64,000 nucleotides of DNA. Source: Variovorax paradoxus (GTDB taxonomy: Bacteria > Pseudomonadota > Gammaproteobacteria > Burkholderiales > Burkholderiaceae_C). The DNA is taken from the NCBI RefSeq assembly GCF_030815855.1, contig NZ_JAUSXG010000001.1:1178001-1242000 (forward strand). Reading direction: 5' to 3'. Every line of letters starts with the position of its first letter. Within the stretch, counting starts at the first letter, position 1. The translations under genes were made by a program, and so were the position numbers. A model generated the notes under the pieces. The model did no database searches, was not told where the DNA came from, and saw only the letters and a list, made by a program, of their open reading frames with translations. Of the stretch, positions 1-64,000 are shown piece after piece.

Positions 1-1
1 C

Positions 2-853
2 AGCGCCCACACGCACGGTTTCCGCGGCGGCTATGCCAGCTCGCGGCATTCGATTTCGGTGGCGCCCATCGCCGGCAAGGGCGACGACATGCAGCGCGAC
101 TCCTGGTACAGCTCGATGCGCTCGGCCGGCGAACTGGCCAGCCCGCAGGCCGTGGGCCGCTACGCCGCCGAGCGGGCGCTGAGCCGGCTCAAGTCGCGCA
201 AGATCAAGACCACCGAATGCCCGGTGCTGTTCGAATCGCCGCTGGCCGTGGGCCTGTTGGGCGGGCTGGTGCAGGCCGTGAGCGGCGGGGCGCTGTACCG
301 CAAGAGCACCTTCCTGCTCGATTCGCTCGGCAAGCCGGTGCTGCCCAAGCACGTCGATGTGGCCGAAGACCCGCACGTGATGCGCGGCAAGGGCAGCTCG
401 CCGTTCGACGACGAAGGCGTGGTGACCCGCGCGCGCAAGGTGGTGGATGCCGGCCGGCTCGAAGGCTACTTTCTGTCGACCTATTCCGCGCGCAAGCTCG
501 GCATGAAGACCACCGGCAACGCCGGCGGCTCGCACAACCTGATCTTGAGCTCGCGCCTGACCAAGGCCGGTGACGACCTCGACGCCATGCTGGCCAAGCT
601 CGGCACCGGCCTGTTCGTGATCGAGCTGATGGGGCAGGGCGTGAACTACGTGACCGGCGACTACTCGCGCGGCGCCAGCGGCTTCTGGGTCGAGAAGGGG
701 CGCATCGCCTTCCCGGTGCAGGAGATCACCATTGCCGGCAACCTGAAAGACATGCTGATGGGCATCGAGGCCATCGGCGCCGATGCCTACACCTTCGGCG
801 CCAAGACCACGGGCTCGGTGCTGGTCAACCGCATGAAGGTGGCCGGCAGCTGA
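2..853 (+). CDS. pmbA: PmbA/TldE-family protease subunit, 5' end outside window
   Basis: The reading frame is open from base 2, so the gene begins before the window; 283 C-terminal residues are visible. The frame reads SAHTHGFRGGYASSRHS and later GVNYVTGDYSRGASGFW, the conserved C-terminal signature of the TldD/PmbA family. PmbA (TldE) forms a heterodimer with TldD, acts in the cytoplasm on unfolded peptides (microcin B17 maturation, CcdA turnover) and lacks the zinc motif carried by TldD. The visible part shows no HExxxH, as expected for the PmbA half. It converges with the next gene, with 22 bp between the stops. Confidence 0.93.
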   Translation, partial: SAHTHGFRGGYASSRHSISVAPIAGKGDDMQRDSWYSSMRSAGELASPQAVGRYAAERALSRLKSRKIKTTECPVLFESPLAVGLLGGLVQAVSGGALYRKSTFLLDSLGKPVLPKHVDVAEDPHVMRGKGSSPFDDEGVVTRARKVVDAGRLEGYFLSTYSARKLGMKTTGNAGGSHNLILSSRLTKAGDDLDAMLAKLGTGLFVIELMGQGVNYVTGDYSRGASGFWVEKGRIAFPVQEITIAGNLKDMLMGIEAIGADAYTFGAKTTGSVLVNRMKVAGS

Positions 854-875
854 GGCCGCAGGCCGCCTGCCTCGC

Positions 876-1667
876 TCAGACGATGCGGACCGAAAGGTTC
901 GGCAGCCCGTCGATGTGGATTTCGATCAGGTCGCCGCGCACCACCGGGCCCACGTTCTCCGGCGTGCCCGAGTAGATGATGTCCCCGGGCATCAGCTCGA
1001 ACGCCTGCGACAGGCGGCTGATCTGTTCCGCCACCGACCAGATCATGTGCTTGAGCGTGGCGTTCTGCTTGGTCTGGCCGTTCACCTTGAGCCAGATCGT
1101 GCCGTCGGTGTAGTGGCCGACCTTGGCCACCGGATGGATCGGCCCGATGGGCGCCGAATTGTCGAAGCTCTTGCCGATTTCCCAGGGCTTTTTCTGGTCG
1201 CCCATTTCGCGCTGCAGATCGCGGCGGGTCATGTCCAGGCCGAGCGAGTAGCCGTAGACCAGGCCCAACGCATCGGCAGGCGCGATGTTGCGGCCGCCCT
1301 TGGCGAGCGCCACGACCAGTTCCACCTCGTAGTGGTAGTTTTTCGTGAGCGACGGGTACGGATGGTCGGCCACGGTGCCGGGCATGACGACCTGAATCGC
1401 ATCCGACGGCTTCTGGAAAAAGAACGGTGGCTCGCGGGTCGGGTCGGAACCCATTTCCCGCGCATGGGCCGCGTAATTGCGGCCGATGCAGTAGATGCGG
1501 CGCACCGGAAACGCCTGCTCGCTGCCGACGATCGGCACCGTGGCCTGGGCGACCGCAAAAGGGGTTTGCGGCGCGCGCGATGCGCCGGCGGGCAGCGCGC
1601 AACCGGCAACTGCGCCGGCCGCCATGGCGGCGGAACCGGCCAGCAGGCCGCGTCGTGAACTGGACAT
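876..1667 (-). CDS. Exported fumarylacetoacetate hydrolase-family protein (Tat-type, possible lipoprotein)
   Basis: A 263-residue protein. Residues from about 45 onward match the FAH fold: RIYCIGRNYAAHAREMG, YHYEVELVV, then GDIIYSGTPENVGPV near the C-terminus. FAH-fold enzymes hydrolyse or decarboxylate C-C bonds in 2-oxo acids using a divalent metal; the H-x-E metal motif (HYEVE) is present. The start at 1667 is chosen because AGGAGA lies just upstream and because it gives a twin-arginine signal (SSRRGLLAG) followed by VAGC, which fits a lipobox with Cys23. Export is unusual, since most of the family is cytoplasmic. The substrate is unknown. It is divergent from the AraC gene at 1840 across 172 bp. 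Confidence 0.85.
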   Translation of the reverse strand: MSSSRRGLLAGSAAMAAGAVAGCALPAGASRAPQTPFAVAQATVPIVGSEQAFPVRRIYCIGRNYAAHAREMGSDPTREPPFFFQKPSDAIQVVMPGTVADHPYPSLTKNYHYEVELVVALAKGGRNIAPADALGLVYGYSLGLDMTRRDLQREMGDQKKPWEIGKSFDNSAPIGPIHPVAKVGHYTDGTIWLKVNGQTKQNATLKHMIWSVAEQISRLSQAFELMPGDIIYSGTPENVGPVVRGDLIEIHIDGLPNLSVRIV

Positions 1668-1839
1668 GGTCTTTGTCTCCTGAGTCTTTTGTGGTGAGCG
1701 ATGAAAGCCGGCCGCAGCCAGCCGGTTCATTCTGGAGCGCGCCGCCGCGGCGTTTCCGCACGCATCTACGCAAAAACAGGACGCAAGCAACACGGGCCGC
1801 CCGCTCGGCAGCCCCGAGGCAAAGGCTTACCATCGCGCC

Positions 1840-2787
1840 ATGTCGGCCCTTCCATCCAGCCTTCGCCTCTACGGCATGCAGGAGCGCGCGAACCACCTCG
1901 ACTTCGACATCCGCTTCGAAGGCGCGCGGGACGTGCTGGCGCGGCCGCATCGGCACGAGTATTTCCAAATCCAGGTGAGCATCCACGGCGGCTCGCAACA
2001 GGTGATCGGCGGCGCGGTGCGCCCGTTCACCGCGGGGCACCTGAGCTTCGTGCTGCCCTACCGGGTGCACGTGGTGCCGCATCCGCCGGGCGCGCGCTAT
2101 GCCATCGTGAATTTTGACCAGGGCTTTCTCTGGCCCGAGCTGGCGGTCGAGGCGCTCGATCTTGAAGAGGTGCCCGTGTCGCGCCAGCCCGAGTTGGCGC
2201 CCTTCCTGTTCCAGGAGTACATGGACTTTCATTTCGGCGAAGCGGATTTCGCGCGCATTCTCGGGTGGCTCGAAGAGCTTGCCGCGCTGAACCGGGAGCG
2301 GCGCTTCGGCAGCGTGGGCGCGATGCGCGGCATCCTGCTGCAGCTGATGGCACTGGCCTGCGACCGGCACGAGGCGCCGCTGCTCGCGCAGGCCGCGCTG
2401 CAGGGCGGTCGCAGTTCGGGGCGCGACGCGCTGCAGCGCGTGATGCGCTATGTGCGCGAACATCTGGGCGAGGAGATGTCGCTCAACGAGGCCGCCGCGG
2501 CGGCGATGCTGTCGCCCAACTACCTCGCGCATCTGCTCAAGAAGCAGACCCACCGCACGTTTACCGAACTAGTGACCGAGCGGCGGCTCGAGCGTGCGAA
2601 AGAGTTGCTGCTCACGTCGAATGCCCGCATTGCCGACATCGCACGGCAGTGCGGCTTCGGCGACGCCGTTTACTTCAGCCGCCGCTTCAGGCTGCGCAAC
2701 GGTGTCACGCCGCGGCAGTTCCGCAGCCAGGCCGGTGCCGGGCTGGGCAAGGCGGCGGAGCCGAACGGGCACGCAAGCCACCCCTGA
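1840..2787 (+). CDS. AraC-family transcriptional regulator (first of a tandem pair)
   Basis: A 315-residue regulator. The N-terminal half has a cupin-type ligand pocket (HRHEYFQIQVSIHGG around residue 30). The last 100 residues hold two helix-turn-helix motifs, with the AraC signature running through IADIARQCGFGDAVYFSRRF. Such proteins usually activate adjacent catabolic genes when a sugar or similar ligand binds. A second AraC gene follows 8 bp downstream in the same direction, and a polyol-type ABC operon lies beyond. A link to that operon is inferred from position only; the divergent exported FAH protein is the alternative target. Confidence 0.9.
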   Translation: MSALPSSLRLYGMQERANHLDFDIRFEGARDVLARPHRHEYFQIQVSIHGGSQQVIGGAVRPFTAGHLSFVLPYRVHVVPHPPGARYAIVNFDQGFLWPELAVEALDLEEVPVSRQPELAPFLFQEYMDFHFGEADFARILGWLEELAALNRERRFGSVGAMRGILLQLMALACDRHEAPLLAQAALQGGRSSGRDALQRVMRYVREHLGEEMSLNEAAAAAMLSPNYLAHLLKKQTHRTFTELVTERRLERAKELLLTSNARIADIARQCGFGDAVYFSRRFRLRNGVTPRQFRSQAGAGLGKAAEPNGHASHP

Positions 2788-2795
2788 GAGAGGCC

Positions 2796-3746
2796 ATGAG
2801 CAGACACCACACCGCGCGAAAGCCGGAACTCGAACATGAACTGATGCGCGATCCGCGGCTCGGATTCGAGCCCGCGGGCGGCAGCTCCGTGCGCTGCCTG
2901 CAGCACGGCGTGCCCTGGCCGTTCGACTGCTGGCACTACCACGACGAATACGAGCTGCAGATCATCAACCGCAGCAGCGGCGACGCGTATGTCGGAAACC
3001 ACATCGGCCGCTTCGAGCCCGGCTACGTCGCGCTCGTGGGCGGGCGCCTGCCGCACACCTGGATTTCCGACGACGTGCCCCCCGAGGGCATTGCCGACCG
3101 CAGCATGGTGATCCACTTCCGCGACGAGCCGCTGCGCAAGGGCGTCGGTCTGTTCCCCGAGTTGGAGGCTGTGCTGCCGATGCTCGACCGCGCCAGGCTC
3201 GGTGTCGAGTTCTTCGGCATCGGGGACCGGGTGCGGGAGCGCTTTGCGCGCGTCCAGGGGCAGGAGGGCCTGGCCCGGCTGTCGGAATTCATCGGCCTGC
3301 TGCACGAACTCGCGAGCTGGGAGGACTGCCGCCAGATCTCGAGCGCGGCCGGGCCGCTGGGCGAAGACCCGAGCGCGAACTCACGCATCCGCCGCGTGCT
3401 CGACTACCTCGACCAGCACCTGACCGAGGAGCTCTCGCTGCCGGCCGTGTGCGCTGTCGCCAACATGGCCGAGAGCAGTTTTTCGCGCTACTTTCACAAG
3501 CACATGGGCAGCACGTTCACCGACTTCGTCACCCGCCTTCGCATCTCGAAAGCCTGCGAGATGCTGCAGGTGTCCGACCGGCTGGTGAGCGACATCTGCT
3601 ACGAGGTGGGCTTTTCGAACCTCGCGAACTTCAACCGCCGCTTCCTGCAGCTCAAGGGCATGACGCCTTCGGCCTACCGGCACCAGGCGCAGGACCGGTT
3701 CGGGCTGCGCACCGCGCAGAACACGCCGGTTGCCGCCGCGGCTTGA
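2796..3746 (+). CDS. AraC-family transcriptional regulator (second of the pair)
   Basis: A 316-residue regulator. The ATG at 2796 is used, with GAGAGAGG before it and 8 bp after the previous stop; the frame stays open further upstream but only inside the first AraC gene. The N-terminal cupin reads HYHDEYELQIINRSSG and the C-terminal AraC HTH reads VSDICYEVGFSNLANFNRRF. Its sensor domain differs clearly from that of the first AraC protein, so the two are not a recent duplication. It is the closest regulator to the deoxyribosyltransferase and polyol transport genes and is their most likely activator (inference). Confidence 0.9.
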   Translation: MSRHHTARKPELEHELMRDPRLGFEPAGGSSVRCLQHGVPWPFDCWHYHDEYELQIINRSSGDAYVGNHIGRFEPGYVALVGGRLPHTWISDDVPPEGIADRSMVIHFRDEPLRKGVGLFPELEAVLPMLDRARLGVEFFGIGDRVRERFARVQGQEGLARLSEFIGLLHELASWEDCRQISSAAGPLGEDPSANSRIRRVLDYLDQHLTEELSLPAVCAVANMAESSFSRYFHKHMGSTFTDFVTRLRISKACEMLQVSDRLVSDICYEVGFSNLANFNRRFLQLKGMTPSAYRHQAQDRFGLRTAQNTPVAAAA

Positions 3747-3758
3747 CATGCTTTATCC

Positions 3759-4301
3759 ATGAACCAGAACCTTGACCTCCTCGCACGTCGGCGCATCTAC
3801 CTCGCGGGCCCGGACGTCTTTCGTCCCGACGCCAGGGACCACTTCGTTCGGCTTGCGGCGGCTTGCGACGCGCTGGGGCTTGCGGCCTTGCTGCCGGCCG
3901 ATGGCAACGAGGAGCTGAGTGCGCAAGCGCCGGAAAAACGAATCTACGAAGCCAACATGCAGCGCCTTCGCGGTGCCGATGGCGTGGTGGCCAACCTTGC
4001 GTGCTTTCGCGGCTTGGAGCCCGATTCGGGGACGGTGTTCGAGGTTGGGGCGGCCGTGGCGTTGCAGATTCCGGTCGTGGCCTACGGTGTGCCGGAAGGC
4101 AGCTACGCGGACCGCGCGAAGTCTGCATTGCCCTGCGTGCTCGATGCGGCCGGCGTGCTGCGCGAAGACGGCAGCGGCATTGCCGTCGAGGACTTCGGCC
4201 AGCCGCTGAACCTGATGATGGCCTGTTCGATCCACATCGAGCCGACGCCGGAAGCGGCGCTGCGGAAGATGGCGGAACTGCTCGCTGTTCTTCGGGGCTG
4301 A
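3759..4301 (+). CDS. Nucleoside 2-deoxyribosyltransferase family protein
   Basis: A 180-residue protein of the usual family length. It starts with the family motif YLAGPDVF and carries DSGTVFEVG, in which Asp89 and Glu95 match the substrate-binding Asp and the nucleophilic Glu. The family exchanges bases on 2'-deoxyribonucleosides or hydrolyses the N-glycosidic bond in purine and pyrimidine salvage. It lies 12 bp after the second AraC gene and may be cotranscribed with it, which is an odd partner for a polyol uptake cluster. The true substrate may not be a normal nucleoside. Confidence 0.85.
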   Translation: MNQNLDLLARRRIYLAGPDVFRPDARDHFVRLAAACDALGLAALLPADGNEELSAQAPEKRIYEANMQRLRGADGVVANLACFRGLEPDSGTVFEVGAAVALQIPVVAYGVPEGSYADRAKSALPCVLDAAGVLREDGSGIAVEDFGQPLNLMMACSIHIEPTPEAALRKMAELLAVLRG

Positions 4302-4322
4302 GCTTCGGCCCTGAGCCGCCGC

Positions 4323-4341
4323 CATCTCGCTTCGCGAGATG
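4323..4341. repeat. Perfect hairpin in the gap before the ABC operon
   Basis: CATCTCGC and GCGAGATG are perfect 8-bp arms around a 3-base loop, 22 bp after the deoxyribosyltransferase stop. No T-run follows, so it is not a canonical intrinsic terminator. It may end or protect the upstream transcript or be a small dispersed repeat. The rest of 4302-4513 holds only the ribosome binding site TAGGAGACGA of the next gene that I can identify. Confidence 0.5.
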
Positions 4342-4513
4342 CACCCCGACCCCCGGCAAAACCCCAAGCCGGCTGGTCATAAAAATATCAGTCGACCGGT
4401 CTGCGTGTACGCGGCGCCGGGCATCGGCTGCATACGCTTCGTCCCTCCTGCTTCTGCCGTCCACTCGCCGGCAGTTCGCCGGCAATTCACAACAAGCCAC
4501 TAGGAGACGAACG

Positions 4514-5791
4514 ATGTCGATTCGAACCACACGCCGAGTCACGGCCGGCGCCATGCTGCTGGCAGCGCTGGCCACCTGGGGCCAGGCGCAGGCCCAGGTC
4601 TGCAAGGAGGACGTGCGCGTGCTGTCCCAGCCGCGTGACGGGCTGACCTTGCTTGAAAAGTACAAGGACGAGTTCAAGGGCCTGAGCGGCGCGTCTTTCA
4701 GCATCGACAACCTCAACGAGAACGACCGCCGCACCAAGACGCGCGCCGACGCCTCGACGGTCGGCAAGTACAACGTGTACTACGTCGACGAGGCCAACGT
4801 GCCGCTGTTCGCGCAGTCGAAGTGGATCGCGCCGCTGGCCAAGTACTACCCGGCCGATTACGACTACGCGGACTTCGATCCCGGCCGCCAGAAGGTCGCA
4901 ACCTTCGCCGGCGAAGCCTGGTTCGCACCGCTTACCGGCGGCGGCGACCTGCTGGTCTACCGCAAGGACCTCCTCGAGAAGGCCGGCATCAAGCCACCGA
5001 CCACGCTCGAGGAGTTCGTGGCCGCCGCCAAGAAGCTCAACGACCCTGCCAACGGCATCTACGGCGTGGCCCTGCGCGGCCAGCGCGGCTCGGGTGCCAA
5101 CGTGTGGCGCTGGATGCCGTTCTTCCGCGGCAACGGCGGTCAGTGGTTCGACGGCGAAAAGCCGGTGTTCAACTCGCCCGCGGCGGTGAAGGCCACGCAG
5201 ACTTATCTCGACCTGTTCAAGTACTCGGCGCCCGGCACCAAGACCGGCGGATGGGACGAGGCCACCGGCGCGTTCCTGGCGGGCAAGGTCGCGATGCTGA
5301 TCGAATCGACGCCGCTCGCGGGCAACGCGCTCGACCCGAAGATGTCCACCGTCATCGGCAAGGTCGCCTACCTGCCGCCGCCTTCGCCGCTGACCGGCGG
5401 CGGCTACGGCCACGGGCTGGCGATCGGCACCAAGGCCAACAAGACCGAAGAGGCGAAGAAGTGCGCGGGCCTGTTCATCGCCTGGGCCACGTCCAAGAAG
5501 AACGAGCAGCGCCGCCTTGCGGAAGGCCAGTTCGGCGAACTCAACCGCACCAGCGTGCTCGGCAGCCCCGAGTTCGCCAGGCGCTACGGCGCCGACCTGG
5601 GCAAGGCGCTGGCCGACACCGGCAAGCTCACCGCAGTGAACTTCTGGCAGGACGCGGCCTGGCCCGACCTGGGCGACCGCTGGGGAATCATCCTCGAAGA
5701 GTTGATCACCGGTTCGCGCACCGACATCAAGGGCGGGCTCGATGAACTCGACGCCTACGCCAAGCAATTGATCGCACGACGCAAGAAGTGA
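4514..5791 (+). CDS. Sugar/polyol ABC transporter substrate-binding protein
   Basis: A 425-residue periplasmic binding protein of the family 1 (MalE/UgpB-like) type. The start at 4514 has a strong TAGGAGACGA site and yields a typical Sec signal peptide with cleavage after GQAQA. Family 1 features such as WFAPLTGGGDLLVYRKDLLEK and GKVAMLIEST are present. It delivers ligand to the two permeases encoded next; its stop overlaps the first permease start by four bases. The dehydrogenase at the operon end suggests a sugar alcohol such as xylitol, sorbitol or mannitol as ligand, but this is inferred from context. Confidence 0.9.
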   Translation: MSIRTTRRVTAGAMLLAALATWGQAQAQVCKEDVRVLSQPRDGLTLLEKYKDEFKGLSGASFSIDNLNENDRRTKTRADASTVGKYNVYYVDEANVPLFAQSKWIAPLAKYYPADYDYADFDPGRQKVATFAGEAWFAPLTGGGDLLVYRKDLLEKAGIKPPTTLEEFVAAAKKLNDPANGIYGVALRGQRGSGANVWRWMPFFRGNGGQWFDGEKPVFNSPAAVKATQTYLDLFKYSAPGTKTGGWDEATGAFLAGKVAMLIESTPLAGNALDPKMSTVIGKVAYLPPPSPLTGGGYGHGLAIGTKANKTEEAKKCAGLFIAWATSKKNEQRRLAEGQFGELNRTSVLGSPEFARRYGADLGKALADTGKLTAVNFWQDAAWPDLGDRWGIILEELITGSRTDIKGGLDELDAYAKQLIARRKK

Positions 5792-6666
5792 AGAGAACAA
5801 GGAGCAACAAGACCAGGCTGCCGGCCGTCTTCATCGGGCCGGGGCTGCTGGTGCTGGCCGTGCTGGCGCTGGTGCCGACGCTGTTCGCGATCGTCATCTC
5901 GCTGCAGGACCGTGAGCTGGGCCAGACCGATTCGAGCTGGGTGTGGTTCTCGAACTATGTCCAGCTTTTTTCCGACCGGCGCTTTCTGAACTCGGTGGGC
6001 GTCTCGCTGACCTGGGAGGTGCTGACCGTCAGCGCGACCATGGGCCTCGCGGTGCTGCTGGGCGTGCTGCTCTTCCAGTGCACGACGCCGCGCTGGCGCA
6101 ACCTGCTCTCGATGCTCTTCATCGTGCCGGTGCTGCTGCCGCGCGTATCGGCCGCCTTCGTCTGGAAGTTTGCCTTCCATCCGCTGTTCGGCCTGCTGAC
6201 CTGGCCCTACAAGGCCATCACGGGCGAGCCTCTGGACCTGCTCGCGAGTCCGGTGACGGCCCTGCTGACGGTGGCTTTCGTGGACGTGTGGCAGTGGGGG
6301 CTGTTTTTCGCCGTCATCGTGCTCAAGCTGCTCGAGACGCTGCCGCCGCAACCCTTCGAAGCCGCGCGCATGGACCACGCCAAGACCTGGGAGGTCTATG
6401 CCTACGTGGCGCTGCCGATGCTCAAGGCGCCCCTCATCAGCCTGACCTTCGTGAAGATGGTCGAGTCGCTGCGCGCCTTCGACCTGATCTACGTGATGAC
6501 GCGCGGCGGGCCCGGCATCTCGACCGAGACGCTGGACATGTACGCCTTCTCGCAGGGCTTCATCGAGTCGGGCCGCATCTCGTATGCGTCGAGCATGGCG
6601 GTGCTGATGATGGTCGCCTCCACGGTGGCGTTCACCTACATCTGGAAATGGACGCGACCCTCATGA
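5788..6666 (+). CDS. Sugar/polyol ABC transporter permease (MalF/UgpA type)
   Basis: A 292-residue inner-membrane protein with six predicted segments. It starts with GTG at 5788, overlapping the binding-protein stop (GTGA), which implies translational coupling. The cytoplasmic EAA loop is present as EAARMDHAKTWEVYAYVALP; the normally conserved glycine of this loop is replaced by His. It pairs with the second permease, whose start overlaps its stop by four bases. Confidence 0.9.
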   Translation: MKRTRSNKTRLPAVFIGPGLLVLAVLALVPTLFAIVISLQDRELGQTDSSWVWFSNYVQLFSDRRFLNSVGVSLTWEVLTVSATMGLAVLLGVLLFQCTTPRWRNLLSMLFIVPVLLPRVSAAFVWKFAFHPLFGLLTWPYKAITGEPLDLLASPVTALLTVAFVDVWQWGLFFAVIVLKLLETLPPQPFEAARMDHAKTWEVYAYVALPMLKAPLISLTFVKMVESLRAFDLIYVMTRGGPGISTETLDMYAFSQGFIESGRISYASSMAVLMMVASTVAFTYIWKWTRPS

Positions 6667-7501
6667 CCGCCGGCAAAAAGAAGCCGTTTTCCTTCGGCAC
6701 GCTGTTCGCGCGGCTGGTGCTGATCGGCGCCGGGCTCTCCGCGCTGGTGCCGGTGCTCTGGACCTTTCTCAACTCGTTCAAGAACCGGGTGGACATCGTC
6801 TCGGCAGTGCCGAAGTTCGTCTTCACGCCGACGCTCGAGAACTACCTCTACGTGCTCGGCCGCGATTCCGTGGCCAGCGGGTTGGTCAACTCGCTGGTGG
6901 TGGTCGGCTCGGCCGTCGTTATCGGCGCGGTGCTGGGGCTGCCGGCCGCGTATGCGCTGGCGCGCTATCCGCTGCGCTGGGCCGACGACATCCAGTTCTT
7001 CGTGCTGTCGATGCGTTTCCTGCCGCCGGTGGCGGTGGCCATACCGCTGATGGTGATCTGGCTGCAGCTGGAGCTGTACGACACCCGCGTGGCGCTCATC
7101 GTGACCTACACGCTGCTCACGCTCTCGACCGTGATCTGGCTGGCCATTCCGGCTTTCAAGGCCGTGCCCAAGGAGGTGGAAGAGGCCGGCAGGGTCGATG
7201 GCTACGGGCCCTACGCCATCTTCTTCCGCGTGTCGCTGCCGATTGCGGCGCGCTCGCTGATCGGTGCCATCGCCTTCGGCTTCGTCCTGGTGTGGAACGA
7301 GTTCCTCATCGCGCTGATGCTCACCACCTCGGACGCCAAGACGCTGCCCATCGTCGCCTCGGAGCTCAGCCAGCTCGGGCGCGACGTGCCGTGGGGCATC
7401 TTGAACGCCTCGGTCATCCTGCTGTCGGTGCCGCCGCTGCTGATGGTCGGCGTGCTCAGCGGCTTTCTCAACGCCGCGTTCAAACGCAAGGGAGATGCCG
7501 C

Positions 7502-7505
<4 letters not shown>
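6663..7505 (+). CDS. Sugar/polyol ABC transporter permease (MalG/UgpE type)
   Basis: A 280-residue inner-membrane permease. The ATG at 6663 overlaps the previous stop (ATGA); an in-frame ATG at 6648 is possible. The EAA loop reads EEAGRVDGYGPYAIFFRVSL, with the usual glycine. It partners the MalF-type permease and the ATPase encoded next, with which it also shares a four-base overlap. Confidence 0.9.
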
Positions 7506-8641
<1,136 letters not shown>

Positions 8642-8679
8642 ACCCTGAAATACACACGCCTTCAAGCCGAAAGATCCAA

Positions 8680-9723
8680 ATGAGAGCACTTGTCCTGGAA
8701 AAGGCGCACGAACTCACGCTGCGCGACGTCGAGGTTCCCCTTCACGTGGGGCCTCGCGACGTGAAGATCCGCATGCACACCGTGGGCGTTTGCGGCAGCG
8801 ACGTTCACTACTACCAGCATGGCGGCATCGGCCCCTACACGGTCGACGAGCCGATGATCCTCGGCCATGAAGCTTCCGGCGTGGTGGCCGAAGTGGGTGC
8901 TGAAGTCACTCACCTGAAGCCCGGCGACCGCGTGTGCATGGAGCCGGGCATTCCGCAGATGGATTCGCGCGCAACGCGCGAAGGCATCTACAACCTCGAC
9001 CCTGCCGTGCGCTTCTGGGCCACGCCGCCGATCCACGGCTGCCTGACGCCGTTCGTGGTGCACCCGGCCGCCTTTACCTTCCGCATGCCCGACAACGTGA
9101 GCTTCGGCGAGGGCGCCATCGTCGAGCCGCTGGCCATCGGCCTGCAGGCCGCGAAAAAAGCTGCGCTCAAGCCGGGTGACGTGGCGGTCGTCATCGGCGC
9201 CGGCACCATCGGCGCGATGACGGCGCTGGCTGCCCTCGCGGGCGGTGCGGCGCGCGTGATCCTCGCGGACCTCGTGCCCGAGAAGCTGGCGCTGTTTGCC
9301 GGCAACCCCGCGGTGACCACGGTCAACGTGCGCGACACCGACCTTGCCGAGACCGTGAAGAAGCTCACCGACGGATGGGGCGCCAACGTGGTGTTCGAAG
9401 CCAGCGGCAGCACGCGGGCCTTCGATGGCATCTTCGACCTGCTGTGCCCCGGCGGGTGCCTGGTGCTGGTCGGCATTCCGCCCGCCAAGGTGGCCTTCGA
9501 CATCGTCGCGATCCAGGCGAAGGAAGTGCGCATCGAATCCGTGTTTCGCTACGCCAACATCTTTCCGCGGGCGCTGGCGCTGATCGCCTCGGGGCAGGTG
9601 AACGTGAAACCGTTCATCTCGCGCACCTTCGCATTCGAGGATGGCATCAAGGCCTTCGAGGAAGCGGCGGCGGGGAATGCGACCGACGTGAAGATCCAGA
9701 TCGAGTTTCCGGCGCCCGCCTGA
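8680..9723 (+). CDS. Zinc-dependent polyol dehydrogenase (xylitol/sorbitol/L-iditol type)
   Basis: A 347-residue medium-chain dehydrogenase. Catalytic zinc ligands are visible as Cys38 (GVCGSD), His63-Glu64 (GHEAS) and a later Glu (IVEPLAIG). The NAD-binding Rossmann motif is [10 protein letters not shown]. The lobe that carries four structural-zinc cysteines in many relatives reads [20 protein letters not shown] and lacks that cluster, as in animal sorbitol dehydrogenase. The enzyme would oxidise the imported polyol to a ketose. It lies 38 bp after the ATPase gene and closes the operon. No kinase follows, so further catabolism must be encoded elsewhere. Confidence 0.88.
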
Positions 9724-9735
9724 GGGACGGCCCGG

Positions 9736-10642
9736 TTACTTCGCCGCAGCCTTTTCAGGCAGCGCCAGCAGGTGCTCGAGCATTCGCCGCGCGTTGAGCG
9801 GCAGATCGTCCGACGAACGCACGCAGGCCATCAGCGTGCGCTCGGCCCATGCATCGCTCAGGCCGGCGCGCGCGATCTTCATCGAGCGGGCGCAGCGTAC
9901 GGCGGCGGTCTGCGGCACGATGCCCACGCCGATGCCGTGCTCGACCATGCCGCACACCGCCTCGAAGTTGCGCACGCGCACGCGGTAGGCCAGCTGCTTG
10001 CCCCATGGCGCGGGCATGCTGCGTCACCAGCCGCTGCAGCGCACTGTCCTCTGTCAGGCCGACGAATTCGCTGTCGGCCACGTCGGCCAGCTGCACGCGC
10101 CGGCGCCCGGCCAGCGCGTGGCCGCGCGGCATTACGAGCACGAGGTCGTCGCGGCGGAAGGGGTGGCATTCGAGGCCTTCGGTGCCGACCGCGTCGGAGA
10201 CGATGCCGATGTCGCACAGGCCCGCGCGCAGCGCCTCGACGGAATCCGGGCTCGGCCGTTCCTCGAGGTCGACCGAAATGCGCGGATGCTGCGCGAGAAA
10301 GCGGCTCAGCACCTCGGGCAGGTGCTCGTTCAGCGCCGAGGTGCCGCACATGAAGCGCACATGGCCCTTGAGGCCTTGGCCGTACTCGCCGAGCTCGCCG
10401 CGCATGCGCTCCATCTGCTGCAGCACGACGCGCGCATGGTGCAGCAGCGTGCGGCCCGCCTCGGTGGGGCGCACGCCCTGCGCGTGCCGCGTGAGCAGCG
10501 GGCTGCCGAGCGCGTCTTCCATGCCGCGCACGCGCTGGCTCGCTGAAGCCAGCGTCATGTGCGAACGCTGTGCGCCGGCGGTGAGGCTGCCGGCCTCCAC
10601 CACGTGGAGGAAGAGCCGAAGGTCGGTGAGATCGAATCGCAT
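9736..10642 (-). pseudogene. LysR-family regulator interrupted by a +1 frameshift
   Basis: The N-terminal part (from MRFDLTDLRLFLHVVEAGSL at 10642) has the LysR HTH and most of the effector domain; the C-terminal part (GIGVGIVPQTAA onward, ending at 9736) lies in another frame. The break is at the four C's at 10001-10004. With one base fewer, the minus strand reads ARAMGKQLAYRVRVRN and restores a normal protein of about 301 residues. This is either a real inactivating mutation or a single-base sequence error. It is divergent from the TauE/SafE gene, its probable target. Confidence 0.85.
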
Positions 10643-10667
10643 GATGAGCCCGCAAGGTAGCACGCCA

Positions 10668-10688
10668 GCCTCAGTCTGTGCCTGAGGC
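10668..10688. promoter_or_regulatory. Candidate LysR operator
   Basis: A perfect 7-bp inverted repeat GCCTCAG-N7-CTGAGGC lies in the 102-bp region between the divergent LysR start and the TauE/SafE start. LysR proteins typically bind dyads of this kind between themselves and their target. No binding data can be read from sequence. Confidence 0.45.
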
Positions 10689-10744
10689 CGGCTGCGCCAA
10701 TGCCGCATTTGCAGGCGCAGGGCTGGCCGGCAGACTGGGCACCG

Positions 10745-11500
10745 ATGGAAATATCGAACCAACTGGTCTGCCACTGGACCGCTGCCGCTGCTGTGTTTCT
10801 GCTGGCCGGCGCGATCAAGGGTGTGATCGGGCTCGGCCTGCCGACGGTGGCGATGGCGTTGCTCGCGCTCCGGATGCCGCCGGCGCAGGCGGCTGCCTTG
10901 CTGATCGTGCCGTCGCTGGTCACCAACCTCTGGCAGGCCGGGCCACGCGCGACTTTCGGCCCGGTGATGCGCCGCATCGGCGGCATGCAGGCCGGCATCG
11001 CGCTCGGCACCTTGGGCGGCGCGTTGTGGCTCGGTGTGCCTGGGGGCGCATGGGCATCGGTGGCGCTCGGAGTGGCGCTGATGGCTTATGCGCTCTGGGG
11101 GCTCACGGGCCGGCAGCTGCATGTGCCGGCGGAGCGTGAGCGCTGGCTCGGCCCTGTCGCAGGCGCGGCGACAGGCGTGGTCACGGCGGTGACGGGCGTG
11201 TTCGTGGTGCCGGCCGTGCCTTATATGCAGGCTCTGGGGTTCCAGCGTGACGCGCTCATCCAGGCGATGGGCATTTCATTCACCACGTCGACCGTGGTGC
11301 TCGCCATCGGGCTGGCGGGCAACGGGGAGTATCCGGTGTCGGCGTTCGGCGGCTCCATCGCGATGCTGGCGCCCGCGCTTGGCGGCATGGCGCTGGGGAC
11401 GTGGCTGCGAAAGCGGCTGCCCGTGGCGGTGTTCCGGCGCTGCTTTCTGGCCGGGCTGGCGCTGCTGGGGCTTTACATGGTGGCTCGCGCGCTGGCGTGA
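10745..11500 (+). CDS. TauE/SafE-family membrane transporter
   Basis: A 251-residue, strongly hydrophobic protein with about eight membrane segments and the family pattern GAIKGVIGLGLPTVAMALLA near the N-terminus, repeated as a second half starting GPVAGAATGVVTAVTGVF. Relatives export sulfite or organosulfonates or take up small acids; the substrate here is unknown. The start MEISNQ at 10745 is preferred over the ATG at 10700, which would put a hydrophilic tail before the first segment. Divergent from the frameshifted LysR gene. Confidence 0.85.
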   Translation: MEISNQLVCHWTAAAAVFLLAGAIKGVIGLGLPTVAMALLALRMPPAQAAALLIVPSLVTNLWQAGPRATFGPVMRRIGGMQAGIALGTLGGALWLGVPGGAWASVALGVALMAYALWGLTGRQLHVPAERERWLGPVAGAATGVVTAVTGVFVVPAVPYMQALGFQRDALIQAMGISFTTSTVVLAIGLAGNGEYPVSAFGGSIAMLAPALGGMALGTWLRKRLPVAVFRRCFLAGLALLGLYMVARALA

Positions 11501-11525
11501 GCCACTCCTGAACCGCGGCAGGGCC

Positions 11526-11993
11526 TCAGGTTTCGAGCAGGGCCTCGCGAACGCGTTCGATGGCTTGCCGATAGGGCAGGCTGAAGTTCTCGACGTCGTC
11601 GCCCGGTGCCAGCCAGCTGAAAGAGAATACCAGGCCGTCTTCCTCGGGGCTGCCCATGGCCACGTGGTCGAAGGTTTCGGGCAGCGGCCCTTCGGCGCGC
11701 ATCAGGAACAGGTGCCACAGCTGCGGATGGCGCAGCGTGTTGCCTTCCGTGCCGGCCTCGCACTCGCGCGCCAGCGTGCCGAGCGACTGCAGTTCGCCGA
11801 CATGGTCGATGCCCGACTCTTCGAGCAGTTCGCGGCGCACCGCCGCCTCGGGCGATTCGCCGGGCTCGATGGTGCCCTTGGGCAGCTGCATGTTGCCGTC
11901 GCCGGGATGGCGGAACACCAACAGCCGGCCCCGTGCGTCGACCAGGCAGGCGCAGGCCTTCAGCACGGTGGTGGCGCAGCCGCCGTCGTTCAT
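11526..11993 (-). CDS. Nudix hydrolase
   Basis: A 155-residue protein with a complete Nudix box at residues 40-62: Gly40, Glu46, and REllEE with Arg54, Glu55, Glu58 and Glu59. Nudix enzymes hydrolyse nucleoside diphosphates linked to another moiety, using Mg2+. The substrate cannot be told from the box. Its ATG overlaps the yqeY stop by one base (TGATG), so it is probably translated from the same message as yqeY. Confidence 0.9.
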   Translation of the reverse strand: MNDGGCATTVLKACACLVDARGRLLVFRHPGDGNMQLPKGTIEPGESPEAAVRRELLEESGIDHVGELQSLGTLARECEAGTEGNTLRHPQLWHLFLMRAEGPLPETFDHVAMGSPEEDGLVFSFSWLAPGDDVENFSLPYRQAIERVREALLET

Positions 11994-12442
11994 CAGGCGC
12001 CCGCGAGGGCCGCCTTGACCGCCGCGCTCACCTGGCCCATGTCGGCCTTGCCCGCGAGGCGCGTCTTGACGGCGCCCATCACCTTGCCCATGTCGCCAGG
12101 GCCCTTGGCGCCCAGCTCGGCCACGATGGCCTTCACTTCGGTAGCCACTTCGTCGGCGCTCATGCGTTGCGGCAGGTACACCTCGAGCACCTTGATCTCG
12201 GCACTTTCCTTGTCCGCCAGGTCGGTGCGCCCGCCGGTCGTGAACGCGGCGATCGAGTCCTTGCGCTGCTTGACCATCTTGTCGACGATGGCGACGACCA
12301 TGGCGTCGTCGAGCTCCACGCGCTCGTCGACTTCCTTCTGCTTCAGTGCGGCCAGCAGCAGGCGAATGGTGCCGAGGCGCTCCGAGTCCTTGGCGCGCAT
12401 CGCGGTCTTCATGTCTTCGGTGATCTGTTCCTTGAGGCTCAT
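11993..12442 (-). CDS. yqeY: GatB/YqeY domain protein
   Basis: A 149-residue protein. The start at 12442 is preferred because AGGAGC precedes it and MSLKEQITEDMKTAMRAKD is the usual family N-terminus; the upstream extension runs through the rpsU terminator. YqeY resembles the tRNA-interacting tail domain of the GatB amidotransferase subunit. In many proteobacteria it sits beside rpsU (and often dnaG), as here. It overlaps the Nudix start by one base. Confidence 0.93.
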   Translation of the reverse strand: MSLKEQITEDMKTAMRAKDSERLGTIRLLLAALKQKEVDERVELDDAMVVAIVDKMVKQRKDSIAAFTTGGRTDLADKESAEIKVLEVYLPQRMSADEVATEVKAIVAELGAKGPGDMGKVMGAVKTRLAGKADMGQVSAAVKAALAGA

Positions 12443-12463
12443 GCTCGGGGCTCCTGGTTCGGG

Positions 12464-12501
12464 AAAAAACAAAAGCCGCGGCAGGTTTCCCTGGCGCGGC
12501 T
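12464..12501 (-). terminator. Intrinsic terminator of rpsU
   Basis: Read on the minus strand, AGCCGCGCCAGG, a gaaa loop, and CCTGCCGCGGCT form a long GC stem followed by TTTTGTTTTTT. It lies between rpsU and yqeY and would make yqeY expression partly dependent on readthrough or a separate start. Confidence 0.85.
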
Positions 12502-12555
12502 GAGGCAACGGGGCGCTGACCGCGACTTTCGCCGACGGCCGGACCCGGGTGTTGC

Positions 12556-12768
12556 TTAGTACAGCTTCTTGGGCAGCTGCATGCTGCGCACGCGCTTGTA
12601 GTGGCGCTTGACGGCGGCTGCCTTCTTGCGCTTGCGCTCGGCGGTCGGCTTTTCGTAGAACTCGCGGGCGCGCAGGTCGGTCAGCAGGCCGAGCTTTTCG
12701 ATGGTGCGCTTGAAGCGGCGCAGGGCGACGTCGAAAGGCTCGTTTTCTTTAACGCGGATGGTGGTCAT
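12556..12768 (-). CDS. rpsU: 30S ribosomal protein S21
   Basis: A 70-residue basic protein that aligns along its whole length with S21 ([20 protein letters not shown] at the N-terminus, then a Lys/Arg-rich tail ending PKKLY). S21 binds the small subunit near the anti-Shine-Dalgarno region and assists initiation. Followed by a strong terminator. Confidence 0.97.
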
Positions 12769-12877
12769 TGATGAATCGTTGAACTGAAGTTGGCTCGGGG
12801 AGATCGAGGCCCCAAGCCGGGGTTCCTCAACTGAAAAATTTTTGCGGCCGTTGAGGGAAGGCCAAAGTTAGCCCGCG

Positions 12878-12883
12878 ATTATA
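12878..12883 (-). promoter_or_regulatory. Candidate -10 element for rpsU
   Basis: The minus strand has a perfect TATAAT about 110 bp before the rpsU start, overlapping the stop codon of the flavoprotein gene. No convincing -35 box is seen at 16-18 bp, so the call rests on the -10 box and position. Confidence 0.4.
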
Positions 12884-14111
12884 GCGCGGTTGCGCACGCA
12901 TGGGCGCTCGCCCAGGCCCATTGAAAGTTGTATCCACCCAACCAACCCGTCACATCGACCACTTCGCCGATGAAATACAGGCCCGGCTGCTTCGATTCCA
13001 TCGTTTGGGAGGACAAATCCCGGGTGTCGACCCCGCCGGCAGTGACTTCGGCCTTCTTGTAGCCCTCGGTGCCGCTGGGGGTGATCTGCCAGCGGGCGAC
13101 GCGCTCGGCCAGCGCGGCGAGGGCCTTGTCGGCGGCCTCGTTGACGGGGCGCTGCAGGGCGGGATCCTGGCCCACCCAGGCGTCTGCCAGCCTGGAGGGC
13201 ACCAGCGCGGCCAGTTCGTTGGCGATGCGCTTCTTCGAGCGCAGCTTGGCTTCGCCCAGCGCTTCGGCCACGTCCACGCCCGGTGCAAAGTCGAGCGTCA
13301 ACGGCGATCCGGGCTTCCAGTAGCTCGAAATCTGCAGCACGGCCGGGCCCGAGAGGCCGCGATGGGTGAACAGCAGGTCTTCGAGGAAGGCCATTTTTTC
13401 CTTCCTGGCCCCGGTCTCGATGCGCACCGGCAGCGCCAGGCCGGCCAGTTCCGCATAGGGCGCCCAGGCCTCGCCGCCGAAAGTCAGCGGCACCAGCGCC
13501 GGGCGGGGCGTGACCACGCGCAGGCCGAACTGCTCGGCCAGCCGGTAGCCGAAATCGCTCGCGCCGATCTGCGGAATCGACAGGCCGCCGGTGGCAACCA
13601 CCAGCTTGGGCGTTTCGATCAGGCCTTTGCTGCTATCGATTCGGTAGCTGCCGGAGTCCGCCGCACCGGCTTCCGGTGCCGAAAACACGATCTTTCCGAG
13701 CTTGCAAGGCTGCCAGCGCGTGACGTTGCCTACATCGCACTCGGCCAGCAGCATGTCGACGATCTGCTGGGAGGAGCCGTCGCAGAACAGCTGCCCCTTG
13801 TGCTTCTCGTGAAAGGCGATGCCGTGCTTCTGCACCAGCTCGATGAACTGCTGCGGCGCATAGCGCGAGAGCGCCGAGCGGCAGAAATTCGGGTTGTCGC
13901 CGATGAAGTGGCGCTGCGGTGCGCGCACGTCGAGGTCGCGGTTGGTGAAGTTGGCGCGGCCGCCGCCCGAGATGCGGATTTTCTCGCCGACCTTCGCGCT
14001 GTGGTCGACCAGCAGCACCTTGAGGCCGCGCTGCCCGGCAAGCGCCGCGCAGAACAGGCCCGCGGCACCAGCGCCGACCACCACGGCGTCGAAATGAGCG
14101 GACGTACCCAA
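12879..14111 (-). CDS. BaiN/HI0933-family NAD(P)/FAD-dependent oxidoreductase
   Basis: About 410 residues. The N-terminus has the dinucleotide-binding motif VVVGAGAAGLFCA, then the family hallmark KIRISGGGRANFTN, and near the C-terminus GLYFIGEVVDVTGWLGGYNF, all typical of HI0933/BaiN flavoproteins. No in-frame ATG lies near this motif, so a TTG at 14111 is the likeliest start (CTG a little upstream is possible). The physiological substrate of this family is mostly unknown. It begins 5 bp after the stop of the lipoprotein hydrolase gene. Confidence 0.85.
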   Translation of the reverse strand: MGTSAHFDAVVVGAGAAGLFCAALAGQRGLKVLLVDHSAKVGEKIRISGGGRANFTNRDLDVRAPQRHFIGDNPNFCRSALSRYAPQQFIELVQKHGIAFHEKHKGQLFCDGSSQQIVDMLLAECDVGNVTRWQPCKLGKIVFSAPEAGAADSGSYRIDSSKGLIETPKLVVATGGLSIPQIGASDFGYRLAEQFGLRVVTPRPALVPLTFGGEAWAPYAELAGLALPVRIETGARKEKMAFLEDLLFTHRGLSGPAVLQISSYWKPGSPLTLDFAPGVDVAEALGEAKLRSKKRIANELAALVPSRLADAWVGQDPALQRPVNEAADKALAALAERVARWQITPSGTEGYKKAEVTAGGVDTRDLSSQTMESKQPGLYFIGEVVDVTGWLGGYNFQWAWASAHACATAL

Positions 14112-14116
14112 GGCGA

Positions 14117-14911
14117 TCAGGGGCCGTCCGCGGCAAGCAGCGGCGGTGCGTTGTACTTCAGGTGCCCGATGTAGCGCAGCGGCTGCGTGGCGGCAATGGA
14201 GGGCACGTCGCCCTCGCGCATGTGCAGCAGGTCGGCCGGGCTGACCCAGCGCGGATCGGCGTCGGTGATCGGCAGGCCGGCCCGGCGGTAGGCCTCGAGC
14301 ACAAATTGCGAGCAGAAGAACTGGTCGTCGCGGCTCGCGCCCAGCTGCACCATGGCCATGCCGCTGATGCAGTAGTGGCTCACGGCCGAAGGAATCAGCG
14401 GCAGCTCGCACAGGCGCCGGTTCAGCACGAAAGGCGCGTTCAGCAGCACCCCGGTGGTGTTGTAGCGGGTGCCGACCTGCGAATTGGCCCAGGCACGGAG
14501 CTTTTCGACACCCGCGGCGTCGAGCCCGGGCACGCGAAAGGCCACGACCATCTGTTCTTCGTCCACCACGTCGGCCAACGGCCGTGCGCGCACGCCGGTG
14601 CCCACGGCTTCGGCGATCAGGCCATCGCCCAGGTACAGCACCGCGTGGCTCACCGGCGAGAAGGTGCCCAGCCGGATGCCGAAGGAATTGACCGTGGCGA
14701 TGGACGTCAGCAGGATGTCCCCCGGCTGCAGCGCATCGGCCGCGATGAGCTCGCCGCCGTTGCCCGGCGCGATGACCGAGCTTTGCACCCGCAGGCGCAA
14801 GCCCGTGTCCTTGGTCGGCAGATCGACGCGGGTGGCGCAGCCCGACAGAAGCAGCAGCGCAGCCGCGGCGGCAGCCACTGCCGCCGCCGCATTGAGATAA
14901 CGGTTCATCAT
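14117..14911 (-). CDS. YiiX/YebB-like NlpC/P60-type cysteine hydrolase, lipoprotein
   Basis: A 264-residue protein with a signal peptide ending in LLSGC (Cys25 as lipidation site). It has the permuted NlpC/P60 pattern: LQPGDILLTS, then HAVLYLGDGLIAEAVG with the catalytic His, and DDQFFCSQFVLEAY with the likely catalytic Cys. Relatives cleave peptides or lipids in the envelope; the substrate here is unknown. Its start overlaps the stop of the sterol desaturase gene by four bases, so the two are translationally coupled. Confidence 0.85.
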   Translation of the reverse strand: MMNRYLNAAAAVAAAAAALLLLSGCATRVDLPTKDTGLRLRVQSSVIAPGNGGELIAADALQPGDILLTSIATVNSFGIRLGTFSPVSHAVLYLGDGLIAEAVGTGVRARPLADVVDEEQMVVAFRVPGLDAAGVEKLRAWANSQVGTRYNTTGVLLNAPFVLNRRLCELPLIPSAVSHYCISGMAMVQLGASRDDQFFCSQFVLEAYRRAGLPITDADPRWVSPADLLHMREGDVPSIAATQPLRYIGHLKYNAPPLLAADGP

Positions 14912-16038
14912 CCCTTCCAGATGAACGGAAATTTCAACTGCTTGAAGAAGCCGTTGGGCACGTAGTCGCCGAGCACGCCGTATTTCTCGGGCCAGAGCTT
15001 GGTGCTTTTCACCGCGGTGCCGAAGAGGTAGTCAAGGAAGGCGTAATGCGCCGAATAGTTCTTGTCGAGCGCCTCCACGTCCTGGCTGTGGTGCCAGTGG
15101 TGGAAGTTGGGCGTGACGATGATGTAGCGCAGCGGGCCGAGCCGCACGCTCACGTTGCAGTGGTTGAACACCGCCTGGAAACCCACCACCACGATGTAGG
15201 CGTCGATCACTTCTTTCGAAAAGCCGAACACGTAGATCGGCGCGAGCACCAGCGTGCGCGTGATCAGCAGTTCGAGGATGTGCTGGCGCGAGCCCGCCAT
15301 CCAGTCCATGCTTTTCACGCTGTGGTGCACCGCATGCAGCCGCCAGAGCACCGGCACCTCGTGGTAGGCGCGGTGGGTCCAGTACTGGACCAGGTCGGCC
15401 ACCAGGATGATCAGCAGCAGCCCGGCCCAGAACGGCAGGTTGCCCACCCAGCCGCGAATGCCGTCGTTGGCGGCCCAGCCGAAGAACTTGTGCACCATCA
15501 GGTTGGTGGCCAGCAGCACGAAGCCCACGATCATGTGGTTCACCACGAAATGGTGGAAGTCGGTCTGCCACTCGGCGCGGAACACCGGCTGGTCCTTGCG
15601 CAGCGCGAACAGCTTCTCGATGAAGATGAAGATCAGCGAGGAGCCCAGCAGGTCGAGAATGAACCAGTCCAGGCCGATATAGGGCGTGTTGTCGGCAAAG
15701 TCGTTCACCGGCACCTTATGCCCGCCCAGCAGCGCGGCCGCGGCCACCAGCAGGAAGGCGGCCGAAGAGAGCCAGCGCGAGCGGTTGAAGATGATGTTCA
15801 CCAGCGCCATTCCGCCCGAGACGACCATGGCCGCCAGCAGAATGAAGCGCATCACATCGACGTTGTAGCTTCGGCGCAACTCGGGCGTCGTGAGGTACTG
15901 CGGAAAGTGGAATGCCAGCACGCCCAGGAAGCACAGGATGCCCAGGCTCAGGGCGATGGTTCCTGTGACCAAGCCGCGGCCGCGCTGCAGCTCGCCATGG
16001 TTCTGGGTGAATTCGTTGAGTTTGTCGATGTCGAGCAT
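14908..16038 (-). CDS. Fatty acid hydroxylase/sterol desaturase superfamily membrane protein
   Basis: A 376-residue integral membrane protein with four or more hydrophobic segments and three di-iron His boxes: HRAYH, HAVHHS and HHWHHSQ. The superfamily uses a non-haem di-iron centre and O2 to hydroxylate or desaturate lipids. The bacterial substrate is unknown and could be a fatty acid, hopanoid or carotenoid. The coupled lipoprotein hydrolase suggests a role in envelope lipid modification (inference). Confidence 0.87.
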   Translation of the reverse strand: MLDIDKLNEFTQNHGELQRGRGLVTGTIALSLGILCFLGVLAFHFPQYLTTPELRRSYNVDVMRFILLAAMVVSGGMALVNIIFNRSRWLSSAAFLLVAAAALLGGHKVPVNDFADNTPYIGLDWFILDLLGSSLIFIFIEKLFALRKDQPVFRAEWQTDFHHFVVNHMIVGFVLLATNLMVHKFFGWAANDGIRGWVGNLPFWAGLLLIILVADLVQYWTHRAYHEVPVLWRLHAVHHSVKSMDWMAGSRQHILELLITRTLVLAPIYVFGFSKEVIDAYIVVVGFQAVFNHCNVSVRLGPLRYIIVTPNFHHWHHSQDVEALDKNYSAHYAFLDYLFGTAVKSTKLWPEKYGVLGDYVPNGFFKQLKFPFIWKG

Positions 16039-16145
16039 TCCCGCCTCTCTCGTTGTTTACGCTTTTGTTGGAGCGCGATTTTAGGCGGCTGTAGGAAAAC
16101 GCCCACGTCCGCCAAAAGGTCTAGACGCGGCGCCGGTCTTCGGGG

Positions 16146-17036
16146 TCAGCGCGGCCGGACGGCACGCCGACGCAGCAGCGCCGCCGTTCCCACTGCCACG
16201 GCCATCACGAGCAGCGACACGACGGTGGTCACCGTCCCCAGTGCATAGATCGACGGCGTGGTGACCGTCGAGGTCAAGCCCTGCAGTTCGAGCGGCAAGG
16301 TGTTGACGTCGCCGATGGCTTGCGAGGTGCGGGCAATTTCGTCCCATGACAGCGTGAAGCCGAACATTCCGATGCCGACGATCGACGGGCCGATCAGCGG
16401 CAGCACCACGTGCCGGAAGGTCTGCCACGGCGTGGCGCCGAGGTCGCGCGCGGCTTCCTCGTAGGCCGGGTTGAAGCGGTTGAATACCGCGAACATGATG
16501 AGCAGCCCGAAGGGCAGGGTCCACGTCAGGTGCGCGCCGAGCGCGGAGCTGAACAGGCCGAGGGCGGTGCCGTAGCCTTCGAGGAGCGTGGTGGCGTCCA
16601 TCGCCGTCAGCACGCTCTTGAGGCCGGTGTCGATGAGCCTGAACTGCAGGCCGATGCCGAGCGAAATGATGATCGACGGCATGATGAGGCTCGCCACGGT
16701 GACGAAAAAGAGCGCGTTGCTTCCCGCGAGCTTCTTGCGGAACGCGAGGCCGGCCAGCACCGACAGCACCACGGTGAAGCCCATCACCACCGCGCCCAGC
16801 GCCAGCGAGCGCCTGAAGGCCGCGCCGATGTCGACGGTGCCCAGGCCCTCGGCCAGCTTGTGGAACCAGTGCAGCGAGACGCCGCGCAGCGGAAAGGTGA
16901 GGCCGCCTTCAGGGCCCTGGAAGCTCAGGATGAAGATCGTGATCATCGGGCCGTAGAGGAACAGCACGAAGAGGGTGAACACGATTGCCAATGGCCAGAA
17001 GCCTGGGCTTCTCTGTTCTCCTATGCGTTGGCTCAT
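16146..17036 (-). CDS. PotC-type ABC transporter permease
   Basis: A 296-residue inner-membrane permease. The EAA loop EEAARDLGATPWQTFRHVVL is intact. The start MSQRIGEQ at 17036 is chosen because the frame upstream only translates the repeat pair at 17062-17300. It is the last gene of a minus-strand operon of ATPase, binding protein and two permeases. The 324-bp gap separating it from the PotB-type permease is abnormal for coupled subunits. Confidence 0.9.
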   Translation of the reverse strand: MSQRIGEQRSPGFWPLAIVFTLFVLFLYGPMITIFILSFQGPEGGLTFPLRGVSLHWFHKLAEGLGTVDIGAAFRRSLALGAVVMGFTVVLSVLAGLAFRKKLAGSNALFFVTVASLIMPSIIISLGIGLQFRLIDTGLKSVLTAMDATTLLEGYGTALGLFSSALGAHLTWTLPFGLLIMFAVFNRFNPAYEEAARDLGATPWQTFRHVVLPLIGPSIVGIGMFGFTLSWDEIARTSQAIGDVNTLPLELQGLTSTVTTPSIYALGTVTTVVSLLVMAVAVGTAALLRRRAVRPR

Positions 17037-17061
17037 TTGTGTTGTCTTTCTTTCGGGGCGC

Positions 17062-17157
17062 GTGCACAGGCCACCGGGTACTCCCCTCCGCGAATGTCCC
17101 CCGGCCTGCGGCCTCCTCCTTGATTTCGCTGCGGGGAGCACCCGATGCCCTGTGCAC
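17062..17157 (+). repeat. 96-bp palindromic repeat, copy A
   Basis: Ends are inverted repeats of about 25 bp with four mismatches (GTGCACAGG...CTCCCC against GGGGAGCACC...CTGTGCAC). The core (CTCCGCGAATGTCCCCCG ... CTCCTCC ... ATTTCGCTGCG) is shared with copy B in reverse orientation. No coding potential. MITE- or REP-like architecture. Confidence 0.8.
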
Positions 17158-17204
17158 ACCGGGCGCTGCGCTTGTTCCGCTCGACCAACGACTGCTCTGA
17201 ATAA

Positions 17205-17300
17205 CGCTCCCGGCGATGGGGTGCCTTGCGCAGCGAAATAAAGGAGGAGCCCGAAGGGCGGGGGACATTCGCGGAGCAAGGTACCCCGTCGCCGGGAGCG
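17205..17300 (-). repeat. 96-bp palindromic repeat, copy B (inverted)
   Basis: Exactly the same length as copy A, in opposite orientation 47 bp away. Its termini are a different inverted repeat (CGCTCCCGGCGATGGGGT at the left; at the right the complement, with T changed to C). The core matches copy A at most positions over about 48 bp. The rest of the 17037-17360 gap shows no gene, promoter or T-run terminator that I can support. Confidence 0.8.
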
Positions 17301-17360
17301 CGCCACGAACAGCCGCGTTCAGACCCATCAACGCGACGGACGACAAAGCAAGGCTTCATC

Positions 17361-18278
17361 TCAGAGTTCTTTGCGTATATCGACAAGCCGAGTGAGTCCC
17401 CAGATGATCATCAGCACCACCGCCAACAGAATCATCGCGTTGGCCGCGGCCAGCGGAAATTGCAGGTACGAGGTCTGCACCTGGATGATCTTGCCGATCG
17501 ATGCGATCTGCTGGCCTCCCATCACGCCGATGGTCACGAAGTCGCCCATCACAATGGTGATGACAAAGATCGAACCGATCAGGATGCCGGTGCGCGACAG
17601 CGGCACCACGACGTTCCACAGCGTCTGCCAGCCCGAGGCGCCCGCGTCGCTCGCGGCTTCGAGCAGCGAGCGGTCGATGCGCATCATGCTGTTGAAGATC
17701 GGAACGATCATGAACATCGTGTAGAGGTGCACAAAAGCGAGCACCACTGAAAAGTCGGAGAACAGCAGCCACTCGACGGGCTGGCTCACGACGCCCAGGC
17801 CCATCAACCCCTGATTGGCCAAACCGTTGCGCCCCAGCAGCGGCACCCACGAGATCATGCGGATCACGTTCGAGGTCCAGAACGGCACCGTGCACAGCAC
17901 GAACAGCACCGTCTGCATCGTCGATGAACGCACGTGGAACGCGAGAAAATACGCCACCGAAAAACCGACGAGCAGGGTGATGCCCCACACCAGCAGGCAG
18001 AACTTGAAAGTGCTCAGGTAGGTGTTGAGCGTGACGCACAGGTCGCCGTTGTCGGTGAGCTGCGAGCAGCCCTCGAACAGGCTCGCGTAGTTGCGCAGCG
18101 TCACCGCCGGAATCAACTCGTACTCGTTGAAATTCCACAGGCTGACCATCGCGATCAGCGCCAGTGGAATCAAGAAGAACAGCAAGAAAACCAGCGCAAA
18201 CGGCGCCGCCTGCCACCATGCCTTCACGGCATGGACGGACGGGCTGGGCGCGTGCGCGCTGGCGGTCGGAGCGCTCAC
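17361..18278 (-). CDS. PotB-type ABC transporter permease
   Basis: A 305-residue inner-membrane protein with six segments and the EAA loop EAASDAGASGWQTLWNVVVP. It begins 4 bp after the binding-protein gene, so it is cotranscribed with it. Family members import polyamines or other small cationic or organic solutes; the substrate here is not evident. Confidence 0.9.
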   Translation of the reverse strand: MSAPTASAHAPSPSVHAVKAWWQAAPFALVFLLFFLIPLALIAMVSLWNFNEYELIPAVTLRNYASLFEGCSQLTDNGDLCVTLNTYLSTFKFCLLVWGITLLVGFSVAYFLAFHVRSSTMQTVLFVLCTVPFWTSNVIRMISWVPLLGRNGLANQGLMGLGVVSQPVEWLLFSDFSVVLAFVHLYTMFMIVPIFNSMMRIDRSLLEAASDAGASGWQTLWNVVVPLSRTGILIGSIFVITIVMGDFVTIGVMGGQQIASIGKIIQVQTSYLQFPLAAANAMILLAVVLMIIWGLTRLVDIRKEL

Positions 18279-18282
18279 AGGG

Positions 18283-19551
18283 TCAAGCGGCGACGAACTC
18301 GTTCCACTTGCGGACCATGTATTCGTTCTCGTCCATCACGGCGTTCCAGCAGGCGATGCCGCCCATGCGCTGTTCGTAGCTGCCACCGTCGCGCACCGCG
18401 CCGGCCTTGGCCAGCAGGTCGCCGTTCGGGCCCTTGATGTCTTGCGAGGCGGCCTTGCCTTCCATCCAGTAGGCCCATTCGTAGGCTTCCATCTTGGCCT
18501 TGGCGGTGTCGAGCACCGCGCTGTAGTAGCCCTGGCGGTTGAGGTACGCGCCGGCCCAGCCGTCGAGGAACCAGTTGATGAATTCATAGGCGCCATCGAG
18601 CTTCTTGCCCGACAGCGTGGCCGGCAGGCCGAAGCCGGCCGCCCAGGCGCGGTAGCCTTCCTTGAGCGGCTGGAAGTTGCAGGCAATGCCCTTGGTGCGC
18701 ACGGCCGTGACGGCCGGCGACCACATCGACTGGATCACCACCTCGCCCGAGGCCATCAGGTTGACCGACTCGTTGAAGTCCTTCCACAGCGCGCGGAACT
18801 GTCCGGCCTTTTTCGCTTCGATCAGGGTCTTGATCGTCAGGTCGATCTCGGCCTTGGTCATGTTGCCCTTGTCCTTGTACTTGTGGATGCCCTTGGCCTC
18901 CACCACCATTGCGGCGTCCATGATGCCGATCGAAGGAATGTTCAGGATCGCGGCCTTGCCCTTGAACTCGGGGTTCAGCAGCTCGGCCCACGAACCGATG
19001 GGCCGTTTGATGAGGTCGGGGCGAATGCCCAGCGTGTCGGCGTTGTAGACCGTCGGAATGAGCGACATGAACTGCGTCGGCTCGGCCGCGAACTTCTTCG
19101 ACTTCTCGCCTTCGAGATAGATCACCTTCTTGGGCGCGGTGCCCTGGTCGCCCACCGCCTTGCCGGCGACTTCGCCCTTGGTGAAAAGCGTGGTGATCTT
19201 GTCGGCGTTCTTGATCTTCCTGGTGTCGATGCCTTTCAGGTTGCCCGTGGGCACGATCTTCTTGAGCGAAAAGAATTCGGTGTCGATCAGGTCGAAGCTG
19301 TTGGGCGCGGTCACGGCGCGCTTGGTCACGTCGTCGGTGGTCACGGCCACGTACTGGATCTCGATGCCGGTGTCGGCCTTGAACTTCTCGGCAATGGCCT
19401 TGTCCTGGTTCACCGCGGTTCCCAGGTAGCGCAGCACGATCTTTTCCTGCGCATGTACGAAGGGCGCGATGCCCGTGGCCAGAATGCCGGCGGTGCCTTG
19501 CAGCAGGGTGCGACGCTGGAGGCCGGCGGACGAGTCGATGGGGTCGGTCAT
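18283..19551 (-). CDS. PotD/PotF-like ABC substrate-binding protein with Tat signal
   Basis: A 422-residue periplasmic protein. The start at 19551 gives a twin-arginine signal (LQRRTLLQGTAGILATGIAP) with cleavage near VHAQ. Family signatures include VAVTTDDVTKRAV and SLIPTVYNADTLG. It belongs to the spermidine/putrescine-type binding family, but members bind varied ligands, so the substrate is unassigned. Flanked by the ATPase (79 bp upstream) and the PotB permease (4 bp downstream). Confidence 0.88.
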   Translation of the reverse strand: MTDPIDSSAGLQRRTLLQGTAGILATGIAPFVHAQEKIVLRYLGTAVNQDKAIAEKFKADTGIEIQYVAVTTDDVTKRAVTAPNSFDLIDTEFFSLKKIVPTGNLKGIDTRKIKNADKITTLFTKGEVAGKAVGDQGTAPKKVIYLEGEKSKKFAAEPTQFMSLIPTVYNADTLGIRPDLIKRPIGSWAELLNPEFKGKAAILNIPSIGIMDAAMVVEAKGIHKYKDKGNMTKAEIDLTIKTLIEAKKAGQFRALWKDFNESVNLMASGEVVIQSMWSPAVTAVRTKGIACNFQPLKEGYRAWAAGFGLPATLSGKKLDGAYEFINWFLDGWAGAYLNRQGYYSAVLDTAKAKMEAYEWAYWMEGKAASQDIKGPNGDLLAKAGAVRDGGSYEQRMGGIACWNAVMDENEYMVRKWNEFVAA

Positions 19552-19630
19552 GGAAGAGTCTCCGTTGAAAAAACAGGGAAGGGAACGCGGAAGAAAAAGG
19601 AAGGCGGGCAATGCGTGAATCGCCGCGCGC

Positions 19631-20749
19631 TCACAGCGGCATGCTGGCGAGCGCGGCCATGTCGTCGCGCACGGCGCCTTCGTGGACCGGCGCCGGTTCC
19701 CGCGCAGCCGGCGGTTTGGCACCCGGGCCGAGAGCACGCGCGTCGGCTTCGGCCCAGGCGAGGCGCACTGCATCGCCCGGCGCATGGGGGATCGCAAGAA
19801 AGGCGGCTTCACCGAGCAGCACCGAGACGTTGCCGCGGTTCGGCGCGGCGTCTTGCAGCGCGAGGCCGAGCAACACGTAGGTGCCCTGGTATTCGACGTC
19901 GGTCACCGTCGCGGCCAGGCCACCGGGGGCGCCGGTGCCCGACGACGGGATGATCCGCATGTGGTCGTTGCGCACCGCAATCGGGCCGGCCGGCGTGTCG
20001 AACACGTTGTGGCCGCCCATGAAGCGCGCCACGAATTCGTTTGCAGGGCGGTTGTAGACCTGGTGCGGCGAGCCGACCTGTTCGATCACGCCGTGGTTCA
20101 TCACCACCATGGTGTCGGCCAGCGCCATGGCTTCTTCCTGCGAATGCGTCACGTGAACGAAAGTCAGCCCCAGTTCCTTCTGCCAGCGCCGCAACTCGGC
20201 GCGCATCTGAATGCGCAGGAACGGATCGAGCGCCGACAGCGGCTCGTCGAGCAGCAGCACGCGCGGCTCGGTAATGAGCGCGCGCGCCAGCGCCACACGC
20301 TGCTGCTGGCCGCCGGAAAGTTCACCGGGCTTGCGTTCGGCCAGGTGGCCCATCGCCACGCGCTCCAGCAGGTCGCGTGCGCGCTTCTGGCGTTCGGCCT
20401 TGCCGACGCCTTTCATCTTGAGGCTGAAGGCCACGTTGTCCGTCGCCGACAGGTGCGGAAACAGCGCGAAGCTCTGGAACATCATCGCGGTGCCGCGCGC
20501 GGCCGCGGGCAGGTTCGTGATGTTGCGGTTGTCCAGCAGGATGTCGCCACTGGTGACCGACTCGTGGCCCGCAATCATGCGCAGCGTGGTGCTCTTGCCG
20601 CAGCCCGAGGGACCCAGCAGGCAGCAGTAGCTGCCGCTGGCAATGCGCAGGTCGATCTGGTCGACGGCGGCGGGCGTGCCCGCGGCGTAGCGCTTGCTCA
20701 GCGCAACGATCTCGACAGCGGCGGGCGGGGGCGCGGCGACGGCGGTCAT
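19631..20749 (-). CDS. PotA-type ABC transporter ATP-binding protein
   Basis: A 372-residue ATPase with Walker A GPSGCGKST at residues 46-54, signature LSGGQQQRVALARAL, Walker B ending DEPLSALD, and a C-terminal TOBE domain. It is the first gene of the minus-strand operon and energises the permeases at 17361 and 16146. The 172 bp between it and the cobA stop hold nothing I can identify. Confidence 0.92.
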   Translation of the reverse strand: MTAVAAPPPAAVEIVALSKRYAAGTPAAVDQIDLRIASGSYCCLLGPSGCGKSTTLRMIAGHESVTSGDILLDNRNITNLPAAARGTAMMFQSFALFPHLSATDNVAFSLKMKGVGKAERQKRARDLLERVAMGHLAERKPGELSGGQQQRVALARALITEPRVLLLDEPLSALDPFLRIQMRAELRRWQKELGLTFVHVTHSQEEAMALADTMVVMNHGVIEQVGSPHQVYNRPANEFVARFMGGHNVFDTPAGPIAVRNDHMRIIPSSGTGAPGGLAATVTDVEYQGTYVLLGLALQDAAPNRGNVSVLLGEAAFLAIPHAPGDAVRLAWAEADARALGPGAKPPAAREPAPVHEGAVRDDMAALASMPL

Positions 20750-20921
20750 TGGCCGGGGGCGCGGGGCGCGGAAAACGATCGGAAAACGAGCATGCTGGCG
20801 TTAAGCACGCTCCATGCCACATGGGTGCAGAAGCGCCCTATGTGGGCCCGCGAAAAACCCGAGCCCAGCAGGTCTTACTTGGAGAACAGCCCGGGCCTGC
20901 CGAGCCTTCTCTTCCGGCGGC

Positions 20922-21734
20922 TCAGGTGCCGAACCAGCCGGCGTCCGAATCCACCGGCAATGCCGCCGCGGCCAGCCCGCGCAGCACATCGCCCACGACG
21001 ATGACCGCGGGGCTCGCGAGTCCGGCGTCGGCAATGCAGGCTTGCAGCCGGTCGAGCGTGGCCGTGACGTGCCGCTGCTGCGGCAGGCTCGCGTGCTGGA
21101 TGACTGCCACTGGCGTGTCGCCAGGCAGGCCCTGCAGCAGTTCGCGCTCGATGTGGCCCGCGCCCGCCACACCCATGTAGATCACCAGCGTGAGCCGTGC
21201 GCTGTGCGCGGTGGCGGCCAGCGCGCGCCAGGCGGTGGCGTCTTCATGCGCACTGGCGCCCGTCTTGGCGTGGCCGGTGACGAACACCACGCCCTGGGCA
21301 TGGTCGCGGTGGGTCAGCGGTACGCCGAGCGAAGTCACCGCGGCAAGGCCGGCGGTAATGCCGTTGATCACCGTGCACTCGATGCCGGCTTCGCGCAGGT
21401 GCTCGACCTCTTCGCCGCCGCGGCCGAAGATGAACGGGTCGCCGCCCTTGAGCCGGACCACCGTTTCGCCTTCGCGCACCGCGGTGATCATGAGCCGTTC
21501 GATGAACGCCTGCGGCGTGCTCTTGCAGCCGCCGCGCTTGCCCACGTGCACGATGCGCGCGCCGGGCCGGGCATAGGAGGCGAGGATGCTTTCGCTCACG
21601 AGGTCGTCCACCAGCAGCACGGTCGCGGCCTGGATCGCCTTCACGGCCTTGATCGTCAGCAATTCGGGGTCGCCGGGGCCGGCACCCACCAGCGTGCAGC
21701 TTCCGGCGGTGAATGAGGATGTGAGTGCGTTCAT
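20922..21734 (-). CDS. cobA: Uroporphyrinogen-III C-methyltransferase
   Basis: A 270-residue SAM-dependent enzyme with the family motifs VGAGPGDPELLT near the N-terminus and VRLKGGDPFIFGRGGEE. It methylates uroporphyrinogen III at C2 and C7 to precorrin-2, the precursor of siroheme. NirB needs siroheme, which explains its place at the end of the nirB-nirD-nasA operon. It lacks the dehydrogenase/chelatase half of CysG, so that step must be encoded elsewhere. Overlaps ybiB by four bases. Confidence 0.93.
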   Translation of the reverse strand: MNALTSSFTAGSCTLVGAGPGDPELLTIKAVKAIQAATVLLVDDLVSESILASYARPGARIVHVGKRGGCKSTPQAFIERLMITAVREGETVVRLKGGDPFIFGRGGEEVEHLREAGIECTVINGITAGLAAVTSLGVPLTHRDHAQGVVFVTGHAKTGASAHEDATAWRALAATAHSARLTLVIYMGVAGAGHIERELLQGLPGDTPVAVIQHASLPQQRHVTATLDRLQACIADAGLASPAVIVVGDVLRGLAAAALPVDSDAGWFGT

Positions 21735-22636
21735 GCGTGGGCTGCCAGTTGCGTGATGTGCCTGACCTGCGTGGCGATGGCTTCGGGCACGGGAAGCTCG
21801 CCGTTCAATACACGGCGCGTGTAGTCGGCCGTGGTCGCGACGTCGATCTCTTTGGGCAGGCCCGGCACCTCGTTCGATGTGCCAGCGGCCTGGGCCTGCA
21901 ACTCGCTGCGCACGCCGCGCACGAAGCCGTCGATCTGTGCGGTGCGGCGCGGGTCGGACACCACTTCGCCTTCGAGGCCGCGCGAGAGCAGGGCGGTCAT
22001 GCCCATGAGCTCGAAGGTTTCGGCCATGGTGCGCGCATATTCCGGATGCGTATAGCTTGCCACGACCACAGAGGGGCCAGTGGTCGGCTGCATCAGCTTG
22101 ACCACGCTGTGGCCGGGGTTGCGCAGGCCCACCACACGGCGCACGTCGAGCAGCCGCTTGAGTGCAGGGTTGAGCAGTTCGGTCGGCGCAAAGCCAACCT
22201 CGCCGGACGGGATTTTTCGGATGGCTGTGAGCATCGGTATGTCCAGTGCCTCCAGCACGTTCGATGCCAACACGCGCGAGGTTTCGGTGGCGCTGCCGTG
22301 CACCAGCACCGGCAAGCCTTCGCGGGCGAGCAGCAGCGCAAGCAGCGGCGTGAGCACCGGCAGTTTGCGCGCGCCGTTGTAGCTCGGCAGCACGATGAGC
22401 GGGCGGTCAGCAGGAGGCAGGCGGTTGAGCCGCTCATGCGTCGCATCGAGGAAGCCCGCCATCTCTTCGGGCGTTTCGCCCTTGATGCGCATGGCCAGGC
22501 AAAAGCCGCCGATTTCGAGGTCGGTGACGGTGCCGTCCAGCACCTGGCCGAACAGGTCGGTGGCCTGTTCGCGCGTCAGCGGCTTGGCGCCTCGCGCGCC
22601 GCGGCCGATTTCCTTGATGTATTGGCTGATTCCCAT
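21731..22636 (-). CDS. ybiB: YbiB-type DNA-binding protein (TrpD2 fold)
   Basis: A 301-residue protein resembling anthranilate phosphoribosyltransferase (ALLLAREGLPVLVHGSATET; GLRNPGHSVVKLMQP) but of the YbiB/TrpD2 branch, which binds nucleic acid rather than making tryptophan. In E. coli ybiB is a LexA-linked gene. It lies between nasA and cobA and overlaps cobA by four bases, so it is expressed with nitrate assimilation genes; its function there is unclear. Confidence 0.85.
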   Translation of the reverse strand: MGISQYIKEIGRGARGAKPLTREQATDLFGQVLDGTVTDLEIGGFCLAMRIKGETPEEMAGFLDATHERLNRLPPADRPLIVLPSYNGARKLPVLTPLLALLLAREGLPVLVHGSATETSRVLASNVLEALDIPMLTAIRKIPSGEVGFAPTELLNPALKRLLDVRRVVGLRNPGHSVVKLMQPTTGPSVVVASYTHPEYARTMAETFELMGMTALLSRGLEGEVVSDPRRTAQIDGFVRGVRSELQAQAAGTSNEVPGLPKEIDVATTADYTRRVLNGELPVPEAIATQVRHITQLAAHA

Positions 22637-22695
22637 GGGTGCCCCGATTGTCCCGCAATGCTTATGCCGGAATGCAAGGCGGCTTATGCCTCTGT

Positions 22696-22802
22696 CTTGT
22701 CCCTTCCCCTTCCGGGGGAAGGTCGGGATTGGGGGCAGGCAGAGCGCTCAATGGATGCGCCGCTTGCCCCTACCCCAGCCCTCCTCCGGCGGGGGAGGGA
22801 GC
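22696..22802. repeat. Dispersed palindromic repeat (CCCTCC/GGGAGGG type)
   Basis: The gap between nasA and ybiB contains two hairpins (CTTCCCC/GGGGAAG and CCCTCC/GGGAGG) around a GGGATTGGGGGCAGG / CTTGCCCCTACCCCAGC inverted pair. Its minus strand (GGAGGGCTGGGGTAGGGG) closely matches the copy at 35671-35765 (GAGAGGGCTGGGGTGAGGGG), so the two belong to one family. Confidence 0.7.
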
Positions 22803-22813
22803 AAGACGGGGAG

Positions 22814-25609
22814 TCATGGGGCTTCCGCCATTGCCTCGGAAGGCGTCGCCCGGACCATGCGCTTGAGCTCCGGCAGGCAGGAGCCGCAGTTGGTGCCGCA
22901 TTTCAGCGTGCCCTGCAGCGAAGCCAGCCGTTCTTCGGGCGTGCCGTTGCAGCGGCCCAGCTCGGCCCGGATCGCCAGGTCGGTCACGTTGAAGCAGGTG
23001 CAGATCGGCTGCCCGCGGGACTGCACCGCCACCGGCGCGCGGGCGCCCGGGGACAGTAGCAAACGGCCATAGGTTTGCGCTGGAATTTCTTCGCGCAGCA
23101 GGGTGCCGATCCAGGCTTCGGCACTCGTATCGCCGCCCAGCAAAAAGGCTTCGAGGCCGGCGTTGCCGTCGGCGCGCCGCACCAGCCGCGCCACGCGGCG
23201 CTGGCCGCGCCGCTGGTCGGCGTAGCGCAGGGCGTCGCTGCCGCGCAGGCCGAGCAGGCCTTCGATCCGGTCGATGAGCTCGTCGGCCGGCGCGTCGTGC
23301 GCGGCGGCGCGGAACAGGATGCCGCTGCGTTCTTCGCCCGGCGTATTGCCCGAGAACGGCACGCAGGTGGCAAACGGAAACATCGCCATCAGCGGCTTGA
23401 GCGCCTGGTGCGCGGCCAGCGCCGCGTCGGGCGGCAGCCAGGCCATCGCGAGCAGCGACCACGGCAACTCGGCCTTGAGGATCTTGACCGGCGTGTGCTT
23501 GAGCTCCGGCTGCTTCGAGGTGGGGCAGTAGGCCGACGTGGTCAACGCGTTGATGCCCGCCAGCGGCGTGCCGGTCGACGAGCAGCCGCTCAGGTATTCC
23601 TCGCCCCAGTGCATGGCGACGAAAGCCTGGCTCAGTCCGATCTCGGCGCTGGCGCGGGCGGGCAGCAGGATGGAGCCGCGCTTGGAGGTGAGGTGCACCA
23701 GGTCGCCGTCTTTCAGTTGCCGGCGCGCCATGTCTTGCGCATTCATCTGCACCACCGGCTCGGCCACATGGCCGAACAGGCGGCCGACCGTGCCGGTGCG
23801 GCTCATGCCGTGCCACTGGTCGCGCAAACGGCCCGTGTTGAGCGAGAACGGATAGCGTGCCTCGCGCGCCTCGGCCACCGGCTTGTAGACCGTGTCGACG
23901 AAGCGCGCGCGGCCGTCCGGCGTGGGGAAAACGCCGTCTTCGTAGAGGCGGACGCGGCCGGTGGTTTCGCCTTCCTTCAGCGGCCATTGCTGGGGGCCGG
24001 CCGTGTCGAGCATGGCGTAGCTCATGCCGGTGATGTCGAGATCGCGGCCCCGCGTCGATTCGCGGTGCTCGTTCCACACCCGTTCGGCGGAGTCGTATGG
24101 AAACAGCGTGGCCGGGCGGCCGAGCCGCTGTTCGAGCCGGCGCGCGAAATCGACGGCAATCGACCAGTCGTGGCGCGCCTCGCCCGGTGCCGTCACCGCG
24201 GGGCGCACGCGCGAGATGCGGCGCTCGCTGTTGGTCACGGTGCCTTCCTTCTCGCCCCAGGTGGTGGCTGGCAGCAGCAGGTCGGCGAAGGCGCAGGTCG
24301 AGGTGGTCGAAAAAGCCTCCTGCACCACGACGAATTCGGCGCGCTCAAGGGCGCGGCGTACCGTCGCCTGGTCGGGCATCGACTGGGCCGGATTGGTGCA
24401 GGCAATCCACAGCGCGCGGATCTCGCCATCGGCCGCGGCCTGGAACATCTCGACTGCGGTCTTGCCGGGCTTCTCGGGGACCGAGGGCAGGTTCCACAGC
24501 GCCGCCACTTCCGCGCGATGCACAGGGTTGGCCAGGTCGCGGTGCGCGCTCAGCAGGTTGGCCAGGCCGCCCACTTCACGCCCGCCCATCGCATTGGGCT
24601 GGCCGGTGAGCGAGAACGGGCCCGCGCCAGGCTTGCCGATCTGGCCGGTCGCAAGGTGCAGGTTGATCAGCGCCGCGTTCTTCGCGGTGCCGCTCGACGA
24701 CTGGTTGAGGCCCTGGCAGTAGAGGCTCAGCGTGGCGGGCGAGGTCGCGAACATGCGCGCCGCGGTGAGCAGGTCGTCCTTCGAGATGCCGCAGATCTGC
24801 GCCACCTTGTCGGGCGTGCATTCGCGCACCGTGGTCTTCAGTGCGTCGAAGCCGCTGGTGTGGGCGGCGATGTAGCGGTTGTCGATCCAGCCTTCCCACA
24901 GCATCAGGTGCAGCATGCCGTTGAACAGCATGACGTCGGTGCCGGGCTGGATGGGCAGGAACAGGTCGGCGATTTCCACCGTGTCGGTGCGGCGCGGATC
25001 GGCCACGATGATCTTCAGTTCGGGGTTGGCGGCCTTCGCGTCCTCGATGCGGCGAAACAGAATGGGGTGCGCCCACGCGGCATTGCTGCCCACGATGAAA
25101 AGGCAGCTCGCGTGCTTCAGGTCGTCATAGCAGGCCGGCGGCGCATCGGCGCCCAGCGTCTGCTTGTAGCCGGCCACCGCGCTGCTCATGCACAGGCGCG
25201 AGTTGGTGTCGATGTTGTTGGTGCCGATCAGCCCCTTGGCGAGCTTGTTGAAGACGTAGTAGTCCTCGGTCAGTAGCTGGCCCGAGACATAGAAGCCCAC
25301 GGCGTCGGGGCCATGGTCGCGGATGACTTGCGCGAACTTGTCGACCGCGCCGTCGAGCGCGCCGTCCCACGCGATGGGCATCGGCTCGGCACCGCGCGCG
25401 GCGCGCCGCATCGGCTGCAGCAGCCGTGTCTGGCGCGTGACCGTGGCCGTGGCCGTGAGGTGCAGTGTCGAGCCCTTGGTGCAAAGGCGCCCGAAGTTGG
25501 CCGGGTGGTCGGGGTCTCCGCGCACGCCGGTAATCTGCGCGCCGTCGGACTCGATGATCACACCGCAGCCCACGCCGCAGTAGGGGCAGGTGGAGCGAGT
25601 TTCTTCCAT
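22814..25609 (-). CDS. nasA: Assimilatory nitrate reductase, large catalytic subunit
   Basis: A 931-residue cytoplasmic molybdoenzyme that reduces nitrate to nitrite. The N-terminal [4Fe-4S] ligands are Cys8, Cys11, Cys15 and Cys43 (CPYCGVGCG ... GRLCTKG). The central region is the molybdopterin-guanine-dinucleotide fold. The C-terminal 60 residues are a BFD-like [2Fe-2S] domain (CTCFNVTD ... CGTNCGSCLPELKRM), as in Klebsiella NasA. No NasC-type reductase subunit is encoded nearby, so the electron donor is not local. It follows nirD by 23 bp. Confidence 0.95.
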   Translation of the reverse strand: MEETRSTCPYCGVGCGVIIESDGAQITGVRGDPDHPANFGRLCTKGSTLHLTATATVTRQTRLLQPMRRAARGAEPMPIAWDGALDGAVDKFAQVIRDHGPDAVGFYVSGQLLTEDYYVFNKLAKGLIGTNNIDTNSRLCMSSAVAGYKQTLGADAPPACYDDLKHASCLFIVGSNAAWAHPILFRRIEDAKAANPELKIIVADPRRTDTVEIADLFLPIQPGTDVMLFNGMLHLMLWEGWIDNRYIAAHTSGFDALKTTVRECTPDKVAQICGISKDDLLTAARMFATSPATLSLYCQGLNQSSSGTAKNAALINLHLATGQIGKPGAGPFSLTGQPNAMGGREVGGLANLLSAHRDLANPVHRAEVAALWNLPSVPEKPGKTAVEMFQAAADGEIRALWIACTNPAQSMPDQATVRRALERAEFVVVQEAFSTTSTCAFADLLLPATTWGEKEGTVTNSERRISRVRPAVTAPGEARHDWSIAVDFARRLEQRLGRPATLFPYDSAERVWNEHRESTRGRDLDITGMSYAMLDTAGPQQWPLKEGETTGRVRLYEDGVFPTPDGRARFVDTVYKPVAEAREARYPFSLNTGRLRDQWHGMSRTGTVGRLFGHVAEPVVQMNAQDMARRQLKDGDLVHLTSKRGSILLPARASAEIGLSQAFVAMHWGEEYLSGCSSTGTPLAGINALTTSAYCPTSKQPELKHTPVKILKAELPWSLLAMAWLPPDAALAAHQALKPLMAMFPFATCVPFSGNTPGEERSGILFRAAAHDAPADELIDRIEGLLGLRGSDALRYADQRRGQRRVARLVRRADGNAGLEAFLLGGDTSAEAWIGTLLREEIPAQTYGRLLLSPGARAPVAVQSRGQPICTCFNVTDLAIRAELGRCNGTPEERLASLQGTLKCGTNCGSCLPELKRMVRATPSEAMAEAP

Positions 25610-25632
25610 GGGTCGTGCCTTCGTTTTTGCGG

Positions 25633-26058
25633 CTAGCTGCCGTGCGGCGCCTGCACGTCGAAGGTCTCGTCGCCCAGCTTGCCGGCCGTTGCGGCGCCGG
25701 GGCCTGCGCGAGGCGGGGCCAGGTCGATGGCATGCGTCTTGAGTTCTTCCGCATCCAGGTGCACCACGCCTTCAGTCACCTTCACCGCGAACTTCGGCGT
25801 GCAGCCTTCGTCGGGCGATTTGGCGCATCCGTCGTCCAGGCCGATGGCCCAGTTGTGCAGCGGGCACGCCACGCTGGTGCCGAACACGATGCCCTGGCTC
25901 AGAGGCCCACCTTTGTGCGGGCAGCGGTCGAGCAGAGCGAACACCTGGTCCTCTGAATTGCGGAACACGGCGACGGCCACGCCCACGGGGCGCGCCACGC
26001 GGCGGGCGCCCAGCACGGGGATGTCGTCGATGCGGCAGATGGCTTTCCATTCGCTCAT
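25633..26058 (-). CDS. nirD: NADH-dependent nitrite reductase small subunit
   Basis: A 141-residue protein with a Rieske-type fold; the [2Fe-2S] ligands are present as CPHKGG and CPLHNW, although many NirD proteins lack them. NirD supports NirB in reducing nitrite to ammonium. A C-terminal extension of about 30 residues (rich in Ala, Pro, Gly) goes beyond the Rieske domain. It is separated from nirB by the P-box protein gene, 10 bp upstream. Confidence 0.92.
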   Translation of the reverse strand: MSEWKAICRIDDIPVLGARRVARPVGVAVAVFRNSEDQVFALLDRCPHKGGPLSQGIVFGTSVACPLHNWAIGLDDGCAKSPDEGCTPKFAVKVTEGVVHLDAEELKTHAIDLAPPRAGPGAATAGKLGDETFDVQAPHGS

Positions 26059-26068
26059 GGTGGGGTCT

Positions 26069-26848
26069 CTAGGTTTTGAGGTCGGAATACAGGCCGGTCA
26101 CGCGGTCCATGATGGCGAGCAGGTTCTCGCTGGTCACGAACACGTCGGACATGAGGGCGGGCGAGGCACCCGCGCCTTCGAGGCGTTGGAGCCCGCGATT
26201 GAAGAACATCCATTGGGCATCGGCCAGTACCAGCTCTTGCCGGATCTGCGGAGTGGCTTCCGGCGCACCGCGCAGGATTTCGAGCGCGGCCAGGAATTCG
26301 GCGCGCGACTTGGCGATCTCGGCCGTGCTGCCAACCGCGTCGATCTGCATCGCGCCGGCCAGGTAGAACTTAGCCATGCGCTGCGACAGCATGCGCTGCC
26401 GCCCCGCGATGTTGACCAGCCGGCCCACGGGCTTGCCCGAAGCGGCTTCGTACTGCGTGGTGCCCTGGTTCGCGAGTGCGAGCACGGCGGCATCGAGCTT
26501 GACCACCTTGGCGGCCTCTTCCTTGTTGGGCTCCATGCCCATGAGCTCGCGCTTGAAGTCGCCCCAGGCGCCGCCGAGCGTGTCGTAGGTGCCGCGGATG
26601 GCCGGGCTCGGCGCAAAGGCCTTGAGCTCGCCCAGTTGCTTTTCGAACAGCGCAATCGACTTGTCGAGCACCTGCTGCGCATTGCGCGTTTCCACGTTCT
26701 GCACGAGCGCCAGGTAGGCCTTGCTCGCGCGCTGCGACAGCATGCGCAGGCGCCCCGCCTTGTTGATGGCGTCGTTGAGGTCGGCCACCTGCGCGCGGGC
26801 ACCCGCCGCGGCCAGCGCGGAAGAAGCGATGAAGAGTCGTCTTTTCAA
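26069..26848 (-). CDS. Exported PilJ/NarX P-box-like protein without output domain
   Basis: A 259-residue protein made of a signal peptide (LKRRLFIASSALAAAGARAQ) and two copies of the type IV pili MCP N-terminal motif: DAINKAGRLRMLSQR at residues 26-40 and LVNIAGRQRMLSQR at about 144-157. The first resembles the periplasmic P-box by which NarX binds nitrate. No membrane anchor after the signal, no kinase, HAMP or other output domain. The TTG at 26848 is chosen because GGAG lies 9 bases upstream; a GTG at 26875 overlapping the nirB stop is the alternative. Likely a periplasmic nitrate/nitrite-binding partner (inference). Confidence 0.75.
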   Translation of the reverse strand: MKRRLFIASSALAAAGARAQVADLNDAINKAGRLRMLSQRASKAYLALVQNVETRNAQQVLDKSIALFEKQLGELKAFAPSPAIRGTYDTLGGAWGDFKRELMGMEPNKEEAAKVVKLDAAVLALANQGTTQYEAASGKPVGRLVNIAGRQRMLSQRMAKFYLAGAMQIDAVGSTAEIAKSRAEFLAALEILRGAPEATPQIRQELVLADAQWMFFNRGLQRLEGAGASPALMSDVFVTSENLLAIMDRVTGLYSDLKT

Positions 26849-26871
26849 ACCGGTTTTCTCCGCTTTTCCAC

Positions 26872-29361
26872 TCACACGGCCAGCGGCGTGAACTGCCGCA
26901 CATCCACCTGCGCCTGGCTCGACTCGAACCACGGATCGGGCTCCCCATCCAGCGCGAACTGCAGCCGCTCCCACAACGCCTTGCGCCCGGCCTCGTCTTC
27001 CAGGATCTTCTTCTTCACATAGTCCAGCCCCACCCGCCCGATGTAGTGCACCGTGCGCTCCAGGTACCAGCCTTCCTCGCGGTACAGCTGCAAGAAGGCT
27101 CCCGAGTACTCCATCACCTCGGCCGCCGTCTTCACCTTCACCAGGAACTGCGCCACCTCGGTCTTGATGCCGCCGTTGCCCCCGACGTACAGCTCCCAGC
27201 CCGAGTCCACCCCGATCACCCCCACGTCCTTGATCCCCGCCTCGGCGCAGTTGCGCGGGCAGCCCGAGACCGCCAGCTTGACCTTGTGCGGCGAATACAT
27301 CGCCCACAGCGCCCGCTCCAGGTCCTTGCCCATCTGGGTGCTGTCCTGCGTGCCGAAGCGGCACCACTCGCTGCCCACGCAGGTCTTCACCGTGCGCAGG
27401 CTCTTGGCATACGCAAAGCCCGAAGGCATGCCGATGTCCTTCCAGACCCCTTCCAGGTCTTCCTTCTTCACCCCCAAGAGGTCGATGCGCTGGCCGCCCG
27501 TCACCTTGACCGTCGGGATCTTGTACTTGTCGGCCGCATCCGCGATGCGCCGCAGCTCGTCCGGCGTGGTGTGGCCGCCCCACATGCGCGGGATGACCGA
27601 GTAGGTGCCGTCCTTCTGGATGTTGGCGTGGCTGCGCTCGTTGATGAAGCGGCTCTGCGGATCGTCCTTGGCCTCCTTGGGCCAGGTCGAGATCAGGTAG
27701 TAGTTGATGGCCGGGCGGCAGGTCGCGCAGCCGTTGGGCGTGCGCCAGCCCAGGCCGCGGTACACCGCGTCGTGGCCGAGCCAGTGTTCCTTCTTGATGG
27801 CTTCGCGCACATCCTGGTGGCTCGCATCGGTGCAGCCGCACACCGCCTTCTTCTTGGGCGTGGCCGAATAGTCGCCGCCGGCGGTGAACATCAGGATCTG
27901 CTCCACCAGGCCCGTGCACGAGCCGCAGCTGGCGCTGGCCTTGGTGTGCTTCTTGACCTCGTCCAGCGTGAACAGGCCCTTGTCCTTGATCGCCTTGCAG
28001 ATGGTGCCCTTGGTCACCCCGTTGCAGCCGCACACCTCGGCCTCGTCGGGCATGCTGGCGGCCTTGTTGTGGCCCTCGTGGCCGGTGTCGCCGATGTTGG
28101 ATTCGCCGAACATCAGCTTGTCGCGGATGTCGTGCACGCTGCGCCCGTCGCGCAGGAGCTTGAAGTACCAGCTGCCGTCCACCGTGTCGCCATAGAGGCA
28201 CGCGCCCACCAGCTTGTCGTCCTTGATCACCAGCTTCTTGTAGACCCCGCCGAAGGGGTCGCTCATGACGATCTCTTCCGTGCCTTCGCCGCCCATGAAC
28301 TCGCCGGCCGAGAACAGGTCGATACCGGTCACCTTGAGCTTGGTGGAGGTGAGCGAGCCCAGGTAGCGCCCGATGCCGAACTGGGCCAGGTGGTTGGCCG
28401 CGACCTTGGCCTGCTCGAAGAGAGGGGCGACCAGGCCGTAGGCGATGCCGCGGTGGGCGGCGCATTCGCCCACCGAGTAGATGCGCGCATCGGTCACGGT
28501 CTGCATGGTGTCGTTGACCACGATGCCGCGGTTGCAGTGCAGGCGCATCTTCTCGGCCAGCTCCACATTGGGGCGGATGCCCACGGCCATGACGACCAGG
28601 TCGGCGGCCACTTCGGTGCCGTCCTTGAAGCGGATGGCCCGGACCCGTCCTTTGGACGGGGCCCCTTCCCCGTCCGGCCGGCCGGCCTTGCCCTCGTCGG
28701 CATCGCCCACGAGCTCCTGGGTCTGGGCGCCGATGAGGAACTTCAGGCCGCGGTCTTCCAGGGACTTCTGCAACAGCTTGCCGGCCACGTCGTCCAGCTG
28801 GCGCTCCATGAGCCAGGGCATGACGTGCACCACGGTGACGCTCATGCCGCGCAGCATGAGGCCGTTGGCCGCTTCCAGGCCCAAGAGGCCGCCGCCGATG
28901 ACCACCGCATGCTTGTGGGTGCGCGCGGTCTCGATCATGTAGTCGGTGTCGGCGATGTCGCGGTAGGCGATGACGCCCTTGAGGTCCTTGCCGGGCACCG
29001 GGAGCATGAAGGGGTTGGAGCCGGTGCACATCAGGAGGCGGTCGTAGGCGGCTTCGGTGACGCCGCCCTGGGCATCCACGGCGCGCACGATGCGCTTGAC
29101 GCGGTCGACTTCGACGACTTTCTTGCCGGCGTGCAGGGTGATGTGGTTGTCGCTGTACCACTCCCAGCTGTTGAGCACGATCTCGTCCACGGTCTGCTCG
29201 CCCGCGAGCACGGGCGACAGGAGGATGCGGTTGTAGTTGGGGTGCGGCTCGGCACCGAAGACGGTGATGTCGTACATCTCCGGGGCGAGCTTCAGGAGTT
29301 CTTCGAGCGTGCGTACGCCGGCCATGCCGTTGCCGACCATCACGAGCTTGAGTTTCTTCAT
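26872..29361 (-). CDS. nirB: NADH-dependent nitrite reductase large subunit
   Basis: An 829-residue cytoplasmic enzyme reducing nitrite to ammonium. In order: FAD/NADH domain (MVGNGMAGVRTLEELL at the N-terminus), two BFD-type [2Fe-2S] segments (CGCNGVTKGTICKAIKDKG and VCGCTDASHQDVREAI), then the siroheme/[4Fe-4S] domain with CVGSEWC and SGCPRNC. Residues about 223-239 are a Gly/Pro/Lys-rich insertion encoded by a palindrome (28645-28695). First gene of the operon nirB-PilJ-nirD-nasA-ybiB-cobA. The 74 bp upstream are shared with the divergent kinase/phosphatase gene and contain no terminator-type leader. Confidence 0.96.
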   Translation of the reverse strand: MKKLKLVMVGNGMAGVRTLEELLKLAPEMYDITVFGAEPHPNYNRILLSPVLAGEQTVDEIVLNSWEWYSDNHITLHAGKKVVEVDRVKRIVRAVDAQGGVTEAAYDRLLMCTGSNPFMLPVPGKDLKGVIAYRDIADTDYMIETARTHKHAVVIGGGLLGLEAANGLMLRGMSVTVVHVMPWLMERQLDDVAGKLLQKSLEDRGLKFLIGAQTQELVGDADEGKAGRPDGEGAPSKGRVRAIRFKDGTEVAADLVVMAVGIRPNVELAEKMRLHCNRGIVVNDTMQTVTDARIYSVGECAAHRGIAYGLVAPLFEQAKVAANHLAQFGIGRYLGSLTSTKLKVTGIDLFSAGEFMGGEGTEEIVMSDPFGGVYKKLVIKDDKLVGACLYGDTVDGSWYFKLLRDGRSVHDIRDKLMFGESNIGDTGHEGHNKAASMPDEAEVCGCNGVTKGTICKAIKDKGLFTLDEVKKHTKASASCGSCTGLVEQILMFTAGGDYSATPKKKAVCGCTDASHQDVREAIKKEHWLGHDAVYRGLGWRTPNGCATCRPAINYYLISTWPKEAKDDPQSRFINERSHANIQKDGTYSVIPRMWGGHTTPDELRRIADAADKYKIPTVKVTGGQRIDLLGVKKEDLEGVWKDIGMPSGFAYAKSLRTVKTCVGSEWCRFGTQDSTQMGKDLERALWAMYSPHKVKLAVSGCPRNCAEAGIKDVGVIGVDSGWELYVGGNGGIKTEVAQFLVKVKTAAEVMEYSGAFLQLYREEGWYLERTVHYIGRVGLDYVKKKILEDEAGRKALWERLQFALDGEPDPWFESSQAQVDVRQFTPLAV
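28645..28695. repeat. In-frame palindromic insertion within nirB
   Basis: About 17 codons whose DNA contains GGACGGGG and CCCCGTCC as inverted arms around a 6-base loop. It separates VGDAD from RVRAIRFKDG, a junction that is continuous in typical NirB proteins as I recall them. The encoded peptide is low in hydrophobic residues. Confidence 0.55.
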
Positions 29362-29435
29362 GGGGTGGGGCCTTTCAGCGAATCAATCGATGGGAAGCGC
29401 TCGGGCGCGCGTGGAAGCACGTGGAGAATGGCGCC

Positions 29436-31136
29436 ATGAGCTTTGAAGTGGACATCGGCTACAGCAGCCAGCGCGGACCGCGCGACGTGAACGAAGACTT
29501 TGCCGGTGCCGTCAACGCACCGCCGGGCGACGAGTCGCGTGGTCTCATTGCGGCCATTGCCGACGGCGTGTCCACAGGCGGACGCGGCCTGGAGGCGGCT
29601 CAGACCACGGTCATGGGCCTGCTCGCCGACTACTTCGCCACGCCCGACACCTGGGAGCCGACCGCCGCGCTCGACCGCCTGGTCGCCGCGCAGAATGCCT
29701 GGCTCGCCGATCACAACCGGCGCCGCCAAGGCAGCGCGACCGCGCTCACCACGTTGACGGCATTGGTGCTGCATGGCCAGAGCTACACGCTCGCGCATGT
29801 GGGCGACACGCGCGCCTGGCGCGTGCGCGCCGACGGCGAGCCGGCCATGCCGCTGACGCAGGACCATGCCTTCGAGCATCCCGACATGCGCAGCCGCTTG
29901 ACGCGCGCCATCGGCCTGGACGATCAGGTGCGTGTCGACTATGCGCAGGGCGACGTGCGCGTGGGTGACTGCTTCGTGCTGACCTCCGACGGCGTGCACG
30001 GCGTGCTCAAGCCGCAGCGGCTCGCCGCGCTCGCCTTGCAGGGCGGTGCCGAGCAAGCGAGCGAGGCCCTGGTGCAGGCGGCCATCGACGCCGGCACGCG
30101 CGACAACGCGACCGCGCTCGTCATTCGCGTCGTCGGTCTCGACGTGCGGCAGCTGGACGACGAGCTCGGCGACGGTCGCCGACTGGCGCCGCCGCCCTTG
30201 TTGAAGGTGGGCGATGCGCTCGACGGCTACGTCGTCACTGCGCTCGTGGCCGACACCGGCGTGCACCTGTTGTACCAGGCGCGCAACCCGGCCACGCGCG
30301 AGCTGGTGGCGCTCAAGACGCTGCACCCCTCGCGCGCCAGCGATCCGCAGGAGCGCGCGATGCTTGCGCACGAAGCCTGGCTGGGCCAGCGCGTGGGAAG
30401 CGGTGGATTCGTGCGCGTGCACGAGCGTGCCGAGAACGCCAGCGCGCTCTACATCGTGTTCGATTGGCACGGCGGGCGCACGCTGGAGCAAATGCGAAAA
30501 TCCGGCGCGCGCGGCGCGGTGGCCGAGGTAGTTGCCGCCGCCATCGAGGTGACCAAGGCTCTGGGCCGGCTGCACCGCCATGGCGTCGTGCACCGCGACA
30601 TCAAGCCCGGCAACCTGCACCTGGGCGACGACGGCCGGTGGCGCATCCTCGACCTCGGCGTGGCGCTGTCCGGGCGCGAAGGCGCGGCGCAGCGCGAACT
30701 GCATGCGGGCACGCCCAGCTACATCAATCCCGAGCAATGGGAGGGCGCCCATGCCGATACCGCGAGCGACCTGTTCGCGCTCGGGGTCACGCTGTACCAG
30801 TGGCTCGGCGGGCATCTGCCCTACGGCGAAATCGAGCCCTACCAGGTGGCGCGCTACCGGCGCGACCCGGCCGCACTCTCGCGGCTGCGGCCCGATGTGC
30901 CCGTGTGGCTCGACCACCTGGTGCGCAAGGCCGTTGCGCGCGATCCGCGGGAGCGCTTCGAAACCGCCGAGGAAATGCTGCTGGCCCTCGAACGGGGTGC
31001 GTCCCGCCCGGTCGGTGCGCCGCCCGCCACGCCGCTGATCCGCCGCGACCCGGCCGCGCTCTACAAGATCGCGCTCGCCGTGTCGTTGCTGTTCAACGCA
31101 CTGCTCGTGGTGTGGTTGCTCTTCTTGCCACGCTGA
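29436..31136 (+). CDS. Bifunctional PP2C phosphatase / Ser-Thr protein kinase with C-terminal membrane anchor
   Basis: A 566-residue fusion. Residues 1-240 are a PP2C-type phosphatase (GPRDVNEDF, IADGVSTGG, LAHVGDTRAWR, LTSDGVHG, RDNATALV). Residues about 265-510 are a Hanks-type kinase with Lys294 (VALKTLHP), HRDIKPGN at 386-393 and DLG in place of DFG; its glycine loop is degenerate. One hydrophobic segment (IALAVSLLFNALLVVWLLFL) ends the protein, placing both domains in the cytoplasm at the membrane. It lies divergent from nirB and convergent with narK, and probably tunes nitrate assimilation by reversible phosphorylation; its targets are unknown. Confidence 0.88.
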   Translation: MSFEVDIGYSSQRGPRDVNEDFAGAVNAPPGDESRGLIAAIADGVSTGGRGLEAAQTTVMGLLADYFATPDTWEPTAALDRLVAAQNAWLADHNRRRQGSATALTTLTALVLHGQSYTLAHVGDTRAWRVRADGEPAMPLTQDHAFEHPDMRSRLTRAIGLDDQVRVDYAQGDVRVGDCFVLTSDGVHGVLKPQRLAALALQGGAEQASEALVQAAIDAGTRDNATALVIRVVGLDVRQLDDELGDGRRLAPPPLLKVGDALDGYVVTALVADTGVHLLYQARNPATRELVALKTLHPSRASDPQERAMLAHEAWLGQRVGSGGFVRVHERAENASALYIVFDWHGGRTLEQMRKSGARGAVAEVVAAAIEVTKALGRLHRHGVVHRDIKPGNLHLGDDGRWRILDLGVALSGREGAAQRELHAGTPSYINPEQWEGAHADTASDLFALGVTLYQWLGGHLPYGEIEPYQVARYRRDPAALSRLRPDVPVWLDHLVRKAVARDPRERFETAEEMLLALERGASRPVGAPPATPLIRRDPAALYKIALAVSLLFNALLVVWLLFLPR

Positions 31137-31153
31137 CGGCGAACGCGAAAAGG

Positions 31154-32419
31154 TCATGGCCGCGTCGCCTTCGGTGGAGCGGTGTACTTGACCGGAGCCG
31201 GTGAGGCCGACGCGCGTGCGCGGCCGCCTTTTTCGGCCCAGGTGCGGGTCCAGCGGATCTGCATCACGCGCATGACGCCCAGCATGATCAGCGACAGCAC
31301 GCCGAAGAAGACGAAACCCCAGACGTAGCTGCCCAGGTATTGCTTCGACAGGCCCATGGCATTCGGCACCAGGCCGCCACCGAGCGCGCCGATCTCGCCG
31401 ATCATCGAACCGGCCACCGCCGTGCTCGTGGGCCAGCGCAGCGGCACCAACTGGAACAGCGCGCCGTTGCCCGCGCCCAGCGCGGCAAAGCACAAGATCA
31501 GAAGCAGCGTGGTGAGTGCGAGAGAGGACGACGAAATGCCCACCAGCACCAGCCCGACGGCCACCGCCAGCAGTACCACCGTGAGCGTGTTCACGCCGCC
31601 CCAGCGGTCGGAGATCCAGCCGCCGACGATGCGCACCGCGGCGCCCATGAAGGCTGCGAGCATGGTGAGTTGCCCGGCCTGCACCTTGCTCACGCCGAAC
31701 TGGTCGTAGTAGTAAGAGGGCAGGAAGGTGATGAGCCCGATGAAACCGCCGAAGGTCACGCCGTAGATCAGGCTGAACACCCAGCCGTCTTTTTCGAACA
31801 GGCAGGCGATGTGCTCGCGGAAACTCGCATGGCTGTCGACGTCGGGCGGCTCCTTGGCGAACACCACCATCACGACCATCGGCACCAGAATGGCGGCGGC
31901 CGCCACGGCATACACCGCCTGCCAGCCGAGCCACTGCGCGAGCGGCGGGGCCACCAGCACCGACACCGCCGTGCCCACGTTGCCGGCGCCCACCAGGCCC
32001 ATCGCCAGGCCCTTGTGCTGAGGCGGGAACCAGCCCGAGCCGAGCGACAGCGCCACGCCGAAACTCGCGCCGGCAATGCCCAGCAGCACGCCCATGGCGA
32101 GCAGGTCGTTGAAGCTCTTCACGAAGAAGAAGCCGAACAGCATCGCCACCGCGATCAGGCCCATTTCGACCAAGGTGGCGCTCTTGCGGCCGATGTATTG
32201 CGAGAGGATGCCCAGCGGAAAGCGCATGAGCGCGCCCGCGATGATCGGCACCGACAGCATCAGCCCCTTCTGCGCGGGCGAAAGATCGAAGGTCTCCCCG
32301 ATGAACGGCGCCATGGCGCCGTTGAGCACCCAGATGCAGCACGAGAACGTGAAGTACAGAAAGGCCGCGAACAGCGTCGGGCCGTGGCCTGAGTGCAAGA
32401 AGGTCTTGAAGCTGGACAT
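31154..32419 (-). CDS. narK: NarK-family nitrate/nitrite MFS transporter
   Basis: A 421-residue protein with twelve predicted membrane segments. NarK-type nitrate signatures are GLVGAGNVGTAVSVLVAPPL and the later ALGAGNGALFQLVPL. Start at 32419 (MSSFKTFLHSG); the upstream extension is not protein-like. It imports nitrate and may export nitrite, in addition to the ABC system nrtABD. Divergent from the ANTAR-PilJ regulator over 259 bp, a leader with one ANTAR-like hairpin but no terminator. Confidence 0.92.
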   Translation of the reverse strand: MSSFKTFLHSGHGPTLFAAFLYFTFSCCIWVLNGAMAPFIGETFDLSPAQKGLMLSVPIIAGALMRFPLGILSQYIGRKSATLVEMGLIAVAMLFGFFFVKSFNDLLAMGVLLGIAGASFGVALSLGSGWFPPQHKGLAMGLVGAGNVGTAVSVLVAPPLAQWLGWQAVYAVAAAAILVPMVVMVVFAKEPPDVDSHASFREHIACLFEKDGWVFSLIYGVTFGGFIGLITFLPSYYYDQFGVSKVQAGQLTMLAAFMGAAVRIVGGWISDRWGGVNTLTVVLLAVAVGLVLVGISSSSLALTTLLLILCFAALGAGNGALFQLVPLRWPTSTAVAGSMIGEIGALGGGLVPNAMGLSKQYLGSYVWGFVFFGVLSLIMLGVMRVMQIRWTRTWAEKGGRARASASPAPVKYTAPPKATRP

Positions 32420-32579
32420 GGGTCGTTCAATCGTGCGAAATGCCGCGGCGCGGCCTTGCGAGGGCCGTGTCGACGGACGGGGTTGGGGCGGTATGCCGGC
32501 AGCGGACGCTGTCGGCGTGGGGGTGCTTCCCGGCCATTGCGCTGCCAAGATGGATGCAGGAGCCTGCAGCCTCACCAAA

Positions 32580-32599
32580 GCGGTGCTTCGTTACACCGC
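32580..32599 (-). promoter_or_regulatory. Single ANTAR-like hexaloop hairpin in narK leader
   Basis: On the minus strand GCGGTGT and GCACCGC pair (one T-G wobble) around the six-base loop AACGAA, which has A at position 1 and G at position 4. It lies 160 bases before the narK start. I found no matching second hairpin and no T-run terminator, so it is only a weak candidate. Confidence 0.3.
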
Positions 32600-32678
32600 A
32601 CCCGTATCGATGCAAGAGACGTGCCTGCGAAAACGAGCGGGCGTGGCCTATGCTTGACGTGCCTTCAACCGCTTTTCC

Positions 32679-33977
32679 ATGATCTCCCTTCTTGTCGTTC
32701 TGCCCAATGAATTCGCCGACTCCGCGCCGTTGCCGGAGCAACTCCGGCAGGCGCTGGCGAGTGCCGGTGCCACCGCCGGCGAGCGGGCCACCTGCCACAC
32801 GCTGGTGCAGCGGGCGGGGGCGCTTGCACCGCAACAGGTGCTGGCCTGGCTGCCCGAACCGGCGCCGGCGCAACAGCTGCAGGCGCTGCTCGATGCCCTC
32901 GGTGAGTGGAAAGGCGCGCCCCCTTGCGCGCTGAGCCTCGTCAGCGCCCCGCTGGACAGCGCGCAGCACGAAGCGCTGGTCGCGCTCGGCGTGCATGCGT
33001 GGCTGCCGCTGGGCGCCGTCGATGGCGCTTCTCTTTCCGCGTTGACGGTCCTGGCGCAAGCCCGTCGGGGACGCGAGGCCGCGCTGCGCACCGAACTCGA
33101 CGGCCTGCGCACACGCATGGACGAACGCAAATGGGTCGACCGCGCCAAGGGCCTCCTGATGTCGTCCCGCGGCATTGGCGAGGACGAGGCCTTCGGCTTG
33201 CTGCGCGGTGCGGCCATGCACGCCAACCTGCGGCTCGGCGAGGTCTCGCGCTCGGTGATCGAGGCCGCGCAGTGGGCCGATGCCATCAACCGCGCCGGGC
33301 AACTGCGCATGCTCTCGCAGCGGCTCGTGCGGATCGCGGCGCAGATGCTGGCCGGCATCGACGTGCAGCGCGCGCGCGTCTTGCGCACGCAATCGGTCGA
33401 GCGGGTGCAGCAAAACCTGGATCATCTGGCGACCCTTGAACTGGGCGCTCCGGGTGCAGGTGCGCTGGGCGAGGTGCAGGCCGCGTGGAGCGGGCTTTCT
33501 GCTGCACTGGCGGCGCGCGCGGTGCCGCAGGCACTGGCCGATATCGACCAGCGCGGTGACGATCTGCTGGCCGCGGCTGAGGCGCTGACCGATGCGCTGG
33601 AAGCATCCGGGGCACGGCGCGCGCTGCGCATCGTCAACATTTGCGGGCGGCAGCGCATGCGCGCGCAGCGCCTGGCCAAGGACGCATTGCTGGCCTCGGC
33701 ACTTGCCGCGGGCGCTTCGCGCGAGCGCCTGCTGCCGACGATGAACGAGTTCGAGGCCGCGCTGCTGGAACTCGAGCGCGCCCCTCTCAGTTCACCCGAG
33801 ATCCGCGCGGCACTGGCGGCCGCACGGGACGAATGGCTGCGCCTGGTGGGTGGGGTGCAGGCGCTCGAGAGCCCTGAAGGCCGCGCCACGCTGGTGCGGT
33901 CCAGCGAGGCGCTGGTCGATACCTTCGAGCGCCTCACCGCCTGGTACGAGCACAGCCTGCAAGTCATCATGTCCTGA
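32679..33977 (+). CDS. ANTAR-domain RNA-binding regulator with two NarX P-box-like (PilJ) motifs
   Basis: A 432-residue cytoplasmic protein (no signal peptide or membrane segment). Residues 1-130 look like a degenerate response-receiver region. Residues about 142-196 are an ANTAR domain (MDERKWVDRAKGLLMSSRGI ... AFGLLRGAAMHANLRLGEVS). Then come two PilJ/P-box-like motifs: DAINRAGQLRMLSQR at 201-215 and RIVNICGRQRMRAQR at 317-331, close to those in the exported protein at 26069. This joins a nitrate-type sensor to an RNA antiterminator in one polypeptide. Divergent from narK, convergent with nrtD. The likely target is the leader at 37102-37217. Confidence 0.82.
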   Translation: MISLLVVLPNEFADSAPLPEQLRQALASAGATAGERATCHTLVQRAGALAPQQVLAWLPEPAPAQQLQALLDALGEWKGAPPCALSLVSAPLDSAQHEALVALGVHAWLPLGAVDGASLSALTVLAQARRGREAALRTELDGLRTRMDERKWVDRAKGLLMSSRGIGEDEAFGLLRGAAMHANLRLGEVSRSVIEAAQWADAINRAGQLRMLSQRLVRIAAQMLAGIDVQRARVLRTQSVERVQQNLDHLATLELGAPGAGALGEVQAAWSGLSAALAARAVPQALADIDQRGDDLLAAAEALTDALEASGARRALRIVNICGRQRMRAQRLAKDALLASALAAGASRERLLPTMNEFEAALLELERAPLSSPEIRAALAAARDEWLRLVGGVQALESPEGRATLVRSSEALVDTFERLTAWYEHSLQVIMS

Positions 33978-34002
33978 CTCCGGTTGTGCGGCGCCTGTGG
34001 GG

Positions 34003-34812
34003 TCAGGCGGCAACCTTCTCCACGTGCGCCTGGCGCGTGTAGAGAAAATCGATCACGGCCTTGCGCGCGTGCACGTAGGCGGGGTCTTCGGCCAGTTCGA
34101 CACGGTTGCGCGGACGGGCGATGTCGACCTTCAGCACTTCGCCGATGGTGGCGGCCGGGCCGTTGGTGAGCATCACGATGCGGTCGCTCAGCAGCACCGC
34201 TTCGTCGACGTCGTGCGTGACCATGACCACGGTGCTCCGGGTCTTCTGCACGATGGCGAGCAGTTCGTCCTGCAGCTTGGCGCGCGTGAGCGCGTCGAGG
34301 GCGCCGAAGGGCTCGTCCATCAGCAGCACCTTGGGTTCCATCGAGAGCGCGCGCGCAATGCCGACGCGCTGCTTCATGCCGCCGGAGATTTCGCCGGGGC
34401 GTTTTTGCGCGGCGGGCGTGAGGCCGACCATCGCGAGCGCCGCATCGGTGCGGGCGCGCAATTGCGCCTTGCCTTCGGTGGCGGCAAAGACACGCTCGAC
34501 CGCGAGGTACACGTTCTCGAAGCAGGTGAGCCAGGGCAGCAGCGAGTGGTTCTGGAACACGACCGCGCGCTCGGGGCCGGGGCCCTTGATTTCGCGGTTG
34601 GCGCACAGCAGCACGCCCTGCGTCGGCGTCGTCAGGCCGGCAATCAGGTTCAGCAGCGTCGACTTGCCGCAGCCCGAGTGCCCGATCAGCGTGACGAACT
34701 CGCCTTTGGCGACATTCAGGTTGACGCCCTGCAGCGCGACGAAGCTGCCCTTGGCCGTCTTGAAGCGCTGCTCGACGTCGTGGATCTCGATGTACTTCGA
34801 ATCATCATTCAT
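34003..34812 (-). CDS. nrtD: Nitrate ABC transporter ATP-binding protein
   Basis: A 269-residue ATPase of the NrtD/SsuB/TauB type: Walker A GHSGCGKST, signature ISGGMKQRVGIARAL, Walker B ending MDEPFGALD. It energises the NrtB permease. No NrtC-type fused ATPase is present, so it probably acts as a homodimer. It follows nrtB by 55 bp. Confidence 0.9.
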   Translation of the reverse strand: MNDDSKYIEIHDVEQRFKTAKGSFVALQGVNLNVAKGEFVTLIGHSGCGKSTLLNLIAGLTTPTQGVLLCANREIKGPGPERAVVFQNHSLLPWLTCFENVYLAVERVFAATEGKAQLRARTDAALAMVGLTPAAQKRPGEISGGMKQRVGIARALSMEPKVLLMDEPFGALDALTRAKLQDELLAIVQKTRSTVVMVTHDVDEAVLLSDRIVMLTNGPAATIGEVLKVDIARPRNRVELAEDPAYVHARKAVIDFLYTRQAHVEKVAA

Positions 34813-34867
34813 TGGAAACCTCCGCGCAGCAGCGCTGCGGTATTCGCCTTCGGAACGGCCGTGCGGC

Positions 34868-35806
34868 TCATGACTTCACCTCTTCGAACGTGAATGCGGT
34901 AGCAAGCTTGATGAGCGCGAACTCCAGCACCAGGCCCACGATGCCGATCACGAAGATCGCGATGATGATGTTGGCGACGTTGAGGTTGTTCCACTCGTCC
35001 CACACCCAGAAGCCGATGCCGACGCCGCCGGTGAGCATTTCGGCCGCAACGATCACGAGCCAGGCGGTGCCCACGGCCAGACGAACGCCGGTCAGCATGT
35101 AGGGCAGCACGGCCGGGAACAGGATCTTGGTGAAGATCTTCCATTCGCTGAGGTTCAACACCTTGGCCACGTTCATGTAGTCGCTCGGCACGCGCTGCAC
35201 GCCGACCGCGGTGTTGATGACCATCGGCCAGATCGAGCAGATGAAGATGGTCCAGATGGCGGCCGGGTTGGCACCCTTGAACACCAGGAGGCCGATGGGC
35301 AGCCACGCCAGCGGCGACACCGGGCGCATCAGGCTGATCAGCGGATTGAACATGCGCGAAAGAAACTCGAAGCGTCCGATGGCAAAGCCCGCGGGAATGC
35401 CGACGGCGGCTGCGAGCCCGAAGCCCAGCGCCACGCGCTGCAGCGACGACAGCACGTTCCAGCCCACGCCCTGGTCGTTGGGCCCCTTGCTGTAGAACGG
35501 ATCGCTGAACACCGTGAGCGCCTGCTGCCAGGTGGCGAGCGGCGAGGGAAAGCCGGTGGTGCTCTTCATGGCGACCAGCTCCCAGATCAGCACCAGCAGG
35601 CCGAAGCCCGCGAGCGGCGGCAGCACGCGCATCCAGAAGGCACGCAGGTCGATGGATGCGCGTTGCTTTTGCACCCTCTCCGCTTTGGGGAGAGGGCTGG
35701 GGTGAGGGGCCACCTCGGCGCGGGGCACCGCCTCGCTCCGGCCCTCTCCGGCACGCGGGAGAGGAAGAGACGCGTCCATCGGCGAATGAAATACAGCACT
35801 GACCAT
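34868..35806 (-). CDS. nrtB: Nitrate ABC transporter permease with repeat-encoded N-terminus
   Basis: A 312-residue inner-membrane permease (EAA-like loop region MNVAKVLNLSEWKIFTKILF). The start at 35806 has AGGAGAAACAC upstream. Residues about 11-46 (including PLPRAGEG and PHPSPLPKAERV) are encoded by the dispersed repeat at 35671-35765 and precede the conserved LRAFWMRVLPPLAGF. The repeat keeps the frame open, so the protein carries a proline-rich cytoplasmic extension. Located between nrtA (13 bp) and nrtD. Confidence 0.9.
   Translation of the reverse strand: MVSAVFHSPMDASLPLPRAGEGRSEAVPRAEVAPHPSPLPKAERVQKQRASIDLRAFWMRVLPPLAGFGLLVLIWELVAMKSTTGFPSPLATWQQALTVFSDPFYSKGPNDQGVGWNVLSSLQRVALGFGLAAAVGIPAGFAIGRFEFLSRMFNPLISLMRPVSPLAWLPIGLLVFKGANPAAIWTIFICSIWPMVINTAVGVQRVPSDYMNVAKVLNLSEWKIFTKILFPAVLPYMLTGVRLAVGTAWLVIVAAEMLTGGVGIGFWVWDEWNNLNVANIIIAIFVIGIVGLVLEFALIKLATAFTFEEVKS
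35671..35765. repeat. Dispersed palindromic repeat inside nrtB coding sequence
   Basis: Two hairpins with arms CCCTCTCC/GGAGAGGG (35674-35696) and CCTCTCC/GGAGAGG (35743-35764) around GGGCTGGGGTGAGGGG. Same family as the copy at 22696-22802. It is translated in frame as part of the NrtB N-terminus. Confidence 0.8.
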
Positions 35807-35819
35807 GATGTGTTTCTCC

Positions 35820-37064
35820 TCAGACGTGGAGCTTGAAAGAGTCGGCATATTTCTTCGGGTCCTTGCCGTCCCACACGGAGCCGTCGAACAGCTTGCTGGT
35901 GCGCATCACGTCCTTGGGCACGGGCGTCTGCGTGGCGGCGGCGGCTTGCTTGTAGATGTCGATGCGGTTGATCTCGGTGGCCACCTTCAGGTAGTCCGGA
36001 TGCTCCTTCAGCAAGCCCCAGCGCTTGTGCTGCGTGAGGAACCACATGCCGTCCGAGAGGTACGGGAAGGTCACCGCGCCGCCGTTGTAGAACTTCATGT
36101 GGTTGGGGTCGTCCCAGCTCTTGCCCATGCCGTTGATGTAGCGGCCCAGGATGCGCTGGTTGATGGCATCCACGCTGGTGTTGACGTAGCTCTTGTCGGC
36201 AATGGTCTCGGCCATCTTGTTCTTGTTCTGCAAGCCGGTGTCGATCCACTTGCCGGCTTCGATGATGGCCGCGGTGACTGCACGCGCGGTGTTGGGGTAC
36301 TTCTTGACGAAGTCGCCCGTGGTGCCGAGCACTTTCTCCGGATGGTCCTTCCAGATGTCCTGCGTGGTGATGGCCGTCACGCCGATGCCGTCCATGATCG
36401 CGCGCTGGCCCCAGGGCTCGCCCACGCAGTAGCCGTCCATGTTGCCCACGCGCATGTTGGCCACCATTTGCGGAGGGGGCACGGTGATGTTCTTGACGTC
36501 CTTGAACGGATCGATACCGGCCGAGGCCAGCCAGTAGTACAGCCACATCGCATGCGTGCCGGTGGGGAAGGTGTGGGCGAAGGTGTATTCGCGCTTTTCA
36601 GCCGCGATCATCTTGGCCAGCGACGCGGCGTCCACCGCGCCCTTGTCGGCGAGCTTCTTCGACAGCGTGATGGCCTGGCCGTTGTTGTTGAGGGTCATGA
36701 GCACGGCCATGTCCTTCTTGGGACCGCTCAGGCCCAGGTGCATGCCGTAGACCAGGCCGTAGAGCACATGCGCCATGTCCAGGTCGCCGTTGGAGAGCTT
36801 GTCGCGTACGCCGGCCCAGCTGGCTTCCTTGCTGGGCACGATCTTCACGCCGTACTTCTTGTCGATTCCCAGCACCGAGGCCATCACCACGCTGGCGCAG
36901 TCGGTCAGCGGAATGAAGCCGATCTTCACTTCTTCCTTTTCCGGCTTGTCGGAGCCCTGGGCCCAGACGGCGGCGCGCAGGGCGGGATCGATTCCCACGG
37001 CGCCAATGGCGGCGGCTTGCAGTACGCGGCGGCGGCTGAGGCGGGTTTTCAGCAGGTCGGTCAT
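35820..37064 (-). CDS. nrtA: Nitrate ABC transporter substrate-binding protein (NrtA/CmpA family)
   Basis: A 414-residue periplasmic protein. The start at 37064 gives a twin-arginine signal (TRLSRRRVLQAAAIGAVG). The mature part matches NrtA/NasF (IGFIPLTDCASVVMA; TFPTGTHAMWLYYWLASAGI; GNMDGYCVGEPWGQRA), which bind nitrate or nitrite. First gene of nrtABD, downstream of a leader with an ANTAR antiterminator. A frame extending to 37199 would translate the terminator hairpin and is rejected. Confidence 0.93.
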   Translation of the reverse strand: MTDLLKTRLSRRRVLQAAAIGAVGIDPALRAAVWAQGSDKPEKEEVKIGFIPLTDCASVVMASVLGIDKKYGVKIVPSKEASWAGVRDKLSNGDLDMAHVLYGLVYGMHLGLSGPKKDMAVLMTLNNNGQAITLSKKLADKGAVDAASLAKMIAAEKREYTFAHTFPTGTHAMWLYYWLASAGIDPFKDVKNITVPPPQMVANMRVGNMDGYCVGEPWGQRAIMDGIGVTAITTQDIWKDHPEKVLGTTGDFVKKYPNTARAVTAAIIEAGKWIDTGLQNKNKMAETIADKSYVNTSVDAINQRILGRYINGMGKSWDDPNHMKFYNGGAVTFPYLSDGMWFLTQHKRWGLLKEHPDYLKVATEINRIDIYKQAAAATQTPVPKDVMRTSKLFDGSVWDGKDPKKYADSFKLHV

Positions 37065-37101
37065 GTGACGGGCTCCGGTCGAAGAACAGACAAAAGGAAG
37101 A

Positions 37102-37177
37102 CAAAAAACAAAAAGGCGTCCCGCACCGCGCAAGGGGCTGCTCGAGAACGAGCCCTTGCGGGATGGGGGACGCCTTT
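37102..37177 (-). terminator. Intrinsic terminator in the nrtA leader (attenuator)
   Basis: On the minus strand AAAGGCGTCCC pairs with GGGACGCCTTT, enclosing a second long stem (CGCAAGGGCT with AGCCCCTTGCG), and is followed by TTTTTGTTTTTTG. It ends about 38 bases before the nrtA ATG. Its position between promoter region and gene marks it as an attenuator rather than a terminator of nasR alone. Confidence 0.88.
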
Positions 37178-37181
37178 GTCC
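37168..37181 (-). promoter_or_regulatory. ANTAR target hairpin P2 (overlaps terminator 5' arm)
   Basis: On the minus strand GGAC-AAAGGC-GTCC forms a 4-bp stem with a six-base loop having A1 and G4. Its loop and 3' strand are the same bases as the 5' arm of the terminator, so P2 and the terminator exclude each other. Ten bases separate it from P1. Confidence 0.75.
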
Positions 37182-37191
37182 GATTGCGGTG

Positions 37192-37217
37192 GGCAACACC
37201 CGCCGTTGGGTGCTGCC
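37192..37217 (-). promoter_or_regulatory. ANTAR target hairpin P1
   Basis: On the minus strand GGCAGCACCC and GGGTGTTGCC form a 10-bp stem (one G-U) closed by the six-base loop AACGGC, again with A1 and G4. Two such hairpins in tandem are the known binding unit for ANTAR antiterminators such as NasR and EutV. In the rest of the 37065-37416 gap I see no gene; the nrt promoter should lie upstream of P1 but I cannot place it securely. Confidence 0.8.
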
Positions 37218-37416
37218 TGCCTGGGACCCAGGGGTCCATGGACTACTTCAGCAAACTGCGTGCCAGCTTTAGTGGCCGCTTTTTGCTAGCGCTTTGCTAT
37301 CGAATAGGCAGCAAAAGAGCGACTGTGCGTGCGTGCGCGGGGCGCCTCGCGCGGAAAGCCGCCGCCATGCACGCTTGTTGTGCGCTGCACCATTTCGAAC
37401 GCATGCGAGCCGCGGT

Positions 37417-38697
37417 TCAGCGCCGCGATGTCACATCCAGGGGCAGGTAGTCGGCCATGGCGAGCATCGACTCGGCGACGTCGACGAGCCGGCGCTTCTG
37501 GTTCATGGCCGTTTGCAGCAGCATCTTGTGGGCTTCGTTCTCGCTCATGCGGCGGTGCGCCATCAAGAGTCCCTTGGCGCGTTCGACCAGCTTGCGCTCG
37601 TTGAGGGAGGCGCGAACCGTTTCGAGCTCCTCGCTCATGGCCTGCAGCCGGTGCGATTGCTCCTGCACCATGTCGAGCACCGAACGTTCGAGGTGCCGCC
37701 CGTATTGCGCCGGCGCGGTGGCCTCCGCACCGATGTCGTCGAAGAAGACCGCGCCTTCGGCTTGCGGCGCAAGGGTGCCGAGCACCTCCTGGTATTTCTG
37801 CAGTTCGCCGCGCGCCTGCGCGATCTTGCGGGCGCAGAGCTCGCGCAGGTCTTCGGCCAGCCGCTGTTCGACGGTTTTCATCGCGTCGATGCGGCGGGTG
37901 CAGCAGTCGAACCAGTTCTGGCTCAGCCGGGGATCGGGTGCGGCCGCCGAAGCGGCTTGGGCGGAGGTCACGCTCATGCGGCGCACGCGCTCGATCTCGG
38001 CCATGACGGCGTCGGACTGGCTCTGGTGCCAGAGCGCAAGCACGCCGCTGCTCGAAAAATCGATGAAGACCTGGAAACAGCGCTCCTGCAGCGCGATGAG
38101 GTGCAGCCATTGCTGGCGCTGCGCTTCGTCGGTACGCCCCACCGCGAGCGACGCCGCGCCGAACGCGCGCTCCTGCCCGGCAAACTCCTTGCCCTGCATG
38201 AAGTTGAACATCGCGACGAGCAGGCGGGAAATCTCGGGGTCGGTGGCGCCGTCTGCCGCCTCGAACACCACCGCCAGCAAGCCGGCGACGAGCTTGGCGA
38301 AAGCGGCGGTGGCCTGTGCGGGTGTCAGTTCGAGCGCGCCGACGCGGCGGCGCAGCGCGGGCAAGCCGTCCAGGCCCGGCAGCACCCAGGCTATCCGGCT
38401 GAAGAGCCGGGCGCTGTTGCCCGCAGTGGCGCCCGGGCGGCCCTGGCTCTCGAGCTGGTCGAATCCGGCGCGCACTTCCTGTTCGAGCGCCAGGCATTCC
38501 ACAATTTGCGGATCGCGCTGGTCGGCGAACCGGACACCGCGAGAGGCGAGAAACACGTTGGACATGCCGCGCTCCCGCTGCAGCGCATGGACGAGCCGCG
38601 CGATCAGCCCGACCAGGTCGCTGGTGCGCGCGAGCTGGTCGAGCTCGTCGATTTCGCACTTTCTGGCGGCGATCAGGAAATTCAGTCCGGATTTCAT
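37417..38697 (-). CDS. nasR: Nitrate/nitrite-responsive antiterminator NasR (NIT-ANTAR)
   Basis: A 426-residue cytoplasmic protein. Residues about 35-290 match the all-helical NIT nitrate/nitrite sensor ([20 protein letters not shown] is its signature). Residues about 360-415 are the ANTAR domain ([20 protein letters not shown] ... [15 protein letters not shown]). In Klebsiella NasR, nitrate binding to NIT frees ANTAR to bind leader hairpins and block termination. The gene lies directly upstream of nrtA in the same direction; the P1/P2 leader is between them. Divergent from tsaD over 75 bp. Confidence 0.92.
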
Positions 38698-38772
38698 GGT
38701 GGGGAGGGGCGGCAAAGGCGTGCTGCAACATCCGTGCCGCACGGGCATTCCGCGCCGCCTACACTCCTGCGG

Positions 38773-39834
38773 ATGCTTCTTCTGGGAATCGAATCCTCTT
38801 GCGACGAAACCGGCGTGGCGCTGGTGGAAACGCATGGCAGCGCACTGCCGCAGTTGCGCTCGCACGCGCTGCACAGCCAGATCGCCATGCACCAGGCCTA
38901 TGGCGGCGTGGTGCCCGAGCTGGCCAGCCGCGATCACATCCGCCGCGTGCTGCCGCTGACCGAGGCTGTGATGGCGGAAGCCGGGCGCTCGCTGGCCGAC
39001 ATCGACGTGGTGGCCTATACGCGCGGCCCGGGTCTTGCCGGGGCCTTGCTGGTGGGCGCGGGCGTGGCCTGCGCATTGGGCGCGGCGCTCGGCAAGCCGG
39101 TGCTCGGGGTGCATCACCTCGAGGGGCATCTGCTGTCGCCCTTCTTGAGCGCGGATCCGCCGGAGTTTCCTTTCGTGGCGCTGCTCGTGTCCGGCGGCCA
39201 TACGCAATTGATGCGGGTCGACGGGGTGGGGCGCTACGAGTTGCTGGGCGAAACCATCGACGATGCGGCTGGCGAGGCTTTCGACAAGAGCGCCAAGCTC
39301 ATGGGGCTGCCGTATCCGGGCGGCCCCTGGCTGGCCAAGCTGGCGGAAGAGGGCAATGCCACGGCCTTCAAGCTGCCGCGGCCGCTTTTGCATAGCGGCG
39401 ACCTGGATTTTTCGTTCGCCGGCCTGAAGACCGCGGTGCTGACGCAGGCCAAGAAGCTCGGCGCCGAGCTCGACGCCCGCAAGGCCGACCTGGCGGCTTC
39501 CACGCAAGCCGCGATCGTCGAGGTGCTGCTGAAGAAGTCGCTCGCCGCGCTCGAGCAAACCGGCCTCGAGCGGCTCGTGGTGGCCGGCGGGGTGGGCGCG
39601 AACAAGAGCCTGCGGGAGCAGCTGAACAGCGCCTGCGCGAAACGCCGCGTGCGTGTGCACTATCCCGAGCTGCACCTGTGCACCGACAACGGCGCAATGA
39701 TCGCAATGGCGGCGGCCATGCGGCTGCAGTCAGGGCTGGCGCAAGCCAGCGAGCGCTATGCCTTCGACGTCAAGCCGCGATGGCCCATGGCTTCGCTGAT
39801 GACCTCCGAGGCGGCGCCGCAGGTGCCCGCGTAG
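38773..39834 (+). CDS. tsaD: tRNA N6-adenosine threonylcarbamoyltransferase
   Basis: A 353-residue ASKHA-fold enzyme that completes t6A37 on tRNAs reading ANN codons. Landmarks: [11 protein letters not shown] at the N-terminus, [16 protein letters not shown] with metal-binding His, [10 protein letters not shown], and [13 protein letters not shown]. The start at 38773 gives the normal N-terminus. The last 65 bases overlap the convergent alpha/beta hydrolase gene. Confidence 0.96.
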
Positions 39835-40528
39835 CCGCAGGGCGCTGCGAGCGGCCGAGAGACGGCACTGGCAGCACGTCGAGCATGTTGCGCCACAACT
39901 GGCGCCACTGCGGCCAGTCGTGGCCGCCCTCGGTGGTGAAGACGCGGCCTTCGGGCAGCGCGTCGGCCAGCAACTTGTGGTTGCTGGCGAAGCGGTCGCT
40001 GAGGCCGAACCCGAGATAGAGCTGCGGCAAGTTCTTGGAACTTTGGGGTTCCAGGTATTTCTGAAACCAGGGCCACAGCTTGCGGTCGACTTCCTCGTCG
40101 GGCAGGGGGCCCGCGGGCGCTTGCCAGGCGCGCAGGCCGCCAGCCTTGAGAATTTCGGCGCCGAGCACGCGCCGTCCCAGATAGGGGGCGAGCGCGACGA
40201 TGCCATCGACCGAACCCGGCCTCGACAGCTCGTGGACCAGCGCGCCGAAGCCGCCGATGGAAATGCCGACGAGCCAGATCGACTTGTAGCCCTTGGCCCG
40301 CTGCGGTTCGATGACGTCCGCGTGCAGGCGCTCGCTGAGCGTCTGGTCGTAGTAGTAGGAAACGTCTGCGTCCACCAGCAGCGAATCGGCGGCCAGGTGG
40401 CGCTCCCGAACGGCGCTGATGAAGCCTTCGCGTTCGAACTCGTCGGGTTTCAGATAGGCGCCGGGGAGGAAGACCAGGAGCGTATCGGACCGTTCGTTGT
40501 CATTGGCTGACTTGAGGTGCGTGATCAT
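39770..40528 (-). CDS. Alpha/beta hydrolase
   Basis: A 252-residue protein with [15 protein letters not shown] (oxyanion region), the nucleophile elbow GISIGG (Ser90), a probable acid Asp in LGFGLSDRF and the catalytic His in EGGHDWPQW. Substrate unknown. The last 25 or so residues are Arg/Pro/Ala-rich and antisense to the end of tsaD, so the C-terminus may have grown by stop-codon loss. Upstream it has an AT-rich region with a perfect 21-bp palindrome. Confidence 0.85.
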
Positions 40529-40618
40529 GGTGTGCCTTAGGGGGCACCCGAATCCGCACCGTCAGGGATTCGGTGCGTTTGCGAGACGCCCACGAAAATA
40601 ATAGAAGAAAAATGTGAA

Positions 40619-40639
40619 AACGTCACATGATGTGACGTT
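40619..40639. promoter_or_regulatory. Perfect 21-bp palindrome, candidate operator
   Basis: AACGTCACAT-G-ATGTGACGTT is a perfect 10-bp inverted repeat with one central base in a region much richer in A+T than its surroundings (40600-40700). It lies 91 bp upstream of the hydrolase start and downstream of the hsp20 stop. The half-site TGTGAC is like those of CRP/FNR or GntR-type regulators, but the arrangement does not match the CRP consensus. Confidence 0.6.
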
Positions 40640-40724
40640 ATTCACGGTCCTATTGTGATTAGAGAGCGTCTTCAAAGTCAAAAACAATAGTTAACGACAC
40701 TTTCCTCTCGTGGGCTTTGCAGGA

Positions 40725-41096
40725 TCAGCTGATCTGCAGCTGCGAAGCGTGGTTGACCGGCGCTTGCTTGCCCAGCTTCAGGGTGAGCACGCCGTTCTCG
40801 AGCTTGGCTTCGCTCGAGCCCACGTCGATGTCTTGCGGCAACTCGTAGCCGGCCTTGAACTGGCGCTTGGCTTCGGCCTTGCTGTCGATGCGAACCACGG
40901 CGCCTTCGATGCCGATGACGAGGTCTTCGCGCGAGAGGCCCGGCACATCGATGGAAAGCGTCCAGCTCTTGTCGTCCTGTTCCACGAGCGGCGAGCGGCG
41001 GGTTCCGGCGAAGGCTTCGTTGACGAAACGTTCGAAGGCGCGGTCATGGGAGCGGGGCGCAAAGCGGGCGGTGCGAAGGGTGGGTGCGAAAAACAT
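40725..41096 (-). CDS. Hsp20/alpha-crystallin small heat shock protein
   Basis: A 123-residue protein covering one alpha-crystallin domain (WTLSIDVPGLSREDLVIGIE ... LENGVLTLKLGKQ). Start at 41096, preceded by AGGAG. Small heat shock proteins hold unfolding proteins as oligomers. The N-terminal arm is short and the C-terminal IxI motif is replaced by LQIS. Divergent from the amino-acid binding protein gene. Confidence 0.9.
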   Translation of the reverse strand: MFFAPTLRTARFAPRSHDRAFERFVNEAFAGTRRSPLVEQDDKSWTLSIDVPGLSREDLVIGIEGAVVRIDSKAEAKRQFKAGYELPQDIDVGSSEAKLENGVLTLKLGKQAPVNHASQLQIS

Positions 41097-41217
41097 GGGA
41101 GAACTCCTGAATGAACACAATGAGGACAAGAATGTGTGTCCCTTACACTGCGCGGCCATTCAATCCTGAGTGCCGCTTGACACCACATCTAGGCGCGGCC
41201 GCACCCGTTTCAAGACA

Positions 41218-42507
41218 ATGAACCCCCCCTTTATTTGGCGTCGCAAGGCCTTGAAATTTGCGGCGCTGGCGCTATGCGCGGCCCCCTTTGCCGCGGTGGC
41301 GCAAACGCCGCCGGCGCCCATTCGCCTGGCGCTGATCGAGAGCATGAGCGGGCCCTTTGCCAACACCGGCGAAGCCGTGTTCCGCAATCTGCTGTGGGCC
41401 GTGGAGCGCGTGAACGCGCGCGGCGGCGTCAAGCTGCCGGGCGTGCCCGGCGGGGCGCGGCCCCTGCAGCTCGACCGCTACGACAGCAAGGGGCAGAACG
41501 AAGAAGCACTGTCGGCATTGCGCGCGGCCATGGACGACGGCGCGCGCATCGTGCTGCAAGGCAACTCGTCGGCCACCGCCGCGGCGCTGGTCGATGCCAT
41601 CGAGAAGAACAACGAGCGCGATCCTTCGCGGCGCGTGATCTTCCTCAACTACGCGGCGGTCGATCCGGCGCTCACCAACGAGCGCTGCAGCTTCTGGCAC
41701 TTTCGCTTCGATGCGCATGCCGACATGCGCGTGGCCGCGCTGATGGAAGTGGTGAAGGACGACGCGGCGCTCAAGCGCGCTTACCTCATCGGGCAGGACT
41801 ACAGCTTTGGCCAGGCGGTGCTGCGCGAATCGAAGCGCCAATTGGGCGTGCGGCGGCCCGACGTGGAAATCGTCGGGGACGAGCTGCACCCGATGGGCAA
41901 GGTGAAGGACTTCGCGCCCTACGCCAGCAAGATCATTGCGAGCGGCGCGCAGGCGGTGTTCACCGGCAACTGGGGCAACGACCTCACGCTGCTCGTGAAG
42001 GCGGCGCGCGAGGCCGGCTTCAACGGCACCTTCTATACCTTCTATGGCAACGCGCTCGGCGCGCCCGCGGCCATCGGCGACGCCGGCATCGGCCGCGTGA
42101 TTGCCGTGGCCGACTGGCTGCCCAACGTGCAGACCGCGCAGTCGGAGGCGTTCTATCGCGCCTTCCGCACGCGCTTTCCGAAACCCGCCGACGACTACGT
42201 GCACATGCGCATGCAATTGCTCGTGGAGTCGCTGGCGCAAGCGATCGAACGCGCGGGCAGTGTCGATGCGCAGGCCGTGGCGCGTGCGCTCGAACAGGCC
42301 GACGTGAGCCTCTACGGACAGCGCGGCCGCATGCGCGCGGCGGACCATCAATTCCAGCAGCAGCTCGTGGTCGGCGTGATGGACAAACAGGGCAGGCCGG
42401 GCGTGCAGTTCGATGTCGAAGGCTCGGGCTATGGTTTTCGCGTGATCAAGACCATTGCGCCCGAAAGCGCCGAATTGCCGACCACCTGCAAGATGAAAAG
42501 AATCTAG
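41218..42507 (+). CDS. Leu/Ile/Val-type ABC substrate-binding protein (periplasmic type 1)
   Basis: A 429-residue protein with a Sec signal peptide ending FAAVAQ and the type 1 periplasmic fold (RLALIESMSGPFANTGEAVF; RAYLIGQDYSFGQAV; VFTGNWGNDLTLLVKA). Such proteins bind branched-chain amino acids, amides or aromatic acids. No permease or ATPase gene is adjacent, so it must use a transporter encoded elsewhere. The aminotransferase gene follows 18 bp later and is probably cotranscribed. Confidence 0.88.
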   Translation: MNPPFIWRRKALKFAALALCAAPFAAVAQTPPAPIRLALIESMSGPFANTGEAVFRNLLWAVERVNARGGVKLPGVPGGARPLQLDRYDSKGQNEEALSALRAAMDDGARIVLQGNSSATAAALVDAIEKNNERDPSRRVIFLNYAAVDPALTNERCSFWHFRFDAHADMRVAALMEVVKDDAALKRAYLIGQDYSFGQAVLRESKRQLGVRRPDVEIVGDELHPMGKVKDFAPYASKIIASGAQAVFTGNWGNDLTLLVKAAREAGFNGTFYTFYGNALGAPAAIGDAGIGRVIAVADWLPNVQTAQSEAFYRAFRTRFPKPADDYVHMRMQLLVESLAQAIERAGSVDAQAVARALEQADVSLYGQRGRMRAADHQFQQQLVVGVMDKQGRPGVQFDVEGSGYGFRVIKTIAPESAELPTTCKMKRI

Positions 42508-42525
42508 AAAGTAGAAAGCCAAGAC

Positions 42526-43683
42526 ATGCGTGAAGCCATCCACAACCTCGAAGCCTCCAAGATCCGAGAGGTTGCCAATGCCGGGCTCGGCCGCGACGAC
42601 GTGCTCGCGTTCTGGTTCGGTGAAAGCGACGAGGTCACGCCCGAGGTGATCCGCCAGGCGGCCATCGACTCGCTGCAGCGCGGCGAAACCTTCTATGCGC
42701 ACAACCTCGGCCTGCCCGAACTGCGCGAGGCGATCGCCGGCTACACCAGCAGGCTGCATCCCAAGGTCGATGCTTCGCGCATCGCCGTCACTTCGGGCGG
42801 CGTCAGCGCGCTGATGCTCGCGGTGCAGGCGCTGGTCGACGCGGGCGACGAGGTGGTGGCGGTCACGCCCGTGTGGCCCAACCTCACGGCGCAGCCTGCA
42901 ATCCTGGGCGCCCGGGTGCGCACGGTGTCGCTGGTGCCTGCGGACGGGCAGTGGACGCTCGACCTTGCCGCGTTGCGCAAAGCGGTCACCCCGAAGACGA
43001 AACTGCTGATCGTCAACGCGCCCAACAACCCGACCGGCTGGACCATGACGCGCGAAGAGCAGCAGGCCGTGCTCGACCACTGCCGCGAAACCGGCACCTG
43101 GATCCTGGCCGACGAGGTGTACGAGCGGCTGTATTTCGAGCCCACGCCGACCGGTTGTGCACCCAGCTTCCTCGACATATCGAGCCCTGATGACCGGCTG
43201 GTGGTGACGCACAGCTTCTCGAAGAGCTTCCTCATGACCGGCTGGCGCCTCGGCTGGCTCGTGCTGCCACCCGCGCTGGTCGAGGGCATCGGCAAGCTGA
43301 TCGAGTTCAACACCTCCTGCGCCAGCGTTTTCACCCAGCGCGCCGCCGTCGCAGCCATCGAGCACACGGCAGACATCACGCCCCGTGTGGTGGCGCACCT
43401 GAAGCTGTGCCGCGACACGCTCGTGCCGCTGCTGGCCGCATTGCCCGGCGTACAGGTGGCCCCCGCCAAGGGCGGCATGTACGCCTTCTTCCGCCTCGAA
43501 GGCTTCGGCGACTCCCTGGACTTGGCCAAGCGCCTGGTCGTCGAGGCCGGCCTGGGCCTCGCCCCCGGCAACGCCTTCGCCCCCGAAGCCCAGGGCTGGC
43601 TGCGCTGGTGCTTCGCCTCCAAGGACCCCCAGCGCCTGGTGCAAGGCGTGGAACGCCTGAAAACCTGGCTGTCCAGGCAGTAA
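42526..43683 (+). CDS. PLP-dependent class I/II aminotransferase
   Basis: A 385-residue fold-type I enzyme. Lys233 in THSFSKSFLMTGWRLGW is the PLP Schiff-base lysine; NAPNNPTGWTM and the Asp-Tyr pair in LADEVYERLYF are the usual cofactor contacts; the carboxylate-binding Arg is in GWLRWCFAS. It belongs to the aspartate aminotransferase-like group; the amino donor is unknown, but pairing with an amino-acid binding protein fits amino acid use. Confidence 0.9.
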   Translation: MREAIHNLEASKIREVANAGLGRDDVLAFWFGESDEVTPEVIRQAAIDSLQRGETFYAHNLGLPELREAIAGYTSRLHPKVDASRIAVTSGGVSALMLAVQALVDAGDEVVAVTPVWPNLTAQPAILGARVRTVSLVPADGQWTLDLAALRKAVTPKTKLLIVNAPNNPTGWTMTREEQQAVLDHCRETGTWILADEVYERLYFEPTPTGCAPSFLDISSPDDRLVVTHSFSKSFLMTGWRLGWLVLPPALVEGIGKLIEFNTSCASVFTQRAAVAAIEHTADITPRVVAHLKLCRDTLVPLLAALPGVQVAPAKGGMYAFFRLEGFGDSLDLAKRLVVEAGLGLAPGNAFAPEAQGWLRWCFASKDPQRLVQGVERLKTWLSRQ

Positions 43684-43704
43684 ACGCGGTAACCCGGGGC
43701 GAGC

Positions 43705-43710
43705 TATAAT
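43705..43710 (+). promoter_or_regulatory. Candidate rpsO -10 element
   Basis: TATAAT in GAGCTATAATCCCG lies 88 bp before the rpsO start and only 22 bp after the aminotransferase stop. No good -35 box is seen at the expected distance. Confidence 0.5.
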
Positions 43711-43739
43711 CCCGAGGCTTTGCATGCCGCAAGGCGCAC

Positions 43740-43764
43740 GGTAAGGGCAGTTCCAGCGCTTACC
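43740..43764 (+). promoter_or_regulatory. Hairpin in the rpsO leader
   Basis: GGTAAG and CTTACC pair around a short interior in the transcribed leader, about 35 bases before the S15 start. S15 represses its own translation in many bacteria by binding leader structures, so this is a candidate, not an established, site. Confidence 0.4.
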
Positions 43765-43797
43765 GCAAGTCAAACATCCCGGAACAAGGAAATCAAC

Positions 43798-44064
43798 ATG
43801 ATCGCAGCCTCCATCAAGGCCGAAGTCGTCAAGGACAACGCCCGCGCCGCCAACGACACCGGTAGCCCGGAAGTGCAAGTCGCACTGCTGACCGCCCGTA
43901 TCAACGAGCTCACCCCCCACTTCAAGACGCACGCCAAGGACCACCATGGCCGTCGCGGCCTGCTGCGCATGGTGAGCCGTCGCCGCAAGCTCCTGGACTA
44001 CCTCAAGTCCAAGGACGCCGACCGTTACACCGCGCTGATCGCCAAGCTGGGTCTGCGCAAGTAA
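43798..44064 (+). CDS. rpsO: 30S ribosomal protein S15
   Basis: An 88-residue protein matching S15 throughout ([40 protein letters not shown]). It binds 16S rRNA h20/h22 early in assembly. The start at 43798 gives standard length; a frame extending upstream runs through the leader. Followed by an intrinsic terminator and then pnp, the conserved rpsO-pnp pair. Confidence 0.97.
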
Positions 44065-44077
44065 ACCGAATCGCATG

Positions 44078-44117
44078 AAAAAACGCCTGGGTTAGTCCGC
44101 TAGCTCAGGCGTTTTTT
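44078..44117 (+). terminator. Intrinsic terminator after rpsO
   Basis: AAAAAACGCCTG and CAGGCGTTTTTT form a stem whose 3' end is the T-run. It begins 14 bases after the rpsO stop and would leave pnp partly dependent on readthrough, as in E. coli. Confidence 0.88.
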
Positions 44118-44163
44118 ACTTCGCGATCCACTTTCGGAGTGCCAAAACAGAGCGAAGCTGTGT

Positions 44164-44200
44164 CATTCCAATGAAGTTCCCGCCGAACTTCGCTGGAATG
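44164..44200 (+). promoter_or_regulatory. Long stem-loop in the pnp leader (candidate RNase III site)
   Basis: CATTCCA-AT-GAAGTTC and GAACTTC-GC-TGGAATG form two 7-bp helices separated by a 2x2 internal loop, closed by CCGCC. It lies 80 bases upstream of the pnp start. In E. coli, RNase III cuts a comparable leader stem and PNPase then represses its own synthesis. Confidence 0.6.
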
Positions 44201-44279
44201 GCATCGTGTTCTGAGAAGCCTCCGTCCCTGCGGAACCTGTACTGAATACAGGTCGTTCGCTATCAAAACAGGAGCAAAC

Positions 44280-46607
44280 ATGAGCCTCTTCAACAAAATC
44301 ACCAAGTCCTTCCAATGGGGCGACAAGACTGTCGTCATGGAAACGGGCGAAGTCGCCCGCCAGGCCAATGGCGCCGTGCTGGTCGACATCGACGGCACCG
44401 TGATTCTGGCGACCGTGGTCGCCTCCAAATCCGCCAAGCCCGGCCAGGATTTCTTCCCGCTGACCGTCGACTACATCGAGAAGACCTACGCCGCGGGCAA
44501 GATCCCCGGCAGCTTCTTCAAGCGCGAAGCCAAGCCCAGCGAACATGAAACGCTGACCAGCCGCCTGATCGACCGTCCGATCCGCCCGCTGTTCCCCGAA
44601 GGCTTCCTGAACGAAGTGCATGTGGTCATCCACACCGTGTCGCTCAACCCTGAAGTCGACGCCGACATCGCCGCCATGATCGGCGTGAGCGCCGCGCTGT
44701 CGATCTCGGGCATTCCGTTCAGCGGACCGATCGGTGCCGCCCGCGTGGGCTACATCAACGGCCAGTACGTGCTGAATCCGGGCCAGACCGCCCGCAAGGA
44801 TTCGCAGATGGACCTCGTCGTCGCCGGCACGCAAGCTGCCGTGCTGATGGTCGAGTCCGAAGCCCAGCAACTCAGCGAAGAAATCATGCTGGGCGGCGTG
44901 GTGTTCGGGCACGAGCAGGCCAACATCGCGATCAACGCGATCCATGACCTCGTGCGCGACGCCGGCAAGCCGGTGTGGGACTGGCAGCCGCCCGCCGAAG
45001 ACGAAGCCTTCGTCGCCAAGGTCAAGGGCTTGGCCGAAGAAAAGCTGCGTGCCGTGTACCAGATCCGCAGCAAGCAGGCGCGTACGCAGGCTCTGCGCGA
45101 AGCCAACGCCAGCGTGATGAACGCGCTGAAGGAAAGCGGCGAGCCGTTCGACGCCGGCAAGGTCAACGACCTGCTGTTCGCCATCGAATCGAAGATCGTG
45201 CGCAGCCAGATCCTGTCGGGCGAGCCGCGCATCGACGGCCGCGACACGCGCACCGTGCGTCCCATCGAGATCCGCAATTCCGTGCTGCCGCGCACCCACG
45301 GTTCGGCCCTGTTCACGCGCGGTGAAACGCAAGCGCTGGTCATCACCACGCTCGGCACCGAACGCGACGCACAGCGCATCGATGCGCTGGCCGGCGAGTA
45401 CGAAGACCGCTTCCTGTTCCACTACAACATGCCTCCCTTCGCCACCGGCGAAGTGGGCCGCATGGGCTCGACCAAGCGCCGCGAAATCGGCCATGGCCGC
45501 CTGGCCAAGCGCGCGCTCGTCGCCGTGCTGCCGACCAAGGAAGAGTTCCCGTACACCGTGCGCGTAGTGTCGGAAATCACCGAGTCGAACGGCTCCTCGT
45601 CGATGGCTTCGGTCTGCGGCGGCTGCCTGTCGATGATGGACGCCGGCGTGCCGATGAAGGCCCACGTGGCCGGCATCGCCATGGGCCTGATCAAGGAAGA
45701 CAACCGCTTTGCGGTGCTGACCGACATCCTGGGCGACGAAGATCACCTGGGCGACATGGACTTCAAGGTGGCCGGCACGACCAACGGCATCACCGCGCTG
45801 CAGATGGACATCAAGATCCAGGGCATCACCAAGGAAATCATGCAGGTGGCACTGGCCCAGGCCAAGGAAGCGCGCATGCACATCCTCGGCAAGATGCAGG
45901 AAGCGATGGGCGAAGCCAAGACCGAGGTGTCGCAGTTCGCACCGCGCCTGACCACGCTCAAGATCAACCCCGAGAAGATCCGCGACGTGATCGGCAAGGG
46001 CGGCGCGGTCATTCGCGGCCTGCAGGAAGAAACCGGCACGACGATCAACATCGACGAAGACGGCACCATCACCATCGCCTCGACCGATCCGGAAAAGGCC
46101 GAGTTCGCCAAGCGGCGCATCGAGCAGATCACGGCCGAAGTCGAAATCGGCAAGGTCTACGAAGGCCCGGTCACCAAGATCCTGGACTTCGGCGCGCTCA
46201 TCAACCTCTTGCCCGGCAAGGACGGCCTGCTGCACATCAGCCAGATCGCGCACGAGCGCGTCGAGAAGGTGACCGACTACCTGAGCGAAGGCCAGATCGT
46301 CAAGGTCAAGGTTCTCGAGACGGACGAAAAGGGTCGCGTCAAGCTGTCCATGAAGGCCCTGAGCGAGCGCCCGGCCGGCATGGAATTCCAGGAGCGTGCA
46401 CCGCGTGAAGACCGCGGCGGCGACCGTGGTGATCGTGGCGGCGAGCGCCGCGAACGCTCGGACCGTGGCGACCGTGGTGGTGACCGCGGCGATCGCGGCG
46501 GCGAACGCGCGCCTCGTTTCAACAACGAGCAGCAGCAGCCGCGCAACGAGCAACCGCAGGCGCCCGCCGGCGAGCAGCCGTACGCACCGCGCGACTCGCA
46601 AGAGTAA
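44280..46607 (+). CDS. pnp: Polyribonucleotide nucleotidyltransferase with RG-rich tail
   Basis: A 775-residue phosphorolytic 3'-5' exoribonuclease: two RNase PH domains (first from the N-terminus; second with [20 protein letters not shown]), a KH domain ([18 protein letters not shown]) and an S1 domain ([20 protein letters not shown]). Residues about 707-775 are a disordered tail with repeats of RGG/RGD/RGE, making the protein longer than E. coli PNPase (711). AGGAG precedes the ATG. Confidence 0.97.
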
Positions 46608-46614
46608 GAAGGGC

Positions 46615-46648
46615 GCAACGGCAGCTTTGCCGCCGTTGCCAACTTTTT
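46615..46648 (+). terminator. Intrinsic terminator after pnp
   Basis: GCAACGGC and GCCGTTGC form an 8-bp stem, followed by CAAC and TTTTT, starting 7 bases after the pnp stop. Confidence 0.75.
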
Positions 46649-46693
46649 AAATAGCTAACCACGCCCGGACGCGGGCGTTGCAGGCCAAAGACC

Positions 46694-47692
46694 ATGAAAG
46701 CCATTGAAATCACTTCGTACGGCGCCCCTGAGGTGCTGCGCGCCGTGGAGCGCCCCGATCCGGTGGCCGGCGTGGGTGAATTGTTGATTCGCGTCGCAGC
46801 CAGCGGCGTGAACCGTCCGGACGTATTGCAGCGCAAGGGGCACTACCCGGTTCCGTCGGGCGCCTCCGACCTGCCGGGCCTCGAAGTGGCCGGCGTGATC
46901 GTGGCGGGCGACGCCGCGGCCTTGGCCGAGGCGGGCTTCAAGATCGGCGACCGCGTCTGCGCGCTGATCGCGGGCGGCGGCTATGCGCAGCTGTGCGTGG
47001 CGCCGGTGGCGCAATGCCTGCCGGTGCCCAAGGGGTGGACCGATATCGAGGCGGCTTCGCTGCCCGAGACTTTCTTCACCGTTTGGAGCAACGTGTTCGA
47101 ACGGGGTCGCCTGCAAAAGGGCGAAACCCTGCTGATTCAGGGCGGCTCGAGCGGCATCGGCGTGACCGCGATCCAGATCGCCAAGGCGCTCGGTGCCACC
47201 GTGATCGTCACGGCCGGCAGCGACGACAAGTGCGAAGCCTGCAGGAAGCTGGGCGCGGACCATGCCATCAACTACCGCACGAGCGACTTCGCCGAAGAGG
47301 CGAAGAAGCTCACCGGCGGCAAGGGCGTGGACGTGATCCTCGACATGGTCGCCGGCGACTACGTGGCGCGCGAGATCGAGTGCATGGCCGAAGACGGCCG
47401 GCTCGTGATCATCGCGGTGCAAGGCGGGGTCAAGAGCGACTTCAATGCAGGCCTGGTGTTGCGCAAGAGGTTGGTGATCACCGGCTCGACGCTGCGTCCG
47501 CGGCCGGTGGCGTTCAAGGGCGCCATTGCCAAGGCGCTGCGCGAGAAGGTCTGGCCGCTGCTCGAAACCGGCGCGGTCAAGCCCGTGATCCACAGCACCT
47601 TTGCAGCAGGTGGCGAACCCGCTGGCGCGGCCGAGGCGCATGCGCTGATGGAATCCAACCAGCACATCGGCAAGATCGTGCTGACATGGTGA
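46694..47692 (+). CDS. Zinc-independent NAD(P)H quinone oxidoreductase (PIG3/zeta-crystallin type)
   Basis: A 332-residue medium-chain reductase without catalytic-zinc Cys/His ligands. It has [18 protein letters not shown], typical of PIG3/TP53I3-like quinone oxidoreductases, and the cofactor motif [20 protein letters not shown]. Reduces quinones using NADPH. tpiA begins 13 bp downstream; the pair is commonly adjacent in comamonads. Confidence 0.9.
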
Positions 47693-47705
47693 CGGACAAC
47701 ACACG

Positions 47706-48470
47706 ATGACAACGAAAAAGAAGCTGATCGCCGGCAACTGGAAGATGAACGGCAGCCTGGCTGCCAACGAGGCGCTGGTGAAGGCCTTGCTGCAGGGCTT
47801 GGCCGCGGCGCCGGCTCGTTGCGATATAGCGCTTTGCGCGCCGGCTCCGTATTTCGCCCAGTTGCAATCGCTGCTGGCGGGTTCCACGGCCATGGCGCTT
47901 GGTGCGCAGGACATCTCGGCGCACCCGCAAGGTGCGTTCACCGGTGAGCAGTCGGCGGCCATGCTGAAGGAATTCGGCGTGCGCTATGCCATCGTCGGCC
48001 ATTCAGAGCGTCGCCAGTACCACGGCGAAACCGATGAAGCCGTGGCGGCCAAGACGGCGGCTGCGCTGGCGAACGGCATCACGCCGATCGTCTGCGTGGG
48101 CGAAACGCTGGCCGAGCGCGAAGCGGGCCACACCGAAGAAGTCGTCAAGCGCCAGCTGGCCGCGGTGATCCACGTCAACGGCCATTGCATCAGCGAAATC
48201 GTCGTTGCCTACGAGCCCGTCTGGGCCATCGGCACCGGCAAGACGGCAACGCCCGAGCAGGCGCAGGCGGTGCATGCCGTGCTGCGCGCGCAACTGCACC
48301 ATGCGGCCAGCGAACACGCGGCCGGCATCTGCATTCTTTACGGCGGCAGCATGAACGCGGCCAATGCCGCTCAGCTGCTGGCGCAGCCCGACATCGACGG
48401 CGGCCTTATCGGCGGCGCTTCGCTCAAGGCCCCCGACTTTTTGCAGATCATTTCCGCCGCCGCTCGCTGA
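47706..48470 (+). CDS. tpiA: Triosephosphate isomerase
   Basis: A 254-residue TIM barrel interconverting dihydroxyacetone phosphate and glyceraldehyde 3-phosphate. Landmarks: AGNWKMNG (Lys13), VGHSERR (His99), the catalytic Glu and flexible loop in [18 protein letters not shown], and [11 protein letters not shown] at the phosphate site. Confidence 0.97.
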
Positions 48471-48509
48471 ATGCGAGCAGTGGCTGCCATCAATTAGGAG
48501 TAAGAACGA

Positions 48510-48935
48510 ATGAATGTGGTCCTCAATCTTTTGGTCGGCGTGCAGATGCTGTCGGCCCTTGCAATGATCGGGTTGATCCTGATCCAGCACGGCAAGGGCG
48601 CCGACATGGGCGCGGCCTTCGGCAGCGGCAGCGCCGGCAGCCTGTTCGGCGCGAGCGGCAGTGCGAATTTCCTTTCGCGCACCACGGCAGTGCTGGCGGC
48701 GGTGTTCTTTGCATGCACGCTGCTGCTGGCCTACTTCAGCCACGCACGGCCCGCCGGCGGCGGCAGCCTGCTGGAGCGCGCAGCGGTCGGCGCGCCTGCG
48801 GCACCTGCTTCCGCTCCCGCTGGGCAAATTCCTGGCCAGATTCCCGCAGGGACGTCGGGCACGGCACCGGCCAATGCGCCGGCCTCGGCGCCTGCCGCGC
48901 CTGTTTCGGGTCCGGGCCAGATCCCGAGCAAATAA
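48510..48935 (+). CDS. secG: Preprotein translocase subunit SecG
   Basis: A 141-residue protein with two membrane segments (VVLNLLVGVQMLSALAMIGL and LAAVFFACTLLLAYFS) flanking the conserved cytoplasmic loop LIQHGKGADMGAAFGSGSAG. It aids the SecYE channel. The last 60 residues are a Pro/Ala-rich tail (repeats of GQIP), longer than in enteric SecG. RBS TTAGGAG. Confidence 0.95.
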   Translation: MNVVLNLLVGVQMLSALAMIGLILIQHGKGADMGAAFGSGSAGSLFGASGSANFLSRTTAVLAAVFFACTLLLAYFSHARPAGGGSLLERAAVGAPAAPASAPAGQIPGQIPAGTSGTAPANAPASAPAAPVSGPGQIPSK

Positions 48936-49052
48936 TCCAGTTGTTTTCATGGAGTCGCTGGCAAGAAACGGCTCCATTTCAGGGTAAACTCTAAAGCTGT
49001 TCGGAAAGCCAAACACCTTCACAGGTACCTCATGCCATCCGAACAAAAAACC

Positions 49053-49137
49053 GCGGTCGTGGTGAAATTGGTAGACACGCTATCTTGAGGGGGTAGTGGC
49101 GAAAGCTGTGCGAGTTCGAGTCTCGCCGACCGCACCA
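49053..49137 (+). tRNA. tRNA-Leu (anticodon GAG)
   Basis: An 85-base class II tRNA with encoded CCA. Acceptor arms GCGGTCG and CGACCGC pair perfectly; anticodon stem CTATC/GGTAG encloses TTGAGGG, giving anticodon GAG (codon CUC/CUU); the T-arm contains GTTCGAGTC. Located between secG and nuoA, as is typical for the group. Confidence 0.96.
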
Positions 49138-49142
49138 AATCT

Positions 49143-49181
49143 CACCGGCAGAAAACCTCATCCAGAGCGTTTCTGCCGGTG
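49143..49181 (+). repeat. Inverted repeat between tRNA-Leu and nuoA
   Basis: CACCGGCAGAAA and TTTCTGCCGGTG are perfect 12-bp arms around 15 bases. It starts 5 bases after the tRNA and ends 21 bases before the nuoA ATG. No T-run follows, so it may act in tRNA 3' processing or in the nuoA leader rather than as a terminator. Confidence 0.6.
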
Positions 49182-49202
49182 GCAAGCGGTGAAAATCTCC
49201 CG

Positions 49203-49562
49203 ATGAACCTCGATTCCTATCTCCCCGTCCTTTTGTTTATTTTGGTCGGTGTCGGTGTAGGCGTCGCACCGCAAGTCATCGGCTACATCCTGGGTCCCAA
49301 TCGGCCCGACGCAGCGAAGAACGCTCCCTACGAGTGTGGCTTCGAGGCCTTCGAGGATGCGCGCATGAAATTCGACGTGCGCTATTACCTCGTCGCCATT
49401 CTCTTCATCCTTTTCGATCTCGAGATTGCCTTTCTCTTTCCGTGGGCCATTGCGCTCAAGGAAATCGGCGCCGTCGGCTTCTGGGCCATGATGATCTTTC
49501 TCGCCATCCTCGTCGTGGGCTTTGCCTACGAGTGGAAAAAAGGCGCGCTCGACTGGGAATGA
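49203..49562 (+). CDS. nuoA: NADH-quinone oxidoreductase subunit A
   Basis: A 119-residue membrane subunit with three hydrophobic segments and the conserved loop [20 protein letters not shown]. The start at 49203 gives normal length. First gene of the 14-gene complex I operon. Confidence 0.96.
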
Positions 49563-49577
49563 CAAGGAATCATCAAA

Positions 49578-50057
49578 ATGGCCATTGAAGGCGTCATGAA
49601 GGAAGGCTTCGTCACCACCACCTACGACTCGGTGGTGAACTGGGCGAAGACCGGATCACTCTGGCCGATGACTTTCGGTCTGGCTTGCTGTGCCGTCGAG
49701 ATGATGCACGCAGGCGCGGCCCGCTACGACATCGACCGTTTCGGCATGCTGTTCCGGCCCAGCCCCCGCCAGTCCGATCTGATGATCGTGGCAGGCACGC
49801 TGTGCAACAAGATGGCGCCGGCTTTGCGCAAGGTCTACGACCAGATGCCGGAGCCGCGCTGGGTTCTTTCCATGGGCTCCTGTGCCAACGGCGGCGGCTA
49901 CTACCACTACAGCTATTCGGTGGTGCGCGGCTGCGACCGCATCGTGCCGGTGGATGTCTATGTCCCCGGTTGCCCGCCCACCGCCGAAGCCTTGCTCTAC
50001 GGTGTGATCCAGTTGCAGCAGAAGATTCGCCGCACCAACACCATTGCCCGCGCCTGA
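49578..50057 (+). CDS. nuoB: NADH-quinone oxidoreductase subunit B
   Basis: A 159-residue peripheral subunit that holds cluster N2, the last iron-sulfur cluster before quinone. Ligands are in [13 protein letters not shown] (adjacent Cys pair), [10 protein letters not shown] and VYVPGCPPT. Begins 15 bp after nuoA. Confidence 0.97.
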
Positions 50058-50070
50058 GAGATTGCCGACG

Positions 50071-50682
50071 ATGACTGACTTTGCAATTTCGCCGGAGGTG
50101 CTGCGCGCCACCATCGCCGAGACGCTCGGCGCCAAGGCCAGGAGCGTGACGCTCGCACTGGGCGAGGTGACTGTCGTGGTGAGCGCTGCCGACTACATCG
50201 ACGCCGCCACGCTGCTGCGCGATGCGCCGGGCTGCCGCTTCGAGCAGATGATCGACCTCTGCGGGATGGACTACTCCGACTACCGCGAAGGCGAGTGGCA
50301 GGGCGAGCGCTACTGCGTCGTCACCCACTTGCTTTCGGTGAGCCTCAACCAACGCGTGCGCCTCAAGGTGTTTGCGCCGAACGAAGACCTGCCCGTGGTC
50401 GACTCGCTCCAGCCCGTCTGGAGTGCCGCGACCTGGTTCGAGCGCGAAGCCTTCGATCTCTATGGCATCGTGTTCGAAGGCCACGACGACCTGCGCCGCA
50501 TCCTCACCGACTACGGCTTCATCGGCCATCCGTTCCGCAAGGACTTCCCGGTCTCGGGGCACGTCGAAATGCGCTACGACGAAGAGCAGAAGCGCGTCAT
50601 CTACCAGCCGGTCTCGATCGAGCCGCGGGAAATCACCCCACGCGTGATTCGCGAAGACAACTACGGCAGCGGTTTGCACTGA
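50071..50682 (+). CDS. nuoC: NADH-quinone oxidoreductase subunit C
   Basis: A 203-residue 30-kDa-type subunit, here separate from NuoD, not fused as in E. coli. The signature is [20 protein letters not shown] followed by [12 protein letters not shown]. The ATG at 50071 is chosen; the frame reaching 50044 would overlap nuoB. Confidence 0.96.
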
Positions 50683-50689
50683 TGTTTTA

Positions 50690-50766
50690 CCCCCACGCTC
50701 ATCACTTCGTGTATTCACTGCCCCCCGAGGGGGCGCAGACCGCCCTTGGGGCGGCCCGGCGGGAGG
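50690..50766. repeat. Dispersed repeat between nuoC and nuoD
   Basis: The 88-bp gap between nuoC and nuoD is mostly a GC-rich element with two hairpins (GCCCCC-CGA-GGGGGC and CCGCCC-CTTG-GGGCGG type). It ends at the nuoD ribosome binding site (GGGAGG). Other subunit gaps in the operon are much shorter. I recall similar elements in comamonad genomes. Confidence 0.65.
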
Positions 50767-50770
50767 TCTA

Positions 50771-52024
50771 ATGGCCGAAATCAAGAACTACACACTCAAC
50801 TTCGGCCCTCAGCATCCCGCAGCGCACGGCGTGCTGCGCCTGGTGCTCGAGCTCGACGGCGAAGTGATCCAACGCGCAGATCCGCACATCGGCCTGTTGC
50901 ACCGCGCGACCGAGAAGCTCGCCGAATCGCGCACCTTCATCCAGTCGCTGCCGTACATGGACCGTCTCGACTACGTGTCGATGATGAGCAACGAGCACGC
51001 CTACTGCCTGGCCATCGAACGGATGATGGGCCTGGACGTGCCGATCCGTGCGCAGTACATCCGCGTGATGTTCGCCGAGATCACCCGCCTGCTGAACCAC
51101 CTGCTGTGGCTCGGCGCGCACGGTCTCGACTGCGGAGCGATGAACATGCTGATCTACTGCTTCCGCGAGCGTGAAGACCTGTTCGACATGTACGAAGCGG
51201 TGTCCGGCGCGCGCATGCATGCGGCGTACTTCCGTCCGGGCGGCGTCTACCGCGACCTGCCGGACGCCATGCCGCAGTACAAGGTCAGCAAGATCAAGAA
51301 CGCCAAGGCCATCGAGCGCCTCAACGAGAACCGCCAGGGCTCGCTGCTCGACTTCATCGACGACTTCTGCAAGCGCTTCCCCAAGATGGTCGACGAGTAC
51401 GAGACGCTGCTCACCGACAACCGCATCTGGAAGCAGCGCACCGTGGGCATCGGCGTCGTGACGCCGGAACGCGCGCTTAACCTTGGCTTCACCGGCCCCA
51501 TGCTGCGCGGCTCGGGCATCGAATGGGACCTGCGCAAGAAGCAGCCCTACGACGTCTACGACCAGATGCTGTTCGACGTGCCGGTCGGCAAGACGGGCGA
51601 CTGCTACGACCGCTACCTCGTGCGCGTGGAAGAAATGCGCCAGGCCAACAAGATCATCCAGCAGTGCTCGGCATGGCTGCGCGCCAATCCCGGCCCGGTG
51701 ATCACCAGCAACCACAAGGTCGCCGCGCCCGCGCGCGAATCGATGAAGGCGAACATGGAGGAGCTGATCCACCATTTCAAGCTCTTCACCGAAGGCTTCC
51801 ATGTGCCCGAAGGCGAGGCCTATGCCGCCGTCGAGCACCCGAAGGGCGAGTTCGGCATCTATCTCGTGAGCGACGGCGCCAACAAGCCCTACCGCCTGAA
51901 GATCCGCGCACCCGGCTTCCCGCACCTCGCCGCCCTCGACGAAATGTCGCGCGGCCACATGATCGCCGACGCTGTCGCGGTGATCGGCACGATGGACATC
52001 GTGTTCGGCGAAATCGACAGGTGA
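50771..52024 (+). CDS. nuoD: NADH-quinone oxidoreductase subunit D
   Basis: A 417-residue 49-kDa-type subunit forming the quinone site with NuoB. It opens with [20 protein letters not shown], the conserved quinone-site loop including His and the following HPAAHG, and ends FGEIDR, as usual in the family. Confidence 0.97.
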
Positions 52025-52034
52025 GAAAGAGCGA

Positions 52035-52583
52035 ATGACGACTTCCTCGACCCACCATGACACGGCGCCTACGGCGCCTTCTGCTCCTCTGAAGCCTGCG
52101 ATTCTCGAGCGCTTTGCGCGCGAAGTTGCCAAGTACCCTGAAGCCGGCAAGCAGTCGGCCGTGATGGCCTGCCTGGCCATCGTCCAGCAGGACGAAGGTT
52201 ATGTGAGCATGCAGCGCGAACGCGAGATCGCCGACTACCTCGGCATGGCGCCGATCGCCGTGCATGAGGTCACGACCTTCTACAACATGTACAACCAGCA
52301 TCCGGTGGGCAAGTTCAAGCTCAACGTGTGCACCAACCTGCCGTGCCAGCTGCGCGACGGCGTCACCGCGCTCGTTCATCTCGAGAAGAAGCTCGGCATC
52401 AAGATGGGCGAGACCACGGCCGACGGCCTGTTCACGCTGCAGCAAAGCGAGTGCCTGGGCGCCTGCGCCGATTCGCCCGTGATGCTGGTCAACGACCGCA
52501 CCATGTGCAGCTTCATGAGCAACGAGAAGCTCGACCAGCTCATCGACGGGCTGCGTGGTTCCACCAAAGGGGAGGCCGCATGA
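52035..52583 (+). CDS. nuoE: NADH-quinone oxidoreductase subunit E
   Basis: A 182-residue 24-kDa-type subunit carrying [2Fe-2S] cluster N1a (ligands in [11 protein letters not shown] and [11 protein letters not shown]). Its stop overlaps the nuoF start. Works with NuoF in the NADH-oxidising module. Confidence 0.96.
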
Positions 52584-53923
52584 TGTCACCCGAACAAGTG
52601 CTCCAGCAGTTCCAGGCCACGGGCGTCCAGACCTGCTTCCATGACCGCCACATCGAGCCGCAGATCTATGCCGGCCTCGACGGCACCAACTGGCGCCTGG
52701 CCGACTACGAGTCGCGCGGCGGCTACCAGGCGCTGCGCAAGATTCTCACCGAGGGCCTCACGCCCGACCAGGTGATTGCCGAGGTCAAGGCTTCCGGCCT
52801 GCGCGGCCGCGGCGGCGCGGGCTTTCCTACCGGCCTGAAGTGGAGCTTCATGCCCCGCCAGTTCCCGGGCCAGAAGTACCTCGTCTGCAATTCCGACGAA
52901 GGCGAGCCGGGCACGTGCAAGGACCGCGACATCCTGCAGTTCAATCCGCACATCGTGATCGAAGGCATGGCCATCGCCGCCTATGCGATGGGCATCAGCG
53001 TGGGCTACAACTACATCCACGGCGAGATCTTCCAGAGCTACGACCGCTTCGAGGAAGCCCTCGAAGAGGCGCGCGCGGCCGGCTACCTCGGCGACGCGAT
53101 CATGGGCAGCACGTACAACTTCCAGTTGCACGCCGCCCACGGATTCGGTGCCTACATCTGCGGTGAAGAGACCGCGTTGCTCGAGTCGCTCGAAGGCAAG
53201 AAGGGCCAGCCGCGCTTCAAGCCGCCGTTCCCGGCGAGCTTCGGCCTGTACGGCAAGCCGACCACCATCAACAACACCGAAACCTTCGCGGCGGTGCCCT
53301 GGATCATCCGCAACGGCGGACCGGCGTACCTCGAATGCGGCAAGCCGAACAACGGCGGCACCAAGATCTACTCGGTGAGCGGTGACGTCGAGCTGCCGGG
53401 CAACTACGAGGTGCCCATGGGCACGCCGTTCTCCAAGCTGCTCGAGCTGGCCGGTGGCGTGCGCAAGGGCCGCACGCTCAAGGCGGTGATCCCCGGTGGA
53501 TCGTCGTCGCCGGTGCTGCCGGCGTCGATGATGATGGAATGCACGATGGACTACGACTCCATCGCCAAGGCCGGCTCCATGCTGGGCTCGGGCGCGGTCA
53601 TCGTGATGGACGACAGTCGCTCGATGGTCGAGTCGCTGCGGCGCCTTTCATACTTCTATATGCACGAGTCCTGCGGCCAATGCACGCCGTGCCGCGAAGG
53701 CACGGGCTGGCTCTACCGCGTGGTGGACCGCATCCACAACGGGCAGGGCAGGGCGACCGACATGGACCTGCTCAACTCCGTGGCCGACAACATTCAGGGC
53801 CGCACGATCTGCGCGCTCGGCGACGCGGCGGCCATGCCGGTGCGCGCCATGATCAAGCACTTCCGTCACGAGTTCGAGGCCTTGATTCCGGGCTACGTCC
53901 CGAAAGCGCCCGTCCAGGCCTGA
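52580..53923 (+). CDS. nuoF: NADH-quinone oxidoreductase subunit F
   Basis: A 447-residue 51-kDa-type subunit binding NADH, FMN ([19 protein letters not shown]) and cluster N3 ([15 protein letters not shown] plus a later Cys in TICALGDAA). ATG at 52580 overlaps the nuoE stop and is preceded by GGGGAGG. Confidence 0.97.
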
Positions 53924-53946
53924 GCGCGAGAAACACATACACATAT

Positions 53947-56109
53947 ATGGTTGAAATCGAACTCGACGGCAAGAAGGTCGACGTGACCGAAGGCAGCATG
54001 ATCATGCATGCGGCCGACAAGGCGGGCACCTACATCCCGCACTTCTGCTATCACAAGAAGCTCAGCATCGCGGCCAACTGCCGCATGTGCCTGGTCGACG
54101 TGGAAAAGGCGCCCAAGCCGATGCCGGCCTGCGCCACGCCCGTCACGCAGGGCATGATCGTTCGCACCAAGAGCGAAAAGGCCATCAAGGCGCAGCAGTC
54201 GGTCATGGAGTTCCTCCTGATCAACCACCCGCTGGATTGCCCGATCTGCGACCAGGGCGGCGAGTGCCAGCTGCAGGACTTGGCCGTCGGCTACGGCGGC
54301 TCTTCTTCGCGCTACGAAGAAGAAAAGCGCGTCGTCTTCCACAAGGACGTCGGCCCGCTGATCAGCATGGAAGAGATGAGCCGCTGCATCCATTGCACGC
54401 GCTGCGTCCGCTTCGGCCAGGAAGTGGCCGGCGTGATGGAGCTCGGCATGACCCAGCGCGGCGAGCACTCCGAAATCGAAACCTTCCTCGGCGACTCGGT
54501 CGACTCCGAGCTGTCGGGCAACATGATCGACATCTGCCCGGTCGGCGCGCTCACGAGCAAGCCGTTCCGCTACAGCGCCCGCACCTGGGAGCTGTCGCGC
54601 CGCAAGTCGGTGAGCCCGCACGATTCCACCGGCGCCAACCTGATCGTCCAGGTCAAGAACAACCGCGTGATGCGCGTGGTGCCGCTCGAGAACGAAGACG
54701 TCAACGAGTGCTGGATTGCCGACCGCGACCGTTTCTCGTACGAAGCCCTCAACGGCCCCGAGCGCCTCACGCAGCCCATGCTCAAGCAGGGCGGCCAATG
54801 GCAGCAGGTCGACTGGCAGACCGCACTCGAATACGTGGCCAACGGCCTGAAGCAGATCAAGGCCGACCACGGCGCGCAAAGCATCGGCACGCTGGCGAGC
54901 CCGCACAGCACGCTCGAAGAGCTTCAGCTCGCCGCCATGCTCACGCGTGAGCTCGGCAGCGACAACATCGACTACCGCCTGCGCAACGCCGAATTCACGG
55001 CGTTCGAAGGCGTGCGCTGGCTCGGCACCTCGATTGCATCGCTCACGCAGCTGCAGCGTGCATTCGTGATCGGCTCGAACCTGCGCAAGGACCATCCGCT
55101 GTTCGCGCAGCGCATCCGCCAGGCCGTGCGCAAGGGCGCCGCGCTGTCGGTGCTGACCTCGTCCAACCTGATGGCCGATAGCGAGGCGTGGGCCATGAGC
55201 GTGGCGCAGGCGTCGATCGTCGACGCGGGCCAGTGGGTCGAAGTGCTCGCCGGCATTGCTGCCGCCGTTGGCCAGACCACCGGCCAAGCCGCGCCGCTGG
55301 CACCGGCAAACGCACCGGACGCCGCCGCTCAAGCCATTGCAGCGTCGCTGCTCAGCGGCGAGCGCAAGGCCATCCTGCTCGGCAATGCCGCCGCCCACCA
55401 CGCACAAGCCGGCAGCCTGCTGGCCCTCGCAAACTGGATCGGTGCGCAGACCGGCGCCACCGTCGGCTACCTGACCGAAGCCGCCAACACCGTGGGTGCG
55501 CAGCTCGTCGGCGCATTCCCGAAGAACGGCGGCCTCGACGCCGGCCGCATGCTGGCCGCGGGTTCCGGTCTCAAGGCCGTGATGCTGCTCAACACCGAAC
55601 CGGTGTTCGACTCGGCCGCGGGTGCCGCAGCCGCCGATGTCATCGGCAATGCGCAAATGGTCGTCACGCTGAGCCCCTTCAAGGCCAACCTCGAGTTCAG
55701 CGACGTGCTGCTGCCCATCGCGCCGTTCACCGAAACGCCGGGTACCTTCGTCAATGCCGAAGGCCGCATGCAAAGTTTCCACGCCGTCGTGAAGCCCCAA
55801 GGCGAAACCCGTCCGGCCTGGAAGGTGCTGCGCGTGCTGGCCAACCTGCTCGGGCTGCCGGGCTTCGCCTTCGAATCGACCGCTGAAGTGCTGCGCACCG
55901 TCGGCGAGAACGGTGCCGTGCCCGCCGAGGCCTTGGGCAATGCAACCGCCGCGAAGGCCGTGGCTTCCAATGGCGCGGCTCCCGAACCCGCGGTTGCAGG
56001 CATCTACCAGCTCGATTCCATCGTGCGCCGCGCACCGTCGCTGCAACTCACCGCCGATGCCCGCAACGCATCGATTGCACCGGCCCGTGCCGAGGAGGCA
56101 TTGGCATGA
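53947..56109 (+). CDS. nuoG: NADH-quinone oxidoreductase subunit G
   Basis: A 720-residue 75-kDa-type subunit. N-terminal [2Fe-2S] ligands ([16 protein letters not shown]), the His/Cys N5 region ([18 protein letters not shown]), the N4 motif ([10 protein letters not shown] with later CPVGAL), and a molybdopterin-fold C-terminal domain with no active site. The start at 53947 has no strong Shine-Dalgarno. Its stop overlaps nuoH by four bases. Confidence 0.96.
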
Positions 56110-57182
56110 TCGACGCACTGCATGCATTCGGCCAGGGACTGGTCCATGCGGGCTGGTGGACGACCGTGGCCTGGCCCGTGATCTGGACGCTGATCAAGAT
56201 CATCGTGGTCGTGCTGCCGCTGATGGGCGCCGTGGCCTACCTCACGCTGTGGGAACGCAAGGCCATCGGCTTCACGCAGATCCGCGTGGGTCCGAACCGC
56301 ATCGGGCCGCTGGGCCTGCTGCAGCCCATCGCGGACGCGCTCAAGTTGATGACCAAGGAAATCATTCTTCCGACGGTTGCCAACAAGGGCTTGTTCCTGC
56401 TGGGCCCGATCATGACCATCATGCCGGCGCTCGTCGCATGGGCCGTGATTCCCTTCGGCCCCGAAATGGCGCTGGCCAACATCAATGCCGGCCTGCTGTT
56501 CGTGATGGCCATCACCTCGCTCGAGGTCTACGGCGTGATCATCGCGGGCTGGGCGTCCAACTCGAAGTACGCCTTTCTCGGCGCGCTGCGTGCCTCGGCG
56601 CAGATGGTGAGCTACGAGATCGCGATGGGCTTCTGCTTCGTCGTGGTGCTGATGGTTTCAGGCAGCCTGAACATGAGCGAAATCGTGAACGTGCAGGGCA
56701 AGGGCACCTTCGCCGGCATGGGCCTCGGCTTCCTGTCGTGGAACTGGCTGCCGCTGCTGCCGATCTTCGTCGTCTACTTCATCTCGGGCCTGGCCGAGAC
56801 CAACCGCCATCCGTTCGACGTGGTCGAAGGCGAGTCCGAAATCGTCGCTGGCCACATGATCGAGTACTCGGGCATGAGCTTCGCGATGTTCTTCCTGGCC
56901 GAGTACGCCAACATGTGGCTGGTCTCGATCCTGTGCGTTGTGCTGTTCCTCGGCGGATGGCTGCCGCCGTTCGAGTTCCTGAGCTTCATCCCGGGCTGGA
57001 TCTGGCTCGGTGCCAAGACCTTCTGCGTGGTCACCATGTTTCTGTGGGTTCGCTCGACGTTCCCGCGCTTCCGCTATGACCAGATCATGCGTCTGGGCTG
57101 GAAGATCTTCATTCCGGTCACGCTCGTGTGGCTGGTCGTGGTCGGTGCATGGATGCAGACCCCGTTCAATATCTGGAAATAA
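56106..57182 (+). CDS. nuoH: NADH-quinone oxidoreductase subunit H
   Basis: A 358-residue membrane subunit with eight or more segments that joins the quinone site to the proton channels. Signatures are [20 protein letters not shown] and [19 protein letters not shown]. Confidence 0.97.
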
Positions 57183-57199
57183 CTGGAAGCGCCAACATC

Positions 57200-57745
57200 A
57201 TGACTGCTGCGCATACCACCGGCGCGCTCGCGCGCCCTTCCAAGCTTGCGTCCGCTCCGTTCTCGCTCAAGGACTTCCTGGGCAGCTTCATGCTGTTCGA
57301 ACTGTTCAAGGGGCTGGCGATCACCGGCAAGTACGCCTTCGCCCGCAAGATCACGGTGCAGTTCCCCGAAGAAAAGACGCCGCTGTCGCCGCGCTTTCGG
57401 GGCCTGCATGCGCTGCGCCGCTATGAAAACGGCGAAGAGCGCTGCATTGCCTGCAAGCTCTGCGAAGCCGTGTGTCCCGCCTTGGCCATCACCATCGAAT
57501 CCGATGTGCGCGACGACGGCTCGCGCCGCACCACGCGCTACGACATCGACCTGACCAAGTGCATCTTCTGCGGATTCTGCGAAGAAAGCTGCCCGGTCGA
57601 TTCGATCGTGGAAACCCACATCTTCGAATACCACGGCGAAAAGCGCGGCGACCTGTACTTCACCAAGGACATGCTGCTGGCCGTGGGCGATCGCTACGAA
57701 AAAGAAATTGCAGCGAACAAGGCGGCCGACGCCAAGTACCGCTGA
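57200..57745 (+). CDS. nuoI: NADH-quinone oxidoreductase subunit I
   Basis: A 181-residue ferredoxin-like subunit with two [4Fe-4S] motifs, [12 protein letters not shown] and [12 protein letters not shown] (clusters N6a/N6b). The N-terminal 35 residues are a membrane-associated extension. Start at 57200 is the first ATG after nuoH. Confidence 0.96.
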
Positions 57746-57781
57746 TCCGACCAGCCCGAACCCCGTACCCATTCGAATTCC

Positions 57782-58456
57782 ATGGACGTCAAGACCGGTC
57801 TGTTCTATCTGTTTGCCGCGGTGCTGCTGTTCGCAGCCTTCCGCGTCATCACCGCCCGCAACCCCGTGTACGCGGCGCTGTTCCTGGTGCTCGCCTTCTT
57901 CCAGGCATCGGCGATCTGGCTGCTGCTGCGCGCCGAGTTCCTCGCGATCTCGCTGGTGCTCGTTTACGTTGGCGCGGTGATGGTGCTGTTCCTGTTCGTC
58001 GTGATGATGCTGGACATCAACGTCGATGGCCTGCGGCAAGGCTTTTGGAAGCACTTTCCGCTGGCAGCCGGCGTGGGCGCGCTCATCGCGCTTGAAATGG
58101 CCGCCGTGCTGATGGGCGGCTTCCGCCTTGCGGAACCGCCGCGCGCCGGGGCCGCCGCGGCGGCCAACAGCTCGAACACGCTCGAGCTCGGCAAGCTGCT
58201 GTATTCCGAGTATTTGTATCCCCTCGAAATTGCGGCCGTCATCCTGCTCGTGGCCATCGTGGCCGCCATTGCCCTGACCTTGCGAACCCGCAAGGACAGC
58301 AAATATGTCAACCCGTCCGACCAGGTTCGCGTGAAGGCGCGCGACCGCGTGCGCATCGTGCAGATGCAGGTCACGCGCGCCGCCGAGCCGGTGGTGGAAG
58401 CACCCGCAGATGCAGATGCGGGCGCAGCAACGGCGGCAAAGGAAAACAAGGCATGA
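57782..58456 (+). CDS. nuoJ: NADH-quinone oxidoreductase subunit J
   Basis: A 224-residue membrane subunit with five segments; conserved region [21 protein letters not shown]-terminal Ala/Glu-rich cytoplasmic tail of about 40 residues follows the last segment. Stop overlaps nuoK by four bases. Confidence 0.95.
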
Positions 58457-58761
58457 CGCTCACGCTCGGACACTTTCTTTCGCTCGGCGCCATGCTCTTC
58501 GCGCTGTCGGTCATCGGCATTTTCCTGAACCGCAAGAACCTCATCGTGCTGCTGATGGCCATCGAGCTGATGCTACTCGCGGTGAACATGAACTTCGTGG
58601 CGTTCTCGTACTACCTGGGCGACATGCACGGACAGATCTTCGTGTTCTTCATCCTGACGGTGGCCGCCGCCGAGTCGGCCATCGGCCTGGCCCTGCTGGT
58701 GCTGCTGTTCCGCAACAAGTCGAACATCAACATCGACGAACTCAACTCGCTCAAGGGTTGA
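58453..58761 (+). CDS. nuoK: NADH-quinone oxidoreductase subunit K
   Basis: A 102-residue membrane subunit with three segments and the two buried glutamates of the proton path (in [13 protein letters not shown] and [14 protein letters not shown]). Confidence 0.96.
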
Positions 58762-58768
58762 AAGCAAC

Positions 58769-60805
58769 ATGAGCGCAACCCTTTCTGCATCCACCCTGCT
58801 GGCCGTGCCGCTGGCACCCCTGGTCGGCGCCGCCGTCGCGGGCCTGTTCGGCACCAAGTTCGGCGGCAACCACATCGGCCGCAAAGTCACGCATTCGCTG
58901 ACCATCCTCGGCGTGCTGGTCGCCTTCATCATCTCGGCCATGACGCTGAAGTCGGTCGTCGTCGACGGCGCCCGCTTCAACGCCACGATCTACGAATGGA
59001 TGGTGGTCGGCGGCCTGAAGATGGAAGTCGGCTTCCTGGTCGACGGCCTCACGGCCATGATGATGTGCGTCGTGACTTTCGTCTCGCTGATGGTGCACAT
59101 CTACACCATCGGCTACATGGAAGAAGACGAGGGCTACAACCGCTTCTTCGCCTACATCTCGCTGTTCACCTTCTCCATGCTGATGCTCGTCATGAGCAAC
59201 AACATGCTCCAGCTGTTCTTCGGCTGGGAAGCGGTGGGCCTGGTGTCATACCTGCTGATCGGCTTCTGGTTCAACAAGCCGACGGCGATCTTCGCGAACA
59301 TGAAGGCGTTCCTGGTCAACCGCGTGGGCGACTTCGGCTTCATCCTGGGCATCGGCCTGATCGCGGCCTATGCCGGCACGCTGAACTACGGCGAAGCCTT
59401 CGCCAAGGCCGGCACGCTGGCCGGCATCACCTTCCCGGGCACCGAGTGGATGCTGGTGACCGTGATCTGCATCTGCCTTTTCATCGGCGCCATGGGCAAG
59501 AGCGCGCAGTTCCCGCTGCACGTGTGGCTGCCCGACTCGATGGAAGGCCCGACGCCCATCTCGGCGCTGATCCACGCGGCAACCATGGTGACCGCCGGCA
59601 TCTTCATGGTGGCGCGCATGTCGCCGCTGTTCGAGCTCAGCGACACGGCACTCTCGTTCATCCTGGTGATCGGTGCCATCACGGCGCTGTTCATGGGCTT
59701 CCTGGGCATCATCCAGAACGACATCAAGCGCGTGGTCGCGTACTCGACGCTCTCGCAGCTCGGCTACATGACGGTGGCGCTCGGTGCCTCGGCCTATTCG
59801 GTCGCGGTGTTCCACCTGATGACGCACGCCTTCTTCAAGGCGCTGCTGTTCCTTGGCGCGGGCTCGGTGATCATCGGCATGCACCACAACCAGGACATCC
59901 GCTGGATGGGCGGCGTGCGCAAGTACATGCCCATCACCTGGATCACCTCGCTCCTGGGTTCGCTCGCGCTGATCGGCACGCCGTTCTTCGCCGGCTTCTA
60001 CTCGAAGGACAGCATCATCGAGGCGGTGCACGAAAGCCATCTGTGGGGCGCGCAGTTCGCGTACTACGCGGTGCTCGCCGGTGTGTTCGTGACGGCGTTC
60101 TATTCGTTCCGCATGTACTTCCTGGTGTTCCACGGCAAGGAGCGCTACGACCAGAACCCCGACGCGCACCACGACGACCATGCGGCGCACGGCGACGACC
60201 ATGGCCATGGCCACCACGACCACAAGCCGCACGAATCGCCGATGGTGGTGTGGCTGCCGCTGGTGCTGCTTGCGATCCCGTCGGTGGTGATCGGCTTCAT
60301 GACGATCGAGCCGATGCTCTTCGGCGAGTTCTTCAAGGGAGCCATCGAGGTCGACGCGAACAAGCACCATGCCATGAAGGAACTCGAAGAAGCCTTCCAC
60401 GGCCCGGTGGCCATGGCGATCCATGGCTTGCGGACGCCGCCGTTCTGGCTGGCGCTGGCGGGCGTGGCGCTCTCGTTCTACATGTACATGATCAATCCGG
60501 CGCTGCCCGCCGCGATCAAGCGCGCGTTCGGCCCCGTCTACCGCCTGCTCGACAACAAGTACTACCTCGACTGGATCAACGAGAACATCGTCGCCCGTGG
60601 TGCGCGTGCCCTTGGCACCGGCCTGTGGAAGGGCGGCGACCAGGCGCTGATCGACGGCGCCATCGTCAACGGTTCATGGAAGGTGGTCGGCCGCATCTCG
60701 GGCGTCGTGCGCTGGCTGCAGTCGGGCTATATCTATCACTACGCCTTCTCGATGCTGCTCGGCATCTTCATCCTGATGACGTACTTCGTCTGGTTCAAGC
60801 GCTGA
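58769..60805 (+). CDS. nuoL: NADH-quinone oxidoreductase subunit L
   Basis: A 678-residue Mrp-antiporter-like subunit with the long lateral helix at its C-terminus. Signatures: FFGWEAVGLVSYLLIGFWF, LHVWLPDSMEGPTPISALIH, HLMTHAFFKALLFLGAGSVI. Residues 467-488 form a loop with ten histidines among Asp, Gly and Ala, absent from E. coli NuoL as I recall it. Starts 7 bp after nuoK. Confidence 0.96.
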   Translation: MSATLSASTLLAVPLAPLVGAAVAGLFGTKFGGNHIGRKVTHSLTILGVLVAFIISAMTLKSVVVDGARFNATIYEWMVVGGLKMEVGFLVDGLTAMMMCVVTFVSLMVHIYTIGYMEEDEGYNRFFAYISLFTFSMLMLVMSNNMLQLFFGWEAVGLVSYLLIGFWFNKPTAIFANMKAFLVNRVGDFGFILGIGLIAAYAGTLNYGEAFAKAGTLAGITFPGTEWMLVTVICICLFIGAMGKSAQFPLHVWLPDSMEGPTPISALIHAATMVTAGIFMVARMSPLFELSDTALSFILVIGAITALFMGFLGIIQNDIKRVVAYSTLSQLGYMTVALGASAYSVAVFHLMTHAFFKALLFLGAGSVIIGMHHNQDIRWMGGVRKYMPITWITSLLGSLALIGTPFFAGFYSKDSIIEAVHESHLWGAQFAYYAVLAGVFVTAFYSFRMYFLVFHGKERYDQNPDAHHDDHAAHGDDHGHGHHDHKPHESPMVVWLPLVLLAIPSVVIGFMTIEPMLFGEFFKGAIEVDANKHHAMKELEEAFHGPVAMAIHGLRTPPFWLALAGVALSFYMYMINPALPAAIKRAFGPVYRLLDNKYYLDWINENIVARGARALGTGLWKGGDQALIDGAIVNGSWKVVGRISGVVRWLQSGYIYHYAFSMLLGIFILMTYFVWFKR

Positions 60806-60829
60806 GCTAAGCGCTGGAGAAAAATAAAA

Positions 60830-62305
60830 ATGGGTTTGTTGAGCCTTGCCATCTGGGTGCCGATCGCATTCGGTGTCGCGCTGCTGGCGTTCGGCCGTGA
60901 CGAGAACGCCAGGGGCGTGCGATGGGTCGCGCTGGTCGGTGCGATCGTCAGCTTCCTGGTCACCGTGCCGCTTTACACCGGCTTCCAGAACGGCACCGCC
61001 GCGATGCAGTTCGTCGAGAAGGGCAGCTGGATTGCGCGCTTCAACGTCAACTACCACCTCGGTGTCGACGGCCTGTCGCTCTGGCTGGTGCTGCTGACTT
61101 CGTTCATCACCGTGGTGGTCGTGATCTCGGCCTGGGAAGTGATCACCGAGCGCGTCAACCAGTACATGGGCGCGTTCCTGATTCTCTCGGGCTTCATGAT
61201 CGGCGTGTTCGCCGCGCTCGACGGCATCCTGTTCTACGTGTTCTTCGAAGCCACGCTGATCCCGATGTACCTGATCATCGGCATCTGGGGCGGCCCGAAC
61301 AAGATCTACGCGGCGTTCAAGTTCTTCATCTACACCTTGCTCGGCTCGCTGCTGATGCTGGTGGCGCTGATCTACCTGTACAACAAGTCGGGCGGCAGCT
61401 TCGACATCCTGAGCTGGCACAAGCTGCCGCTGGGTTCGACGGCGCAGACCTTCCTGTTCTTCGCGTTCTTTGCCGCCTTTGCCGTCAAGGTGCCGATGTG
61501 GCCGGTTCATACCTGGCTGCCCGATGTGCACGTCGAGGCGCCGACCGGCGGCTCGGCCGTGCTGGCGGCAATCATGCTGAAGCTCGGTGCCTACGGCTTC
61601 CTGCGCTTCTCGATGCCGATTGCGCCCGATGCTTCGCACGAATGGGCCTGGCTCATGATCGCGCTGTCGCTCATCGCCGTGATCTACGTCGGCCTGGTGG
61701 CGTTGGTGCAGGAAGACATGAAGAAGCTCGTGGCTTATTCGTCGGTCGCCCACATGGGCTTCGTGACGCTCGGCTTCTTCATCTTCAACGAGCTGGGCGT
61801 GTCGGGCGGCATCGTGCAGATGATTGCGCACGGCTTCGTCTCGGGCGCCATGTTCCTCGGCATCGGCGTGCTGTACGACCGCGTGCATTCGCGCCAGATC
61901 GCCGACTACGGCGGCGTGGTCAACACCATGCCCAAGTTCGCCGCGTTCGCGCTGCTGTTCGCCATGGCCAACTGCGGCCTGCCGGGCACCGCCGGATTCG
62001 TGGGCGAGTGGATGGTCATCCTGGGCGCGGTCAAGTACAACTTCTGGATCGGCCTCGGCTCTGCAACGGCACTGATCTTCGGCGCGGCCTACACCCTCTG
62101 GATGTACAAGCGCGTTTACCTCGGCCCGGTCGGCAACGACCACGTCAAGGAACTCACCGACATCAACGCCCGCGAGTTCCTCATGCTGTCGCTGCTGGCC
62201 ATTGCCGTGCTGTGGATGGGCATCTATCCGAAGCCGTTCACCGATGTGATGGACGTTTCCGTGACGGAGCTCCTGCGCCATGTGGCAACGTCCAAACTGC
62301 CCTGA
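60830..62305 (+). CDS. nuoM: NADH-quinone oxidoreductase subunit M
   Basis: A 491-residue antiporter-like membrane subunit. Conserved proton-channel residues lie in FYVFFEATLIPMYLIIGIWG and in WPVHTWLPDVHVEAPTGGSA. Confidence 0.97.
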   Translation: MGLLSLAIWVPIAFGVALLAFGRDENARGVRWVALVGAIVSFLVTVPLYTGFQNGTAAMQFVEKGSWIARFNVNYHLGVDGLSLWLVLLTSFITVVVVISAWEVITERVNQYMGAFLILSGFMIGVFAALDGILFYVFFEATLIPMYLIIGIWGGPNKIYAAFKFFIYTLLGSLLMLVALIYLYNKSGGSFDILSWHKLPLGSTAQTFLFFAFFAAFAVKVPMWPVHTWLPDVHVEAPTGGSAVLAAIMLKLGAYGFLRFSMPIAPDASHEWAWLMIALSLIAVIYVGLVALVQEDMKKLVAYSSVAHMGFVTLGFFIFNELGVSGGIVQMIAHGFVSGAMFLGIGVLYDRVHSRQIADYGGVVNTMPKFAAFALLFAMANCGLPGTAGFVGEWMVILGAVKYNFWIGLGSATALIFGAAYTLWMYKRVYLGPVGNDHVKELTDINAREFLMLSLLAIAVLWMGIYPKPFTDVMDVSVTELLRHVATSKLP

Positions 62306-62329
62306 TTCCACGCTGAAGAAGAGAACGAG

Positions 62330-63817
62330 ATGATTGACAAACTCAGCTGGGTCGCGATCTACCCCGAAATCGTGCTGCTGGTCATGGCCTGCATCATTGC
62401 GCTGGTCGACCTGTCGGACACGAGCCCGCGCCGCACGCGCACCTACATCCTGACGCTGCTCACGCTGGCCGTGGTGGCCGTTTTGACCGGCATCACGGCC
62501 AACGACGGCAAGACGATCTACGGTTTCGGCGGCATGGTCGTGAGCGACCCCATGGGCAACTGGCTCAAGTGCTTCGCCACCGTGGCGCTGATGGTCACGC
62601 TGGTGTACGGCCGCCCCTATGCGGCCGACCGCGAAATGCTGCGCGGCGGCGAACTGTTCACCATCAGCATGTTCGCGCTGCTGGGCATGTTCGTGATGAT
62701 CTCGGGCAGCAACTTCCTCCTGATCTACCTGGGCCTCGAACTGCTCACGCTGTCGAGCTATGCGCTGGTGGCGCTGCGCCGCGACAACGCGGTGGCCAGC
62801 GAAGCGGCCATGAAGTACTTCGTGCTCGGCGCCATGGCCAGCGGCTTCCTGCTCTACGGCCTCTCGATGCTGTACGGCGCGACCGGCTCGCTCGACACCA
62901 ACGAAGTGTTCAAGATCATCGCCAGCGGCAAGGTGAACCACCAGGTGCTGGTGTTCGGCCTGGTGTTCATCGTCGCGGGCCTGGCGTTCAAGGTGGGGGC
63001 CGCGCCTTTCCACATGTGGGTGCCCGACGTGTACCAGGGCGCTCCGACGGCGGTGACGCTGTTGATCGGCGCGGCGCCCGAACTGGCAGCCTTCGCCATC
63101 ATCATCCGCCTGCTGGTGGAAGGGCTGCTGCCATTGGCCATCGACTGGCAGCAGATGCTGGCGCTGCTGGCCGTCGCATCGCTGCTGGTGGGCAACCTGG
63201 CCGCCATTGCGCAGACCAACCTCAAGCGCATGCTGGCCTACTCGACCATCGCGCAAATGGGCTTCATGCTGCTCGGCCTGGTGGCGGGCGTGGTCGACGG
63301 CACCACCTACAACGCGCAGTTCGCGTACAGCGCGTCGATGTTCTACATCGTGACCTACGTGCTGACCACGCTGGCCAGCTTCGGCATCATCCTGCTGCTG
63401 GCGCGCGAAGGCTTCGAAAGCGAAGAGATCACCGACCTGGCCGGCCTGAACCAGCGCAGCCCGCTGTACGCTGGCGTGATGGCCATTGCGATGTTCTCGC
63501 TTGCGGGCCTGCCGCCGCTGGTCGGCTTCTACGCCAAGCTGGCCGTGTTGCAGGCGCTGATCGCGTCGGGCCAGGCGATCTACATCGGTCTTGCGGTGTT
63601 CGCGGTGATCATGTCGCTGATCGGCGCCTTCTACTACCTGCGCGTGGTCAAGGTCATGTACTTCGACGCGCCCCTGACCGCCAGCACCGTCTCGGCGCCG
63701 CGCGACGTGCGCGCCGTGCTCTCGGTCAACGGCTTGCTGATTCTCGTGCTGGGCATCGTTCCCGGCGGCCTCATGACGCTGTGCGCCAAGGCGATCGTGG
63801 CCACGCTGGCCAACTGA
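62330..63817 (+). CDS. nuoN: NADH-quinone oxidoreductase subunit N
   Basis: A 495-residue antiporter-like subunit ([58 protein letters not shown]). Last standard complex I gene; 24 bp after nuoM. Confidence 0.97.
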
Positions 63818-63833
63818 TCCCGGTCTGCCCACG

Positions 63834-64000
63834 GTGTCGCAAACCGCATCGGTCTGGGTCGTTCTGCTGGTGGCGCTGGTGGCCGCCAACCTGCCGTTCC
63901 TCAATGAGCGGTTGTTCGGCGTCGTGCCGCTGGCCACGCAGCCCAAGCCGCTCGCGGTGCGGCTCGCCGAACTGGTGGTGCTGTATTTCGTTGCCGGCGG
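63834..64000 (+). CDS. DUF2818 family small membrane protein, 3' end outside window
   Basis: Starting with GTG at 63834, 55 codons are visible: two hydrophobic stretches (VWVVLLVALVAANLPFL and LAELVVLYFVAG) around NERLFGVVPL. This matches the DUF2818 proteins that follow nuoN in Burkholderiales; its role in complex I, if any, is not known. It begins 16 bp after nuoN. Confidence 0.8.
   Translation, partial: MSQTASVWVVLLVALVAANLPFLNERLFGVVPLATQPKPLAVRLAELVVLYFVAG

Follow-up and report, generated by a model that had tools for sequence, protein, structure and literature searches.

Which signal and which protein control the nitrate transporter operon nrtABD of Variovorax paradoxus is the question raised by the intergenic region between nasR and nrtA. 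This leader lies on the minus strand of the 64,000-nucleotide stretch of DNA analyzed here (the window), with nasR upstream and nrtA downstream, and the genome from which the window comes has two ANTAR genes, for NasR and for an ANTAR-PilJ protein, neither of which is of the NasT form. From the sequence, we consider it very likely that an ANTAR-type transcription antitermination switch that responds to nitrate controls nrtABD, with NasR as its probable effector. The features concerned are collected in Table 1.

Table 1. Positions in the window of the nrtABD leader, its genes and candidate effectors, and the narK leader
Feature	Position	Strand	Remarks
nasR, NIT-ANTAR protein, favored effector	37417..38697	minus	NIT 3e-54, ANTAR 3e-17, both above Pfam cut-off
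Conserved inverted repeat TGGTGCAGCGCACA, candidate NtrC-like enhancer site	37379..37392	minus	127 nt upstream of sigma-54 promoter
sigma-54 promoter TGGCACGCAGTTTGCT	37250..37265	minus	predicted transcript start ~37239
H0, 5'-terminal hairpin GGACC-CCTG-GGTCC	37224..37237	minus	directly after predicted transcript start
P1, first hexaloop hairpin GGCAGCACCC-AACGGC-GGGTGTTGCC	37217-37192	minus	10 bp, one G-U; loop 37207-37202
Linker from P1 to P2	37191-37182	minus	10 nt
P2, second hexaloop hairpin GGAC-AAAGGC-GTCC	37181-37168	minus	4 bp; loop 37177-37172
Intrinsic terminator	37103..37177	minus	5' arm AAAGGCGTCCC from 37177; 3' arm GGGACGCC 37122-37115; U-rich tail from 37114
nrtA, first gene after the switch	35820..37064	minus	NMT1_2 8e-103
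nrtB, nitrate ABC transporter permease, start codon uncertain	34868..35848	minus	TIGR01183 above cut-off
nrtD, nitrate ABC transporter ATPase	34003..34812	minus	TIGR01184 above cut-off
ANTAR-PilJ protein, less likely effector of the nrt leader	32679..33977	plus	ANTAR 143-194, two PilJ stretches
sigma-54-like promoter of narK	32610..32626	minus	before the narK hexaloop hairpin
Single A1/G4 hexaloop hairpin GCGGTGT-AACGAA-GCACCGC, candidate ANTAR-PilJ target	32580..32599	minus	near predicted narK transcript start

The original prediction had placed twin hairpins with the hexaloops AACGGC and AAAGGC in this leader, 10 nt apart and with A1 and G4 in both loops, and this was confirmed on the minus-strand sequence. 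Both loops are closed by a C-G pair, and the loop-to-loop distance is 24 nt. The terminator was said to take its 5' arm from the loop and the 3' strand of P2, and sequence and fold agree; sharing a strand, P2 and the terminator are mutually exclusive. The MFE fold of the segment (-69.3 kcal/mol, z -6.15, with none of 200 shuffles equally stable) contains P1 and the terminator without P2, and the P2 form therefore requires help to exist. A strict scan for two A..G.. hexaloops on stems of at least 4, a terminator arm beginning near the second loop and a T-rich tail gave a single match in the window and none in 40 first-order-Markov shuffled windows. The terminator stem is very stable by itself when folded, as would suit constitutive attenuation or a boundary of nasR transcription with hexaloops present by chance. 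This explanation is hardly credible, as the scan pattern did not arise in the shuffled windows, the hexaloops and the P1 pairing are kept across genera at one place with compensatory change, and a sigma-54 promoter sits between nasR and the hairpins.

Switches of this kind are known. Published work describes a dual hexaloop model of ANTAR antitermination (PMC3369931), the selection by NasR in SELEX of C-G closed hexaloops with A1 and G4, with nitrate-dependent binding (PMC7496416), and the binding of hexaloops one after another (PMC8934654). The nasF leader of Klebsiella oxytoca and its NasR resemble the system described here in the NIT-ANTAR protein, the A1/G4 dual hexaloop, the C-G closing pairs, the second hexaloop within the terminator and the Ntr control (PMC3369931, PMC7496416, PMC5424462). 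They differ in that the Variovorax operon encodes the NrtABD ABC transporter in a beta-proteobacterium, that an extra 5' hairpin, H0, is present, and that the leader has a form found together with NasT in most of the fetched relatives. The eut leaders of Enterococcus and EutV share the dual hexaloop mechanism (PMC3369931, PMC8934654), whereas EutV is a two-component response regulator with ethanolamine as the signal. In the mechanism that we propose for nrtABD, nitrogen shortage would start transcription via sigma-54, probably together with NtrC. Without nitrate, the RNA would fold into P1 and the terminator, and transcription would stop near position 37103. With nitrate, the NIT domain of NasR would free the ANTAR domain, which would bind P1 and then P2 and hold P2 closed, and RNA polymerase would pass into nrtA.

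The sigma-54 promoter and H0 were absent from the original prediction and are added here. In 23 aligned Variovorax leaders, the TGGCAC and TTGC columns of the promoter are invariant or near-invariant, and the promoter is also aligned by the Rfam P11 and narK models, both below threshold. The inverted repeat TGGTGCAGCGCACA upstream of it is a candidate NtrC site. In 36 of the 55 leaders with a sigma-54 match, a count without a shuffled control, a site that fits a broad pattern occurs no more than 260 nt ahead of the promoter, and its commonest form is TGGTGCNNNGCACA, at -117 to -140. H0 folds in 23/23 Variovorax leaders, with stem changes on both sides and short, variable loops (CCTG, CACG, TTCG, GCAA and GAAA among them). 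Its probable role is that of a 5'-end structure with no part in ANTAR recruitment.

The leader is conserved. Among 26 Variovorax loci collected by a search with the ANTAR-PilJ protein, 22 keep it, and the scan found no other such leader in the 26, although two loci (L007 and L025) have a second, alternative first hairpin besides the main leader. Three of the four misses (L020, L026 and L027) end before the leader position; the fourth, L024, is a different case, in which nrtABD, NasR and the leader are all absent from the 10-kb flank. A covariance model of P1 and P2 (R1), trained on leaders with the P2 loop AAAGGC, matched 43 of 200 family genomes (45 matches, E up to 0.01). Order-wide it matched 4 of 300 genomes at E up to 1e-3, few because the model is narrow. 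The P2 element lies no more than 900 nt upstream of nrtA in 37 of the 43 fetched leader loci; the remaining six comprise one with a model match only (L182) and five without nrtA in the fetched stretch.

The original prediction was staked on covariation of the two stems in related genomes, and the stems behaved differently. Inside Variovorax, covariation is slight, with one pair changed on both sides among 19 distinct sequences. Across genera, 6/7 P1 pairs changed on both sides in 34 diverse leaders, and the P1 covariation score was 0.372 against a shuffled mean of 0.100, a value reached in 0/500 shuffles, with slid versions at 0.06-0.08. A weaker measure, the number of P1 pairs changed on both sides, gave 7 versus 5.6, equaled by 12/500 shuffles. 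Because only P1 helices with stems of 3 bp or more were taken, selection favors the inner three pairs. The 34 leaders are the 38 rows of the P1 table minus L161, L167 and L173 (arm cut one base off) and L164 (a copy of L152); extraction had failed for L163 and L182, which accounts for the 38 rows and for the 27 of 29 NasT loci in the H0 count given below. P2 is constant in the 34, in part since the pattern used to collect relatives fixed its stem as GGAC/GTCC; A1 and G4 were likewise part of the selection. The model match L182, which escaped the pattern, reads TCGGGC-AAAGGC-GTCCGA, with one side of one P2 pair changed and the pair kept as G-U. In L152 and L164, the P2 loop is AAAGAC and the terminator arm is GGACGTC instead of GGACGCC, a compensatory change that argues for base-pairing between the P2 loop and the terminator's 3' arm.

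Neither the window nor any of 20 related loci reached the gathering score of an Rfam family; two families aligned with the leader below that score. The Pseudomonas P11 RNA (RF00625), which we take to be a NasT target, aligns over the sigma-54 elements, P2 (GGACAAAGGCGUCC) and the terminator arm (25.7 bits, E 4e-4). The window leader nevertheless scores far below the gathering score of 70, and the P11 consensus has two A1/G4 hexaloops before its GGACAAAGGCGUCC element, whereas the Variovorax leader has one. The narK RNA (RF03032) aligns over the whole model by its sigma-54 elements and a GACAAAGNCGUC element (24.6 bits), but below the gathering score of 43.2, and the part of the model shown has no visible base pairs.

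The original prediction named two possible ANTAR effectors, encoded on either side of the leader. NasR carries a NIT domain followed by an ANTAR domain within one protein; its homology to K. oxytoca NasR (4akk, E 2e-45) extends over residues 7-414, with the motifs ERG and EIExxRR aligning with 4akk. ANTAR-PilJ has an N-terminal part without a family match; its ANTAR domain scores above the Pfam cut-off and, in tblastn, is often the better-scoring match to NasT-like ANTAR domains. The PilJ stretches have P-box-like motifs; INRAGQLRM, with G207 and R210 invariant in 19 Variovorax proteins, resembles the nitrate-binding GxxR described in PMC8199190. The gene neighbors nrtD in the window, as it does in 22 of the 26 Variovorax loci. 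ANTAR-PilJ might thus act on the nrt leader, either as its effector or alongside another one, with nitrate sensed by the tandem PilJ stretches and P1 and P2 bound by the NasT-like ANTAR domain, but we consider this improbable. Among 200 family genomes, the leader occurs in 43, ANTAR-PilJ (<1e-33) in 35 and both in only 6 (G000, G337, G350, G415, G454 and G455), against about 7.5 by chance, so that ANTAR-PilJ is not associated with the nrt leader in this set. G368 and G469 have the leader without ANTAR-PilJ, and in L024 ANTAR-PilJ stands with narK at a locus devoid of nrtABD, NasR and the leader. In 29 of 30 loci, including the window, its gene is divergent from narK (23) or nirB (6); in the remaining one, L120, it is divergent from a gene with only 24% identity to narK. 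On these three grounds, the genome counts, G368/G469 and the narK/nirB neighborhood, we rejected ANTAR-PilJ as an equal partner of the nrt leader. What stands of the claimed switch is its anatomy, the covariation of P1 across genera and the adjacent nasR; two equal effectors are not supported.

Two other genes near narK and nirB were observed. A small protein of two PilJ stretches (26069-26842, minus strand) is encoded downstream of nirB in several Variovorax loci as well, and a PP2C phosphatase fused to a Ser/Thr kinase (29421-31136, plus strand) is encoded between nirB and narK, a position that it also has in many relatives.

The favored reading, in which NasR serves the nrt leader, is supported by gene content. 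In G368 and G469, NasR adjoins an AAAGGC-type nrtA leader and is the only ANTAR match, and in G486, which also has an AAAGGC-type nrtA leader, the sole ANTAR match is NasR, located elsewhere. Because NasR is the only ANTAR gene in these three genomes, it can, by elimination, presumably serve an AAAGGC leader. It is also conceivable that NasR and ANTAR-PilJ act on both the nrt and the narK leaders, as members of a shared nitrate regulon with overlapping specificity. ANTAR recognition is reported to depend mainly on A1 and G4 (PMC3369931, PMC8934654), and both leaders have these bases; moreover, narK/nirB-type leaders in five genomes without ANTAR-PilJ suggest that other ANTAR proteins may serve them. 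The gene neighborhoods of nrt and narK nevertheless suggest preferred partners rather than cross-talk, and we regard joint action as unlikely, if less so than a role of ANTAR-PilJ at the nrt leader.

A comparison of the 43 leader loci with 17 NasR loci, hand-picked from 57 NIT matches below 1e-34 and annotated with the others by tblastn, raises the possibility that the reader of this RNA has changed. The order tsaD, ANTAR gene, leader, nrtA is common to loci with NasT, with separate NIT and NasT proteins and with NasR; tsaD is in the fetched stretch of 23/43 leader loci and 15/17 NasR loci, usually beyond the ANTAR gene and pointing away. At the 43 leader loci, the ANTAR gene is NasT-like in 29 (208 aa in L150), a NIT+NasT pair in 2 (L152 and L164, of one genus code, with a separate NIT protein and then a NasT-like protein) and NasR in 4 (L142, L143, L162 and L177). 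The other eight have no ANTAR gene adjoining the leader in the fetched stretch (L148, L160, L165, L169, L174, L175, L176 and L181), five of them being without an nrtA match. With NasR adjacent at only 4 of the 43 and NasT-like proteins at 29, the RNA alone does not identify NasR. In the pair loci (L152:8026-9689 and L164:15685-17315), the NIT-only protein directly before the NasT-like ANTAR protein looks like a two-gene NasR.

Wherever the P2 element was found in NasT loci (28/29), its loop reads AAAGGC; in the pair loci the loop is AAAGAC, and before nrtA it is AACGGC in 15/15 of the NasR loci L185-L199 and in L177. The AACGGC leaders have a wider gap between hexaloops where P1 was found, with P1, by eye, at the position of H0: the loop-to-loop spacing is 28-38 in the 10 of 15 NasR loci L185-L199 with P1 found and 22 in L177, and 19-31 in AAAGGC leaders. 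Variovorax, G368 and G469 are the exception, with NasR paired with an AAAGGC leader. Since NasR loci elsewhere in the family carry an AACGGC P2, the reading of AAAGGC leaders by NasR rests on elimination. The AAAGGC leaders were collected by a model trained on AAAGGC, and the link of NasT to AAAGGC and the contrast with AACGGC are therefore partly built in; L062, an ANTAR locus with a NasT-sized frame and an AACGGC second loop, may be a counterexample. The third base of the P2 loop was rejected as a marker of the protein, as NasR-only genomes also hold AAAGGC (L185 and L193 before nirB, L187 elsewhere). In four genomes of the family (L164:3294, L179:14551, L185:15613 and L193:2886), second hexaloop elements followed by terminator-like arms also stand immediately ahead of nirB.

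At least 5 changes of reader are required on the NrtA tree and 8 on the TsaD tree, in which most branches are weak; the TsaD tree places the NasR/AACGGC genome L188 beside Variovorax. The TsaD tree offered too few pairs for an independent-pairs test to decide; this test and the H0 hexaloop count did not include the alternative hexaloops of L007, L025 and L164 or the additional leaders of L185, L187 and L193. In L017 and L018, NrtA is 83% identical to that of the window, yet NasR, the leader and the gene order are Variovorax-like, and L018 lies elsewhere on the NrtA tree, which suggests that nrtA alone was replaced. The family appears to keep one RNA element while swapping two-component-type and one-component readers, and NasR may have displaced NasT in Variovorax under a kept leader. 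What seems to be new here, under biased ascertainment and with weak trees, is that the ANTAR gene before the leader may be NasT, NIT+NasT or NasR and that Variovorax combines NasR with the NasT-like form of the leader. In Klebsiella, nasR functionally replaces nasTS, according to PMC5424462; added to this is an apparent exchange of readers within one family at one locus.

H0 occupies the position at which NasT-served relatives often carry a third hexaloop, and its counterpart in other genera frequently has an A1/G4 hexaloop. Such a reading, with a stem no shorter than 4 bp, is available in 14 of the 27 scored NasT leaders and in 2/2 NIT+NasT leaders, against 0/26 NasR leaders of the AAAGGC form and 1/4 leaders that have no ANTAR gene next to them. 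When the 27 NasT regions were shuffled, the mean was 0.4 and the maximum 3 (200 trials). The 26 NasR leaders represent two genus codes only, and their lack of the hexaloop therefore reflects at most two events. The P11 consensus, too, has two A1/G4 hexaloops before its GGACAAAGGCGUCC element. We speculate that the third hexaloop is an extra recruitment site, which would fit the proposal in PMC8934654 that the protein is first recruited by one hairpin and binds the antitermination hairpin afterward.

A second family of leaders is found before narK and nirB. The AACGAA hairpin of narK, with a stem of 6-7 bp, is present in 27/27 Variovorax narK leaders, including that of the window. Across narK/nirB leaders, 27 of 29 have a six-base-loop hairpin with G4 (required by the rule) and with A1 (18) or G1 (9), 32-37 nt after the -24 GG of a sigma-54-like promoter; shuffled regions had a mean of 1.9 such hairpins and a maximum of 6. 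No hexaloop pair with a terminator was found in the 30 ANTAR-PilJ loci scanned, including the narK leader of the window. A run of four T is missing from the last 260 nt in 19/29 leaders, but on visual inspection a few (L098, L101 and L109) appear to close with a stem followed by T-runs. The rule finds a second such hairpin in 10 of 14 leaders, around which the alignment fold of the 14 adds a GCAC:GTGC helix. By eye, the GTGC stretch runs on into CCTCC in several leaders, and this CCTCC could pair with a downstream GGAG near a start codon.

A model of the narK/nirB leader (R2) matched 38/200 genomes at E up to 0.05, with 22 below 1e-6; 14 of these 22, on which the partner counts are based, form its training set. 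It had no match in the genome of the window or in G415, both of which keep only the first hexaloop. ANTAR-PilJ is present in 3 of the 8 strong-match genomes outside the training set. Five genomes with matches below 1e-6 are without ANTAR-PilJ, the sole ANTAR match being NasR in G391 and G403 and NasT-sized in G421, and the narK/nirB leader was accordingly rejected as an exclusive partner of ANTAR-PilJ. NasT-type hairpins have been predicted before narK in Bradyrhizobium (PMC6759348), which also places ANTAR-type hairpins before narK, and translational action has been ascribed to ANTAR RNAs of actinobacteria (PMC8164766), which shares with our reading of the narK/nirB leaders the idea of translational control by ANTAR proteins; the available parts of the two texts name neither ANTAR-PilJ nor the narK/nirB layout found here. 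A literature search with most subscription journals outside its coverage likewise found no paper on the ANTAR-PilJ protein or on the nrt or narK/nirB leaders, which is no proof of novelty.

Our results indicate that the nrtABD leader is a real, well-formed ANTAR antitermination switch; switches of its kind are known, and the reader of this one is most probably NasR. This is a textbook type of switch, yet no Rfam family covers the leader at threshold in the window or in the 20 related loci. What raises interest in it comes from comparison alone: the RNA appears to stay fixed while its readers are exchanged, and a second, terminator-poor leader family lies beside it. As a tentative possibility, still short of a probable one, the nitrate leaders of the family could form a mix-and-match system. 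One switch before nrtA would work with exchangeable sensors (NasT, NIT+NasT or NasR), often with a third hexaloop where NasT is the sensor, and the narK/nirB leaders tied to ANTAR-PilJ would switch translation, a helix around the second hexaloop competing with a helix that covers the ribosome-binding site. The kept RNA and its exchanged readers provide a natural test set for what ANTAR proteins demand of their RNA in spacing, third loop base and number of hexaloops, and the narK/nirB leaders tied to ANTAR-PilJ may represent an undescribed class of ANTAR targets.
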